Below, one piece after another: positions 1 to 64,000 of a DNA stretch of 64,000 bases; within the stretch, counting starts at the first letter, position 1, and each line of letters opens with the position of its first letter. Position numbers and translations under genes: made by a program. The DNA is from Hydractinia symbiolongicarpus (taxonomy: Eukaryota > Cnidaria > Hydrozoa > Anthoathecata > Hydractiniidae): assembly GCF_029227915.1 (NCBI RefSeq), contig NC_079875.1:15373001-15437000 (forward strand). Direction: 5' to 3'. The notes beneath the pieces are model-generated. The model searched no databases and had not been told where the DNA came from. It was given only the letters and a program-made list of their open reading frames with translations.

Positions 1-1840
1 CCAAAAATATGGCGTCAATGGAGCCTACCATAATGGCAATATTATTGAACTCCATCTCAGTGCTCATTTAAAGTTAAGGTCGTTTGTTTATTTACAGTTT
101 CACACTAACATATTGTGACAACCCACTTATTAGACAGGAATAAGAAACCAACAAGATCATTAAATATGGTGGCTAAAAACAATAAATTTAAGATATTGAA
201 GTACAATTATTTCCATTTCTAGTAAGTTTTATATCGCCAAATTTTCAGGAAACTCATAACTCCGTCTGAATTTTGAAATAAATAAAAAAAATGTAATGTT
301 GATTTTTTTCGATAACGGGGGTTATGCGCCGTTAAAAGGATCCAGAGGTACTTTTACAAGTTAGACTTACCTGAAAGATTTTCATAAGAAATTCCAAATG
401 ACATATTCACTTTTTGTTAAAAGTTCATGTAACCCCAGGTATCGTTTTTTAAATATTTTTTTTTCTTGCTGCCTTAATGACCACTTCCATTATCTTGTTC
501 GTTAAAAATTTCAGACTAGCTCCAGTCCTTTTTAGTGTCACATGACCCGTTACGTAGTATTGCAGTAGTGCTCACAAATTAATGACTTACTTGCTATTAT
601 TATTATTGACTTGATCAAAAACAATTAATATACTGTCGCAACAAAGTTAAAAAATTCAACGTACTTCCACATCAATCTCTGTACGAATTTGTTTATATTT
701 AAAATATAATTTAACATGATATACTAGCCGACTAAGCAATAAAACAAAAAAATAACATCTTAGCAGCAGGTGTGTGCATAATTTTTTTTAGTTTGTTGCT
801 TCTGCATTGCCGTAGGAGGCAACTCCACTATGCTGTGGAAAAACAAATACTTTTTTCTATTGTTATATCTTTGGTTATATTTTACACATGTGTGATTTTA
901 ACATGTGAAATAATTGCCACATGTTAGGGTTAGGTACATGTTTTGAAAATATGTCAGTAATTACATCGGAAAATGCCAAGTGCCGTCTCAAATTACAAAG
1001 GTTGTAACCACACTGCCCTTAATCCTATTCGTGTTGGAGGGGGAGGGGTGATGCAACCCCCTCTCCCTTCCCTCTAACTTTTTCCATAACTTTTTATGGG
1101 CTTATAGTTACACCTTGATACTTTGTTACTTATATTTGCCTTCCAAAATATATCCCTTCAGAATAAAAACCATACACAAATGTGTGACATGTTGAATAAT
1201 CAGTAACTTTCACAACCTATGTCTCAAATAAAAATCATGCACATTTTATTTTTCCTTCAATTGCTCAGCAATGTGAGAACATATGCAGAATTATTTCTAT
1301 TTTTTTAAAAAAATAATTGTTAGTAAAGAACTTTATGCAAAATTATTTTAAATTTTTTCAAAAAAAAAATTGTTTGTAGAGAGCTTTTGTTTAACTTTGC
1401 CGCCCGAAGATATATGTTCTGGCTATACAGTCAGTAATAATTAAAGCGCTACTGAAGTATTACGTAACAGGGTCACATGCCACTAAAAGACTGGAGCTAG
1501 ATTGAAAATTTTCTAATGAAGAAGAAGGTCGAAGATAACCAAGATGGGGTTTTCTTGTGCAAATCTTTCAGATGAGTCCAACTTGTAAAAGTACAGACAG
1601 ATAAGTAGAGTAAAAATAGGAGATACAACAATTGATGATTTTTTAATGGAATGATTAACTTACGAGTCAATGCACTAAGGGCAAGATTTCTTTTGTTATG
1701 TTATAAAAGAAAAAAAAATTTGCAAATGTGATATTTCATTTCCTTCTTACTATGCTTTGTTAAAATTTCGACAATTGTCGAGTGCTAGTGTGAATTAAAT
1801 ACACTTACCTGCACCTATAAAATTGATCTTTTAGAAAAAA
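1..1840. other. Upstream region of CHAF1A, no gene seen
   Basis: No open frame with recognisable protein similarity on either strand. Apart from the fold-back element (348-1594) it holds a G-rich/C-rich hairpin near 1036-1075. An AG precedes the CHAF1A start codon (TTTTAG at about 1828-1833), so an upstream non-coding or short coding exon of that gene could lie here, but I cannot identify it. Confidence 0.5.
348..1594. repeat. Long imperfect inverted repeat (fold-back element)
   Basis: The left arm (about 348-572) and right arm (about 1440-1594) are inverted copies of each other. The block GTACTTTTACAAG at 348-360 reappears reversed at 1582-1594, and CTAGCTCCAGTC near 516 reappears reversed near 1490. 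The stretch carrying GTTACGTA is shared too. The left arm carries roughly 60 extra bases, so the arms are not collinear throughout. This is the shape of a non-autonomous fold-back or long-TIR DNA transposon. No coding sequence is seen between the arms and no clear target duplication was found. Confidence 0.6.
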
Positions 1841-4800
1841 ATGATAGAATCTGCTTACACAAATGGGGAAACAGATAAAGAAAACAAACAAACTGAAGAA
1901 AATGAAGTTATAGAAGTGGATGGTGTAAATAAAAAGAATAAAATTGGTAATTATTTTTCTCAGACAGAATTATCTTATCTCTACTTTGATAATCTAATTA
2001 TGCTGACTGAAGTAGTTCTGCCAATTCTGTTCAGTTGTTTAAACTATTAATCTGTTATAATTTTTTGGTGTAAATATAAAACATCTGGTATTGAGTAAAA
2101 AAAAGGTCGATGGCTTTTCAGCTGTTTTTTTAATGCTGTTATACATATGATTACATATAATACATATGATTACATAACACCTAATTTGTTTCATATATAA
2201 ATATATATATAGTTGCTGAAAGTCTGCTCAGTCCACCAAAGAAAAAGCTAAAGCAAGGTACGTTAAATGCTTTCAACAAAATTGTCTTTTGTTGGTTGGG
2301 AAAAATAAGTAGCAGAGTTTTGAAAAGTTGAAGTGCAACTTATCTATATCTTAATACTTGAGATAAAGTAAACCCAAAATTTATTCTTTGATATTTTAGA
2401 AAAGAAAATTAAACAACTTTAAATTTATATGTTTTGTTTATTACTTCTAACAGCCACACCTCAAAACTTAATCAAAAATTAGATTTTTTACAACTTTCTC
2501 TTCAAATTTCCTTAATTTTTCTTTTATTATGGTTGATCATATGTGTTTTTTTTCAAAATGCATGAAAATACATTACAGTACAGTCTGAATGTAATCTACC
2601 GTGTACACGCTAATATCACACCTTTGCGTGGAGGACGGCAGTCGTTTGTCTTTTGTTATAATTAAATCCCTTGAGCGTTTTGCGAGTTTATATTTGCGTG
2701 TTAAAAAACAATGCGCTCGCGAAGAAATATCGGAGCAATTATATTTTTTCTAATAGCGAGATGCATTGTGTAAATGTATTGATAAGCTATTCCCTTAAGT
2801 ATTAGCGCGAAGTAATTAAATAATAAAAATCTTTCGCGAAGTTTTATAATACATTGCGTGAGAATGTATTGTTGATTTAATTACTTAAAAAAATTCCAGC
2901 GCGTTTAATCTAAGAAACATACAAAAGCATTGTTCACAACTATTAAATGCCGCTTTTCGTTTTTAAACTTTTAAAATGCGATTAAAAAAACCTTTCTATC
3001 GCCTCTTTTCGATTTTAAACTTTTAAAATGCCATTTAAAAAAACATTTCTATCGCCGCTGTTCGTTTTAAACTTTTAAAATGCGATCTAAAAAAAATATC
3101 TATCGCAGCTTTTCGATTTTAAACTTTTAAAATGCGATTTAAAAAAACATTTCTATCGTTGCTGTTCATTTTTAAACTTTTAAAAAGCGATCTAAAAAAC
3201 ATTTCTATTGTTGCTTTTCGTTTATAAACTTTTAAAATGCTATCTAAAAAATACGCTTAATTACTGCAATTAAAATTTTCAAAAGAGTTCGCGCAAAATA
3301 GATTGCTAAAATTGATCTTTCAACCTATTGTGATTAAACAATTGATCGTGTGGGGTCATTGTTTATCAGCGAGGCAATTATTTTCTTAAAAAAACAAAAG
3401 CTATTGTTCTGTGTAACTATTCATGCGAGTTTCGCGTCCGCGGTAGATTACATTCAGACTGTACTGTACATATAAAATTCTCATCATAAGTACTTAAATT
3501 TCCTTAAATTTAACTCCATAAAATATAAGTAAAAAGAGTGCTAATTTTAATTTTTTCTAGTTTTAAACTTTTTTTAATCAGTGATATCATCCTATGAGAA
3601 ATATATCAAAAACAGGTCTTTCCACTTCACCTCTATTAAGTATACCATAATTACTTCCATATTTTTATCAGTTACCATCAGCAATAAATTATATAATCCC
3701 TAAATAATCTTTTTTAAATCCACACAGTCGAAATTTGCTGCTCTTATAAATATGACAATTTATACAGATTAATAAAATATAAAAATTTATGGCATTATCT
3801 TTAAAGTGAAAAGTACTTTTTAAAAACTTAGCTGAATAGACTTTTAAGCTCTCTTGGATAAGTCCAACATAATGTTTTGCCTTATTAGGTACCCCTAAGG
3901 CTTTGAGAAAAAAAAATCAAAAGTTAAAGGAAAATGATCGATGGTTACATATACATGCTGTCTTAACATAAAGCTTAAATTCTCTCTTTAAGATGCTATA
4001 TCGTTTCCAAAATTACCAAAAGAAGAAGCTGTAAAAAAAACTGAAAAAACTGCTAAAATTTTAAAAGAATCTGCAAAACCATGTGAAGTTAAAGGTATGC
4101 AATTTTTTACTGAATTTCTATTAATGTAAAAAAGAATTTATTTGTTATTTTTTTATTTACTTGTGTTTGCCTCTAGAAACAGTATTACCTTTTCCAAAGG
4201 TGTCGAAGGAAGAGTTTATGCGTTTATCAGAAAAGGATGTGTCAAAAACAATAGATGTAGAAAATGGTGTGAAAAATTACAGTCTAATTAAAAAACTTTT
4301 AATATTTCCAAACTGTTTTCATCTAAATAATCAAGGCTTGTTTGTAATATTAGAGGATAACGCTAATACAACAACACCAATTGCTAAAGAAAAATCACCA
4401 ACATCAAAAGAAAATAATGTTAAAACACCAAAGTCTACAGATAAGGTTAGCATAATAGCCTGCTTGATTTTTTAACACATTGTTTTGTGCACATAATTAA
4501 GAAGTTGTGAAATAGAATTAAGTTGTTGAGGAAAACCACATAGTGGTGCCAAAGCTTAGTGGTTATAACTCTCACACTTTGTGCCTGAGACCAGAGTTTG
4601 ATTTCTCTTGGTGGTGATTCAACATGAGCAAGTCAGAGTTACATAGCCCCAGGTTAACCCAAGCCATGTGAGGGAAACTGGTGAGATGGCACACTGTGCA
4701 CTGTTGGATTTTGCAGGGAAAGGACCCTATTGTGTCTGCATAGCCTAAAATGAGCATTAAAAAATGTTTATCCTTCAATATTTATGAGGTTAGCCATGTA

Positions 4801-7800
4801 AAATATGCACAAATATCTATCTAAAACATCTATACTACCTAATTTGTAGAAAACACCCTCATTGACGAAAGAGGAAAGACAGAAAGCTAAAGAGTTGAAA
4901 GAGCAAGAAAAACAGGCTAGACTAAAAGAACTTGAAGAAAAGAGAAAGAAAAAAGAAGAGGAGAAATTACTAAAGCAAGCTGAAAAAGAGAAAAGAGAAC
5001 ACGAAAGGAAGGAAAAAGAAAGGTTTGTCATCTTTTTCTTATTTCTCTTTTCTGGCTCAAAGTATGGATTTTTTTTGCCACACTAAAGTGAAAAATACAT
5101 GTAAAGTATGTTAAGAGAAGTAATTTTGGGGAGAAGAATTTCTTTTATTTAGCGATTTTCGATTTAATTTGTGAATATCGACTCCTGTGAATTGTACTGA
5201 ATTCGGTCAGGCATTCGCAAAAAAATTAATTATCCCCCAAAAGATTTTGAGTATAATAGGTCAAATTCTAATGACAGATAGGATCAGGATGGCAAGAGAT
5301 CATATGAATATACTTTTTATAAAAACTTTATCTTTAACCATATCTTCATCAAGTGCAATCACAATAATCCTTCTAATTTCAATAGAAAGTTAAAATCTTT
5401 TTTTTTTTTTTATTTGTACAGTTTAGATATTATTATTTTTAATAATTAAATTAGCTATATCAAAGAAAATTGTGGTATATATATTTTAAAAAACACTGAA
5501 AATTTTAACTCCTTAATAGGTTAAAGGAAGAAGAAAAAAAGAGGAAAGAAAAAGAAAAGGAAGAGGAAAGAAAAAAACGGGAGGAGGAGAAAAAAAGAAA
5601 AGATGAAGAAAAACGAATAAAAGACGAGCAAAGAGAAGCTGAACGATTAAAGCGAGAAGCAGAGAAGGAAAAGAGAGAAGCAGAACGGAAACAGAAAGAA
5701 GAGGTCAAAAGACAAGAGGAAGAAAAAAAGAAAATGGAAGATGAAGCTGTGGTAAGCTTACTTGCATTTGAATTGATTATGCATCAACTGCAGCTTTGCA
5801 GAGCATACATTTCTTTATATTAAAGAGGACTTGTTTACTTTTAGCAAAAGAAGAAAGAAAAAGCTGCCCAGCAATTTAAAAGCTTTTTTAGAAAGTCGAC
5901 AAATATTTCAAAGGTAAAATGTCTCACAAATTTTCTCTATTTTATATTATATACTATTTTTTCTAAGATAGTTGTTATAGTAATTTATTTTTAATATAAT
6001 GGCTACCACTAATTTTTTTGACATTATGACAAGTCACCCCGTTAGGCTCTTAAAATTGGTGTTAAAGCACTGATGTTTCTTTCCGAGATTACTGAATTGG
6101 ATTTTAACCACTTCTTTGCCATGGATGATCACGTTGTTTCTCTGTCATACCTGATCTTATTTGACTCCCCGTAGAAAAATCCACTTAAATAGGAAAGCGA
6201 ACATTTATGTATATATACTCTGAATAGGATTGCAAGTTTTGTGCAAACCGCTAAGGAGACATCAGGATTAAAAGGATTTTTGGTAAAAACGTCATTATCT
6301 CTAAATTTTTTAAATAACCTTTTTTTCTTTTTAGGCTCCTGAAGTAGAATCCTTTAAACGCTTTATCCCATTTCAAGTGAAACCGAATATGATCTTAGCA
6401 CCTGTATGTAGAAGAAAGGATTTCCATAAAGAGAAACTAGATAAATCCATAGGGGAAGTGAGTTTTTTTAGATTTTCTTTGCAAGTTTTCATTAACTCCT
6501 ACTATCACTTTCCCTTAAATTTCTTTTTAATTGTTAGCATAGGAAATTCTCAGAGCTTTCATACATGCTTCATACAGTTCATACAGATTTACGTAAAACA
6601 TTGTACTTGAATGTGGGCTACCTATATGCCTTACCTTTCAAAATCAAACTAACTAAATATCAGCCAATTTGATTTTTAGTTGAACCCAGACGTTTCATTA
6701 TATCTTGAAGAACTAGCTGTAAGAATAGCAAATAACCAAAATATTATATATATTACTCGTCGAAAATTACGAAGAGAGTTTGAGGAGCAAAAAAGATTAG
6801 AAAGCAAGAATAAATGCGAGAAGCCAATAGAAACAGGTTCATCACCAACAGATGTTGTAATTATTGAAGATGACAATAATGATGATGCTGAGGATGAAAA
6901 GAGCTTTACAGAAACTAATCTATATAAAGCAAAGTTTCTTAAATTCTCTGAAAACACTAGACCAGCTTACTATGGCACTTGGAGTAAAAAAAGTAAATTT
7001 ATAAATGGAAGAAAACCATTTGGGGTAGACAATGTACGTATATTTGTTGCATGCTGAACATTTTGTCTAACTAACATCCTGAAGTGTGCAACAAATGGTA
7101 ATTTTAGAAATGCTAAGGATCACTTAACCTAGGGTTCGCATGTACAAGTTATTGTAAACATCATTAAACTTTAGATTAACTTCTGTGTTGCTCCTAGAAT
7201 TTTAGTCAAAAAATGCCCATGTGATCCTTTAAAACCATCTGAAAGTATTTAATTTTGGGGAAGGTTGGGAAAGTAAAAGGATTTGTTTACCAAAATTCAG
7301 TATCAGAATCTCCCAAAATCTTGTTTTGTCTAACAAAATATCAAGATCTTCTCAACATTGATTAAAAATTCTTCTTGAGAGTAAAATTTAAATCCTGACT
7401 CTAAAAAAAATATGGCAGCCTTGTGGCAACTTTCCTAATTTATTTTAATTATTCCACGTTTTACTTTTCCTTGATTCTGCTTGATTTTGACTGTAAAAAC
7501 GACTATCCTGAATCTTTGTTTGTATCACTAAGTTTGGTTCAACTTGGAATTTGAAGTAAAAGTTTTTAGCACCGTTAATCCTAAAGTTTTTATCATGTTA
7601 TATTCACAGGATGTATTCAATTACGAGATAGACAGTGATGAGGAATGGATTGACGAACCTGGAGAAGATTGTTCAGATAATGTATGTACTTTCATTTTTA
7701 GTCAGGGGTGATGACATTATAATGTTAATGTTAGAATGTGCTTACCATCATCACAGAATTTGTTTAGTTGTGTGAAAATTTTAAGCGTTTCAATTCTAAG

Positions 7801-10800
7801 GACTAGGGAAAGCATCTTGATTGTGTTATTTATAGGATTTTACATTTTTTCTCTGAAATTTTTTTGCAGGGCTTTTTAAAGTGACAATGAAAGTAAAAAT
7901 TTACCACTAACTCATTATTTTATTTTTCTATATATGAAAAATAAAAAAACTGCAATAGCTCCAAATTTCTTTAGTCTTGGAGATCAGGGAGCCTGCTATG
8001 GTAAAGTTACAGCCATGAAAACCATAATAATAAAAACCTAGGAAAAAAAATTGGGGCAAAACTGCTCTTTGTAAAGGTTTAAAGGAGGATTCTGAGAGTT
8101 GCACTTGTGAATTGTATTTAAAAGAAAATAAAAAAAAAATTGTTCTAAAAGCCTCAGGAAAAACTTTAAAATATCTCGGATATGTGTGTACAGGGCGGTG
8201 ATGATGACGATGATGATGAAGATAAAGAAGAGACTGAAGAAGATCGTGATGGATTTTTTGTACCGCACGGTTATCTGTCTGATGATGAAGGAGTCAAAGC
8301 ATCTGATGATGAAGAAGAGGATGACGATGGAGAAGAAGGAAAAGAGCCTATCACTTCAAAACAAAGTGATGGACGGGTAACGGTCTATTCCTACAACACC
8401 AATACAAAACTTGTCTGTTTCGAAAAGTAACAAGGGAACTTTAGTGTATGGAAACGTGGATAGGGGCACGTGTGTTTATTTTGTGTGGGTTGAAAAGACA
8501 TGCATCTTTGATGCTTTTTGTTGACCGGAAAAACTATAAAGTTATTTTTTCTACGTTTTCTATTTTGTCTTTTTAAATTAAAATCAAGCATAAACGCTCG
8601 TGTCTAGGTTGTTTTTAGTACTTTTACTGTTTGAGTTCTTACTTACTTGTTTGAAAATCTATATTATTTCAATTTGTATTTATGTTTTAGGAGGACGAAA
8701 AACTAAAAGCCAAAGCTTGTTCATACGAAATTGAGATTAAAAAGCATATCAAACCTAAAAAACCAGTTTGTATTGGCATAACATATATTACAAAGCCTGA
8801 AGATTTAAATCCAATTTTAAAGGGATATCAGAAAATCGAGTTATACAAGCCGATTGTTCAAGAGGAGGATGAAGACATGGATACAGATAGTCCCAATAAA
8901 TCAATCAAAAGTCCCCAAACTGTACCAGAGGAAGGTTAGTTAATTTTATTTATCTTATGCATGCAGAATGTTTATCCAAGCGAAAAGTCGATTGTTCTTC
9001 TTTTTCTAGGCTTCAAAAGCATTAAAATCATACAATGTGACCTTTTTTTCAAAAACATCCTTTTGACTGTCCATCTGACACTTTTGATGACGATGTACCC
9101 TCCCATAAATTCAAATTTTTATCTCCAGAAACCTGTAAAGCTTATTTTAAATGAATTAAAAGTTTCCTAAATTAGGTCAACCTCCTGTGTGCTTACGAAC
9201 TTAAAAGTGTGGTAAAAAACCAATAATTGGGTTTGAGAGAGGTGAAAAAGCCTTAAAAGTAATAAAATAATTAAAAAAGCCGGCGGACACCGGCCGGCGA
9301 GATGTAGGTGCGTTCACCCATTTGAAAAGAGATAAACCATCTACGAGTTTTAGAATTGCGGATCGTCTAACTTTTAAAAAACTTTGTTATAAAAGTTCCC
9401 GGCTGCGCTACCACTACACTATCCAGAAACGTGTAAAGGTGTTGGGATAGTCTGAGGCTATTGACATCATTTGACCAAACTTGTCGTATAGCAAAAAATA
9501 GCGCCAAAAAAGTGTATATATCTACAAGAACTCTTTCGTGATAGACATGGCAGATGTTTTAAGGGCTGTTTTGTTTTTCTTTTAATATGTGGGTGAATAT
9601 GTATTATCAGTATTTGATTTTTATCTTCAAGCACGTTGGATTAAAACGAGCATCACCACATGTGGTTTTCAAACTTTGTTTTGAAATCGACCACCCAGTT
9701 TTTAGCTTCCAATTTAGTCGAGGTCATTTTGCCTTATTGAAACTATGGACTAGAAAAATATAACTTAAGGGTAGAGATTTTTTGCGGATCTATTGTAATT
9801 ATGCCAAAATGTTTTCAGATAAAGCTGTGTATAACTTACATTAACTGGTCAAGAAAATACGTGAGTTTGATTCTCCCTAGTAAATAGTCTGCAAGTAATA
9901 GTTGAGCCATCAAAAAAATACAGAAACTTATACATTAGGTTTCACCCTAAAATAAATTAAAAATATAAATTTCTAATGCTGGAACAAAACTAAAAGGTCG
10001 AACAAGGAACGAAATAAACGTGGAGATCGCCACTTTTACGGACACTTGAAAGCATGTCGGGATTTTGATTAACACATGCGTTGTTTACATGATAGCCGAA
10101 ATTGAAGTGCGCCTAGGAGTGATCAGTGCGCCTAGGAGTGATCAGTGCGCCTGTAAACAAGTTTACCTTAGCATGGCGTTTATGTTAAGTGTGGCGCTTA
10201 AAAGAATTGAATTTTTAGTTTTTATAAACTGTAAACATAACCCATGATGGTTTTTTTAACCATGTGCGTTAACGCTTACTTCTCCTAAAACTTAACACGC
10301 TTTTTTTTAAATAATATAAAAAATTTTAGGTGAAGCTTGTTGCTTGAGTCTCTATATTATTTTAGGGTTAACCGTTGCTTACTTGTTGTTTATGGACTAT
10401 TAGGGAGAGTCAATGTGAACTATAATATAAATTTCAGCTTTACTCATTTGCACGAAGAATGATTGAGGCAGTAAAGCATAGCACGCACAAGAGGATATGG
10501 CCCCTTTAAATTAGACCAAAGTAGATTTATATATGCATATGTATTCTAGTAACTGTCCTGGATATACTTTGTTTTAGCAATCCCGTTCCTACTGAAGCTT
10601 CTACACGGTAGCACAACAGGTATAAAGAAAATGTGGAAGACATTCCAAACCTTCTGGATATCCTACATAAAAGAGAACGATTTAGAGTTGCGCACAACTA
10701 TTTCTAGAACACAGTTCGTAAAAACTGTTAATGAAGTCGCTTCACGGTGCCAAAACGATAAACGTGAAAATAGATATGTTGTTAACATTGATATATTGTC

Positions 10801-10981
10801 TAAATATGACATGAAAGATTTGATGTTGGGGGGAGGTTTACCTTTATTGAAATCTCAAGCAGAAAAATTAGAAAAGAAAGAAAATTCGATTGTTGTAACA
10901 AATGCACCTGTAGAAACAGACACAAACGAAATAGTGACACCAAAGAAGTGTGCGGTTACTCCAATGCAGGTGGATACGTAA
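1841..10981 (+). CDS. CHAF1A: Chromatin assembly factor 1 subunit A (p150), 13 exons
   Basis: Large subunit of CAF-1, which deposits H3-H4 behind replication forks through PCNA. Exons: 1841-1946, 2213-2257, 3993-4094, 4177-4445, 4850-5022, 5520-5751, 5845-5913, 6335-6457, 6680-7033, 7610-7681, 8194-8376, 8691-8934, 10578-10981. All introns are GT-AG, phases close, and the sum is 2376 nt (791 aa). Residues 1-174 are a poorly conserved N-terminus with a SUMO-interaction-like VIEVD. Residues 175-309 are the Lys/Glu/Arg-rich KER helix. A PCNA-box-like QQFKSFF lies near 318, lacking Gln at box position 1 as in the vertebrate second box. VKPNMILAP, then RPAYYGTWSKKS, EIDSDEEW and DGFFVPHGYLSDDEG, form the acidic ED domain that binds histones. 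The last exon carries the winged-helix region (LLKLLHGSTTG). The protein is shorter than human, mainly at the N-terminus. The start is the first ATG in the open exon; an upstream exon is possible. Confidence 0.93.
2576..3466. mobile_element. pogo/Tc1-mariner-like MITE with 52-bp satellite core
   Basis: It sits in CHAF1A intron 2. The terminal inverted repeats are about 26 bp and near perfect: CAGTACAGTCTGAATGTAAT... at 2576 and its reverse complement ending at 3466. TA flanks both ends (2574-2575, 3467-3468), the target preference of Tc1/mariner/pogo elements. No transposase is present in the 891 bp. The right half contains a tandem array (see 2945-3250). Confidence 0.85.
2945..3250. repeat. 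Tandem array, 52-bp unit, about 6 copies
   Basis: The marker AAACTTTTAAAATGCGAT recurs at 2965, 3017, 3069, 3121, 3174 and 3226, a spacing of 52-53 bp, with TTTCTATCGCCGCTTTTCG between markers. The array lies inside the MITE at 2576-3466. A diverged array of the same unit occurs at about 28570-28715. Confidence 0.9.
4544..4758 (+). mobile_element. tRNA-derived SINE, family A copy 1
   Basis: Located in CHAF1A intron 4. The 5' part looks like a decayed tRNA: AGTGGTTATAACTCTCAC as box A region and GAGTTTGATTTC as box B. It is followed by the shared core CATAGCCCCAGGTTAACCCA and a tail with GTTGGATTTTGCAGG and AATGAGCATT. The same ordered blocks occur in reverse orientation at 61489-61683, which is what identifies both as copies of one family. 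Confidence 0.75.
9180..10560. other. CHAF1A intron 12: repeat fragments, no exon seen
   Basis: The large last intron (8935-10577) holds a GC-rich palindromic patch around CCGGCCGG at about 9280-9300. It also holds a tRNA-head-like sequence on the minus strand (9393-9425, box A like TAGTGTAGTGGTAGCGC) and a 19-bp tandem repeat, AGTGCGCCTAGGAGTGATC, with about 2.4 copies at 10105-10152. None is coding. Confidence 0.55.
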
Positions 10982-11456
10982 TGTGTTGTTATCTCCGTTG
11001 CAAATGTGTGAATTATACGATCCTTTGATTGGATGCGAGGACACGCATAGAGCGCCATTTTGAAAATATGAACCTCCATGACGAGTAATACGAAGAACTC
11101 CGTCGACAATTAGTTATGCAAACTGTTTGTCACATTATTCGAACTTGTATCTTTTTTAAAAAATACACGTCAAATTGACGTCGCTAACGCACGTCGTGAA
11201 ATTACCCTATCAGATCTATTTTCAACGACCTTATGGATGCTGTTTTTATATCTTTATGGTTAAAGTCTCATGGATAACTGCTTAAGTTCGGCTTGTTTCG
11301 TTTCACATTTTAAATTTAAGTCATCTCAGGTTTAAAATCGCCATTTGAGTATTGGATATATTGCTCAAGTAACTATTGAATTTCTTAATGACAAAAGTAG
11401 TGACTTGACTTTTTTTTCTTATACTTTTAAAATGTAGACTGGTACCGTGTTTCCAT

Positions 11457-11462
11457 AATAAA
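11457..11462 (+). terminator. Probable CHAF1A polyadenylation signal
   Basis: AATAAA lies 476 bp past the CHAF1A stop codon. It is the first canonical hexamer I found downstream on the plus strand. Placement is inference. Confidence 0.4.
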
Positions 11463-13464
11463 GGCTATTAATGATATTTGTAGCATATTTTTTAATTTTC
11501 TCGTTGATATGGGAAAATACACTAAATAAAGAATACGGACGTGTTTTCATTTGTAAGAGTAGTGGATAAATAGTTTCTTTAGTCTGTCTAAGTTTTTCTG
11601 GTTGTACATGTTGACCACGATCATGGAAATTTCTTTAATCTAAAATTTGTTTTAAATAATCCAGGAACTTTGGCAAAAAATTTAAATGTCTGGCGATTGT
11701 TCTGGGATCTCAAACAAATTTGTTTGGACCCCCCGAAAAAAAAGTACCCCAATAAAAATACAACTGCCAATTCTAATTTCTGACCCCCGCCCTCCTCGTA
11801 AAATTCCTGAATACCTAATCGGTAAAGATTTTTGCCGATTTTCTCATTACCGACCAAACTTTTTTGCCGACATTTTTTTCCGACTTTTTGTCCAACCATC
11901 TTTTTGCCATTTTTTCTTTCTTGTTGCTAACTTTTATCAGTTTTAAGCAATTATTCTTTCTTAGTGACTAAATTCAAAAATTTTGTTGGCAAAGAGTAAC
12001 TAAATTCAAAAATTTTGTTGGCAAAAAGTAACTCAATTTTGTCCCAGTGACTTATATTTTTGCCGACGACTTTTTACTGATAAGGTAACCTAAAAAATAG
12101 GGACCTTCCTAAGATCGCCTAAATAGTCTGAAATTTGGACCAAAAAATGATTTCTAAAAATTTTTTTTCAATTAGTGTTACTTATCACATTTTATTTATC
12201 ACGATATTATTTGTGACAGTTCAATTCCTAAAATATATTTTAGCATGCCTCCCTCCCTTTGACCTAAAAACCAAATTTCTCCTATAATTGCAAAAATCAG
12301 TGTCCGTCAACCCCGTGTATAAGGATTTAATGGTTCCTTATATTCCGTCCAATATAAAATACTACTTTTTGATATTAGAGAAAACGAAGAAAGTTGCTTT
12401 CATATAAAAGAGCTTGAAAAGTTGTCTATGAATCTTTATTTTTTAAAAAATCTTGAATGGTTTTCGATATATAGATATATATCTTAAAATTTTTGGCTTG
12501 GAGGTTCTTTTATACCCCATAGTTTAGCTAATTATGCGAAATTATGACATCATCGATTAGATGCTCCGAACGAGATGAATGATAATCAGGGTAACTAAGT
12601 AGTATTATTATTCACGCGAACGCGTTCAAAATATCCAACTGGATAGGTGAAAACATTTTTACGTCATCACATACTTTGATCAATGCTTAAGACAGACCCT
12701 CGTTTCTTTAATACATGTTCATGTATTAAAAAAATACGTCCAAAATCGAGATTTTTTCAAAAAATAAGACAACTTTCCAAGCTCTATTTTTGTTTTTCTT
12801 TCCCGTTTTTCAACTTGTTTTTTGCAGGAGTTAAGCTTTAAAACAATAATGCTATTCTGTGTTGAAAAACATGTTCCAAATTATGTAAAGATCATGACGT
12901 CGAGAATTATTGACATGAATTAAGTTAAAGGTCAAAAAAGGTTAGATGAAAGGAGAGATAATTCGTCATTCCACATTTCAATTGCGCTGGATCCTTTAAG
13001 TCCTTTTTTGATAAATAATAGATATAGATTACTAATTGATAACAAAAACATTTCGTTCAAAACATATTTCTCTGGAACCAATGAACAACTTGTTTATGAA
13101 ATGTAAAAAAAATGTGATAATATTCATTGAGAGATCAGATAAAAAACTTTAAATTTTTCAGGATATTTAAAACAAACGAAGGATGACTAACGAGGTTTTT
13201 CCCGAGTTGTAAATTAATGAGGTACACGTTTCTATATAAGAAACCAATCTAAGGCCAACTAATAAAAAATTTCTTAAATTCAGAGGTCATTTTACTGGAA
13301 AACGTTTTTTAATTTTGAAGGGGGCTATATTCAATCAAACAAGACTTTGACATAACGAGGAGACTTTCATTAACATAAATTTAAGGAAAGATGAAATTTT
13401 TTCCGCATTTTATTCGTCATCTAAAATGATGTCTGTTTCTGTTAAAATCGTCAATTTTTAAGTA

Positions 13465-13724
13465 CCTTATTCGTACAAATCTTGACGAGCATTAAATTTG
13501 GCGATGGACTAAATTGATTTTTTTAGCGTGCATTTAATTTGGCGATGGCCATTTCGACTTAAATTTAAATTGTATTTAATTTGGCGATGAAAACATTTTA
13601 TCCTAAAAGCTACGCATTTATTTTGACCATGGATGAAAATAATTAAATTTGGCGAGCACGTAATTTAGCGATTTCGAACCACAATCGCCAAATTTAATGC
13701 TCGCCAAAATTTGTACGAATAAGG
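13465..13724. mobile_element. 260-bp MITE with 40-bp TIRs
   Basis: The terminal inverted repeat CCTTATTCGTACAAAT... at 13465 matches the reverse complement of the right end at 13724 over 40 bp with two mismatches. TA is duplicated at both edges (13463-13464, 13725-13726). The interior repeats ATTTAATTTGGCGATGG several times. There is no coding capacity. Confidence 0.88.
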
Positions 13725-14126
13725 TAGTCTTCCGATTTGTCCAAATAACGTGCTTGATATTAGTTGCTTGTAGGTGACATGTATGAAAAAAATTTCTTGC
13801 TGAAAAATTTTAGCTGCATCGAATACATAAATAAACATTTTGTTTGATAAAGATTTTAATATCTTAGATAAGTCAGAAGTATACACAAAAAGATAAATAC
13901 ATAGTTAAGTAATATTTATACAACCACCAAAGCGTTTAAATATATATAATGTGAAAATTTTGTTTTTTGTCTATATTAGTAAAAAATATTTCATATTCAT
14001 ATACATAATTGTTAGTCATATTTTAAAGACTTTAACATTCAATCAAGTTATATACTAAAAAAAAATAATGCTTAATAATGAAAAAAAAGCATATGTAAAT
14101 AAATATAATCCCAAACCACTCTCGTT

Positions 14127-14132
14127 TTTATT
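14127..14132 (-). terminator. Probable LARP6-like polyadenylation signal
   Basis: TTTATT on the plus strand (AATAAA on the minus strand), about 45 bp beyond the stop codon of the LARP6-like gene. Confidence 0.45.
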
Positions 14133-14176
14133 AAAGGTCACTTAGCAGTACCTTTTTTTAATAGTAATAAAAATGT

Positions 14177-15589
14177 TTAACATGCATGAATTAAAACAAA
14201 TTTTTTGATCGGATGGTTTGAGAATCCACTTGATCCATCTGGACCTTTTGGCTGCCGAATTATATCAAGATGTTTATTAGCACCTGCTTTCATAGATATG
14301 TTTTCAGTTTCTTTCCTTCCATTCATCTGCATTCGCTTTAACATCCATGCGCTTTGTCCTACGCTATTGTCACTTTTCAATGTTCTTCTTTGTGTTTCTG
14401 GGCTGGAGCGAGGACTATGTGTGGCCACCAGTGGTGAGAGCGTATGTCCATTTCTGACAGGTGAGTTGTCAGTATGCTTCTTTTTGTTATGTTTTTTTTG
14501 AAATTTTGGACTTGCATTTGGACTTGACATTGGTGATACTCTTGGTGATGTATTTTTTGAATTGTTATTTCCATCAGAACGTCGATTCATAAGAGGGCTA
14601 GTTACAGGAGAATTACCACGGGAACGGTTGTAGCGCTTACTGCAGCTACTAAATGATGAGAATTCACCATCAGAAGAGCTGGCGTAGCTACTGTAGCTAT
14701 CTTCTATCCCTGTAACTTCAAGTAAACGGTTTCCATTCTTGTTCTTCTTGTTACGTTTCTTGCCAGTACTAGCATCTGAATCAATAGGAGTATCAGATGC
14801 GGTATCAACACTATCTACTTTCTTGGCCTGTTTGGGACCAAGTGTAAGAAGTTTAACACAGAGGCCCTTGTACTTGTCTGAGAAAGTAGTGCTTAAAGCA
14901 GCAGCAGCGATATCTGGATTATCAAACTCAACCACTGCGACTATTTCATCCCGTAATTCTGGATGTCTTGAAAAATGTGACTGCAAGTCATTAGGAAACT
15001 TTTTGCCAGGCTTGACGATTCTTACTGAAACAACCTCGTCTTTGTGGTCAGTAAAAGCATCAGTAATATATGTCATTGAAGGGCTTTCAGATGGGATTTT
15101 CGACACCACAAGATGCTTAACACGAGCTTGATCCAATAGTTCTTTAGGAAGAGGTTCAACTCTACGAAGCTTTAACCCAGTTTCATTTACAACTAGCTTT
15201 GTAGAATTTTTCAATGCCTCTCCAATGACTCGATAGTCTCTGCATAGTGATCGCATTTTTTTAAAGGATGCTAGAAGCTTCAGGTTGACGTAGCCCTCTT
15301 TATTGCGCTTCACATGCTTCAGTAAAAAGCCATCCTTCTTCAAATTTTCATCACTAAAATAATACTCGGCTTGTGTGACTATCTGCTGCTTTACTTCGTC
15401 AGTGACTTCATGCATTTCATCATCATCTCCCACAGATGAACCTGAGTCTCGTCTCTGTAAGCGAGGAGCAAGCTTCAGTTTACGGTTGGTGATTCTTTCA
15501 GAAGCGTCTGAATCTGAACCGTTACCACTCGAGTTTGTTTCTGGTAACTTCTCAGACTGGACTGTAATTTCTGGTAGTTTTGCCTCCAT
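14177..15589 (-). CDS. LARP6: La-related protein 6 (LARP6-like), single exon
   Basis: RNA-binding protein of the La superfamily. Vertebrate LARP6 binds a stem-loop in collagen mRNAs; whether that applies here is unknown. 470 aa from the ATG at 15589. After an acidic Ser-rich leader, residues about 62-145 form the La motif (QIVTQAEYYFSDENLKKDGF, then NKEGYVNLKLLASFKKM, then DYRVIGEALKNST). Residues about 155-255 form the LARP6-type RRM (VKHLVVSKIPSESPS, IVAVVEFDNPDIAAAALS). A long Ser/Asn-rich linker follows. The C-terminus has a SUZ-C signature near residues 440-460 (RQPKGPDGSSGF), which is diagnostic for LARP6 among La-related proteins. No intron interrupts the CDS. It converges on CHAF1A with 3.2 kb between the stop codons. 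Confidence 0.92.
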   Translation of the reverse strand: MEAKLPEITVQSEKLPETNSSGNGSDSDASERITNRKLKLAPRLQRRDSGSSVGDDDEMHEVTDEVKQQIVTQAEYYFSDENLKKDGFLLKHVKRNKEGYVNLKLLASFKKMRSLCRDYRVIGEALKNSTKLVVNETGLKLRRVEPLPKELLDQARVKHLVVSKIPSESPSMTYITDAFTDHKDEVVSVRIVKPGKKFPNDLQSHFSRHPELRDEIVAVVEFDNPDIAAAALSTTFSDKYKGLCVKLLTLGPKQAKKVDSVDTASDTPIDSDASTGKKRNKKNKNGNRLLEVTGIEDSYSSYASSSDGEFSSFSSCSKRYNRSRGNSPVTSPLMNRRSDGNNNSKNTSPRVSPMSSPNASPKFQKKHNKKKHTDNSPVRNGHTLSPLVATHSPRSSPETQRRTLKSDNSVGQSAWMLKRMQMNGRKETENISMKAGANKHLDIIRQPKGPDGSSGFSNHPIKKFVLIHAC

Positions 15590-18500
15590 AGTGTTGTCTT
15601 CCTAAAACCTGACAAACTATAATATAACTTGTGATGTTCTTTACGTCGAACTCACAATTTTACAAAACTTTCGTCTTAATATAACACCACACTCCCTAAA
15701 GGATCGAAGCTTTTGGCTGGCATTTCCCGAGCAGCCATTTATATTTTCTGTAATTACATCACTTTTTAATTGTTTACGTGTGACGTAGTTATGTTATACG
15801 AATTGTGATTGGTTGAAATTCGTGTTATATATATAGTTCCCTGTTTTTTTATTAATATTTAAAAATGTTTGTTAAGATTTTCCTCTGACAGAAACTTGGC
15901 AACATGGGGAATATTTTAATCATGTACAACAAAAAAAGCTACGCAGATGTTTAAAAACAAAATACGAAAATCTCTACATCCACGAAACTTTGACGTACGT
16001 GGAAATCATATACGTCACGTTACACGGTCTCCTTCGTAGATAAAGTTTATTCTTACACCGTAAGCAAAAAGAAGGAGATATAGGTAGCGGTTAACTTACG
16101 TGACGTGGCATAAGAGTGTCAATCTAAATAATCTTTAGAGCTGGACATTTCTGAATCACTTCTGGATTCTGGATCAGCTAAGAACACCGCTTTTTGTGCC
16201 ACGTTGCTTTCATCAACAAACTCCTTTCCAGTCCATGCATTTAATTTTAAATCCAGGTGGAAAATATATTTGAAGATTTGGAGTATAAATTAATCTGTTT
16301 GATCAGTCTTAAAAGGTAGGCGTTGTCGAGAAAAAAAAAAAAGAACTTAAAGTTTTTTTTATCGAGAAGAATTTCCTGTTGTTATCAACGTCATCAAAGA
16401 CCGACCATATCTTGTGCAGTGCATTAATTCAAAAAAAAACACCAGATAACGTTCCTTCTAGCCTCACCAAAAAACAGGGGGCGCCATTTTTGGCAAATTT
16501 TGGCCTAGTCTGGTATCCAAGCTAAAATACCATGACGTGTCCCAAATCTATTTCAGATTTCCCTTTGTCAGCGATCAATCAGTTTAAGAAAGTTTCGTAT
16601 CTATTGATAATCGATAGAAACAACATAAGGGATTGATAAAATTTTCGCAGAGATAGGGAAACTTAAGCTTTCAAAGAACTTTCTCGATGTGGTGTTATTA
16701 CTCACAGAGGAAAAATATCGTGGCGGAATTTTTACTTCTCGGAAGTTTAAATTCTGCCATAGGGAACTTGTTTGTGGAAGCATCATGACCATACATTTCT
16801 TAACAAAATGAATATATCACTTTCGCTATTTATTATTCCCGCTCGTCTCCGTTCACAGGATGTCTTTATTATGACACGTAACCATGGAAACAAAAAGCAA
16901 TAACAATGTTGTATGATGAAAAAACACGTCAAAGTTTCGTGTAAAAACAGTAGCTCGTTGTGTTGTGTTAAGAATAAACTCTTCTAATCCTGTTATGTTA
17001 TCAAATTTCGCGAGCGCGTATAGAAAAAAAAAACAAGCATATACGGAATATCGAAAATAGTTTTGTTTTTTTGATCGTGTATAAAAATTGTCCCAAAAAA
17101 GTTTTTTTTAACAACAAACTTTTGGTTTCAGCCTGGTTATTTCTTGGCTTTTTTAAAATGCTTTTCAGTAGTAGCTCTACCCATTTGTTCACTTTTTATA
17201 TGTTTTCAATATTTCAACCTCGACCCGGGATTTCTTGCTTTTTTAATATCGAGGCCAGCAGGCACATATGGAAATAATTTGTTTAAAGTTCTAGTTAAGT
17301 TTTCTTCGGACGATAAAGTTTCGATTAGACTGTTATTGAGAAAGTAAATATTGATTTATTTGATAGTGAAACGAAAATTTACTTCCACCTTTTTACGTGA
17401 TCGATAGCATTAGTTTTAGTTGCGTCGGAGCACGTGCCTTAACAATCTTATGCAACAAGACTTACAATTAAATCAGAAAATGTCCAGGTGAAAAGATTGA
17501 GTTTCATGAAAAATTGTGTGCGCACCTCTGTGGAAGCTTGTGGATGAAACTTGACCCTGCATCTGTTATATAACAATTTTTTTGCTTTCAAAGATTTTTC
17601 AAAACAGAGAATTTGTTGCTTTCTCGACGGCTTCTAATTTTCGTAGTTGAAAATTTCAAGACACAAAATTACTATTTAGGTCTTTCATCTCATTTTTAAC
17701 AAATTCAACAAACCACAAATGAAAAAACAACAATTTTTAACAAGCTTTCAATAAATCAAATGAGAGAACATTACAGTGTTGTTTTTTACGGTTTCATAAT
17801 GGCTACTGATTTGCTCGATAAGTCAATCATCCGACAAGAAGGTCAACAATGCAACGGCACATGTCAACATAATCGATAGAAGAAAAACTGAATGAAGTAA
17901 TATCTACGTGGTTTACAATCATTATCGTAATCATTAGAAATTTTATTCCCGGTGGGCAGAATCATTCATTAAAACAAAAATGTCATCAAAATGTCACAAC
18001 ATTAGCTTCATAATGACAAAAGTCCGTTGTTACGGCGTTCATTTTGTTTGTAATAATTTTCAACTCAAAATTACATTAAAATTTTAATTTCCGGAAGCGA
18101 GGTTAAATAGTTATATAATTTTTATTATACAGTAATGTTACTGGAAGCGTAAACATAAACACAGTAATAATTTCGATAATTCAGTTCACCTCTAAGCCAC
18201 CATATTTCCATAAAATTCGAATTACACACACGCTGTTCTGTAAATTCCCAACTAATGTTGTGCGTGTAGCAGGATTTCCACAGATGACTATCGCGTAAGG
18301 CTGAGATGTTACGATTACAGCTCTCATTATACACAAACTTATCTGCAAATCACTACACTGATTCTCTGACTATAGCAGGGTATCCGTAGACCATTCTGTT
18401 GCGAAGGTCAGAATATTCAGGGTTCTTTTGTTGTGCTCGTCTGTTCTGTAAATTATTGAACTACGAAAATTACGTCTGTGTAGGGTTTCCGTAGAACGCT

Positions 18501-18688
18501 CTCCACCACATGTAAATATTGTTTGTAGCTTAAGGTTTTGGAAGCTGACAAATAATCAAGTGCTCATATTTGGCTTTACTGTTCTGTAAATTATCCCACA
18601 GCTGTCTGTAGTCGGCTATTATAGGTAACATTCCCTGATGAATATTTTCTTGTTGCTGTTCTTCGTTTTTCACATGTTCGACAAGACT
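15590..18688. other. Upstream of LARP6-like gene, mostly featureless
   Basis: The first 500 bp should include the LARP6-like promoter. Near 16010-16110 several TGACGT/ACGTCA motifs lie in an imperfect inverted arrangement, but no function can be assigned. About 18230-18600 holds diverged copies of CTGTTCTGTAAATT followed by TTTCCGTAGA-like text, a decayed tandem repeat. No supported gene. Confidence 0.45.
16119..16289 (-). other. Short protein-like open frame, possible gene remnant
   Basis: The minus-strand frame reads smoothly as ...LNAWTGKEFVDESN and ADPESRSDSEMSS before a stop at 16119. The composition looks protein-like, but no splice acceptor with a pyrimidine tract lies in front and no ATG suits it. 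I do not recognise the family. It is either the tail of a decayed gene or chance. Confidence 0.2.
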
Positions 18689-20833
18689 TCAATCACTGTC
18701 CCAACATTCCACTTCTATAACACGTGGCTCTTTTTCCATCAGGTATAAAAAACGGAACAAACTACTACCAGCAACGCACTCGCGGGGTTCGGCAATTTTC
18801 TTAAAACCACATTTCTTAAAAAACCCGACAGCTTTATAAGCTGATTCCGTTCTGACGGGGCGGCGAATGAGGTTCATGGCTTCAACATCCAAATATTCGA
18901 CAAATTGCTTCCCATATCCGAAACCTTTGAAATCGCGATATACAAATAAAAATGTTATCCAATGATAAAATTCATCTTTCTTACTATCTGTACAGCTGAC
19001 ATCAGCAAGTTTTAAACTGGCGCATGATATTGCTGGACCTAAAATAAAGATGGACAATGAAAGTAAAAGAAAAACCAGCCTTTGTGTGAAAGGACTTATT
19101 TACCTAAAAAACTCGCACGCGTTGTTTGTACAGTGGAAATATGACGCAGAGTGGGCTTTAAAACTTTAAAAAATAAAAAACCTATTTCCAATCTTCGAAA
19201 ATTGGAAATAGGTTTAAGGATCAAATACAAAACACTTAAAAACATTAAAAAAAAAAATTAAAAATTGTTTTAAATTTCGAAATTTTTCTCGTCAGTAATG
19301 AAGAAGAAATGAAGCCTTTCTCAGCATTCAAACTGGTTTATCTTATTTTAAATCCTAATAATAAAAAAAATAAATATAGTCAACCTGGCGGGTATACTAT
19401 ATAACCGTTGTACGTTTACGGCCAAACACCTGTAGCCAGCGAAAAAAATTTTCGGAACCCTGGGTGTCCGCTATGTCCAGGTTTGACTTTATTAAAAAAA
19501 GGAGAGTTGTCACACCTCCACATCAAAAAAAACATCTAATATCTCTAACAAAAGTGAAAAACATTTCTCTTAAATAACAACAAAAAGAAAAAGAAAAGTG
19601 GAAATCAATGTTAAAATAGTGAGGATGGTTGAGGAGATTCAAGGTGCTTTCAAATTTCTTAATTTTTATTGAGAATCAAGAAGAACTTCAAGAATTAAGC
19701 ACAATCTAGGTTTTTGAGGAGGTGTGGCCACTCTGTAAAAAAGGGAAGACAATCAACATGTTTACGTTAGAGATAGCGCTGTTTTGGTACAGCAGAATGA
19801 AATAGGGAGATCGCTAAAAAATCAAGGCGTCCCTGCACAGGGATTATATCTTTAGGACAGAATTTAATTAAGTCAGAAGAAAAGATAAAAAATGGAAATT
19901 TCGTGAGAATTAATTTTTCCGAATTTATTAATTTTCGCTGGAACTGATTGCAAAAATAATTCCTGCGAAAATTAATTTCCTTAAGGTAAAAACAATACCA
20001 AACCTTCCTTTTTCAGATCGTTCGGTTTATATCCAAAATACATAATCTCTTCTTCACCAGGTTCCATTGATTCTCCACAATTGTCACGTGCCAGTGTTCG
20101 AAATATACGTCTATTAGTCATAGTCCGAGACATCTTTTTTACTCCAAGCATTATTTTTATATACTGCAAAATATTTTCTTCTGTAAAAACAACACTAGTA
20201 AAGAATTCGTGAAACATTTCTTTTAATTTAGCTCATTTGCGAAAGTTTATGTTCGCGAAATGCAAATATTTCGCGATTTTTCCCATTCGTGAACTTTTTG
20301 TCCGCAAATGTTAAACCAACCTTGACAAGTACAAAACTAGTACAAAAAGATATTCCAAACAGTTTATGACATGGCTTGGCAAAAAAGACTGAACAAAAAA
20401 ACGTTATAGTTATTAACGTCCTCATATATTTTTTACTGTGATTTAAAATCACAGTAAAAAATATATTAGGACGTTAATTTAATCACAGTGTAGAGAACAC
20501 CTGCTAAATGATAAATATGAACTTGAAGTGAAAAAATGATAAAAACATGGAGTGCCCTCTGATCTTTATAGGTGTTTAAGGTTACCACTCGTCTGTAGGG
20601 TCAGATTCGACTTTAAATCAAAGATTTTAAAGGTGATGCAATGGTTAACAAAAACATGCGACAGGTTGGGGTGATGAAATATTGAAGTGATTTGAGTTGT
20701 TCAAAACATCTACTTTACCTATCCTTTTAGCTTTTACGGAAAATTTTCGAGAAGTTTCGAGGAGACTTTTCAAAGAATTTAAAAGAGCAACACTGCATTG
20801 ACACAAAATATTCTGACAACATATTCGCATCAT
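18689..20833 (-). CDS. GNAT-type N-acetyltransferase-like protein, three exons
   Basis: Predicted acetyl-CoA-dependent transferase; substrate unknown. Exons: 20719-20833, 20004-20180, 18689-19038 (642 nt, 213 aa). Phases are 1 and 1 at both junctions, which supports the chain. The last exon holds the GNAT core: a strand FYHWITFLFVY, then the acetyl-CoA pyrophosphate-binding turn YRDFKGFGYGKQF (R/Q-x-x-G-x-G type), an alpha helix, then SAYKAVGFFKKCGFKK, the usual GNAT C-terminal Y...GF...CGF pattern. The middle exon is LARDNCGESMEPGEEEI. Exon 1 (starting MMRICCQ) is supported only by a good donor and phase, so the N-terminus is uncertain; a shorter form could start at ATGs near 20217 or 20106. 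It lies 650 bp downstream of AAGAB on the same strand. Confidence 0.65.
20412..20478. repeat. Near-perfect 67-bp palindrome
   Basis: Two 33-nt arms (20412-20444 and 20446-20478) are inverted copies with one mismatch (C against A at arm position 12) and a one-base spacer. The arm begins ATTAACGTCCTCATATATTT. It lies in intron 1 of the acetyltransferase-like gene and would form a very stable cruciform or RNA hairpin. Confidence 0.9.
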
Positions 20834-21479
20834 CGTTAAAAGGTTGAGATGGAGCTAACACAACACCTTTCTGCAATCCGTTTTGGTTCTTGAAAAAAAA
20901 TATATTTTACGCGTATCAATTTTACTTATTTTTATTAATTTTAATCAACTTTCACGTTTTAAATTCGCGTATTTACGATTTTTTGCGGGGTTGCGCGAAA
21001 ATTAGTACAGAAAGGAATCACTTTCTCTTCACCAGTTGGTAGGAGAATTAAAATTCTACAAATTCTCGTATTGGGGGACAGGGATTTAGTGAACGAAAAT
21101 TGTTGCTGAAACAAACAAAAATTTGGTAAAATGATTGCAAAAAAATCTACTCAGACAGAATGAGTAGTGAAGCAGTGATTCAGGAATTTTGCAATAAAAA
21201 AGATTTTAAACAAAACAAAATTGTATAAATAGTATATTTACAGAATGTTCGCGAGTTCACCGAATACTTCATACAACTCCCTTGGCACACCAGTCACGTA
21301 AGGTCACATGGACATGTCTTCGTCTTACGCATAAACCACCCAACCAAATGTCTTTCCATAGGAATATTTTCAAAAACAATTATTAATTTTTTTAATGCAA
21401 AAAATACCGAACCAGCTCTTTCCAGTAGTTGTCTTTCTATGGAGGAGATTTTTTTGAAATAACAGAGAATTCAACTTCG

Positions 21480-24400
21480 TTATATTGGTTTTGCTTCATC
21501 TTCTTCATCGTCAGATATACCAAGTGCTTCCATAAATGCTAATGTCACTTGTTCTGCGTATTCCTTACGTGCCTCTCCTTCCAAACTTCTTGCTTTTTCT
21601 AAACAGAAGGTGTTTTTATTCGAATATATATTCCAGTCCATACCGCGTTCGAAAAAAGAAATTTCCATTACATCATAATTACAGAGACGACAGTATACCT
21701 TTCATTTCTTCAAATTTCTCAAACATTTTTTCAAACGATGATGCTTCGTTAAAAATTTGCTCTGTTTTTTCCTCTTTTTCATACCCAGCAGCAGTACAAG
21801 CGGTCAGCAGTTGTTCATCTGTGACATAAAAAGCATTTTTTTATATCCGTATTACACATAAAACAGGACCAGTCCTTTTTTTTTGCTATGATATTGTATA
21901 CCTCACAAATTTTAGAGCCCATCCGTTGCACACAATCTCATATTTGATATGGAATGATAAGAAGACAGTATAGGGTAAATCAAATAACAAACTTATGTGA
22001 ATCAAACTGAGATAGATAAGATTGAAGGTGAAGATTCCAAATGGTAATCACACACACAAAAAAAACTTACTCATTTTTCATAAATCTAAAATTATTCAGA
22101 AACTTTAATGCAGTCCTTATCTATTAATCATTCACCACCCCACCGATAATAAGTTTCACGCATTTTTTTGAAACTCTCAGTCCCCAAGGAAAGGCACTGT
22201 TCATTAGGTGTACGATGATTCGTATTCTCTACTAAGAATTGTTAACCCAGGTAAAATCACCGATAATGGCAGGTGAGTTTCGCTCCCTGCCGGGCAATAA
22301 GTTAGCGATGTACAGAAATGGAGAAGAAAACTTGTTTAACAAAAAGCACATTCTAGGACAGAAGAAATATTACCAAATTTTATGATTTTCAAGGATATTG
22401 AATGTTTGTGACAGTCTTTTTATGCACTTTTATCATAGACTTGCTTTTTTTTTCTTTTCCCTCAGACAGTAATGTAGTCACATTATTTGCTCGAGCAGGA
22501 AGTGTTTAGCCACTTGACAAGCAAATAAGTAGACGTAATAATGTATTGAAAGTGCACAAGAATGGGGGCTTGAACATGCAATCTTATGATTACAAACTAG
22601 ATGTGCTACCACTAAACTATATTTATATAACATAAAGAAACAAAATTTTCTTCCAGGTAATGTTTGAGTTGTATATTTGTTATTTAAATAAATTGTCGGA
22701 CTTCATATTTGTGTTACCTTTTCTGACATGGTTACTCCAGACATGTGAATTCAAAGCTTCAAGAATTCGATCAATACCAAACTTTTCTTCAAACCCTAAA
22801 CAGAATAACGATAAGATTGTAAATCACTTTTTTTAGATTTTTGACATCAATCAGATTTTAACCTTTAATTTTTTTCTTTCAAATTAAAATAGGAAGTTAT
22901 ATGTAAGGTTTCATTCAGATTTACATTACTGACATACTAGTCAGTGGCCCATTCACCCGTCCTTTATTTACTGCATTTTGTGTGTCTTGCTACCATTTTT
23001 TGTGACAGACAGACAGACGTATACGGATATTATAACACATATTCTTTCGGAAAACATTACACATACCATCATCTTGTTCAACATCATCGGAAACTTTCTC
23101 GACAAGTTCAAAATTATTTTTTATCGTCCATGAGAATAATTCATCTTTTAGTTTTTCTAAAAAATAAACAAATAACTCCAGGAATTAAATATAAAATTAT
23201 CATATACAATAAGACATTATTAAAGTTATTTTTAAAAAAAATTCAGGATTTTCAAGGTATTTGTTCCATTTATTGACTGTTGAGGTTTTTAGTTAGAGTT
23301 TTTTGCCATAATTTAAGATTCACAGACACATAAATCAAAAAAATTACAGACTCCCAAAATAGCTTCTCTAGCACATCCAAACACCCCCCCCCCCCTTGAA
23401 AAATGATGGATACTTGGATGAATCTTAACAATTTTAAAATTATTTTGAAGCTAAAATTATTAATAAAAATGTATTTCAAAGAAAAAAATTTACCAGAACT
23501 TTTTTCTTCCTCAATGTTCAACAAAAGACGAACTTCAACGTTTTCCAGGGAAATATTGGATACGAGGTGCTGTACTTGAAGAAAAGTGCTGTACTAAAAA
23601 AGATTGGTTAAAACACCTGAGATACCTAAATAATATTGTTGTTCAAAGTAGACACAGTAGCTAAGGTTGTCCTAAAATGTTTCATAGCCTGTCCACAGTG
23701 GGGTGTTATTTTTTGTATGAGAAATCACTGCCCATACACTCAAAATCTTTTCGCCACCATCATATGGAATCCTGTAATCACGATTCCCTATTGGTGATAC
23801 AAAACACGGTGATGGCTTTATTTAAAAGCTTTTTTAACACTTTACCTATGAAACTAGAAAAAATGTTTGTCGACCTATACATTTTTGAGGACTACCCCAA
23901 AATAAAAAGTTGTAAAGAGAAGGCTGGATTTAAAAAAAAGCAAATAATTAATTAGTCAACAAAACAACACTTTTGACAGAGTGCCACAAAACCTTTTTTG
24001 TTTTGTTTTGTGTTCTATCATGATTTTATCGAACATAGATTTAGAATAAATCTTGTAAATTTTATTTTTGCTTATGGTGGTACAGGTAAAATTTTTAGTT
24101 ACTATATAATTGGTTTGCTGTTTGCCAAATCATAGTTTTGTTGCAGGGTTGGTTGGTCAACAGATTAATTTTGCTTATTCCTTTGTTTGTTTTTATGTAA
24201 CTACATTTGTACTTTAAAAAATAACCTGGGTAGGTTGACTGTGTTTGGATTGGAGAAATACTGCAAAAATAAAATAAAATAAAAGAGTTTTAAAAAATCC
24301 TGACTGAAAAGTTTTGTGGTTGGCAAGAAATTAAAAAGGTTGGGCAGGAAACAGCAAACAAACAATTTTTTAAAGATAGCCTGAAACTGACTAAATGTTA

Positions 24401-24846
24401 CAAAAATAAGAGTACATCGTATTGCAGAATAGAATTCATTAGTTCTTATTATGATTTGAACCTCAGTAAATGTTGAAACAAAACACACCTATTATCTAAT
24501 AACTCAAAAACAACAACCAGGGCCTCCAATGACTTGAAAGCCTTTGCATCGTGTTTCAAAAATTGTTCAATTGTGCATATAAATGTTTTGACATCTGCTG
24601 TAAAATATTTGTTTGTGATTATCCACTTTGTTGACAAAGGTTCTTTTTGGAGAGCTTCAGAAGTTTGAATATCATTATTAGAAGCAGCTAAAAAAACATT
24701 AAGGAAAAAATTAAAACCAAATTTTACAGTGGGCAGACATACTGCCAGTTTTAAGAATGTTATTTACCTTTAATAAGCTCGTCTATGGCTACCAGATTTT
24801 TTGAACACACCACCAAGCACTGCACATCGTCATACATTTCTGTCAT
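21480..24846 (-). CDS. AAGAB: Alpha- and gamma-adaptin-binding protein p34, 7 exons
   Basis: AAGAB is a chaperone that stabilises the large subunits of AP-1/AP-2 clathrin adaptors during complex assembly in the cytosol. Exons: 24768-24846, 24489-24687, 23494-23588, 23067-23156, 22718-22795, 21699-21818, 21480-21598, which join in phase to 780 nt (259 aa; human about 315). Family landmarks: KWIITNKYFTADV (human-like W-x-I-x-NKYY-x-AD), EALVVVFELLD in the Rab-like fold, IKNNFELVE, RILEALNSHVWSN, and the C-terminal pair FEKMFEKFEEMK and ARKEYAEQVTLAFMEALG ending in an acidic SDDEEDE tail. Exon 3 uses the second of two nearby AGs (TTTAGTACAG), since the first breaks the frame. The linker before the C-terminal helices is shorter than in vertebrates. 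Introns contain a SINE (22441-22622) and a C-homopolymer near 23384. Confidence 0.93.
22441..22622 (-). mobile_element. tRNA-derived SINE, family B copy 1
   Basis: Within AAGAB intron 5. Read on the minus strand it starts with a tRNA-like head: TTTAGTGGTAGCACATCTAG (box A region) and GCATGTTCAAGCCCC (box B). It ends with a tail including the reverse of TTTCCCTCAGACAGTAATGT. The order of blocks matches the copy at 44910-45122. Confidence 0.65.
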
Positions 24847-26570
24847 TTTTCTTTCATGGAAATATTTTTATCTGAAACAAGAAATTACAACAACTATACC
24901 TATATATAAAATTTAATTCAATCAGCAGAAAACAATTCTTTTTAATTATAATAATTGTACACTAAGCACTCTACACTTGTACACTAAACTTTAATGAGAA
25001 CCTAGGGTAAAAATGTTGCACTATGTAGTCACATCCCGGAATGGCAGGTGATCACACATGCACAAACAGCCATATTTTGCTTTCAATAATATAAACACCA
25101 AAACCATACCTCGCTAAACTTTTCTAGCTTGTAGTTCCAATAAAATTACACATTGTTAAGAAATGAAATTAGTTTTTGCATACTGTAAATGCTTGATTAG
25201 GGACATCAAGCATTTATTTTAAATTTACTTTTAGAGTCCGTAGGGGGGCTTCTTTACAAGAATCTTTTAAAAAAAAAGTTGTTAGCAAAATATGAATAAA
25301 AAAGAAAACAACTCTCCAGATTCAAAGTTCATTTAAAAGCAGAGACAGATGAAACATCATGAAGTCCTAAATAGTTGGAGCTCATAAAAGCATTTTATAT
25401 ATTAACTATAGGAATTTTTGCTGATTTATCAATTTAGATAATAACTCAAAATTATTTTAATACTTCGTAATGCCAAATTTTATAAAGTACACAAACAATT
25501 TTTTTATACATAAAACACTGAGTAAATAAGGTAGCAGCTGTTTGGGAAGCTAAAAATGGTTTCAGACACTTGCTTCATAATTTTTTGACAAAATATTGCA
25601 GGGCTTGTTCGCAGTATGTCAAATGTATTGTGGTAATATTCCGTTCTATTTATCAATTATCTGAAATATGTTTCTAGCGAAGCATATTGCTATAACGTAA
25701 AACGGAAAACGAAAAATGTAATGTATGTTTGTTAAAAAGGTATGTAATCAAACGTACAACACACCATGAAAGTTCTTGTAAAACAACTATTTATTAAAAG
25801 GAAATTAACGCAAAGATTATATATTGAATCTCATAGAACATAAGTCACCAACTTCAAAATTTGTAGTTTTGTTTCACACTTTTAGCAGGTTGAAAAGTGT
25901 TTTTCCTGTTTAAAAATTTCAATAAAAATCTTGACCTTGTAAAAGAAAAAAACCTGGATGAGCGCAGTTTATGACAACAACGTATTCAGAAAGTTGTTCC
26001 TGTAAGGTAAAACTGCAAGGTTCAGTCTGAATAAACACAAATTCTCAGCGTTCGGTTCATCCCGCATCGCCAGTTCTGCTTACCAAAAATGGCCCACTAA
26101 GAACTCTCATTCTGTGCCCTACGTCAATTAAGCAAGTCAGGCTTCTTACCAATTTAAAGTTTGAGAATAGGTTAAGGTTGTTTCAACCCTAAGACCTCTA
26201 ATCATTCGCTTTACCTGATAAAACTGTTCCGGAATCAACGATTTGGGTGGATAAAGAATGCATCAAAACAGACTCAAGTAACTCAAGCAAGTAAATTAGT
26301 TTATGTTCTAATTTGTTATTATGCCTGTTCTTTATTTTGTATTATTCTCTTTTATGTCAGATTCACACTTTTAGTATGACCCAATCATCTTCATTTCTTT
26401 GTTTCACCAATTATTACTAAAACACAATTGAACAGCTGGTTTCTATATAATTCTTAGTTTGATGTCAAAAAATATGCCTAAATATGTATATATTTTTTAT
26501 TTGAAAAAATATAAAACAAAGGACATGAATGTTGTAATTATTTTATCACAAAAAATACTATATAATATTC
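24847..26570. other. Intergenic, upstream of AAGAB
   Basis: AT-rich with no open frame resembling a protein. The AAGAB promoter should lie in the first few hundred bases; no TATA box could be singled out. Nothing else is supported. Confidence 0.5.
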
Positions 26571-27005
26571 TTAGCCTCTGATTATAATATCTTCGCAATC
26601 TTTGGAGTTGGTAGATGAGTCGTATGATTTACTGTTATTAGCAGTAACTGAGGCAAAAAACATTTGTATGTCTTTGCTTTTCGCTTCGCTCTTGTTTTTC
26701 GTAGTTTGTTTTTGTTTCCTCTCCTTGTATTTTTTTTGGATTAAAGGTTCCTGTCGTAAATAAAAACCTATTATTTCTACATTTTTCAGTTCAGTTTTTG
26801 CTATTAGTTCCTTGTAACGCTCCATCAGCAATAGGTTTAAACAAGTCCCAGGGATTGAAACCTTTATTACACAGGGTATTTCAAGATTCCCTGCATGAGT
26901 GGAGATTGTCGGTAATGGTCTCCAGTAAGAACTGCATTTACAACAGCTCCCCTGTCACTAAAAAATTTAGTGGCCCTCAATATCTCTCTTGGTAAGTGAC
27001 CCAGT
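26571..27005 (-). pseudogene. Frame-broken ORF with PIP-like tail, repeat-family remnant
   Basis: The upstream minus-strand frame reads ESPLGHLPREILRATKFF, then SDRGAVVNAVLTGDHYRQSP and MQGILKYPV, and stops at about 26855. The neighbouring frame continues IPCVIKVSIPGTC, RYKELIAKTELKNVEIIGF and a Lys-rich tail to a stop at 26571. One missing base at the join would explain the break. From memory, the block around GAVV.A.L...HYR.SPL.QG resembles a multi-copy family of uncharacterised cnidarian ORFs; this is not verified. The tail contains KDIQMFFASV, shaped like a PCNA-interacting box without its glutamine. It could be an exon set with an unseen intron rather than a dead copy. Confidence 0.4.
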
Positions 27006-27361
27006 GGAGATTCACAACCTGTTTCGCATATTTTTTTGCAAACTGATCGAACGGGTTATCTTATTTATGTGAACAGTTAAGATGCTATGCAGGTTTTTGT
27101 ATCCAAAATCTTCTATAGTAGTGGTACCCATGTACTACTGCAGCAGTGAATTTAAAGGTTTTCATCTCTTAAAATATATTCATCAATTCAATACCAGACA
27201 AAAAAATTTAAACAAAATATGCCATTACACCTTGGGTCAAAAAGAAATTTTTTTTAAGCCTCCAAGATGATGATATTGAACAAATACAAAAGAAGGAAAA
27301 AAGATTTGATTTTATGATATAATTAACATGATTAGATATCCTTTTTTTCTTAACCTTTTCT

Positions 27362-27808
27362 TTGGCAGGAAAGTTGGTGGAAGTATATCTCGTTTTTAAA
27401 AACAGATATAAAAAGATTATTATATTACATTACCAGCCCTTAGATCTTACTGTGAATGGACTCGCAAAACAGTACATGTCCAATAAGTTCAACGACTGGT
27501 ACACAAAGAAAGTGCATGAAGAATTGGATAAAGGAGTTCCAATTGACGAAATAGACATTAAGTTTCGGTTGTTTCTGCTGAAGCCATTACATGCCGAGTG
27601 GATCACCAATTTTTACAACCACAAGACTTTCAGAACAGCGAAAAATGTTATTGAAAGTGGATAGTTGTCTGGGGGTATAACGGATGCTATCCGTTTAGGC
27701 CTTAGTCAGCTTCCCTCAATCGATCTATTCAAGGACTTAGCACCTATGGTAGAAACGAATCTCACAGTTGCCAATGATTTCACTGCAATCTGTAGCCTTG
27801 CGCCTTAA
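27362..27808 (+). pseudogene. Degenerate pogo/Tigger-type DDE transposase fragment
   Basis: The 101-codon frame from 27362 (ending in TAG) contains QPLDLTVNGLAKQYMSNKFN, DWYTKKVHEELDKG and LKPLHAEWITNFYN. These match the C-terminal part of DDE_1 (pogo/Tigger/jerky-like) transposases, including the D-L-T-V-N block near the catalytic region. After an in-frame TAG at 27662-27664 the same frame resumes (LSGGITDAIRLGLSQLPSID) and runs to a TAA at about 27806-27808. The N-terminal DNA-binding region and first catalytic residues are missing, and no terminal repeats were identified around it. Confidence 0.7.
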
Positions 27809-28569
27809 ACAAAAACGATCGGCTACTCTCGTGAAGAAGATTCTGCAACAATGACGATTACTGGCAAGCAGCAGACGAAGAAAAAAGAAACATTTTTAGT
27901 GTTTTTGACAAGTTAGACGAGGAAGCATTAACACTTTGTTATATTTATTGATTCTTGACATTATCTTTTGAACTGAAAAGAGCAAGAACTGATCCAAGAG
28001 TTGTTTGTTTTTATTTGTTACATACCATTCTAAAATTTCATCAGCCTTTTGAATGAAAATTATTATCTTGTTGACAAAAATTATAGTTCTGCTTCTTTAT
28101 CACCCTTGTTATAGTTTCTAATCCTTTATTCTCAACGCTATTTCTATAAACTATGACTTAATAACAAGATAAATTAAAATGTTTCCTTTTAAAAATCAAG
28201 ATTGGGGTATGTAGATCAATTACCATTGGCTTGTTCATTAGTAGCTATTTGTTTTTTTGACAAGAATTTGTAGTTTTTGTGACCTTGTGTTATTTTTTTT
28301 GTTGGAAACATGAGAACTGAGCACCTGAACTAGCGACTCTCTCAGTTTTTCTTGTTTCTGATAGCCTAAATGTTGTGAAAATGAAATGTTAGTTCATTTT
28401 TATAGCAAGCTGTAAGAAAATATTCAAAATGTAATTAATGTTTCAGAGGTTCTTAACCAGTTTTCGTGAACATTACAACGCAAGTTAAATACAGTACACT
28501 CATTAAATTTGTTTTCACAAAAAATATGTTTGTTTCAAACGTGAGTCTTATGTAAAATGCTTTGTGTTA

Positions 28570-28715
28570 AATTTTACACCACAATCTAAAAAAGCATTTC
28601 CATTGTCGTTGTTCGTTCTTAAATTTTTAAAATACAATCTAACATACCTTTTCTATCAACGTTCTTCGTTTTTAATTTTTTAAAACAAGATCTAAAAAAG
28701 CATTTCTATCGCCGC
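28570..28715. repeat. Diverged copies of the 52-bp satellite unit
   Basis: Roughly 2.7 units with the same order of blocks as 2945-3250: CAATCTAAAAAAGCATTTC, then ATTGTCGTTGTTCG, then TTTTTAAAATACAATCTA, repeated. Spacing is about 52-54 bp. No flanking TIR like that of the MITE at 2576-3466 was found. Confidence 0.7.
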
Positions 28716-29763
28716 TTAAAAATATTCGATACGCAATTTCGTCATTTTCTTTGCAAAGTGATTTGCAAAACTGCTAATTCGAACCCTGTGGGTGATTCCT
28801 TAGATTTGTTGAGTTGTAGGCAATTCATGTTCAACAAGAGACATGTGTTTCCACAAGAGACACCTAAGGTAAGTAAGCATTTTCATAAGAGACTCACACG
28901 TTTCCATGAGATGCCTTAAGGCTAGATGGAAACACACACATCTGGTTTTTAGAGCTTCCTAATATCAACCTGACATTCTCCTCCTTTCTTCAAACTCAAC
29001 TCAAGTGGATTTCACAGGAAACATAAGAAACATATTTCTATACATAATATGTTGTTATATTTGTTGTTGCTTTACACAACAACCATACTAAAAATTATAA
29101 TAAGATATTTTAGACAGTTTAGCTAGCTAGATGCGAAATGAATAATTTAAACCCCGAATAAATACAGAAAAATTTCTCAGAGCAAACCCTAAATTAAAGT
29201 CAACCGATTTGCACAAATCCCACATTGACGAGAAAACACAATACTCATTTTAAATTAAAATTCCCAATTTCAGATAGATGATAGTTTCCTATCCCAATGT
29301 GAAGTTATCCTGACTTGTGAAAGAAACTCCTAAATTGTTCCAAAAAATCTATTCTGACGGAAATTTCTCTAGCTAGGTATCTTAGCTATCGTTGTTTTAT
29401 TTAAATAAGTTTCAAAAAAAATGAAAAGTTCAAATTGGGCACGTGAAGCTACAGCTGTCAAGCAGCCATCTTGCTGTATAAGGCGCCAGTGTTCCAGGTC
29501 TCTCATATCATCGATCCATGGCATGCCGTTTCCCACAATGAAAAAAAGCCTTCTCGGCAATCTCGTTGCCAGGGTTTGGTTCAGGGCGTAGTTATATAAT
29601 TTGAGTATCCTCAAAGAATACCCTCCAAGATGCTACTAAGTACTCGTACGACCGGCGCATCTTTGTTTAATTAGAATGAGTCAATATGGCAAATCAATTA
29701 ATAATCTACGCGCGTGGATCTGTTTCACTGTACGAATTTACTCACCGCTATTTTTAATGTTTT

Positions 29764-29842
29764 AACCTCGAACCCTGGACCTGTTGTCTTATTTTGTCTA
29801 AAGGTACCCAGTAATTGAGAAAAACGCCTGGAGACGAGGTTC
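29764..29842. mobile_element. Mini-MITE, AACCTCG family
   Basis: AACCTCGAACCCTGG at the left edge is matched by CCTGGAGACGAGGTT at the right edge, about 79 bp in all. It is one of several short elements with this terminal sequence in the window. Confidence 0.6.
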
Positions 29843-32800
29843 GTTACATTTTTATATAATAGTTACATAGCATTTAATTATTTGGTTGGAAGACAGGAAA
29901 ATATAAAATAAGTGTTTCATGAACAATTGTAAAACAGTTACACACTTTCTTTTTCATAACTACCTAAACATAAATACCTAAACAACATTAGACAGAAATC
30001 CATTCCTGTCCTCAGAGCTCTTTCAGTTAAAACCTCAAAGTTTCGAGGTTTATCTCAAAGAGCTCTGGGGTCGAGAATGGTCGAAGTCCTTTCAAAAAAT
30101 ACAACAACATGTAAGCAACAGATGGCATAAAGTGAGTGAATATATAAAAAAGAAAAAAAAACAGGAAATATTATTAACAAATATTATTAACAGCAATATC
30201 CATTATCTTGTTCTAAAATTCATGCAAGTTTTATACAACGAATAATGTGATTAAAAATTGGTAATATTGATTGGTACACCAGCCAACTGAACAATTTTAA
30301 TTGGCGCAACAGCCTAAAAAAAACCAAGGGCACTGTCATGTGGCTTAATGTATAGTTAGTGCAAATATTTGGTGTATTTTTATTTGGACGGAATGCAGGT
30401 CTGTTTTCGATGTGTTTTTAGATTTTTATTTCTGAGGGAGATAATAGCTATGCCTATTACAAACTTTGGAAAAAAACATTCACTTTATTCATTATTATAC
30501 TTTATTCATTTATATATTATTAAGTAGTTTCATTTATAACCATTCACTGGTCGACCAGTAACTATGCGATTCTAAGCAGACCTTATTGAGAATATCTTTA
30601 AATTTATTTTAACACATATGTTTGCTTATATTTTGTTCTAATTATAATAGTTTATATTACCAACATTATAACACAAAACTTATAATCGTCTTTATTTCCA
30701 CCGTCATCAAGGAGATGACATATGATGTTGTCCATCATTCTTTCATGTGGCAAACAGATGGGTATAGAACTTTCTCTACGGTAACGACCAGTCTATATTA
30801 TAATTCTCGCCGTTATCTATCTGTCTGTGTGCCAACGAGCATGATTTTCACACAGACTAGTAACGTTTTTAATTTTGTGACTAAACGACGTTGTGATTTC
30901 TAATTAATTTAAACAAATTGAATTAAAAAACAATTTATTTTTTAATATAGAAAAACAAGACAGTCTTATAATTAATAACTTCTTTTGATCACTAATCATT
31001 TTTTTTGGACAAAAAACAAATGCTATATGAGTTTAAGAATTAAATTATTGCTTTATTTTTAAATAAATATAACACTGCAGCTAAGATTTATAAGTTAAAG
31101 CACAATCCTTTCTTGTGACTATGATTAAAGGGGCTACGAACCGGTTAAAATGCTCACATTCCGTATATTTTGTGCACATATTAAATATCCGCCAAACGCG
31201 TTTTGCGTAATGAACAGACCAGCGCACTTTGCTCTTTGGTTCAATATTTTTTTTCGAAAAGTATATTACAAAGGAATATTTCAGCGAGACTCATTCTGAA
31301 TGAAAACATTATCATGACTGGAGAAGATAGAGATTCTAGATATGTCTATATGTTCAAGTCTGTAAATTACAATAGCCAGTTTGTTTTTGCCGCCATCAGC
31401 TTGACTTTCGTGTAAGTCACTAAAGTCAAAAACCAACAGCCGTTCCGTAGCCCCTTTAAGCCTCATGATTTTTTCATGGTTCCAATTCCAATGGTGAGGT
31501 CTGTTTGAGTCGGGCTACATCGCTTTTTATCAATTTCACTTCAAATAAGAAGACGTAGAATTTTTTTACTTAATTCTTTCGGGTTCTTTAAAGTCCTTAA
31601 ATTTTAAACTCGTTTAACTTGGTTTAAGGAGGATTATACTGTATTGAAGTCTGATGCAACCTAAAACATTTTATGAGTATGATTTTATGGTGTATGATTT
31701 TTTAAACATTTTATTTCCAAGGGACTTAGAGCGTATTAATTGATATTAGGATAAAGTTTTTAATTAAACGCTGCTTTGGCTCTTTAATTGCTAATTACAA
31801 AGCTGTCTAAATTTCTAATTAAAAAAGGAGGACCTAATTCAAAACATACCTGTGTAGATAGGATCATCTTACTGAAACTGCAGACCGCATAATCCTCTTA
31901 ATATCGTTTCAGAGTTCTTAATCAACTAGAAAACAAGATGGATAATAAAAAGCTTATTACAAAATACACAAGGACATCCCAATTTGGCAGATACATTATT
32001 TTAACCCTTGCACTTTAAAGCATTCGGAAAACCTGAATTATCCATATTTCTTTTGCAAAAAGTATTTTGTTCTCAAGTGCGATTTTTACAATCGTGGACA
32101 AAAATATTGAGAGGAAGGCAGCTTTTTACTTATTATCCAAATATAGACAAAACAGTCAAACAATCGGTACTGCAAAGTCGGTACTTTTGCACACATGTTG
32201 TCCAAGCAAAAAGCGTTGAAAAGTTGCTAGTCACATTCGCTAGCACGCCCGCACATCGAATTAATTGATGTGGGGACCACGAATGTCCCGAAATTCGTGA
32301 TTAATGGCCTTGCTGACGTCAGCAACAATTAGCACATTTAAAAAAACGATTGTAGTTACCTATCGGCGCAACTGAACACTTTCTTTTGACATTTTAAAGT
32401 TGTGGTCACAAGTTATGACTAAATGATAGCATGTCAGTATTTAAGATTTGCAGCGATACCATTAAAGGTACGGAGTTTAAGAGTAAATATCAGCAGTGTA
32501 AAAAAATTTAAAACTTAAAAACACTCTCGTTCCCAGAGCTTTTTGTCTCTCATCGGCACTGCGCTTCCGTCTGAAATACAAAAAAAAACAGGTCCTTGGA
32601 TCGAGGTTGTCTGTGTGCATTCCAAACAGACTGTGTGCGCTATAGGACAGAAGAAAGTGGATTTGGGCGTTTTTCAGATATTCAACTGGACAATCTTTCG
32701 TTTTTCAGCGCGATTTCTAGTCACCTGCTGATGCAACAACACTTGACCACTAATGATATAAGATTTTATTCTCTCTCTCATAGTCCCTAAGTGTTCCTAG

Positions 32801-34235
32801 AGTTTTTATTTTTGATATCTCAAAGTTGAGTGGGCACGAGTTATGACTAATACATAGAATAGTCCGGTTGGTCTGTCGGTTTTTTTTTTGAAAACATGTA
32901 TATCTACCTCACATGAATTTTTTTTATTATTTAAGGGATGTATTCATAAAGGCTTTCCGTTGAAGAAAATAGTTCCTACTGAATCTTAGGCGTTGGGTGT
33001 CATGCTTCACCCTCCTTTTTTGCTAAAATTTTATAAAAAGTGGATTTTACAGTGAGCAACATTTTAATTACCTCAATTCAAGAGAATATTTCACTACAGA
33101 CAAAGCTTGTTGCTCACGTGTTGGCATGTAAATATCTCATTAAACAGAGTTTTATCAAAGGCTTTAATTTATAATTAAGAACATTTTATCTGCACAAGTT
33201 ATGTTGACCGACTGATTGTTAAAACGCCTCAATTAGACTCTCTTTTTGTTTCGGCTTTCTTTGATCTCAGCATAAACGTTGATTAGCCGCCTAAAATGAT
33301 AAAGAAACAAAATTTTGAATTAAAGTTAGCACCTAAAGCTTGGTTTCTACTAAGCGTTAATCTCACTGGGGATGATTTTAAAGCGCTTTAGCGCCTAGTG
33401 TGAAGTAAAAAGTAACTGAGGCGCCATTTAAACGCCACTTGGAGACCATATCTTCCTACTAATCATACAAGGGGTTCATCCCCTGTACTTTTTAGTGAAA
33501 GACTGGCCTTGAAACTTATATACCCAGCGACTGGGCTAGTTTTCTTTCCTCATCATTGCAATTTCGGATTAAATACATTGTTAAAGACTATGGCGGTGCT
33601 ATTGTTTAGAGAATTGCTTCAATTTATAGCATCGTGCTTTTATCCTAATAAATGAATCTAAATCACTAGAAAGATCAAAAATCGTTGGAATTTTCCTTAT
33701 GTACTACACTTATTATAATTAATGGGACAAATCCTGTCCAAGCAATAAATTTCGTATTTCGTCCTTATTTTAATGTTGATCAGTGAACTATTAAAAAACA
33801 AAACTAAGGCAAGCGACACAGTCGTACACAAAGGATGTTACAATGAATTCTTAAAAATATTTTATCTATACTGGCCCATGTTTTTACTCTTCGAGATTAT
33901 TCTAGAATACATTTCAATAGCTACCCAGAAGTAGCAAAGAATAAACTCGCTTGTTCATAGCATGATAATATCTACATTCTTCAAAGAGTAAATTAGGTAT
34001 TCCTTAAAGGATTTGTCATAACTTTATTGTGTGATGTATTTTAATAAGGCAACGCTCATGAGGACTGCCTGTTTAATTTGTCTTAATTTTAAGTTAATTC
34101 TAATAAGTCTTGCAGTATTTGAGAAGAATAAACAGACTAATTATAGCTAATTCTTTAATATAAGAGGTTTGGGGACGAGAAAAATGTCACCCTTATTTGG
34201 TATGTTCTTAAGCCACACCTTCGTCTCTCACTCAT

Positions 34236-34315
34236 TATAAAGATCGAAGCAAGATTTTTTTTAGTAGTTTCAGCATTTGCTAGGCCAGTTGAGGTTGAAG
34301 ATTTGTGAAAGAAAG
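34236..34315 (+). promoter_or_regulatory. Likely TATA box and 5' untranslated exon of the peptide gene
   Basis: TATAAAG at 34236-34242 would place transcription start near 34266. A donor GAAAG/GTAAAA ends a leader exon at 34315. The coding exon begins directly after an acceptor (TTTTTAG) at 34391 with its ATG as the first bases. A spliced-leader acceptor at the same site is an alternative, since some hydrozoans trans-splice. Confidence 0.5.
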
Positions 34316-34391
34316 GTAAAATTTCTGTAACATTATTAAAAAAACTGTATTAAAACATAAAGATTATTTTTATTTGATCCTTTTTTTTTAG

Positions 34392-37360
34392 ATGGACTAC
34401 AAGTTTTTGCTTTGCTTTGTCTTCGTGATAGGTGTGGTGTTTGCAGGTGAGTAACCTCCCTCTTCCCTTCCTCCTTGGTTGAGCGAGAGTTATGTCATTT
34501 GAAAATATGGACTTTTTTAACTTTTGTCTTTTATTCGCTTTTGTTTGTAAAAAGTATCGAAAAACTAAATTTCTCTGCTGATGCTAGCCGGATTTATAAA
34601 CGAATAAACTAACCCAACCTCGTCCTAAGGATCTTTGTCTCTCATCAGCTTATCAATGGGCTTGACGAAAAAGATTGTCTATCTGCCCGATACGTAAAAA
34701 GAGACAATATGTCCTGAGATTAAGGTGAAAACCGACCATCCCATATTAGACATTACCAGTTAATCCTAAAAAACAAGTTTATCGAGTTTAAAGATGTGGA
34801 TCTACTAAAAGGGAGTGGCAAAAATCTTTGCAACAACTTTTTTTACGCAAAAACCAAAAAGGCGGCATAGCTAATCCACTTACACCCTTAAAGGTGGACT
34901 CTGTTGACAATAGCTAACTATATGTTTAATATTTTAATTTAGACGCAGATTTCAATCCCAGTTACCAGGGAATAAATAATAACCCAGGTGAGCCTGATTG
35001 TAATAACTAATCTAAATTTAAAAAGAGAGAGGAATGTTATTATTTTGTCTTGTAGACAAATAAATTGCAATTTACGAGATTGCGATACACGAAATAGCGA
35101 TACATGAAATAGCGATACTGGTAAAAGTAGCCGTTTTTTGTCTGCAATCAACACAGAGCACTGTATTGAAAAAAAAAAAAGATTTATTTATATACAGGTA
35201 TTACATTAAAAGAATTCGTCGACTTTTAGTTCTGCTTAAACTTTTAGGACCAAACTACAATCGCGATTATCCGGGATACAAAATACCGGAGTATGCAGGT
35301 AAATTTTTTAAAACATTTTCTAGATTTATCTTTTCCCCTTTCTCTGTGTTTGTATGAATGTTTTTGTCGTTAATTAGAGGGGCCGCTGTGAGAATCCTTT
35401 TTTTAGACGCAGATCAGGAGGCGGTTATTGCGCAGTGTTAAAAACATATTTTCTTGCTATAAACTTTTAGTTTTTATTAAACTTTTAGGACCAAACTACA
35501 ATCGCGATCAGGGATACAAAATGGCGGATTATGCAGGTAATTTTTTTGGTAATACTTATTAAGATACAGTATTCTCTCCAATTAACGAGCACTCTAAAAG
35601 ACGGACATCTCTGATTAGCGTACACTTTGGTCATACACCGCCCGTTTTCTAGTTAAAGTTTAATAAAAAAACTTTCCAAAAACCGGATACTTAATTAGCG
35701 GATACTCTAATTAGCGGACAATATTTTTTGCACCAAACAGCAAATATGGCTTTTTGTCTCTCCAATTAGCGGACAGGCCAAAAAAAATCAATAGCGAGCA
35801 AAGAAAAATAGACAAAAATGAATAGCTTTTCTAACATTTATTTCAAACATTTTACAACTTTTGTGTCCAGCTTGCTTTTAATCTCGTCAATTTTTTTTAT
35901 CAACAACTTTATAGGGTTAAAGACTTTTAAAAATAAAGTCTTTAATCATTTATCCATCATTTTTTAAAATTAGTTAAAAAGGTCTCTAAAGATCTGTAAA
36001 GATTGAAAGTTGATTCGTTATCATTATGTTAATATTATATTATCATTTGTTATTTTTCTTTTGTGATACAAAATCGGCTGTATTTTCTAATTTGCGGTTT
36101 AAAATGTAAAACTTTCCAAAAGGCGGACGCTTTAAATTAGCGGACACTTTGGAGAGTATGCTGTATATATATACGCTGTGTTCAGAAGAACCAACAAACT
36201 TGGCCTCTCTACAGCAACAAAGGTTAGAAAAAAGGTTTTTGTGATTAAAAGTTTTAATTATCTAAATTCAATACAACTTATCTATTATAAAATATCTGAT
36301 TGTGATAACTAAAATAACAGAAGTTGGGAATTTAGCTTTACTTTGTCCATTATATTTTTAAAGCATAAATTGAAGGGAAGAAATTTATTTTGATACCAAC
36401 ATTAAATTAAAATTAATTTTAAAAAAAATTAAATTGATATTTTAGGAAATCAACCTGGTCAACGCTTTAACGAGTTCGACACTGATGACGAAGCAGGTAA
36501 CGTCAATATAAAATTTTTACAACCTCGGTCCCAGGGCTGATCCTGGGATCGAGGTTGAAAATAATCAATTGTGGAAAATTTCTCATGCTCATAATAATGT
36601 CGTTCGGCATGCTATAAACATTTCATTCTTTTAACTTTGATAACTAAAATTCTAGTGCCCAGGGTTTGTTACCAAATGTCACAGCAGCTAGCGCTTACTT
36701 GACGGCTAACAAGTTAGTTTTTAGTTCTTCGCCACCGGCGTTGATGTCAAAAAGGCAAGAACACCATGGCAAAAAGGTTTGGAAATTACTATTATATAAC
36801 TCCTCAGCACATTATATTTTGTTTATGCAGAATTGAATTTGGCGGATTATGCACGTGATCCTCGACCAAGACCTGGCTGTAAGTTTATGAAATTTTTAAT
36901 ATACAATTTTTGATTTTTACCCACGTCTTAAATAGAATCACCGTATTCCTTTTTTTAACGCCACTTTTTAAGCGCCCCCTTTAATAACTACGCCTTATAT
37001 TTAAATAAGCGCCCGGGCGGATAAAAGAATTAAAGATTTCTGTATAAAGTTTTCAATGCAAATGTTGCAATATAAAATTATAATTACAAAGTATTGTTTT
37101 TACACCTGTTACAAACGACCTTATAGTAATCGCCCCGGAAATTTCGAAATACAAAGCACCCGTGCAACCTCGTTCCCAGGGCATTTTGCCTTGTTAATAA
37201 GTTGATAGCGGCAACTCCATAATAACGGCTCAGGGGCAACTAGACCCTGGGGACGAGGTTGGCGCCCGTGCGGATAGGGAATTCTTTTAAAATACGATTT
37301 CTTCCTACTTTAGTTTTGCGTCGTCGAGAACCAGGACGAAGAAGATTTGGGAAGAAGTAA
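34392..37360 (+). CDS. Secreted peptide precursor with cationic amidated-type C-terminus, 7 exons
   Basis: Not a family I recognise. Coding exons: 34392-34446, 34943-34987, 35248-35298, 35489-35536, 36446-36496, 36831-36878, 37314-37360, total 345 nt (114 aa). Every intron is GT-AG and phase 1. Exon 1 is a signal peptide (MDYKFLLCFVFVIGVVFA). Exons 3 and 4 are duplicates (GPNYNRDYPGYKIPEYA and GPNYNRDQGYKMADYA), and exon 6 retains LADYA. Exon 5 is acidic (FDTDDEAE). The last two exons give DPRPRPG then FLRRREPGRRRFGKK and stop. The Gly-Lys-Lys end is the standard signal for basic cleavage and C-terminal amidation, leaving ...RRRF-amide. Two readings fit: a neuropeptide precursor, or a cationic antimicrobial precursor with an acidic pro-part, a design known from hydrozoan host-defence peptides. 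The genes around it give no clue. Confidence 0.75.
35577..36163. mobile_element. pogo/Tigger-like MITE in the peptide gene
   Basis: Lies in intron 4 of the peptide precursor. Ends are CAGTATTCTCTCCAA at 35577 and the reverse complement of CAGCATACTCTCCAA at 36163, with TA at both borders (35575-35576, 36164-36165). The interior repeats AATTAGCGGACA and relatives many times, a sub-terminal pattern typical of Tigger-like elements. No transposase in the 587 bp. Confidence 0.82.
36521..36556. mobile_element. Minimal palindromic copy of the AACCTCG mini-MITE
   Basis: AACCTCGGTCCCAGGG is followed four bases later by its inverse ending GATCGAGGTT: essentially two TIRs back to back. It starts 25 bases past the donor of peptide-gene exon 5. 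Confidence 0.6.
37165..37261. mobile_element. Mini-MITE, AACCTCG family
   Basis: CAACCTCGTTCCCAGGG at 37165 and its near-perfect inverse CCCTGGGGACGAGGTTG ending at 37261, 97 bp, in the last intron of the peptide gene. Confidence 0.75.
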
Positions 37361-37552
37361 AGAGGGACATGGCAATTGCACTCCGTTTTTTAATGCACCC
37401 TTCATGGTAGATGCTTTTTAAGTGCACCATCTTTGTTGATAATATACACTGTAATTTGGAATTGTAGAAACTTATTTTCACAAAATATATGTTGACTGGA
37501 ACGTGTTTAACTCTTTAAAACCTAATAACACTCGTTATTTTAAGTACATTCT

Positions 37553-37631
37553 AGCCTCGTATCTAGGGACTGTAGATTTTTCGGGTTTCGTACAAATGTA
37601 AAAACCACAAGAAGCTTTGGGAACGAGGTTG
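37553..37631. mobile_element. Mini-MITE, AACCTCG family
   Basis: AGCCTCGTATCTAGGG at the left and TTGGGAACGAGGTT at the right, 79 bp, with more diverged ends than the copy at 37165. Confidence 0.5.
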
Positions 37632-37799
37632 AGCGGTGGGATTTTCTCTAACACATTAAGCCTATGTATGAGACATCTCTCAACACATCTCTATTTTCCC
37701 TTTTGCCGCTTGTGAAAAACTTGCAAGACGCGAATCAAACCCTTCCATAATTAACACCTCTCTTAACGTTCGACTATCATCCTTCTAAAGATTGGGTTG

Positions 37800-38160
37800 C
37801 ACTGTGGTTTATTCTTTAGTCGCAGTGGTATTTCTTAATTTGTTGTGGTCTTTTCATGTTTCAGTTGCTGCCGTCTCTATTTTATCATGCGCTTTATTCT
37901 GCCGTAGCATATCTTGTTTTCCCGTGCTCTCCTTTGTTTTTCCTTTCTCTTCTTTGTTAGTTGTGTTCTATTTTTGTCATGTCCCTCTTTGTTTCGTCGT
38001 CCCTTCTTGGTTTTACTGTGTTTTTCCTTGCTTTGCCATGGTCTTCTTTCTTTCGTGTTTGTTTTGTGGTGTACATCTTTATTTTGCCATTGTCATTTTT
38101 GTTTTTTTATGATCTTTTTTGTTTCACCGTGGCTTTCTTTGTACTGGCCAAATAGAAATA
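37800..38160. repeat. T-rich degenerate minisatellite
   Basis: Blocks like TTTCGCCGTGGTCTTCTTTG recur at roughly 30-35 bp with heavy drift. The plus strand is so T/G/C biased that several frames stay open and read as hydrophobic strings (Phe, Val, Cys). This is compositional and not a membrane protein. Confidence 0.6.
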
Positions 38161-38182
38161 CGTGGAAGTTTTTCACATAGCC

Positions 38183-38354
38183 AACCTTGTCCCCAAGCCT
38201 CTTCTGCGCATGCCCCCTCGCCCCACACCCCATTTAGAACCTATAGTCGCGCTCTGCATAGTATTACAAATGACGATATTATAATATAAGATATAATGAC
38301 GGGACGACTCCATAAGAAAAGTATACGCGTTGAAGAGCCATGGGGACAAGGTTG
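38183..38354. mobile_element. MITE, AACCTCG family (longer copy)
   Basis: CAACCTTGTCCCCAAG at the left edge against TGGGGACAAGGTTG at the right, 172 bp. The terminal sequence carries the same C-to-T change on both ends, as expected of a distinct subfamily. Confidence 0.65.
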
Positions 38355-38793
38355 ACACATAGCTGCAAGTTTTAAATTTTATATAATTTTTTAACTAATT
38401 GCAACCTCTTTCTCAGGACCCTCAGGATACGTCCCAAAAGACAAGGTTGTATAATTGCTTGTTTGTTTTTCTTTTCAATATTATTTCCACATTATAAATA
38501 TCACCCTTTCTTATTTTCGTAATTTTAGCAAGCTCTTTTCCGATTTTTATGGTTCTCGTGGCAATCATCTTAAGATATTTTTACCAGATTAAGACGCCAT
38601 TTCTAACCTTTATTTTATTGACGTCAAATATTAATGACGTCAAATTGAGCCACTGCCGTTAAATATAAGTGACATAGAATGTGATTTCAGTCTACACATA
38701 TCTACATACATCTTGCATTAGTGCTAGACCTGTTAGCGGTGAGTTGCTAATAATGGAAAGTTTAAACGTTCGTGTATTGTTGATGAAGCAAGG

Positions 38794-39714
38794 ATGGAAG
38801 CTGAACAATCGAGAGAATGTATCTTGCTTAAAAGAGAAGTGAAATCGTTGAAGCAACGTATTCGTTCGTTAGAAACTAATCACCCTGTTGACAAAGTTTC
38901 TGAAAAAGCTTACAGATCAGAGAAGATGAAAAATAAGAACCTGGAAACTAAGGTGGTTGATTTACAAATGGAAAAAGCTGTTGCTGATGATAGATACAAG
39001 CTTCTCGAAAGAGCTACAAACGTTTTAATTAACTCAGATAAAGAATGCGAAAAACAGCGTAAAAAACAAATCATGCAGTGGAAAAGATTTACGAGCAAGC
39101 TTACAAGTCAGAGAAGATGAAAAATAAAGGACTAGAAACGAAGTTGATTGATTTACAAATGGAAATCGTTGACGTCAAAGAAAAACAAAAACTTCGAGAA
39201 ATTTCTACAACAGTTTTGAGTTTCACGAGAACTGGCAGCAGGGTGAGAAAGAAAAGAACTTGCTTCTGACTCAACTGGATGAATTGAAAACATTTTGTGC
39301 TTCGGTGGAAAAGAAAAGGTAGGTTAAACATCAACTTCGTTAAAATTCTATTCTAATTAACCAGGGGATATAACAATTCTAGAAGATTTGGGAACGAGTT
39401 GTGAAGTCTAAATGCAAAATGCAACACTACTGTTTCAGTTAATTAAAACGTTTCATTCTTATTTTTATAGATTTAACAAAATAATTCAACCCACAATCGC
39501 GACTAAAGTCACAAATAATGTAAACAAACTACCTCCAATTGGCTTTTTACCAACACCACCCAAAGTAGCCAAACACAATCGGTGCCGGCATTATAAACCG
39601 CAGAAAATGCAACCTAATACAACTCCAACTAACATCACTTTACTTCGATTGAGTCGAAAAAAGATGCAAGCGCCGTCAATATTTCATCGTACGCCAACAT
39701 TTGAGCTATCCTGA
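38794..39714 (+). pseudogene. Coiled-coil protein gene with two frame breaks
   Basis: Not recognised. Exon 1 runs 38794-39318 and exon 2 39471-39714, joined GT-AG in phase with the third frame of exon 1. Exon 1 encodes a heptad-rich coiled coil (SRECILLKREVKSLKQRIRS) containing a two-copy internal repeat: AYRSEKMKNKNLETKVVDLQ near 38910 and AYKSEKMKNKGLETKLIDLQ near 39093. The frame must change once just before 39080 and again near 39220 to read through. Exon 2 is basic and Pro/Thr-rich (LPPIGFLPTPPKVAKH) with a clean stop. Either this is a recently broken gene, or the assembly has two one-base errors, or I have missed short introns. Confidence 0.45.
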
Positions 39715-40301
39715 CGTGCTCTAGATACCATCAAAAAGGCCTGGCTGGGTTTACCCAGTTAGGAAAATATCTTTTTTGTGTAATATGATTTCCATTTAAC
39801 ATAAAAAGGTTTTCTCCTAACGAAGGTTACCGTATTGGTTTTTGAACATGTGGAAGAAACAAGAATCTGCATTCCTTAGATAACACCAGCTCATTCCACG
39901 ACACGCATGACAGAAGAAGTATTTTTGTTTTGTTAGGCGTTTTCGTTTCAACAAATAGATACACAACCCTTTAAGAATTGCCTTGTCATCGAACTTCTGT
40001 TTTGATTAAATAGACAGACAAGTACCTGGGATGGGGTTGGTCTGGTTGCAGTATCCATGTCTGTTTTGAGCAAAATACACAAAATGACATTCAAACGTTT
40101 TACATTGCTTTTATGGATTTCTTTAAAAAACTTAACCTCCTCCCCAGAAAGCCTTTTTGACATCGAGTCCGGCAGAGGCTTTGGGGACGAGTATGTCAAG
40201 CCGTCGGATAATTTTCTCTTAATAATTCGAACTTTCTTTAATTCTTTGGAAAAATATTTACCCAGATTTAAATATCAGAGAACCTTTAAACACATTTCGC
40301 C

Positions 40302-40593
40302 AGCCTCGATCCCAGGGCTTTATTTCTCTTTTGATATCGGGACGGTTGTTCTGGTATAAAAGGAGATTTATTTTGTTATGTAAGAAAAGTACGATGCCAC
40401 CCTCGCCCCAGGGTTTTTGCCTTTTTGATACGAGATCTTTCTCATCTCTCATATTAAAAAAGGAAAAAAAACTAGGGATAAGGGGAAAGTACGTTGCAAC
40501 TAAGCAAAACTCAGGCCTATTTTGTTTAACTGTATTCCAAACCTCATTTCAGTGCCGGTGTAAAAAACTAAATAAGCCCAGGAGACGAGGTTG
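40302..40593. mobile_element. Compound AACCTCG-family MITE remnant
   Basis: AGCCTCGATCCCAGGGC at 40302, CACCCTCGCCCCAGGG at about 40392 and the opposite end CCAGGAGACGAGGTTG at 40578-40593. Three ends suggest one element inserted beside or within another. Confidence 0.5.
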
Positions 40594-40794
40594 CTGTATT
40601 GAAATACATAGAAAAATGTGGAATTAACATTTGCACTGCAGTATTGAAACAATTATTCTAGTTTAGTTATCTTCCTAGGAATTTTATTTTTGTGATTTTT
40701 CAAGAGTTTTAATATCAACATTTTGGATTTCGGAATACACTAGTAGATAAGAAATCGCATTTTTCGTTCCGCAGGAAACAGGAGAAACGATTTA

Positions 40795-41003
40795 ACCAAT
40801 GCACTCCCCCGTAAATCAATGCACTCCCCCGTAAACCAATACACTCCCCCGTAAATTAACATATTCCCAATGCACTCCCCGTAAACCAATACACTCCTCC
40901 GTAAACCAATACACTCCTCCGTAAACCAATACACTCCTCCGTAAACCAATACACTCTTCCGTAAACCAAACACTCTTCCGTAAACCAAACACTCCTCCGT
41001 AAA
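40795..41003. repeat. Minisatellite, about 20-bp unit, about 11 copies
   Basis: Unit CACTCCTCCGTAAACCAATA with C/T variants in the C-run. Because the unit is near 20 bp and not a multiple of three, all minus-strand frames read as shifting Val-Tyr-Gly-Gly repeats. These open frames are not evidence of a protein. Confidence 0.9.
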
Positions 41004-41986
41004 CAGAATAATGTGAAAAAGATAAAGTGATGGACACAAAACTATTTCATCTTAACATTTTTTTTTGATCTTTATCTTTCATAATTTATTACTATCACTA
41101 ATCAACTAAATTAATTAAAAATAACAAATATTAACCTCGTTATAAATATTTATCAAGTATGTGCAAATTAAAAATAATAACAGTACACCCCTTGGGCGTT
41201 GATCTGAAAGTCTGAAATTTGGGCGTTATCTTGAGAGGGATGATAGCATTCACAATCTAGGTGCCAGATAAAGTAATTTAGAACAATATGGATTGCAAAT
41301 TTTTCTTTTATAAAAAGATGCTTCAAAAGAATATCTGACTAGGATTTTAGATTAAAAAAGATTGGTCTGTTGGTAAGAACAATAAAGAAATAAGAATAAT
41401 GACGAAACTGGTTGTAATTTCGAGCGCGCATATGATTATTACAGGATTTGTACGCTTTAAAAGTTGTAACAGTGATACCTTTATAACTGACACTGATATA
41501 AATTTTGAGACTTACAAAAAGTTACATGAATATTACAGTAGTGCGTATAAACAATGATCTTACGTAGTGAATTAATTTAAATAAATATATGTATAAATAA
41601 AACATGATTATTTCAAAGATTTTGTAAAAAACAATATTATGTTTGTAACAATTTAAATATTAAAAAATTTATAAAGATTAGGTGAAATAAGAAAAATTCC
41701 CCATATTAACAACAGCAAGAACAAAAAAATTAGATCCTTTATTTATTCTATAGTGCGCACCAACTTACCTTATCACTTTCAGCAAGGAGTCTAGATCTTA
41801 ACACAAAAGCCAATAAACTTTCAGTAACAAATTCCAGGTATTTTTTTATACATTCACCAGTAATCTCTCTAAAATTACCGCTAAAATCCTCCCATTGCTT
41901 AATTAACTGTATTATTTATCCCCTTATTTAATAAATCATAAACAATAAGAGCATTTCTCCAGTTTATATGCCAATATCGGCTACAG

Positions 41987-44900
41987 CTACAAAAAAGTGA
42001 CGTAGCTATGTGCTCCGATGACGGGTTCTTTATCTGGAGATTTGACGTCATAATGTTGAAAATAATGATCTCCTTTAGAAGGCGTGGTAGGACGATCATC
42101 TTCTCCAAAATACATCTCACATTGAGCATCATCCGACACCTCTCCTGGTACATTACTGAGCTGAACATCACCATTTTGTAACTCATTATACTGGACACCA
42201 TTTTGCATCTCATTAGATTTCTCATTAGACTTTTCTTTAGACTTATTGTCATTTCTTTTTACATCATCTTCCAGATAAAGAACATTGAAATTATCTTTCT
42301 TGTCTTCCTCCGTATCATCACAACTTGAATCATTATGGTCTGTTTTGTCATCAGTGTCTTCAACGCCTGCATCTAGATCACTCTTATCAGTGTTGTTCTT
42401 AATCTCATCCTCAGGTAGGTCTAGCCCAAACTTTGCCAAACTTAACAGACCTTTCTGTATGTGTTTTTTCTTGATGGATGACTTTCGAAATTTCAATAAA
42501 GATGGATTCTGTGCTAGCATTAGGAACAAATGCCATCGATTTATCACACGTTTTTTCGTGATGGGTTCGTCTTCTGTTTTCTCTTCCATGGCAATATGAA
42601 CGACTGAATCTGTCATCTGTAAATTAACTAAGAAAGGAGAAGAACAATTTTGACTAAAAACGAGTCAGTGTATCAACAACTAAGGCAACAACGACGACGA
42701 AAAACAACAACACAAACAAATAACAACACAACGCAACAAAAGAAAAAACAAAAACAACAACAAAAATAACAACACAACCAAAATAACAACAACAACAATA
42801 ACAATAACAACAACACAAGAAAATAACAACGATACAACAACAACAACACAAGCAAAATAACAACAACAACAACAACAACACAAGCAAAATAACAACAACA
42901 ACAACAACAAAATTATTGTACTTTTTTGTTTAGTAGCTGGATTATAAAACTCATCATCTAATTTTTTATTTTGTGTTTCCAATAGCAACCGAACAAAACA
43001 TTGCAGAATTGGATTCGCATGCTGGTGCTCAAGTAAAATATAACCCAGGTACGCCAAGTAACCTAAAATGAAATGAATTTAAGTAAAAATGCCGTAATAA
43101 AAACACGAAAGAAAGCTAACTTAGAAAAATAAAACAAAACGTTTGTGAGATGTATTTTTCCCCTTTTTTTAGTTTGAAGTAATATTTTCAATCTGTAAAA
43201 AATAAAAGTGCCTATACTGTATGCCGCATTTGCTCGAAAAAAAAATACAACGTATCATTTAACTAAAGTTACACAAGCAGTGTTTGAATGAAACAATTCA
43301 GACTTTCCAACACGACGAAATTCGAAAAAAGAAAATGGCCAGCCACAATTAGTACCTTTTTACAGTTTGGATCTAAACTAAATAACTTAGAGTATCAAGT
43401 TTAACTTCCTAGGTTCCATGACCGCTAAAAACATTACTAGGTGAACTTTACAAATTCAAAATGTATGAATAACGCATAGAAATAATTATTTTTGGGACGA
43501 ACTTTGATATTGGTCAACTTTTTTTAAATACATTTTGTGAGGGATTGCAGGTTCTTATAAAAAAGGTGTATGAGGAAAGCACGAACTGCGCGCGTGGCAT
43601 AGCTATATTCACATAATAATAATAAAACTCCACTTGAAACTGTCCCATTTAAAAAAACTTTTTTGGAACTTGAATCGTGAGAAAAACCAACCTGGATCCC
43701 GTCTTTCGAAAGACCTAGGCAAGGCACTCTTTTGCAGTCGTTGCAAGAAGATGATTCCCAACAGTATACTGAAAATGATTCGTATAAAACAGGACACCAA
43801 TCCGAGGAATATGTTGAAGTAGAACATGAAATACGAGACGATATGGAAAGCCTTTCTAAAAATTTAGAAGACAAAACAACATTGCAATGGTATAACAAAA
43901 AATTCCTGAAGTATGCCAGGGTTGATCTTAGCAGGATTTGTATTTTGGTATTCGACTACAAAATTAGATTTTAGTTCTAGTGAATTTCTTCGCAAGACCT
44001 GTTAATCACATTTTTATTTCCAATGCAATATTCAAGACTAGTCGTTAACCTCTTAAAATGTTTGCGCAGCCATTTTAAACAATGGAAGACGGGCACTATT
44101 ATAAAGGCTAGCCGTCAACCCGTGACAAAATTCACGGGGTCGCCCGTCCTTTATATATCGCATTTCGTGCTTCCATAACAGAAGAAAGACAAACAGACAA
44201 ACGACATGTATTATTATAGAGACTAGCCCTGAGAAAAAGGTGTTGAAACGCCGGGTTAAGCCACCACTAATCAAGCGTTGAACCCCAGGTGGGCGTTTAA
44301 CTGCAGCTACTCTCACTTTTTAGTCAACGTTTTCTTATCTGGGCAGTAAAAGTCTAACCTGCTGCATTAACAATTGCGGCGAAAAATGCAATGATTTTTG
44401 ATTGGTTTCTACATATATTCAAAACAATTGGTTCATTAAATCGAGGCGAAACATTTCGAGAAATAAAATCGGATTGTTTATGTCAATATTTATCCGGTGT
44501 GGGCTGAAAATAATTTTGTAGAAACATACAGCACAGATCGGAAATAAAGCTATTGGTTAACCCTTTTGAACACACAGACAAAATACGACTTATAAATAGA
44601 CAACAGCTTTAAGTACGGGACAACCCACACAACAGTTTTTTATTTTATTTATTTATTGAGAAAATCTTACCTGTTGTCAACAGCTAGAACATCTTGGTCA
44701 ATCAAAAAGCAACGACTTGCCATGATTTTCTGCAGGAGAGGAAAAACAAGGGCGATGAGTATAGTAGGCCTAAAAAAGAAGATAATAAAACAAAGCTAGC
44801 TGTAAGCCTATGGAAATGTGTGCTAAGTTTTAGTGAATACTGAAAAAAGAAGTAAGGAAGGAAGTAACGGGAAGTTTTAATGCTTTTAAGGGTTTCATCC

Positions 44901-47900
44901 TAATGGCTGGCTTTTTCTTTCCTCTGACGCTATGTTACATTACCGCCAGAGATACGCTTGGCATTGCCGTAACCTACTTGCTTGCCACACAAGGTTAGCG
45001 GTTAGTAGATGGCACCATAAGGGCCGGTAACACTACATTTAAAGTGCAACGGAGTGGAGACTCGAACCTGAAACCATATGATTACAAGCCGAATGCGCTA
45101 CCACTTCACCATCTTGTGACAAGGACACAATAAAACAACAGCAAAAGTCAGTGGAAATATCTACTTAGTTTTGTTAAACAAATAATATATGTATTACTTA
45201 ATAAATCTCCCGTATTTGGGAGATTTTACTACGATTACTAGTCGTTAACCCATGAAAAACCCATTCGACAGTAAGACATATCAAAGGTATCGCTATTCCA
45301 TGAAACCTTGACACAAAATAGAAATGTAGCTACCATTTTAAATATAAAGACTAGTTATTAGCCTGTGGAAAAACCCACAGGTTCGGTTATCGTTTATATT
45401 CTGGTCATAAGAACTCCCTTCCCCAGTCGTACAAATCCTAGGTAAGGCAAACCCGTGGAAATATTCACAGGTTCACTCGTCCTTTTTATACAGCATTGCA
45501 CTCGTCTTGTTACTTGCGGTACCATTTTGCATGACAAACAGACGTATACAGGTATTATTATATAGACTAGTCGTCAACCCGTGGAAAAATTCAAAGAAAC
45601 GCCCGTCCTTTGTATATGTATATTGCATTTTGTGTTTCCATAACACGACGTTTTTCTTGGGAACAGACAGACAAAAACCGGCTATTTTTTAGCTGGAAAA
45701 CCCGCCGTCGAAACGCCGGGGTGAGCCACAAGTCAACGTGTGACCCGGCGTTGAACACTTTGTGGAGCGCTTAATAAGAGCCGTAAACTGTGTGGAGCAC
45801 TTTAGGACAAGTAAGCAGTATCTCGTAAATCAAGTGCAGCGCATACACCACTGCAGTGTTGCGAATGTAACATATTTTTTCAAAAAATAACTTTCCCGCA
45901 AAGTTAGATAAAATAAAAAACAGAGTTAAAACTGTTGTTAACCCGCCATAGCAACAACAGTCGGTCAATATTACTTTATATTGCGGAACAAGTTCCTGTG
46001 AAAGTAAAAAATTATTTGTGACACTAGGCTGACCTCTTAGTGCAGTTAAACGGTGTTGCACGGCCGTATAGGGATAATACCCTTTTTTAAAAAACTTTAC
46101 TGCAGACTTAAACTTAAATAAAACACAAGAAACAGTCCATTGTTAACACAAGGCTGAGCGGTTACTCCAGGTAAACAGTGTTGCACATCCGTACAGGCGT
46201 GGTTACCGAGATAGTTTAAAAATTAATTGTCACAATGGGCTGACCCCTTAGTACAGGTAAACCACATTGCGCATGCCCATAGGCGTAACATTTTTTTCCA
46301 AAAAAAAAACAGTCTGTTGTTAACACTGGGCTAACCGTTTAGTACAGTTAAACAGAGTTGAACAGGTGAATAAGCATCATACCCTTTTCAAAAAAAAACT
46401 TCATTGCAACTTCGGTTTAAATGAAAAACACAGGGAACAGGCTGTCGTTACCAACCCGTCCAGCTAAAACAATTGCTCAGTCATTTTATTTGCGGAAAAA
46501 GTTTTCAGGAAAATAATAAAAGATGTATATAGCTGTAGCTACATAGCTAATTGCATTTAGCATAAGAATTATTGCTTAAGAATATTGTTGTAGCCAAACT
46601 GAATTTTATACTTTCGCTTTTTAGCCAAAGATAGGAGCTAGCTAAATGGCTACAGCGTCAACATAAAAATAAATGTTAGGTAGGATAAAAGCTCTTATAC
46701 CATGCATAATAGTAATAAGTACGGCTCTAGATGGCTAGCTAGGTTGCAAAATCTTCGTTACTAGCCAAAAATCCTAAAACTGGAGCGTTTAAGATTTGTA
46801 CGTGACTAAAAAAACGTGACAATATATTTATCTTAACATTGAAAACAAACATAAAACAAATATTAAAAATATATAAAGCTTTTAGCAGATAAAATAGTCA
46901 AACAGGCCTACAAACCTTCCACAAACTGACCCACAAAATGACTATTTTTAAAATCAAAATGGCCTTCGTTCATTCAGTCGCGAAAATCTTGGTTTGTTTT
47001 TTTATGCGAAAATCTTGGATTATTTCTGGTCGCTAAAATCTTGGATTGTTTTTTAAAGAATCAGGCGCCGTGATTGGTGTACTACGCGAGCGGTCAAAAC
47101 AAAGTCTGTAAAAACATATCGCATTTGGTATGGGTGCGCATTTTAAAAATTTTGTATTCCTGTTACGGAACGCGGCTTTCACAGACACACAGACAAAATA
47201 CGGCTATTAATAAAGAGATAAAATATCCCTACAATGACTAAAAACCAAGGCTCCCAGAATTCCCTGAAAATCTGGATAGGAACTGAGTTTGCAATGCTTA
47301 CCATAGACGAATAAGAAGTGTGAGTACTAATGACATCCTGTGAGTAAACATTGGAAGAAATATTTGAGTGGAGATCACCACAAAAGCAACGAATGCAATC
47401 AGGAACGTAATAAGATAACCTGAAATAAATCAAAAAATTAGAAGTTTGTCTACATTGCACAATGCAGTCTATAGGTTATATGTTAAAATTTATATAAGCA
47501 ATGCATACAGATACCATCAACAAAAATTCTCGAAAAGGGTGTGTGTCTGGCGTGGGCCTTTAACCCTCAGGGAGTACTTATTTCAAAACCCATTTTTTTT
47601 GAGGAACACACTTGATTTTAAAACTTCGCAAGAAAAGAGGGGATCAAATTCAGAGTTCCCATGTACGGGCAGACTGAAATAAGATAGGGGTATATAAAAA
47701 ATTCTGGAAATAACCCTTTTGAGAGATGCCAAACTCGGTATATACAATGCTGACGTGGACATACCCCAAGCAGAGTAACCAACTTGATAGCCTGCATATT
47801 TTAAACTGGCAGCCTAAAGAGAAAAGTTTTAAATATATTAGCTTTTTTCACACCTTTTTACAATTTTGTCATGTACAAGATTGGTGTTGCCAAAAAACCC

Positions 47901-50900
47901 AGTTTGATATGACACATTTATTGAGAAAGTGCATAACCACACAAAAATTTACATAGTATACAACTAAATAAACACAACAAGTTTGCCTAAGATTTTATAA
48001 ATGTGCTTATTTTTTACACCTTTTTAGCCTCCAATGTTCCTTAATTTTTTATTAATTTACCAGCGATGGTGAATATTTTTAGGTTTGAAAGAAATGAAAA
48101 GGTGTTGCAGTTCTTATTGTAAAAAAAAATACTCATACGCTATTAAAAAAATAAATAGAAAACTGTTCGGAAATAATTGTTTCTTAGTAATTCTGAACTC
48201 AAATTTATTTTTTCTTAAAATATACGAAGAAATCCAGGCTATACGTGTATGTTTTTATGTTTTATATTGCTGACAAAATCTTAAAGTTAACTAGGATATT
48301 TTGAAAAAAAATATGTCCTTACTATGAGGTTTCCAGGAGTTAGAGACTTCTTTGCTATAGAACTCGGCAAAAACATACGGTTTCCTTTTCGAAGCATCAG
48401 GATATGACGTCTTAAAATAAAGAGAGATAATTTATTACCCAGTTTAGTGGATTAAAAGAAGAAGTGTTGATCTTCTATCTAGGCGATTACTAATAAGAAT
48501 CACTTGGTGGTGGGGTTTTAATTGTGTTGAACCAGTATCATTGGTAATTCGTTGTGTTTAGTCAGAGTGGTGTTCAATAGTGTTGAGTTGAATCAATCAC
48601 ACTAATTTAGCGTTGCGTTATACACAGAAAGAACTATTGCGAAGATAACCTACAGGTTAGTCTTATATATATATATTCCTATTTAACAATGGTAGCAGAG
48701 GGTGGTTACGATCCACCGACCTCTGGGTTATGGGCCCAGCACGCTTCCTCTGCGCATTGTACTTACGATGTTAGCAACCTATGAATGGGAATGTCACACC
48801 TTAGATGTCAAGACGGCATTTCTTCAAGGCAACCAGATTGACAGAGAGGTTATCATAAAGCCCCCAAAGGAAGCAAATACAACAGGTGTGTTCTGGAAAC
48901 TAAATAAAGTTGTATACGGCCTTGCTGATGCTTCAAGAGCTTGGTATCTACGTGTGAAGGAAGAACTAATCGGCTTGGGGTTGAGAATGTCTTTATTTGA
49001 TGAAGCATTATTTTATTGGATTCAAGATGACTGCTGCCAAGGACTGATTGTAATACATGTTGATGATTTTCTATGGGGAGGATCCCATGATTTTCAAGTG
49101 AAGGTCATTTCGCCTATCAGAGAAACTTTTCTCATTGGATCTGAAGATTACTCCAATTTCAAATATGTTGGTGTCAATATACAACAATCTAATGGTTCAA
49201 TTAACTATGACCAAAAGAACTATGTGGCAGGTATGGAACTGGTCAAGATTCAAAACACAACAGACAGACATCGTCAACTATCACATGAAGAACAATCAAA
49301 CTTCCGATATATATGTGGGCAACTAAACTGGATGTCATCGCAATCAAGGCCTGACATTTCATTTGATGTGTGCCAGCTAAGCACAAAACTAAACTGTGCA
49401 GTAGTTGATGATGTCATGAGAGCCAATAAAGTGGTAAAGAAGTTGAAATTGGATCCCAACATTTCCTTGAATTTCCTTGAATTTCCATTACAACTGGTCT
49501 TATATTCTGATGCTTCATTTGGGAACCTTCAAGATGGCAGCTCTCAAAGTGGAATTTTTATTTTCCTGACAGGTGTTGAGAATCTTATGGCACCTATCAC
49601 ATGGCAGTCTAAAAAGATTAAGAGAGTTGCGCGTAGCACTCTTGCTGCTGAGACACTAGCTCTTGTTAATGGTATTGATACATGCATATGGGTGAAGAAT
49701 GTGATAAATGAAGTGTTGAATACTAATCTAGAAGGCATCTTATGTCATACAGATAACAAATCATTGTTTGGTGCTGCCCATTCAACAAAATCTTTGGAAG
49801 ACAAACGGTTAAGGGTTGATATGGCTTCCCTTAGACAGAGTATCAATCAGAAAGAGATTGAATTGAAGTGGATTTCTACCAAACATCAGTTAGCAGACGT
49901 GTTAACAAAACAAGGAGCAAAAAGCACACTCTTAATGAATGTGCTACAGAGGGGTCATGAAGAATAATAGTGACCAATTAAATGTTGAGTTATGAAAATT
50001 TGAATATTGTGTTCAAAAATTAAGTTTTTTTTGAGTTTTTATCTTTTAGGATTTTTATGTTTAAATTCCACACAAGTAATCACACGAAGAAAGAGAGATA
50101 CATGTAGTGATGACTTAACCAAGACTAGTACAGTAGAGGGTTTTGGTGAAAAGCCAGTTTTGCCCCTAGACCACTGTACTAAGCGAGTAGGAGTCGCTAT
50201 AAATTCCTCTCAACATTCGAATAACCAACTGAACGCCAAACAGAAAGAAAATAGAGGGAGATTGTTGATCTTCTATCTAGGCGATTACTAATAAGAATCA
50301 CTTGGTGGTGGGGTTTTAATTGTGTTGAACCAGTATCATTGGTAATTCGTTGTGTTTAGTCAGAGTGGTGTTCAATAGTGTTGAGTTGAATCAATCACAC
50401 TAATTTAGCGTTGCGTTATACACAGAAAGAACTATTGCGAAGATAACCTACAGGTCAGTCTTATATATATATATTCCTATTTAACAAGAAGTACTGATTT
50501 ATCCTGGGTAGAAACATTTTTCATCCCGGCTAGTGTTAAAAGGAAACAAAAAAATCTCACCTATACCTTGTAGGACAATTTTTTTTGTTCAGGTAGTGTT
50601 AAGCAAACGAACAAAATGACCTATACCATGTCAGATAATTTTTTTTGTTTAGGGTAGTGTTAAAGCAAAAAAACACGCCTTACCTATACCATGTGAGACA
50701 ATTCATCATGATAATTAGAAAGAAAACAAAGCCAAATGCACAAGCCAACCAGTACGAAACTAAAAGAAATATTTTTTATTAGGATTATATACCTGGGATG
50801 TGTCTTTTCAGTTCATTTATTTATAAATAGTTAAAATCTTTGTGGATAAATTTGGGCTATTGGAAGATCTAATTTTTTTCCTGTTTCCATAAATTTTGAC

Positions 50901-53900
50901 TAAACCCCCACCATAACTAAATGCTTTACTGCTTTTTTATAAATGGCATCAGAATTTTCTATATTGTCGACGAATCGAACTTGAATGCTTAAAACTTTTC
51001 CTCTAGCTTATATGAACACAAAGTTGTTAATTGTGACCATATTTCCTGTTTATTTAGACCTGATATAAAAATAAAGAATGGCGTGCGAATCTTTCACAGA
51101 ACAAGCACAAAAACGTCTTAGTTAGATAACTGCCAAAGATATTAATCACATTCATATCTTGCATGTTAAGCAGGAAGAATCATTCCCTGAGATTTGAAGA
51201 AGAACACACAAAAAAACGTGAATAAAAGACTTTGACTGGACTTTTTAATGTTTTAATGTTTAATCTATATAATAATACGCCAGTTCTGTGTCTGTAACAG
51301 GCAAAGTGGATATGCTTATTTTCCTTTGATGTTGCCGAAATTATCTTTGAAGTAACCGAAAAATGCATGTCCAATATGTTAAATTTTTTGACGTTACGAT
51401 GCGACGTCAATAACACTACTTTATAGTCATATTAAATTAATGAATCTGCCGTTACAGTGCACTTAAAACTTTGAGGCCAAATAACTTGGAAACGAGGTGG
51501 TGACGTTAATAATTTTTCACCGCGTTTCCCAAACCAAGGTCCCCGAATCCGTTTCGGAATGGACGGGTCATCACAAAACCTTTATTTATATGTCCTTAGT
51601 CGTTCGTAGAAAAGATATGATCCTATACATTATTTTGATCAGCGTTTCAACCTCTACACGTTACAGGCAACGAATGAACTAAATTTCGACAATTTTTTTG
51701 GATTTGCAATGCTGACGTCAGCAAAACGTCTTAAACAACCAACTTTTTCAATGTCCTATTGCCGAAGTGGATTTTTCCACGGGTCTTTATCGACTAGTAA
51801 ATAATAATATATCTGGTATCGAATTGAAATAGGATGATTTCTTTCTCGTTGTTACAAAGAGCTATATGAATTTCAAGAAACAACAGACAATAGTTTATAT
51901 ATCATCGCAAAATGACAGCCTTACCTAAAACACAAACACCGTATTTTTCTATTTCGTCAATGGGATAACCTGTCCATTTTGATATCTCTACTACCACATC
52001 ATGACCGAATATATTATCCCACCATGACACAAAAAATGTGTAACCCACATTAACCATGCTTAAAAAAACCTAAAAAGAAAATGCATTGTATATATACTTA
52101 TCCAGGTTATAAAGTTATAGTAACCATTGAGTTTAGTCCCTGCACAAACGGAGAGCTAAAAAAGAAATAGGTAAAGCATAGTTTACATTACTCTGTAAGG
52201 GCTTGAAGGTGCAGGCAACCATTTTGCAAAGAACCAAACAGAAAAAAACCCTAAGTGTTAATACAAAAAAAATAAACTCACGGTGTAAACAGACAATATG
52301 GAGACTACTGACGCTGCAATGATTCTTGTTGAATATTTGAAACCTAAAAAAAAAGTTTCCCTAAACAACATTAAATGAGACTAATATCCTATTTTTCCAA
52401 ACTTTCAAAATTCTTTCTACAAATTATTTCTTCTAAGTTTACTGTACAGATGAATTGCTATAAGCTTTGTTTACCTAATTAGATCTTCTAAAAAGAATTA
52501 GCCAATTAAATTGCTTTAATCTGCTTGCCAAAAAAATAAGAACAAAAAATTTATCAAGATAGCAAGCCATCTATAGTATTGTCACCTCATTATTTGAATA
52601 ACAAAAGTAACAACAACAACAAAAACAAAAGGTTAACAATAACAACAACAACAAAAACAAAAGGTTAACAATAACAACAGCAGACACAACAAAAACAATG
52701 ATGATAAACTTCATACCAGGCTTATACGTGTACAGATTCTTCTTTGCAGTTCTTTTTATTTTTTCCCGAAAGTTTAGATCTTCTTCCTCACTAACAGAAA
52801 TAGAAAGTGTAACAAAAAAGCAGGAAAAACAAGATCTGTGAGCCAGTATGTTTGTTTAAGCTTTATAATTTCTTCGCTTTCCTAGTGTTAATGGTTTTAT
52901 ACATCCACCTTTTTGGTTGTTTTTAGTTTCCCCAGCAACTCTATAATTGCTATATTTAAAACAACATTATTCTCACTCCTTATTATCTTCGTCATCACTT
53001 TCTTGGTCCTTTATGTTTTTTCCAGTTGCTTTCATCAGTTCTTTTACATGTATATACATATATTCCTTTCGCCAGTCTGTATCATCACAATAAAACCAAC
53101 TAATCACCTGCAAAACAGAAACGTTTGTTTGTAATATGCTGCTCCCACACGATCATAATCTATATACTATGTGAAATATGATCATATAAATATATGGCAT
53201 TTACATTGCTCTTACATTTCTTATCATTTAAGTGTTTGTTAACTTCGGGCGAGACAATTTGATTGGTTCATTTCTACACGTCCCACTTTACATGCCCTAT
53301 ATCCTCACATACTCTTTTAATGACCAAAGTCATGCAAAATATAACTGTGAAAGAACTTATCTTTTGTTTTGACATGTTATTTTATGAAAAATAGAGTAGC
53401 AATAACATTTTCTGCATATTTCTACTCTGAAGCATTCAAATAGTTTCTCTGTAAATAAAGGAAAACTAATTTTATCACAAAAAAGACAAAAGCTTTTTCT
53501 TTTTTCTTCAAAACATGTGTTAACACAGCTAACATATTACAGGCGGTGATGCCATACCATGTACATACACATTACAAGCATCAGTGCTAAACATGTGTTA
53601 AAACGCGCTGTCACCATATCATGTGCACTCAAATAAATGTTATACACATAACAGCTGTCAGATCCATAACATGTGCTAAAACGTTAACGCATCACAGGGG
53701 CGATGCTATACTTCGTGCAGTCAAATACATGGCATGCATATTACAAGCATAGGTGCCATAACACGTGTTAAAATGCTAACACATTGCATTATCAAGCAAG
53801 GTGATGGGAGATGCTGTATGATGGGAGAAGGATCTCCTGAACGTTGCGTACTAATCTTTCACAATGATGTATATATAAAGCAGAGAAACCGAAATAAAAT

Positions 53901-56900
53901 CTTCAATAAAAGGTTATTGTTTACATGAATTCTACAAAATTGGCAGTTATTTTATGCAATAAAAAAATTATTTTTAAAAAAATTTAGTACCTCTCCTCTT
54001 CTCTTTCTTTTTTGACGCAGTTTTACAACTTTTATAATAACCCAAGAAAATTTCATCATAAGTAAAATTAAACAGATGTATTTTGGAAAATCCATTAGTA
54101 ATGCTATCCAACCAATTGACTAAAAGCAAAAACATAGAACATACTACGGTTTGCAAGGCACAAAAAACCAACAATTTTTGATGAATTTTTTAACACATAT
54201 CTGATTTTTTAGCATTTGGTACCAAAACCAACAACTTTTTATTTTTAGCCTATGTAACAGCTGCAGTGGTAACAAGTGTCCACAGGGCATATATATGTCA
54301 ACATCATACTGTCTTACTCTGACAATACAGTTTGTTATGTGTGTTTGTATATTTATAGGTTATAATTTATAGTGGTGGGTTTGTCTAGCCTTACTAATAC
54401 ATACTAATACATGTGAGTTTTCATATATCCTATAGTTATGCTCTTAGTGATGGAACTTTACACAGAATGTTGTTATGATATGTTATGATACAAATTCGTT
54501 ATAAGTACAAAATAAATTTAATGACGTCTTAGGAAATAGAAATGACATTCAGAGATGAGATCACAAATAATTCATTTTACCCTTATAACATTTCTGATGG
54601 CAGTCTGATGTATTTCCATTAAGATAACTAATTTATTAGTTGACAAAGAAGTTGTTATAATAAGCACTTTTCATTTCATCACTTCTTTGAGAGTGTAAAC
54701 AGTTGCAGAGAATTTTAAAAGGACGTCTTTAAAGACACTTTTATATTATCTTAGGCTATTTGGTTAGATCCCAACTCTTAAAATATGCCAAATAATGCGG
54801 ATGCAGATTAATGTCCATTTTTCATATAATTTCTTGGCCTGTGTGGGGCCTGATGTGAGTTATCCTGAAAAGCACATTTGTTAGAGGGTGAAACAGGTGC
54901 CATTTAAATTAAAAAAGTAGTGCTTTACCAACTGCAAATAAATCCTTGAGTTGATGCTTTCTAGCAACTTTGTAAAATAACTGAAAGTGCTAGTCCCAAT
55001 ATTTTAGTAAGGGGGTTGTAGTTAAACCAAGGTTCGAAGAGTTTTAGGGGTCAATTTTAGTGCCAAGTGTACTATCAACAAGATCCATAAGCACTTATTT
55101 TTTTTTATTTAACTATAAATTATAACTTAATGTTAGAAATGTTAAATTCTTCTATTTCAAATCCAGTGTTACAATTATAAAACAGGATTTGTTACTGTTT
55201 TCTAATTATTGTAAAAATAATAAAATAATAAATAATTTAATTTTGAGTGTCAGGATTGCAGATTTATTGCAGCAATTTGATGTATTTTTAATGTGAATAA
55301 ACTATTTAAACCTTACCAGATGCAATTGGCTATAAACTTTCCAGCATGTGCCTACCACAGCAATTATCTTTTGGATTTCTAAGGATATCCTAAGAAAATT
55401 GAAAGAAAAGTGTAATTTTTACTATTCTTAAAGATCCATAACTTCAACTTTAGTATAACTATATCAGGGTATAAAAAACGTTCTTTTTATTCAAAGTTAA
55501 GGAAAAGCTAGTTTTTTAAATACTTCTGCATGCTTATAATTTTAATTTTTAAGAAAATGCAAAAAAGTAAATATATATGAATAAAAAAAAACTGGTAACT
55601 TAGAATACACTCCACAAAACCTTCTTAGAGTAAAAATGGATATGAATGGTTTTCCAGATGTTAAGTTCAACAAGACGTATCATATACGCAAACAACCTCA
55701 TGAATAAAGTTTACAAAAAGCTGTCCATCAAATTGTGATTTCTGTTACGAAGTTAGACACTATATATTTTGCTAGTTAGATAGGCAATAATATTTGTTAC
55801 GCACTACGCAGTTATTTCTCAAAATTGATTTGTGAGATCTTCTTGAACAGGAAATCAGTCCGGGGTAAACTGACCGGCAGGAAGAAGAGAGACTACAAAC
55901 CACACCTAAAATTTGCGAAATTTAAATTTACGTTTACGAGAATTTACGTTTTTTTAGTGTGTTTCCGAAATCGTATTTTTCTATTTTGACGTGTCATTAG
56001 CATAGCGAAAAGAATTTCGTTCTCGTCATTATTTATATATGGTGGAGCCTCTTCGTTTTTTTCTTACGTATTGTTGTGGAAATTTTATTTTTTGCAGACT
56101 ACTTTGCAGACAATTGAGGAGACCTTAATTCTGCCTACATTCACTTTTGAAAAATTGGTGGAAACACCTTTACTTTACCAGTTAGTTAAATAAGCCTTTA
56201 ACACTTATCTTACTGTTTTTAAGTTACAAAAAATTAACGTCACCATCATGTTTGGCATACTTTTTTGTTAACTTTGCCAAATTTTGTCAAAATAAAGTAG
56301 TTTTAATTTTTGGACCAGTTTTGGCCCAAAATGACATTTAGGTGACAAAAATTGATATTATGATGTCACTATTTTGTTCAGCATACTCTTTGTTAACTGT
56401 GCCAAATTTTGTCGCAAACAAATATCAATTTTGGCCTGAAATGTCATTTAGATGACTTCCAAGTACTTAGAGAGTTTAGGTACAAAGTTAAAATCTGTGA
56501 CATTGCAATTGACCATTTGGGACATAGTTAGTTACGAGTTGAAAACCTATACTCGCAGGCAAGATAGTAAAAAGAAAAGAAAAAAGTAAAAATAGTTACA
56601 CGATAAGATTCGAACACACGACATTCTCGTGTCGGCGCTCAGAGAGGCAAAAATTTTCATTCTTGGAGAACACATTTGCGTTTAAATACAAGCTTGTATT
56701 AAGTGGGCGAATTAACTTATCACTGATTTACAAACTAATGCTAAATGGACATTGAAAAAACGTTTTGCGTTGCGATGTGTTTTCACTATATAATAGCCAC
56801 TAAATGATGTTTACTCACTTTCAGTTTACCAGGTTTGCGTTGATGCATGCTATAATAAGTATCTTTTATTTTTTATTCTAGAATCACCTGGTTCTTTCTA

Positions 56901-59900
56901 CTGTGTACAAAAACAAAACAAAGTATTTGTAAAATTTAATGAAAACAAAAAAGATACGTCCCACAGTGCGAATTCAATAATACTTGCCCTTGGATAATTT
57001 AACAGGTGGTAAAGAAATCTGACAGGAATTTAATTTGATTGATATCAAACAAATTTAATATGGAAGGAATTATATTTAGTCAAATTCCCCCAATACCACT
57101 AATTTTTTGCTGCAATTTTATTATCTCTAAGTTATGCTGTGCAGAAAGACACCATTTCTTTGTGGAATCTAGCAAATAATCCACAGTTGCCGCTGATAAT
57201 TTATTTTATGAGAGATACATACCAGGTTATGCAATAGATAAGACCCATGATAGCTCCATTCAGCTTATTTTGCATATGTTGGCATACAAAAAGGGGGTAT
57301 GTTAGCATCGACACAAAGACTGCAAACAGAATCTTTAGAAAAGCTAAAAAACAAAGAAAAAACTAATTAATGTCAAACAACCTGAGAGAAAAGTCATCGT
57401 AACTTACAAACATTTAACTTCAAATGTCCTATGCAGTATTTTTTCTATGAATATACAGAACTGTACTTAAAGAACCGTGGAACTATCTCTAGTTTGGTTG
57501 GTTGTGTTTATTTAAAAATTTCTCACCCCTTATGCGAAAAAAAAATTTGTTTATAAATTTGGAAATGTGAAACAGTTAACTCATACTTACAAAAAAGTTA
57601 TTCTTTATAGGATCAACCTTTTAATAATTTTACAATATGCTAAAAAATGCTTTGAACATAATGGAATTATTTTTCAAGGAAGTTAAAACTGAACAAGAAA
57701 CCGAAGTGGTTTTAACACTCACACTAAGGCAACAGATAAATAAATTTCTTGAAAAAAATAAATAAATAACCATCCAGAAATCCATATAGACAGATACAGA
57801 GAATATTGATCGATACTGCACCCCAATTAAATTTGTTGTTACCTCTGCAAAACTCTCCTTGCATTTTAAACATGTTCCCCCACGGGTGTGAGTGAATAAG
57901 TTCAAACAACTGGTTTTCATGTTTGTGGTTCATGGCCCTTAACATCCTAAATTGCTCTCCAAGATAAAAAAAAAAACACAAAAGGAAACAAAAAATCAAA
58001 ATTGCAATCACAGACAACTACACGCCATTAATTCTGGGTGTACAAACTGAAGAAATGAGAAAACAGCTGTTACCATCAGAGATTTAAAAAAAACATAGAA
58101 AAATATTTACTTGAAAAATACTTTGGATATGTTGCTATTTCTTCGGCAATCTTGATTCCAACGATACTTTTATATTCTCCAAAAAGAATCCCAACACATG
58201 AAGCGACTGTAAGTCCAAATGACAGTGCTATGCCTATGCGATTTTCATAACTATCCAGCATGTTTAAAGGGCTGAAATTAAACAAGGGATTGAACAAAAT
58301 TACAAAAAAAGGGCAGCCTTTATGACAACAACTGATAGAATAGTGGCTTTTTGAGAATTTTAATTAGGTGGCTCAAACTTAATTAGTTGTTCTACAGGCT
58401 CAATTCACCCAAATTTTCACACACACAAAAAAAATAACCAGCAAAAAGTTTTAAAGAAACAAAAATGGAAAAAAAAAATCTTTCGCTTCACAGTTTCAGG
58501 GATAGAGGATTCTTTGCATTCTTTGATTTTGACGTTTAGGGCGCTAATTTTTAAATTAGCAAATCATCCAAGACAAACAAATAGATAAAACAGTTTTATT
58601 AAAACTGTTTTTGAGTATATGTATACCTACATGTTGTTAAAGAATATTATTTGTTTCTAAAAAACTATTAGGCTAAAATTTGAAACAAATATCGTCATTA
58701 ATTTCGAAAATTTCAATAAAAATAATATTGTATTTACTCATTTAAATTGAAATAGATTGTCTACACTTAATCTTGTAGTGCAGCATGCTCAGTAGCTGTT
58801 AAATGGTCAATTAAAATTTATCCTAAATTTTTCAATTTATCATAGGAGTTAATTATATTAACTACAAATCATAAGACTTATAGCCCATTTTATGTGAAGA
58901 AATTAGATTTCAATAATATCTAAGACCACTTTTCATTTGGGATTTAGTGGCCCTAGTTTTAAATTTCTGCATTACACCCTGCTTGTGTTATTAGTCAGGA
59001 ACGCAAACTAAATAATTTTCACCTGATGTCACAGTAAATCAACTTAATTTGTTTATAGCTTCTTTACATGCAAAAAAAAAGCTGAAATTTAGATTGTACT
59101 AACATTATTGTCAACAATACTTTAAATTTACGAGTACGTAAGAAAGCCTTTAAAAATAATTAGAACAAAGACCCAAATACAACATAGTTTTTTGGTATTC
59201 ACCAGGGTTCTAAAGAAAGTGAAACAAGTATTCAAAAAGGTTGTACAACTTATTTGTAAAAAATTATTTTAAAAGATCTTATCAGACAGAAAGTTTAACA
59301 GAAAAAAAGTGAAATTATTTTATACTTACACAACTGGTCCAGGATAACCATTACAACAATTTACATGGAATTTTTTACGTTGACGACAAAAACAACTGAA
59401 AATTGCTGTGAATATTACCTAAACAAGTAAATTCTCTTTTATAACATATTTAAATAACAGAATTTCAGGAACATTTAGTACCTTGTTGTGCCAAAAACCA
59501 TTACTGAAAAATAACAAGAAAAACTTCTAACAACGAAGGTTATGGGAACTCAGATGGTAGTAACAAATTCAATTTTGTTTTAAAAATTAAGTTGTCAGGC
59601 ATCTGTGCAATAGGTAATATTTCTGCTACAACAGGTGAAAAATTTGACATAATTACTACACTTTGATTGACAGCATGAGAAGGTACTGTAACAGAATTGT
59701 TTCTGAAGGTAGCAATAGAAAAAGAACCCTAATTCCACACAACATTTTACTCAAAAATCTTTAACCAGGAATGGTTTTAAACTAGCGTTGATAAGTTCTA
59801 ATATCCCCTTTAAAATTTTTTCTCTTGGTAGTTGTTCAAGAGTGAATAAAAATATTGTATTCAAAATCGAAACAATAAAAAATCAAATCTTAAAAGATAG

Positions 59901-61103
59901 CATCCAAGCAAAAGAAGTGCGATATTTCTATCGCAGAGATATTAGCAAGTAAACTTTAACTAAAGAGAAAAAAGAAAAAAATTGAACAAAATAGCTGCAA
60001 AATCAAGTTTGTGAATTAATTAAACATTAATTAAATTAGACAACAACAGTAGACAATAATCATGTGCTTTTAATTGTATGTATTTCAGAGTCCTTTGAGG
60101 CATTTGTTTTTTACAATAATAGATTAGAAAAGAAGAACAAGCTAACTCTGGCTTTATTTTTACTTCCAAGTGAACTAAAAAACAGTTCATTTTTTTCTGT
60201 GATTTATCCATTGATTGTTAAATTAGCAATGCCAATTTTTACATACAACATTTTTCTTGTTAATAAGATGCAAAATCAATTTTTTTGATTTGATTGTCTG
60301 TAACAGTCTGTCACAAAAAGCAACGTTGGTAATACAAGTTAACATTTTTAGGTTATAGCAATTACTTTGTTACTATTGCCTCAAGGAGCTGTAAGTCCCT
60401 GTGACCTCAGTCAATTTGGAAATCGGTATACCAACTTTGGGGACATCTAATTTGGGCAGCCGAATTAGAAACATGTAATTTAAAATGCTTGAGAATTTCT
60501 GGATATTTTTGGAGTCTTCAATCACAGAGAAGATTTATTTTCATGAAGAAACTACATTCTTTACTTGTTACCCTAAAGAAAATTTCATCTGCAGCGCTAT
60601 TGACACCCAAAATAATTTTATGGATCAGCCCTCACCTCACCTATTAGTGTGTAAACTGAATATACGTACGGCATATAACAGCATTGACAAACGCACTTTT
60701 GCATCCGCATTGTAATGATTACATTCATATTTTGTTGTGCCATAACTAAGGCTAAACAAATATAAGGATTTTTTTATTCCTGTTCATATACACAAAGCGA
60801 AAAAATCAATATTATTATATTATGTAAACTAATTACATACCAATCTTTATTAATGTGGTTTGTAATTTCTGTTTCTGTTAACGTATCGTTGAAAAAAAGT
60901 GAAGTGATGCATGGTATTACTTCGGTTGTAAAAGTGGTCAAATCTTCAATCGATATGCTTGTTTTGTCCACAATCTCCTGCAAAAATATTTCTGATTGAT
61001 TGTGAAAAAGTGAAATCCATGATAATAAATTGCTGGTTGAGTTCAGATACCCAACTGATTTTAATGAATCAATTATATGTGTTATATTAGCATAAGGTAG
61101 CAT
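41987..61103 (-). CDS. STRA6: STRA6-like multi-pass retinoid receptor/transporter, 19 exons
   Basis: STRA6 proteins bind retinol carriers at the cell surface and pass retinol across the membrane. Exons: 60841-61103, 59482-59503, 59330-59418, 58111-58271, 57223-57343, 55317-55389, 53991-54119, 52977-53107, 52717-52790, 52282-52343, 51925-52069, 50684-50759, 48323-48410, 47765-47813, 47302-47419, 44671-44769, 43692-43855, 42922-43062, 41987-42609. All GT-AG, all phases close: 2628 nt, 875 aa (human 667). Landmarks: an N-terminus with several N-x-S/T sites, GYPGPVVPL after TM1, FLKILFAVFVSMLTYPLFVC, GFKYSTRIIAASVVS, LWPTILIALVFPLLQKIMAS, FNIFLGLVSCFIRIIFS, RRDPGYLAYLGYILLEHQ, HANPILQCFVRLLLET and RWHLFLMLAQNPSLLKFRK. 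The last exon adds an acidic tail of about 170 residues not found in vertebrates, ending YVTFL, a class I PDZ-ligand shape. I cannot separate STRA6 from STRA6-like paralogues by eye. Confidence 0.87.
42680..42910. repeat. CAA/AAC microsatellite
   Basis: Interrupted (AAC)n/(ACA)n run, over 200 bp, in intron 18 of the STRA6-like gene. It starts about a dozen bases after the exon 18 donor. It accounts for the Cys/Leu/Val-rich open frames on the minus strand here. Confidence 0.9.
44100..45770. repeat. Cluster of a dispersed repeat with CCCGTGGAAAAA hairpin end
   Basis: Copies at about 44100-44310, 45232-45300, 45345-45545 and 45563-45765 share GACTAGTCGTTAACCCGTGG, a short hairpin (CCCGTG...CACGGG), CGCCCGTCC, GCATTTTGTGTTTCCATAAC, ACAGACAGAC and a TATTATATAGACTAG junction. 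Partial copies occur at 22935-23038 and, reversed, near 51270-51300 and 51770-51810. Head-to-tail spacing suggests tandem or nested insertion. The class is not certain; a non-autonomous DNA element is my guess. Confidence 0.6.
44910..45122 (-). mobile_element. tRNA-derived SINE, family B copy 2
   Basis: On the minus strand the head reads AAGATGGTGAAGTGGTAGCG (box A region) and later GGTTTCAGGTTCGAGTCTCC (box B GGTTCGAGT). The tail matches the copy at 22441-22622. The anticodon region reads around CTTGTAATC. It lies in intron 15 of the STRA6-like gene. No complete tRNA fold is supported, so it is not a tRNA gene. Confidence 0.7.
45955..46385. repeat. Degenerate tandem repeat, about 100-bp unit
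   Basis: Four drifting copies of a block containing GTTAACACTGGGCTGACC, TTAGTACAGGTAAACAG, GTTGCACATCCGTA and an A-rich spacer. Intronic in the STRA6-like gene. Confidence 0.6.
48465..48688 (+). repeat. Left LTR
   Basis: 224 bp, starting TGTTGATCTTCTATCTAGGC and ending CCTATTTAACA. Contains TATATATATAT shortly before its 3' end. Differs from the right LTR at a single base (GGTTAGTC here, GGTCAGTC there). Confidence 0.95.
48690..48755 (-). other. Antisense copy of initiator tRNA-Met (extended primer-binding site)
   Basis: On the minus strand this reads as initiator tRNA-Met from position 10 to the CCA end: GCGCAGAGGAAGCG (D arm), TGCTGGGCCCATAACCCAG (anticodon arm, CAT), then the T arm GGTGGATCGTAACCACC, acceptor strand and CCA. 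The normal primer-binding site would be the first 18 nt only. Compared with the vertebrate tRNA I recall, the 50-64 pair is changed in a compensatory way, position 16 differs, and position 58, universally A, reads T. Confidence 0.88.
48756..49967 (+). CDS. Truncated copia-type pol: reverse transcriptase and RNase H
   Basis: The open frame extends back into the tRNA copy (to 48702) by chance, but pol-derived sequence starts at about 48756. It lacks the first part of the RT fingers. Visible: LDVKTAFLQGN (first catalytic Asp), LNKVVYGLADASRAWY, and HVDDFLW (the YVDD box with His). Further on are a connection region with RYICGQLNWMSSQSRPD, and RNase H residues YSDASF, STLAAETLAL and HTDNKSL, then KWISTKHQLADVLTK. 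No integrase or protease lies upstream, so it cannot act alone. Confidence 0.9.
   Translation: MVLTMLATYEWECHTLDVKTAFLQGNQIDREVIIKPPKEANTTGVFWKLNKVVYGLADASRAWYLRVKEELIGLGLRMSLFDEALFYWIQDDCCQGLIVIHVDDFLWGGSHDFQVKVISPIRETFLIGSEDYSNFKYVGVNIQQSNGSINYDQKNYVAGMELVKIQNTTDRHRQLSHEEQSNFRYICGQLNWMSSQSRPDISFDVCQLSTKLNCAVVDDVMRANKVVKKLKLDPNISLNFLEFPLQLVLYSDASFGNLQDGSSQSGIFIFLTGVENLMAPITWQSKKIKRVARSTLAAETLALVNGIDTCIWVKNVINEVLNTNLEGILCHTDNKSLFGAAHSTKSLEDKRLRVDMASLRQSINQKEIELKWISTKHQLADVLTKQGAKSTLLMNVLQRGHEE
50263..50486 (+). repeat. Right LTR
   Basis: 224 bp, same ends as the left LTR, preceded by a polypurine tract (AAGAAAATAGAGGGAGA at about 50246-50261) and followed by the AGAAG target duplicate. Confidence 0.95.
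50520..50700 (-). repeat. Triplicated 62-bp unit carrying a 5' splice site
   Basis: ACCTATACC(A/T)TGT occurs at about 50559, 50619 and 50682, each followed by a T-rich stretch and a TAGTGTTAA block. On the minus strand each copy reads ...GGTATAG/GT, the exon 12 end and donor of the STRA6-like gene. Only the 50684 copy is preceded by the complete exon. Confidence 0.75.
52605..52690. repeat. Duplicated AAC-rich unit
   Basis: AACAACAACAACAAAAACAAAAGGTTAACAAT is present twice in tandem in intron 9 of the STRA6-like gene, flanked by further AAC triplets. Confidence 0.75.
53520..53800. repeat. Degenerate tandem repeat, about 85-bp unit
   Basis: Three to four copies with ACATGTGTTAAAACGCTAAC, a GCGATGCCATACCATGTGCA-like block and ACATTACAAGCAT. 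Lies in intron 7 of the STRA6-like gene. Confidence 0.65.
56595..56650 (-). other. tRNA-like fragment (box B only)
   Basis: Minus strand shows CGACACGAGAATGTCG, which could be an anticodon hairpin, followed by GTGTTCGAATC resembling a T-loop. No paired acceptor or D arm is found, so it is more likely a SINE scrap than a tRNA gene. Confidence 0.3.
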
Positions 61104-61488
61104 TTTTCATTTGACTAAAAAAGCAAAATTAAAACAATTCGTAGGTGATTAGTATTATCGAGAAGACAAGTGCAGCGGACAACCATAAATGTATAGCCAA
61201 CAAGAAGAACTTTTACATCTAAACATTTTTTAAGTTATTTTTGCCTAAAAAAAGAATAAATTTATTTTAGAATATAGAATTATTACTGCATCAAGTTTTT
61301 TTCTAAGCATTTGTTAAGTTTGATCATAGAAGCAAACAAGGAAATATTAGAAAACAGTCAATAGTGTCTGCGCACATAGATAAATAGATAGATAGGGGTG
61401 CTTATTCTACATGGCTAACCTCACAAATATCAGGGAATATACCCTGTCTATTATAGAGGGAACATGACCCAGATCAATAGTCCTAGAG

Positions 61489-61683
61489 AAAATGCTCATT
61501 TCAAGCTTCACAGATTCAATTAGGGTGGACAACTTCCTGCAACATCCAACAGCCCACACAGTGTTGGGTTAACCTGGGGCTATGGTAGCATTCACTCGCC
61601 CATTGCCCATGAATCACTGCAAAGTAACCTCAGTCTCTCACACAAAATGTGAGAGTTATAACCCTTCAGCTATGGTGCCAAAT
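61489..61683 (-). mobile_element. tRNA-derived SINE, family A copy 2
   Basis: The minus-strand reading shares ordered blocks with 4544-4758: TGGCACCATAGCTGAAGGG, GTTATAACTCTCACA, CATAGCCCCAGGTTAACCCA, GTTGGATGTTGCAGG and AATGAGCATT. The central block is the best conserved, as in SINEs with a shared core domain. Confidence 0.75.
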
Positions 61684-62834
61684 CACGTGCGATCGCACGC
61701 GCACGCGCCCACACACGCGCGACAGCTGTTCAGGCGTGCGCTTCATCGCATGCGCTAATTACGCTCTTTACTCACGTTAAATAAAAAAAATTAACGAATG
61801 AATTATAAAAGTTGATTTTCTACAGTGTGGTTAATGTCGCCGCTTCAGGCTATGCTTTAATCATTTAACTATTAAAAACTGTATTCCAAAAATCAATCGT
61901 TTTACATAGACAGCTTCACTTGTATCATTAAAAACAGTTTATAACCACTTGTGGTTAAATTAATTTTTTTTTAAAAAAGTTAATTAAATGCCGTGGTGTT
62001 TTTTCCCCGTGTTTAAATTAAATGTGTTTTTTTCTGCCTGTGTGAAATTAAATGTGTGTTGAACATTTTATTTTAAAATTAAATTTAATTTAAAATAAAA
62101 CCTCAATAAAGAAAAAATGACTCCCATTTTTACCATTGTTATAGATAATAGATAACCTACGGAGAAAATATAACCCTTGGAACAAGGTTGGGGATAAAAA
62201 GCACTACAAACAAAATGGCAGACCATTGCAATAAGTGCAACGTGTAGCATGTGTCAGCGTTTCTTCGTTCAATGTTTAAATTTAATTATATATAAATTAC
62301 TTCCTACAACGAACCAAGGTGTTTTGTTAATATATTTAGCACTTTTACACCACTTAAAGAACACTCATGGGACTGATAAGAGTGAAATAAACCAGGAAAA
62401 AAATCGGAAAAACGCACGCGCAAATTTTCTAAAATAGATTTACGCGTGCGATGTGTAGCAGGCATGTTGTTTTCTTCGTGGAATTCTCTGTGTGCCAGAA
62501 TTGTTATAGAGAGCGTGTGGAAATTGTGATTAGAAAACCCCTTTGTGAAAAAAAAATTGAACAATATTTTAGAAAAAGTAAAACAAAATATCAATCTGTT
62601 TCACAGTCAGGTGTTTTTTGTTTACAAAGCTGGCCATAAGCATGATTAAACTATTTGAAAATTATATTTCAATCAACTTGTACTTCCAAAACAACATTCT
62701 TGCTTGCAACCCTCACAATTAATCTTCATATTTATTGAATGGAATCATTGTTTATCAGATTTTTTTTCACTAAATATGGGTAACTTTAATGAATTTTAAC
62801 ATTGTAAATGTAGTTTTTTTTATTTCTTTCATTT

Positions 62835-62890
62835 TCATGTGTTATCATAATCCTACAATATATGCTGCTGCATTGTATGATAACACATGA
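62835..62890. repeat. Hairpin with 15-bp perfect arms
   Basis: TCATGTGTTATCATA at 62835 and its exact reverse complement ending at 62890, with 26 bases between. Probably a relic of a small palindromic element. Confidence 0.75.
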
Positions 62891-63539
62891 ATATATATTT
62901 TTTAATATATATTTTTTGGTAAGCAATCATATTAATTCCGTATGTAAGAAGTCTGTATTTCATTTGAACGCTAACTATTGAAAGTGAATGTACAGGTTAA
63001 GTTCTGTTAACCATAAGGAACAGTAGCACTCTGCTCTGCTTTGTCCGTCATCAAAAAGTGAGTATTCACCAATTTGCACACCATCGCTACCTTGAAGAGG
63101 AAAATAACTTGGCACCAACACAATAGCTTTTTAAACCCAAATCCAAAAAATTACAAAAAATTTAATCGCACCTCTCAGTTGTCTATTGCCCATCCACGGA
63201 CTGAAAACAAAACATTTTTTTAGGATAGCCTTAGTAAAGTAAGGTTATACAGTATCAGGAAGCCTAACATCGTGTATCGTGTATCATGCGCGACAACCAC
63301 AATCCACAACCTTTGTGGTCAAAGGTGAAATAAGGCCATCTTGGCGTAAGTTTCATTGCTTTAATAACAATTTAAATCACAAGCAATTAAAAAAAAATCA
63401 TTGTATTCTCTTTTTACGTTGTGCGTTAGTCAGTTTACATTGGCTGAAGTTTAACGACCTCTTCACATCCTAAAAATCTCAATTAAAATATACATCCGCC
63501 ATAGGTTTTATTCTTGTGTACCTTAATACAGCTTTCGAA

Positions 63540-64000
63540 CTACTTGAGTCAACTTTTGTTGAAATTTCCAAAAAAAAATCTGACATCATAGTTGGCTGTA
63601 TTTACAAGCACCCTGAATTTAATTCCTTTTTTAAAACCAATCTTTAGTAAAACTAACCTTGCAAACATATACATGTCTATGTCCAATCATAAAACTATTT
63701 CGGGAAACCTAATATCAAGTTTCTATGATCATCTACCACAATTTGCACTATTATTTTCTGATTATCATACCAGTAAAATTAACACAAAACAACACTATAG
63801 AGACTGGAAAAATTTTGATGAAGCTGGCTTCAAGGAAAAGTTATCCAGTAAATATTGGGATCAGGTTTTTGATTTTAACGATGTAAATAGCTCTTTTAAT
63901 TCTTTTAACACATTTTTTGACAATAATTTAAATACTTAAATACCTTAAATTGATGACTAAAAAACAAATTAAAACTAAATCTAAGCCGTGGATTACGGCA
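63540..64000 (+). mobile_element. Frame-broken LINE fragment (endonuclease end), runs off window
   Basis: Near 63575 one frame reads SDIIVGCIYKHPEFNSFF, a signature of LINE apurinic endonucleases. After a shift the frame at about 63690-63939 gives GNLISSFYDHLPQFALLFSD, with the S-D-H-x-P endonuclease motif altered to Y-D-H-x-P, then RDWKNFDEAGF. After another shift the end reads LMTKKQIKTKSKPWIT, typical of the linker before reverse transcriptase in CR1/jockey-like LINEs. Two frame changes and a stop show it is dead. The rest lies outside the window. Confidence 0.7.

Follow-up and report, generated by a model that had tools for sequence, protein, structure and literature searches.

How did part of an initiator tRNA come to be joined, in antisense, to the middle of a reverse transcriptase (RT) gene? 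The question is raised by an LTR retrotransposon in the window analyzed here, a stretch of 64,000 nucleotides of the 480.9-Mb Hydractinia symbiolongicarpus genome (C1:15373001-15437000). The original prediction described an LTR element in which 66 nt antisense to initiator tRNA-Met (iMet), beginning at its CCA end and reaching position 10, are followed directly by mid-RT sequence. That anatomy was confirmed by the LTRs, the target site duplication and a match of 65 of 66 nt to the iMet of the host. Moreover, the accompanying interpretation, that the element derives from overextended plus-strand strong-stop DNA, gained support, including a lone mismatch at tRNA position 58 that the prediction had not mentioned.

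A Ty1/Copia element without the start of RT

The element spans positions 48465 to 50486 of the window (2,022 bp), and all of its features lie on the plus strand except the tRNA copy. Two 224-bp LTRs with TG...CA ends, at 48465-48688 and 50263-50486, are bounded by a 5-bp target site duplication (AGAAG) at 48460-48464 and 50487-50491, and a closely similar LTR is present in the relatives L073 and L074. The two LTRs differ from one another at a single site, T/C at LTR position 194. A putative polypurine tract, proposed from its purine-rich sequence, lies at 50242-50261 just 5′ of the right LTR. Because the LTRs and the target duplication are in place, we conclude that the element arrived by ordinary insertion. 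Imperfect direct repeats with a spacing of about 60 bp occupy positions 50539-50700, just beyond the right target duplication.

The coding sequence that remains is the 3′ part of pol (48756-49967), consisting of RT from about position 65 to 68 of the RVT_2 profile and the region downstream to the stop codon. Its match to RVT_2 (E value of 7.2e-20, profile positions 68 to 225 of 244) identifies the RT as the Copia type, and together with the paired TG...CA LTRs and the 5-bp duplication it places the element in Ty1/Copia. Missing are the first 64 or so RT profile positions and all family sequence upstream of them, including the integrase region. Searches of viral and genome contigs with the RT, and a search of plasmids, gave no useful match, and a search of solved structures gave a single match with an E value of 0.97.

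The 66-nt stretch is an antisense copy of host iMet

A spacer of one A (48689) separates the left LTR from the 66-nt stretch (48690-48755), which on the minus strand copies the mature tRNA from position 76, the CCA end, to position 10. The copy is thus antisense on the plus strand with its CCA end beside the LTR, which is the orientation of plus-strand primer copying, and it is longer than the primer-binding site (PBS) of the family, as would be expected of a product of overextended strong-stop DNA. Compared with human iMet (sequence as given in PMC8216282), 62 of 66 positions were identical. Elsewhere in the window the highest score was 34, as it was across 100 mononucleotide shuffles, and a chance match was ruled out on that basis. 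Rfam recognized the short stretch as tRNA when it was searched alone (31.4 bits); over the whole window, Rfam found nothing at its gathering threshold and ARAGORN found no tRNA gene. Positions 1 to 9 of the tRNA are absent from the element, and six of the seven acceptor pairs are unformed in the ungapped register. Position 37 of the copy carries no trace of a stop or an error. A 22-nt iMet core had no matches in viral and genome contigs, and a 20-nt core matched 18 IMG/VR stretches, in 17 of which ARAGORN placed a tRNA-Met at the matched site (the exception being L008); these 18 were left out of the comparisons.

Host iMet genes were surveyed in 13 fetched stretches (130 kb). The threshold was 60 of 72 identical bases, and 61 genes or gene-like copies passed it, a subset of the genome's total drawn from a tRNA-stretch search in which 40 of 506 candidates were scored. 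The type sequence was matched exactly by 40 of the 61 and agrees with the element at 65 of 66 positions. The sole exception is position 58, where the element has A on the plus strand (48708), or T in the tRNA sense, and the host genes would give T on the plus strand. A58 and G9 were found in all 61 surveyed genes and T58 in none. Positions 16, 50 and 64, at which the copy departs from human iMet, had been candidates for copying errors or pol-derived bases and were rejected as such, as all three belong to the host tRNA. Identity to host iMet stops at G10, and the sequences diverge from G9 onward. None of the 61 genes encodes CCA, and CGT follows the gene in every case. Since the genes lack CCA and the copy has it, the donor was a mature, CCA-ended tRNA or the CCA came from the PBS.

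The survey also revealed how some of these genes are organized. Initiator tRNA genes at L030-L042 (C3, at about 3.35, 4.46 and 8.38-8.43 Mb) form tandem arrays with units of about 1.3 kb, and ARAGORN assigned to the units of L033 the tRNAs Ala-TGC, Asp, Lys, Ala-AGC and Met, with Leu-TAG in some. Two units have a tRNA with a TAT anticodon at the iMet place (L033:5531-5603 and L033:6839-6911). Two surveyed iMet genes are changed at positions 33 and 34, and to judge by their sequence the TAT-anticodon tRNAs seem to be iMet genes whose anticodon has changed.

Relatives have an unextended PBS and ordinary pol

A 645-bp pol query returned 41 matches at 30 loci, with 40 of 103 candidates scored. At the position of the junction, 26 of the 30 loci continue upstream into ordinary pol sequence, and tRNA sequence was found at two, the window element itself (L043) and L055. 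The seven nucleotides just before the junction read TCTTCGC in 25 of the 26 ordinary loci and TCTTTGC in the other (L061). The remaining two loci, L064 and L065, have unrelated sequence at this point: their pol match starts 15 nt downstream of the junction and is preceded by AT-rich sequence, indicating a truncation of another kind. Two near-identical members, L049 and L050 (C5:26192170 and 26187270), lie 4.9 kb apart in one orientation, a spacing that could be expected of tandem elements with a common LTR.

The PBS was probed in 19 relatives and was readable in 14, the other five having no PBS in the fetched piece. In all 14, the PBS is 12 nt long and unextended, reading TGGTAGCAGAGG in 13 and TGGTAGCAGAGA, with one substitution, in one; it is followed by AATAAAAGTG, which is not tRNA. 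The first 12 nt of the window copy (48690-48701) are equal to the TGGTAGCAGAGG form. The original prediction had proposed looking for the 66-nt stretch in full-length relatives. It was absent from these 14, and of the 30 loci read at the junction only the window locus and its duplicate have the fusion. The spacer is one A in 10 of the 14 readable relatives, as in the window element, and two in the other 4, so the extra A of L073 and L074 was dismissed as a mark of the event. From the start of the PBS to the junction there are 3,164 nt in L073 and in L074 but 66 nt in the window element; the difference corresponds to a loss of 3,152 nt, from the PBS end to RT, and a gain of 54 nt of additional tRNA-derived sequence.

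The native PBS also bears on what the family normally copies. The original prediction assumed a copy of about 18 nt that halts at m1A58, and m1A58 is indeed named as the classical stop of plus-strand strong-stop DNA in a review of HIV-1 (PMC13191261). A native PBS of 12 nt falls short of the 18 nt to m1A58, however, and by analogy with Ty3 (PMC5371799) the family's ordinary product probably does not reach that base; the 12-nt PBS would mark its end or take its place.

The second copy is not an independent event

A second exact 66-nt copy was found at L021 (C1:11837392), which is the same locus as L055. Its flanks are the same as those of the window element, with 20 kb aligned at 99.6%, which rules out onward transposition as its source. 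At least 20 kb of element-bearing sequence is thus present twice on C1, at about 11.83 and 15.42 Mb, 3.6 Mb apart. T58 and the difference at LTR position 194 occur in both copies, and both changes therefore predate the duplication. To judge from the positions of L064 and L065, the duplication may reach about 370 kb upstream. We conclude that the second copy reflects either segmental duplication or the misplacement of a haplotype and that the two copies represent a single independent event.

The copy ends between tRNA positions 13 and 10

The last seven nucleotides of the copy, TCTGCGC, agree at six positions with TCTTCGC in the pol of the relatives. The junction microhomology that had been predicted as CTGCGC does exist, but the exact overlap is the 3-nt CGC (48753-48755, tRNA positions 12 to 10) within a 6/7 match, TCT(G/T)CGC. 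Adding the codons CTG CGC moves the start of the RVT_2 match from profile position 68 to 65 and raises its score from 72.1 to 74.1 bits. An in-frame Leu-Arg overlap based on the CTGCGC hexamer had been considered and was replaced by TCT(G/T)CGC once the relatives were read.

The tRNA-derived G13 is kept at the junction, so copying reached at least position 13 and, by sequence, no further than position 10. The end of the copy therefore lies between positions 13 and 10, a 3-nt ambiguity, and position 10 adjoins G9. In one relative locus, L045 (3,645 bp), the 6/7 fit coincides with a terminal CGC at just two sites, one of them the junction; taken at face value, this count favors an end exactly at position 10, beside G9. 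The endpoint could also have been set by the structure of the D arm or by the microhomology itself instead of m1G9.

The lone mismatch lies at the site of a presumed primer modification

Human iMet carries m1G9, m2G10, m2G26, t6A37, m7G46, D47, m5C48 and m1A58, as listed in PMC7293042, and A54 and A58 are reported to be conserved in the T-loop of eukaryotic iMet (PMC5372732). If the host primer resembles human and eukaryotic iMet in general, it would carry m1A58, and T58 is what insertion of dA opposite that base would leave. According to one account of RT signatures, an RT that reads through m1A makes errors there, and mismatches at m1A followed by A are low in C, i.e., G or T (PMC4787781). 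As A58-A59 here is an m1A-A context, T, with dA put in, would be an expected product.

The background rate of substitution was estimated from 18 relatives, of which 17 aligned without gaps over 645 bp of pol (L059 was dropped by the filter). The element differed from all 17 relatives at 2 of the 645 columns (0.3%), and thus about 0.2 substitutions are expected in 66 nt and about 0.003 at any one site. Against single relatives the element showed 4 to 8 differences in 645, by which the background would be two to four times as high. The mismatch at position 58 could be an ordinary substitution. The prediction that synthesis bypassed m1A58 and stopped before m1G9 draws support from the mismatch at 58 and an end beside G9, but the endpoint can be placed no more closely than positions 13 to 10, and both modifications are extrapolated from human and eukaryotic iMet.

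A model for the origin of the element and its alternatives

In our view, the element is a Copia insertion that most probably derives from overextended plus-strand strong-stop DNA. What weighs against this origin is that a single independent event was observed and that position 37, where HIV-1 RT makes a minor stop on its own primer, left no trace in the copy. The order of events that we infer is as follows. Host iMet would prime minus-strand DNA on the 12-nt PBS, and the plus strand, starting from the polypurine tract, would copy the LTR and run into the modified tRNA while it was still attached. There, m1A58 would be bypassed with dA inserted instead of dT, and synthesis would reach position 10 and stop before m1G9. 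The 3′ end, ...TCTGCGC, could then anneal within RT on the minus strand to the complement of TCTTCGC, with six of seven pairs formed and the last three perfect. The minus strand probably ended at that place, the simplest cause being a broken RNA template. Both strands would then be completed and the product inserted by integrase, with the sequence from the PBS to early RT lost. A broader claim, that integrated LTR elements can preserve the modification pattern of their primer tRNA as DNA, here with a misinserted dA marking m1A58 and the end of the copy marking m1G9, and that the "dead-end" strong-stop DNA of Copia elements gives rise to one-step deletion derivatives, is one to which we give slightly more credence than doubt.

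One alternative differs from this model in the last step alone. Strong-stop DNA might have run to the 5′ end of the tRNA, with nine unmatched nucleotides trimmed later as a flap and m1G9 uninvolved. Homology alone would then fix the endpoint, and the CGC overlap could place the junction; yet an extra trimming step is needed, and with an end at position 10 the 3′ terminus is already fully paired at a site that is among the best two in L045. We regard such trimming as unlikely. A shade less likely is the same strand transfer from a hypomodified primer, never methylated at A58 or demethylated, with T58 an unrelated mutation. The HIV-1 review describes unmodified primer as fully copied in vitro and mutation of TRMT6 as leading to extension past A58 by HIV-1 (PMC13191261), so the read-through itself would be accounted for. 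The position of the error would not: given one mismatch in 66 nt, its fall at 58 by chance has a probability of 1/66, or the background rate can be used, which gives about 0.003 for a single site, and yeast iMet without m1A58 is degraded (as cited in PMC7293042).

The window copy could instead be the daughter of an older fused element that arose by the strong-stop route and transposed onward, a history compatible with the model. Its intact LTRs and putative polypurine tract, its nearly identical LTR pair and its retained 12-nt PBS would suit such a daughter, but of the scored matches (40 of 103 pol candidates and 40 of 506 tRNA-stretch candidates) only those at the window locus and its duplicate have the fusion, and we think this history very unlikely. 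Hardly credible is the insertion beside the LTR of a genomic iMet gene, or of a reverse-transcribed free tRNA, combined with a separate deletion from the PBS to RT. The host does have large arrays with iMet genes as a potential source. Nevertheless, the copy has the CCA that all 61 surveyed genes lack, stands in exact PBS register and is without positions 1 to 9, no tRNA gene flanking sequence was present at either side of it, and this history calls for two separate events, each of them exact. The original prediction had named a tRNA gene insertion with a mature 5′ flank beyond position 10 among the findings that would overturn it, and the sequence gave no sign of one. Overextended strong-stop DNA thus remains the preferred origin of the element.

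Discussion

Read-through of a primer tRNA past m1A58 has been described, in the sources consulted, for HIV-1, in experiments in vitro and in cells. Here, a natural Copia element, whose yeast relatives are reported not to inherit tRNA sequence, seems to stem from one read-through molecule that was completed and integrated. An error at position 58 distinguishes lesion bypass from the use of an unmodified primer. If the model is true, past tRNA modification and lesion bypass by retrotransposon RTs may be recorded in genomes in searchable form, and the tRNA-bearing strong-stop DNA of Copia is a route to derivatives lacking the whole region from the PBS to RT. A survey of CCA-bearing antisense tRNA beside LTRs could test how frequent such events are, which modifications stop which RTs, and whether deletion derivatives arise by this route. 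Errors of strand transfer are reportedly also a source of large deletions when retrovirus vectors go through one round of replication, to go by the title of a 1991 report by Pulsinelli and Temin. No tRNA-bearing deletion junction in Copia was found in titles and abstract openings of the open literature.

By description, the family resembles CoRex1, a GalEa-like Copia element of crustaceans that is 4,949 bp long, with 217-bp LTRs, TG...CA ends and a PBS, TGGTAGCAGAGC, complementary to tRNA-Met; in contrast to the window element, no extended PBS was noted for CoRex1 (PMC3587641). The mechanism resembles that of HIV-1, in which plus-strand DNA likewise copies the attached primer, tRNA-Lys3, and RT makes minor stops at 55, 54 and ms2t6A37 of that primer (PMC13191261). 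In HIV-1, according to a figure legend in the same review, a product can be used in later steps only if it ends at 58, 55 or 54 (PMC13191261), whereas in the window, in a Copia element primed by iMet, a much longer product apparently reached pol through microhomology and then became integrated. A route via a chance site in pol would avoid the HIV-1 limit to products with those three ends.

Ty1 and Ty3 share the iMet primer with the window element, and Ty3 is reported to copy 12 nt of the tRNA (PMC5371799). In both, by the accounts available, strong-stop DNA that bears tRNA sequence leads nowhere, and it is the RNA that supplies the inherited PBS (PMC5371799, PMC7472051). In contrast, the window element appears to be an exception to this rule, one in which sequence derived from the tRNA itself was inherited.
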